Shown here one piece after another: positions 1 to 5,771 of a stretch of DNA of 5,771 nt (the first letter of the stretch is position 1; each line of letters opens with the position of its first letter). Both the position numbers and the translations under genes were made by a program. Under the pieces are notes generated by a model. The model saw only the letters and a list, made by a program, of their open reading frames with translations. It ran no database searches and was not told where the DNA came from. Source of the stretch: Nitrospinae bacterium RIFCSPLOWO2_12_FULL_45_22 (GTDB lineage: Bacteria > 2-12-FULL-45-22); contig MHDQ01000250.1 of NCBI GenBank assembly GCA_001803565.1, positions 1 through 5,771 on the forward strand, written 5' to 3'.

Positions 1-1
1 C

Positions 2-1231
2 CTGATAAAAGAGCATGGTAGTAAAGTCATATCACAGGTAACAGTAGAACAGGCCTATGGTGGGATGCGAGGGGTAAAAGGTCTAGTTTGTGATACTTCT
101 TTGGTAGAGCCTGACACCGGACTGGTTATTCGTGGTATCCCCATCCTAGAACTAACCGACAAGTTACCCGAAGAGATATTATATCTATTATTAACTGGTG
201 AGCTCCCGGACAGGGCAGCCCTCAACTCGCTCCAGTCCGAACTTAAGGAAAGGTCAGAGGTACCAGCCTATGTCTGGGATGTATTGAAGGCCATGCCGCC
301 AGACTCACATCCTATGGCCATGTTGAATACAGCCATCCTGGTAATGGAGAGAGAGTCTATCTTTCGGAAGCGATATACCGAAGGAATAAGGCGTGAAGAG
401 TATTGGGAAGTTATGTTAGAAGATTGTCTAACACTTATTGCCCGGCTCCCCGCCGTCGCAGCCGCCATCTATCGGCAGCGATACAATAAAGGGCCACGCA
501 TTCCTTCGGATAAAAAACTGGATTGGGGAGCAGATTATGCCCATATGACCGGTATCCCTGACCCAACGGGCAACTTTGCCAGGCTGATGCAGTTATATCT
601 TACCCTGCATAGCGACCATGAGAGCGGCAATGTCAGCGCCTTTACTACCCATACCGTAGGCTCTGCCCTATCAGATGCCTATTATGCCCTCTCAGCAGGC
701 CTGAATGGCTTAGCTGGCCCCTTGCATGGTCTGGCTAACCAGGAATGCCTGGGCTGGATCATCATGGTCAAAGAGAAATTTGGGAGGGTGCCAACCAATG
801 AGCAACTGGAAAAGTTTGCCTGGGAGACACTGAACTCGGGTAAGGTAGTCCCGGGTTATGGTCACGCCGTTTTGAGGATTACGGACCCGCGCTTTGATGC
901 CTTCATGGCCTTTGGCAAGAAGTATTGCGCTGATGACCCGGTATTCCAGCTTGTGGCAAAAGTATTCGATGTAGTGCCAGAGGTTCTTAAGCAGGTACAG
1001 AAGATCAAAGACCCCTGGCCCAATGTGGACGCTATCTCTGGCTCACTCCTGCATCACTTTGGCATGACCGAGTTTGATTACTATACGGTCTTGTTCAGTA
1101 TCTCCCGGGCCCTGGGTGTATGCTCCCAACTGGTAATCAGCCGGGGTATTCAATCGGCCATTGTGCGGCCCAAGTCCGTCACCACAGAATGGATAAAAAA
1201 GACAGTTGGGGAGCAGATTATGCCCATATGA
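2..1231 (+). CDS. gltA: Citrate synthase, eukaryote-like si type (5' end outside window)
   Basis: Condenses oxaloacetate with acetyl-CoA to citrate in the cytoplasm, the entry step of the TCA cycle. The frame is open to the window edge, and the 21 codons before the ATG at 65 already match the family (they end VEQAYGG before MRG), so that ATG is internal; by comparison with pig citrate synthase about 30 N-terminal residues are missing. Counting from the ATG at 65, the catalytic triad is present: H221 in GPLHGLANQE, H267 in PGYGHAVLR and D322 in PWPNVDAISG. The arginines of SRGIQ and VRPKS near the C terminus are also present. The whole sequence tracks mitochondrial citrate synthases, a type known from Geobacteraceae, rather than the E. 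coli hexameric type. The natural end, seen in the downstream copy, is TVGAA; here the duplication junction replaces the last two residues with EQIMPI and a TGA. That should scarcely affect the fold, so I expect an active enzyme. Confidence 0.95.
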   Translation: MIKEHGSKVISQVTVEQAYGGMRGVKGLVCDTSLVEPDTGLVIRGIPILELTDKLPEEILYLLLTGELPDRAALNSLQSELKERSEVPAYVWDVLKAMPPDSHPMAMLNTAILVMERESIFRKRYTEGIRREEYWEVMLEDCLTLIARLPAVAAAIYRQRYNKGPRIPSDKKLDWGADYAHMTGIPDPTGNFARLMQLYLTLHSDHESGNVSAFTTHTVGSALSDAYYALSAGLNGLAGPLHGLANQECLGWIIMVKEKFGRVPTNEQLEKFAWETLNSGKVVPGYGHAVLRITDPRFDAFMAFGKKYCADDPVFQLVAKVFDVVPEVLKQVQKIKDPWPNVDAISGSLLHHFGMTEFDYYTVLFSISRALGVCSQLVISRGIQSAIVRPKSVTTEWIKKTVGEQIMPI

Positions 1232-1888
1232 CCGGTATCCCTGACCCAACGGGCAACTTTGCCAGGCTGATGCAGTTATATCTTACCCTGCATAGCGACC
1301 ATGAGAGCGGCAATGTCAGCGCCTTTACTACCCATACCGTAGGCTCTGCCCTATCAGATGCCTATTATGCCCTCTCAGCAGGCCTGAATGGCTTAGCTGG
1401 CCCCTTGCATGGTCTGGCTAACCAGGAATGCCTGGGCTGGATCATCATGGTCAAAGAGAAATTTGGGAGGGTGCCAACCAATGAGCAACTGGAAAAGTTT
1501 GCCTGGGAGACACTGAACTCGGGTAAGGTAGTCCCGGGTTATGGTCACGCCGTTTTGAGGATTACGGACCCGCGCTTTGATGCCTTCATGGCCTTTGGCA
1601 AGAAGTATTGCGCTGATGACCCGGTATTCCAGCTTGTGGCAAAAGTATTCGATGTAGTGCCAGAGGTTCTTAAGCAGGTACAGAAGATCAAAGACCCCTG
1701 GCCCAATGTGGACGCTATCTCTGGCTCACTCCTGCATCACTTTGGCATGACCGAGTTTGATTACTATACGGTCTTGTTCAGTATCTCCCGGGCCCTGGGT
1801 GTATGCTCCCAACTGGTAATCAGCCGGGGTATTCAATCGGCCATTGTGCGGCCCAAGTCCGTCACCACAGAATGGATAAAAAAGACAG
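523..1888 (+). repeat. 683-bp direct tandem duplication within the citrate synthase gene
   Basis: Bases 523-1205 are repeated immediately as 1206-1888 with a constant offset of 683. Reading the two copies side by side I find no difference, and their translations agree from WGADYAHM to the TVG near the C terminus. Both ancestral breakpoints share short flanking matches: GGATAAAAAA (508-517 and 1874-1883) and GGAGCAG (527-533 and 1891-1897). The junction around 1201-1210 is a hybrid, GACAGT from the gene end followed by TGGGGAGCAG from mid-gene. The copy number can be expected to fall back by homologous recombination, which would restore the original gene end. An assembly misjoin would look the same from sequence alone. 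Confidence 0.95.
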
Positions 1889-1902
1889 TAGGAGCAGCAT
1901 AG
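1206..1902 (+). pseudogene. Duplicated C-terminal fragment of citrate synthase
   Basis: This is a second copy of the last ~225 codons of the citrate synthase gene, followed by what looks like the original gene end (TVGAA, then TAG at 1900-1902). It starts at WGADYAHMTG and keeps all three catalytic residues (GPLHGLANQE, PGYGHAVLR, NVDAISG), but it lacks the N-terminal part, about 175 residues or more, that forms much of the large domain. It lies one frame away from the upstream gene because 683 is not a multiple of three. In-frame ATGs exist at 1120, 1189 and 1228. Translation from 1120 or 1189 would add residues read from the wrong frame of the upstream gene, and neither ATG has a convincing ribosome binding site. 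The ATG at 1228 overlaps the upstream TGA as ATGA and would give a 224-residue protein. I call it a gene remnant; limited coupled translation cannot be excluded. Confidence 0.85.
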
Positions 1903-1976
1903 TAGTATATCGTTCTATAAATAACGTTGCATAACTCAAAATTGGTACATAAATCATTGCCACGTTAATGAGTTCC

Positions 1977-2085
1977 CACTGAAAAATGATATGTCGAGCA
2001 AGCTCGACCACTACATACATTGGGGAAATCAGTCTAATACAACGATATGTAGTGGCAAAGCTTGCTTTGCAAGGATTTTTCAGTG
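1977..2085. repeat. REPIN/BIME-like palindromic element (two inverted GTAG-hairpin units)
   Basis: The ends are perfect 11-bp inverted repeats, CACTGAAAAAT (1977-1987) and ATTTTTCAGTG (2075-2085). A weaker match extends outward to about 1966 and 2096 (18 of 22 positions). Inside, ccactacata (2008-2017) pairs with tatgtagtgg (2046-2055), leaving a 28-nt centre. Each half has a hairpin, GTCGAGC-aa-GCTCGAC (1993-2008) and GCAAAGC-tt-GCTTTGC (2055-2070). Read outward from the centre on its own strand, each half is TATGTAGTG, then the hairpin, then ATTTTTCAGTG. GTAG followed by a hairpin is the hallmark of REP sequences mobilised by RAYT (IS200/IS605-like) transposases, and two inverted units make a REPIN. 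The stems differ at three base pairs that change together, so pairing is retained. No target-site duplication is evident and no transposase lies in the window. Family assignment is by structure only; a MITE is the alternative. Confidence 0.7.
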
Positions 2086-2119
2086 ACGACTAATTAGGAA
2101 ACGATCAAGGGGGTTATGG

Positions 2120-3322
2120 ATGAATATTGAAGCGATCAAAAAGGCGAAGGAGCATTTTGGCGGACTTCTTGAGGAACAACTGAGGCGGGTGGAGCAGATA
2201 AAGGCTGCGGGAGACTGGATTGACTATCAGACCCTTAAGCCGATCATTATCGGTATCCTCGGCGGGGACGGCATCGGGCCATACATAGCTAACGAGGCCC
2301 AGCGGGTCCTGGAGTTCTTGTTAAAGGATGAACAAAAGAGTGGTAAGGTTGAGTTTAGAATCATAGAAGGGCTAACTATTGAGAATCGAGCCGCGAAAAT
2401 GAAGCCCATTCCGGACGATGTTCTGAAGGAGATCAGGAAGTGCCACGTCACCCTGAAGGGGCCCACAACTACCCCCAGAAAAGGAGACCCCTGGCCTAAT
2501 ATTGAGAGTTGTAATGTGGCAATGCGTAAGGAGCTTGATCTATTTGCCAATGTCCGGCCAGTAAGGATCCCCAGGGAAGGTGTTGATTGGATGTTTTTCA
2601 GAGAGAATACTGAGGATCTCTATGCTCTTGGCAGCCAGGGGATCAATGTGACCGATGACCTTGCGGTAGATTTCAAGGTCATCACCACCCAGGGGTCGGA
2701 ACGGATTATAAGGATGGCCTTCGAATACGCAAAGAGAAGGGGGATCAACCAGGTAACCATTGTGACCAAGGCAAACGTGATAAAGACCACTGATGGCAAG
2801 TTCCTCAGCGTTGGTCAGCAGGTTGCCAGGGAATACCCTGAAATCAATTGCGATGACTGGTATATTGACATCATGACGGCCAAGCTGATTGATCCCAAGC
2901 GGCGGAATCAATTTAAGGTCATTGTCCTACCGAACCTTTATGGCGATATAATTACTGATGAGGCAGCGGAGATGCAAGGTGGAGTGGGGACTGCGGGCGC
3001 CGCCAATATTGGGAAACGCTATGCCATGTTTGAAGCTATTCATGGAAGCGCCCCACGTATGGTGGAGGAGGGTCGCGCACAATATGCAGACCCTGCCAGC
3101 ATGATCAGAGGTAGTGCCATGTTACTCAGCCATATCGGCTATGAGGAGCGGGCCAATAAGTTAGAAATGGCCCTTGATATCTGTGGCCAATACGAAAAAA
3201 AGTTAGTCATGACCGGTAGACCCGGGGGTGCAACCGGAAGGGAATTTTGTGATTATCTGATGGGAACCCTGCAAGACCCTGAGCTAAAGAGCAAGTGGCA
3301 GGGTTTTGTGACCGGCAATTGA
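2120..3322 (+). CDS. icd: Isocitrate dehydrogenase (isocitrate/isopropylmalate dehydrogenase family)
   Basis: Oxidatively decarboxylates isocitrate to 2-oxoglutarate in the cytosol. At 400 residues it is near the usual bacterial length. Visible motifs are GDGIGP (49-54); TTTP (116-119); the isocitrate-binding S130-x-N132-x3-R136 with R146 in NVRPVR, equivalent to E. coli S113/N115/R119/R129; FRENTEDLY with R161 and Y168; K217 in VTKAN; metal-binding D250, D276 and D280 (NLYGDIITDEAAE); and HGSAP at 308-312. The serine/asparagine pair favours isocitrate over isopropylmalate. The residues after HGSAP are R313-M314, not the K-Y of E. coli NADP enzymes nor the D-I typical of NAD enzymes, so the coenzyme is undecided. 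The clasp region after EDLY is about half the E. coli length. The start is fixed by AAGGGGG (2107-2113), 6 nt upstream; the nearby ATG at 2116 is out of frame and meets a stop after four codons. MDH follows after 23 nt, so co-transcription is likely. Confidence 0.93.
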   Translation: MNIEAIKKAKEHFGGLLEEQLRRVEQIKAAGDWIDYQTLKPIIIGILGGDGIGPYIANEAQRVLEFLLKDEQKSGKVEFRIIEGLTIENRAAKMKPIPDDVLKEIRKCHVTLKGPTTTPRKGDPWPNIESCNVAMRKELDLFANVRPVRIPREGVDWMFFRENTEDLYALGSQGINVTDDLAVDFKVITTQGSERIIRMAFEYAKRRGINQVTIVTKANVIKTTDGKFLSVGQQVAREYPEINCDDWYIDIMTAKLIDPKRRNQFKVIVLPNLYGDIITDEAAEMQGGVGTAGAANIGKRYAMFEAIHGSAPRMVEEGRAQYADPASMIRGSAMLLSHIGYEERANKLEMALDICGQYEKKLVMTGRPGGATGREFCDYLMGTLQDPELKSKWQGFVTGN

Positions 3323-3345
3323 CCAACCCACCATAGGAGGTCATT

Positions 3346-4272
3346 ATGGAAAAAAAGATAACTGTAGTAGGAGCTGGGCAGGTAGGTGGTACTACAGCCC
3401 TAATGTTAGCCCAGGAAGAGCTTGGTGATGTAGTTTTAGTTGATGTCGTAGAAGGCTTATCAGAAGGTAAGGCCCTGGATATTATGGAAGGACGGCCTAT
3501 TTGGGGTAGTGATGTAAAGTTGATTGGCACCGCAGATTATGCTGCTACGGCTGGCTCAGACCTGGTTATTATTACCTCAGGCATGGCCCGCAAGCCCGGT
3601 ATGAGCCGGGAAGACCTCATAGATGCCAATAAAAAGATCGTCGAAGGAGTAACCAAAGAAATTGCTAAACACTCCCCCAATTGTATCATCATTATGGTGG
3701 CTAACCCATTAGATACTATGACTTATCTGGCTAAGAAGATAAGTGGCTTCCCGAAGAATCAAGTCTTTGGCCAGGCAGGTATACTGGATACTGCAAGGTT
3801 TAGGACATTTCTGGCTATGGAGCTTAAGGTATCAGTAGAGGATATCCAGGCCCTGGTATTGGGTGGCCATGGTGACGAAATGGTGCCTCTAATTAGCTAT
3901 ACCACGGTCGCAGGCATCCCTATCACATTCTTTCTCTCCCAGGAACAGATCCAAAAGATCGCCCAGCGTACCCAAAAAGCTGGTGGTGAGATAGTAGCCC
4001 TATTGAAGACCGGTAGCGCTTATTATTCACCAGCAGCCGCTGCCGTACAGATGGCCGAGGCTATCCTAAAAGATAAGAAACGGATCCTTCCTTGTTCTGC
4101 TTATCTGGAAGGGGAATATGGCCTCAATGATATATATTTCGGGGTGCCAGTCAAGCTAGGCTCAAGGGGTGCAGAACAAGTAATTGAGGTAAAGTTAACC
4201 CCCGAAGAGCAAGAAGCAGTCAAGCGGTCAGCCGAATCGGTTCGGAGTAGTATAGCAAGCTTAAAGCTTTGA
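3346..4272 (+). CDS. mdh: Malate dehydrogenase, LDH-like (MdhC type), NAD-dependent
   Basis: Interconverts malate and oxaloacetate with NAD(H), supplying the oxaloacetate used by citrate synthase. The 308-residue length fits the LDH-like MDH group. Visible motifs: nucleotide-binding GAGQVGG (9-15) and acidic D33 at the end of the second strand, favouring NAD over NADP; the mobile loop [12 protein letters not shown] with R82 and R88 (the arginine at 82 marks malate rather than lactate specificity); N120 in VANPLD; D148 and R151 in ILDTARFR; and the proton-relay H175 in GGHGDEMV. All expected catalytic residues are present. A strong AGGAGG (3335-3340) sits 5 nt before the ATG. The gene starts 23 nt after the IDH stop with no terminator between, so the two are probably one operon; the icd-mdh pairing is also known in Geobacter relatives. 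Confidence 0.95.
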
Positions 4273-4293
4273 GCAGCAACTATAATAACTAAC

Positions 4294-4360
4294 GTCATTA
4301 GTCATTGACCAGGGTAGGTTATAGGGCTTTAAACTAGTGACTAATGACCAGTGACCAATG
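4294..4360. repeat. Inverted clusters of a TGACYAR heptamer in the mdh/malic enzyme gap
   Basis: On the plus strand TGACTAA, TGACCAG and TGACCAA run head to tail at 4338-4358, followed by a partial TGATG. On the minus strand TGACTAA (4304 to 4298) is flanked by the related TGGTCAA and TGACGTT. The clusters face each other: GTCATTAGTCA (4294-4304) is the exact reverse complement of TGACTAATGAC (4338-4348), with 33 nt between. An RNA could fold here, but there is no following T-run, so it does not look like an intrinsic terminator. It resembles the short heptanucleotide repeats scattered between genes in some bacteria. A regulator binding site is the other possibility. Confidence 0.5.
4305..4333 (+). 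promoter_or_regulatory. Possible sigma70-type promoter upstream of malic enzyme
   Basis: TTGACC (4305-4310, 5 of 6 to the -35 consensus) is followed after exactly 17 nt by TTTAAA (4328-4333, 4 of 6 to the -10 consensus). The pair lies between the two heptamer clusters and overlaps the left one. Found by eye only; matches of this quality occur by chance. Confidence 0.3.
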
Positions 4361-4363
4361 ATG

Positions 4364-4380
4364 TTCCCTATAATTGGGAA
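4364..4380 (+). promoter_or_regulatory. Perfect TATAAT -10 box inside a TTCCC/GGGAA palindrome
   Basis: TATAAT (4369-4374) is a perfect -10 hexamer, 41 nt before the malic enzyme ATG. It sits inside TTCCC-TATAATT-GGGAA, a 17-bp dyad whose arms pair at seven of eight positions. No good -35 lies at 17 nt; the best is ATGACC at 19 nt. A dyad over a -10 box is a common operator arrangement, so it could be a repressor site on a malic enzyme promoter. This is inferred from position alone. Confidence 0.3.
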
Positions 4381-4415
4381 TTTCTTTAACATTCTGGAGA
4401 GAAGGGAGAAAATAA

Positions 4416-5756
4416 ATGGAGAAGGTTACCGAGGAAGAGTTATTAGCTAAGGCTTATAAACCGGGTCAGGATGCCCTGAAATTCCATCCCTTTTACCAGG
4501 GGAAGATCGAGATAGCCCTTAAATGCACCGTCAGGAGCTTTGAGGACTTTGCTATCTGGTATACCCCTGGGGTAGCAGAATCCTGCAAGGTTATCCACAA
4601 GAATAAAGAGGCTGTGTATGATCAGACCAATAAATGGAATACCGTAGCCGTAATTTCCGATGGGACGCGGGTGCTGGGCTTAGGGGATATTGGCCCAGAA
4701 GCGGGTCTGCCGGTGATGGAAGGTAAGGCCTTATTATACAAGTACTTAGGGGGGGTAGATGCCTTTCCTCTATGCCTGGCCACCAAAGATCCTGACGAGA
4801 TAATTAAGGCAGTAAAATGGCTGCAACCCAGCTTGGGGGGTGTCAACCTGGAAGATATCAGCCACCCTAAATGCTTCTATATCCTGGATACCCTCCGTAA
4901 AGAAACGGAGATCCCGGTCTGGCATGATGATCAGCAAGGGACTGCTACTGTGACGCTGGCTGGATTAATCAATGCCCTTAAGATTGTGGGTAAAAAAATC
5001 GGTGATGTAAGAATAGCTATGATCGGGGCGGGCGCATCTAATATCCGTATTGCCCATCTCCTGTTTGCGGCTGGGGCCGACCCTAAGAAGATTATCATGG
5101 TAGACTCCAAAGGAATATTACATCCAGGCAGGACCGAGCTAAAAGAGAAGTTCAAAGAAAAATGGGAGATGTGCAATAAGACCAACGGAGAAAAGAAGAC
5201 TGGGGGTATTGCAGAGGCCCTGAAAGGTATGGAGGTATGCATAGCCCTGTCTACTCCAGGACCAAATACTATTAAGAAAGAATGGATCAGGGCTATGGCG
5301 CCAGACCCCATTGTCTTTGTTTGCGCTAACCCCATACCAGAGATCTGGCCCTGGGAAGTTAAAGAAGCGGGGGCAGCTATAATAGCTACCGGCAGGTCAG
5401 ATTTTCCTAATCAAGTTAATAATTCCCTCGGCTTCCCCGGGATATTCCGGGGCACCCTGGATGTAAGGGCCAAGACTATTACTGATGAGATGTGTATTGC
5501 TGCGGCCAATGAGCTGGCCAAATGTGCAGAGGATAAGGGTCTCAACCCTGAGTATATCATACCTAATATGGATGAATGGGAGGTCTTCCCACGGGAGGCC
5601 ACCGCTGTAGGGCTCAAGGCCATTGAACAGGGTGTTGCCCGCATAAAGCTCACCCGGGATCAGATATATCAAAGGGCCAGTACTATTATTAAATCTGCCC
5701 GGGCTAAGACCCAGCTTTTAATGAAAGAGGGCTTCATTGCCCCACCCCCGGAATAA
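4416..5756 (+). CDS. Malic enzyme (malate to pyruvate, NAD(P)-dependent), short prokaryotic type
   Basis: Oxidatively decarboxylates L-malate to pyruvate and CO2, linking the TCA cycle to pyruvate and acetyl-CoA. It has 446 residues with no C-terminal phosphotransacetylase-like domain, so it is the short form, unlike E. coli MaeB. N-terminal malic domain: YTPGVAE with catalytic Y49; SDGTRVLGLGDIGPEAGLPVMEGK-type block (81-104) ending in the likely catalytic lysine K104; metal-site E146-D147 in NLEDISHP; and HDDQQGTA (170-177) with D171. NAD-binding domain: GAGASN (204-209), D230 in MVDSKG, then STPGPNT, CANPIPEI and RSDFPNQVNNSLGFPG with the conserved asparagines. D230 is compatible with NAD but does not settle coenzyme choice, so I give no symbol. 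The start is supported by AGGGAG (4403-4408) 7 nt upstream. A 143-nt gap after mdh with promoter-like sequences suggests it can be transcribed separately. Confidence 0.92.
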   Translation: MEKVTEEELLAKAYKPGQDALKFHPFYQGKIEIALKCTVRSFEDFAIWYTPGVAESCKVIHKNKEAVYDQTNKWNTVAVISDGTRVLGLGDIGPEAGLPVMEGKALLYKYLGGVDAFPLCLATKDPDEIIKAVKWLQPSLGGVNLEDISHPKCFYILDTLRKETEIPVWHDDQQGTATVTLAGLINALKIVGKKIGDVRIAMIGAGASNIRIAHLLFAAGADPKKIIMVDSKGILHPGRTELKEKFKEKWEMCNKTNGEKKTGGIAEALKGMEVCIALSTPGPNTIKKEWIRAMAPDPIVFVCANPIPEIWPWEVKEAGAAIIATGRSDFPNQVNNSLGFPGIFRGTLDVRAKTITDEMCIAAANELAKCAEDKGLNPEYIIPNMDEWEVFPREATAVGLKAIEQGVARIKLTRDQIYQRASTIIKSARAKTQLLMKEGFIAPPPE

Positions 5757-5771
5757 AAACGTAAAGCTCAA

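Follow-up and report, generated by a model that had tools for sequence, protein, structure and literature searches.

An exact head-to-tail tandem repeat was found in the citrate synthase gene at the start of the window, which is the whole of one 5,771-base contig (C250) of a 321-contig draft genome (3.67 Mb, 85% complete). In direct comparison, positions 523-1206 equal 1206-1889 exactly, with 684/684 matches at a shift of 683, which is far beyond chance. The repeat is read here, with a probability of about 50%, as an ordinary partial tandem duplication that is real and carried by at least a fraction of the DNA molecules sampled. An artefact of assembly is a strong contender at slightly less than even odds, and the real and the technical origin are nearly even. 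Either way the repeat is ordinary, a DNA duplication or an assembly error rather than a novel biological system, and nothing points to a function. The overall significance is little. If the repeat is real, it captures a tandem duplication inside a gene of an uncultured bacterium, and the gene is spared by the position of the junction in its last codons. If it is technical, it warns against a biological interpretation of exact tandem repeats in draft metagenome genomes until reads support them.

Geometry of the repeat and its junction

The repeat consists of two copies of a 683-bp unit, arranged head to tail, with 1 bp of microhomology in addition. The unit takes in half or more of a citrate (Si)-synthase gene of the PRK09569 type, namely its C-terminal ~228 codons. 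The features are as follows.

523-1205, + strand: first copy of the 683-bp unit; the exact match continues to 1206
1206-1888, + strand: second copy of the 683-bp unit; the exact match continues to 1889
1191-1206, + strand: junction, GGATAAAAAAGACAGT (gene 3' end) joined to TGGGGAGCAG (gene middle), with 1-bp microhomology (T)
508-517, + strand: 10-mer GGATAAAAAA, the partner at the left boundary; the same 10-mer lies at 1191-1200 and 1874-1883

The sequence-only reading had described a tandem repeat without visible difference, which is correct to the base. The span that it gave, 523-1902, holds as far as 1889; positions 1890-1902 are the native 3' end of the gene and lie outside the repeat. 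Identical copies arranged head to tail, as a microhomology-mediated tandem duplication requires, are present.

The boundary sequences were compared directly (left GGATAAAAAACTGGATTGGGGAGCAG, right GGATAAAAAAGACAGTAGGAGCAGC, junction GGATAAAAAAGACAGTTGGGGAGCAG). The 10-bp in-register match sits 5 bp before the crossover, and the crossover itself shares a single T. Short homology is thus present at the junction, and it is weak in the strict sense. Among random 43-bp pairs taken at the same spacing from this genome, an in-register run of at least 10 occurs at a frequency of 1.5e-4, a statistic that was chosen post hoc, and an equally good local alignment occurs in 0.6% (p = 0.006). The in-register near-repeat together with the 1-bp microhomology argues for a real duplication; the post hoc choice and the p value of only 0.006 in the local-alignment test weigh against it.

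The near-homology at the junction fits template switching. A DNA 3' end would have copied the 3' end of the gene (...GGATAAAAAAGACAGT), switched back 683 bp to the near-repeat GGATAAAAAACTGGATT and then copied the last ~228 codons a second time. The exact repeat, the junction sequence and its near-homology are seen directly, and the presence of this junction in cells and the template switch are inferred. Bacterial duplications have been proposed to arise by template switching at short homologies, and structural changes in E. coli are reported to have junction homologies of 1 to 30 bp (PMC3161906). The duplications in the E. coli Lac system (PMC3161906) are likewise direct, with a few bases of junction homology, too short for RecA recombination; in contrast to them, the present unit is much smaller (683 bp), lies inside one gene and was read from an assembly, and selection is not known for it.

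The junction contains no Ns, unlike the 36 scaffold gaps examined, each of which holds at least 6, and this also supports a real duplication. With de Bruijn assemblers, an N-free repeated copy normally arises only when the junction is present in at least some reads. However, an exact repeat of 684 bp is longer than usual short reads and most insert sizes. If the data are of that kind, an assembly that runs through both copies without a break is suspicious.

The two copies of the citrate synthase sequence

The two copies and their overlap are read in the following frames.

2-1231, + strand: citrate (Si)-synthase, PRK09569 type, 5' end off the contig; PF00285 with E=1.1e-92; tail EQIMPI from the junction
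1189-1902, + strand: truncated second copy, an open frame of 237 aa from the ATG at 1189, ending in ...TVGAA
1228-1231, + strand: ATGA, in which an ATG in frame with the fragment overlaps the TGA stop of the first copy (sequence reading)

The first copy matches NF007128 with 539.8 bits over model positions 21-433 of 437, which exceeds the curated cut-off of 344 bits. Its frame ends with EWIKKTVGEQIMPI, followed by the stop. Since the junction affects only its last codons, the upstream copy remains nearly complete. It had been described earlier as an intact, full enzyme, and this stands for the visible part; the first ~20 codons are off the contig. Since the contig begins inside the gene, about 20 residues past the start codon of the relatives, intactness is only partly established. 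A second citrate synthase gene as the source of the repeat was considered and rejected, with none found elsewhere in the genome.

The replacement of AA by EQIMPI on the upstream copy, also claimed earlier, is seen in the translations, and the downstream frame keeps EWIKKTVGAA, ending at 1902 before its stop. In the fifteen relatives inspected, the stops lie at the AA position or within about 13 residues beyond it, which indicates that the downstream tail is the native end. The C-terminal tails of the same relatives differ freely, so the changed tail is probably harmless to citrate synthase.

The downstream fragment covers only positions 134-357 of the 357 in PF00285, with the first 133 profile positions missing, and it scores 343.9 bits against NF007128, just below the 344-bit cut-off. 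It would be expected to have no function. Translational coupling at the ATGA may be envisaged; the overlap is a coincidence of the 683 shift and alone is no sign of function. It is very improbable that the duplication is useful and maintained, with the fragment expressed (for example by re-initiation at the ATGA) or the changed tail of consequence. The fragment frame that stays open to the native stop and the ATG that overlaps the stop of the first copy are in favor of such a role. Against it, an open frame is simply what any exact copy of coding sequence would have, the duplication is absent in the relatives, the N-terminal part of the fold is missing from the fragment, and the tails of the relatives vary freely. 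A stable duplication in the lineage, in which an ATGA-coupled headless copy would assemble or compete with the full citrate synthase and so tune it, is more improbable still.

Assembly quality of the draft genome

Assembly quality was counted over 101 sampled contigs, which make up 1.06 Mb or about 29% of the genome. Identical sequences of 10-42 bp flank 14 of the 36 N-gaps flush on both sides, and random cuts would give 0.085%. Such identical unmerged flanks leave the draft genome with short duplications and gaps that are false. Similarly, some contig ends overlap unmerged by 46-53 bp. The same sample holds one other exact direct repeat above 100 bp, of 506 bp, on a second contig.

Example gaps, 6-35 N between identical 10-42 bp ends: L078:10799, L084:986, L092:10956, L095:477, L100:13469, L123:7924 and others
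Contig C220 (L083), 4816-5321 and 5507-6012: copies of the 506-bp repeat, at a spacing of 691 and separated by 185 bp of different sequence

The C220 repeat duplicates the 5' part of a regulator gene, MerR-like by eye. Its left boundary shows near-homology too, GGTAACCA followed by one mismatch. This repeat may be a real rearrangement, a strain mixture or a misassembly. As controls, two single-contig genomes (400 kb examined) held no exact direct repeat above 90 bp, and related draft loci (366 kb) held none above 71 bp.

Related errors are present within the same assembly, in the form of the gaps with unmerged identical flanks and, as a candidate, the C220 repeat. These observations bear on the technical origin, in which the genome is single-copy and the second copy was made by assembly, either by concatenation of two overlapping contigs that share the segment or by a path on a chimeric library molecule. 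The unmerged gap and contig ends, the C220 repeat with its similar spacing and the shorter repeats in the controls all favor it, and the C220 repeat and the many unmerged overlaps also count against a real duplication. Both types of error are published: Ns placed despite an overlap are a described error of IDBA-UD and CLC, and the rare artificial concatenation of identical sequence over hundreds of bases is documented separately (Chen et al. 2020, PMC7111523). The present case resembles these errors in that a draft metagenome genome carries a perfect repeat hundreds of bases long, and this assembly also places Ns between overlapping ends; the repeat differs in being N-free, in having only two copies and in showing near-homology where they join.

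That same near-homology would be unexpected under simple concatenation, and the N-free junction also speaks against an artefact. The false duplications that can be proven in the assembly reach 42 bp at most, and that error type leaves the 684 bp unexplained, a point in favor of the real duplication. No end overlap of note was found when the first 300 bases of the contig were compared with the other contigs.

Three origins had been offered from the sequence alone: a very recent event, identity kept by recombination, or an assembly error. This set is partly supported, and assembly error has gained weight through the rest of the draft genome and the published error catalogue (PMC7111523).

Age, relatives and neighborhood

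For the first of these options, a very recent event, identity alone is insufficient. By our own estimate, with a rate of 2e-10 mutations per bp per generation, no difference between two copies of 684 bp would be expected for a few million generations, so identity is no proof of extreme recency. A recent origin is argued better from how unstable such a repeat should be under recombination.

A comparison with close relatives had been proposed as a check. All related loci examined are single-copy and carry no repeated fragment, which counts against a real duplication; a genome of the same family was not found for this comparison. In the one other genome of the same order that was compared, the best match is a distant homologue, 31% identical.

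The genes on the contig all lie on the + strand. After citrate synthase, an isocitrate/isopropylmalate dehydrogenase-family (Iso_dh) gene, malate dehydrogenase and malic enzyme follow at 2120-5756. The complete set of four was absent nearby in the related loci with citrate synthase.

A palindromic element at 1966-2096, between the citrate synthase and the Iso_dh gene, was considered as a mobile cause of the repeat and rejected; it lies near, yet at neither repeat boundary. It has no match in Rfam, and no RNA families were found. The element is about 131 bp long with 22-bp terminal inverted repeats, MITE- or REP-like and dispersed, with 53 matches in the genome at E<=0.01, the longer copies being 73-90% identical. 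It folds far better than its shuffles (z -4.7).
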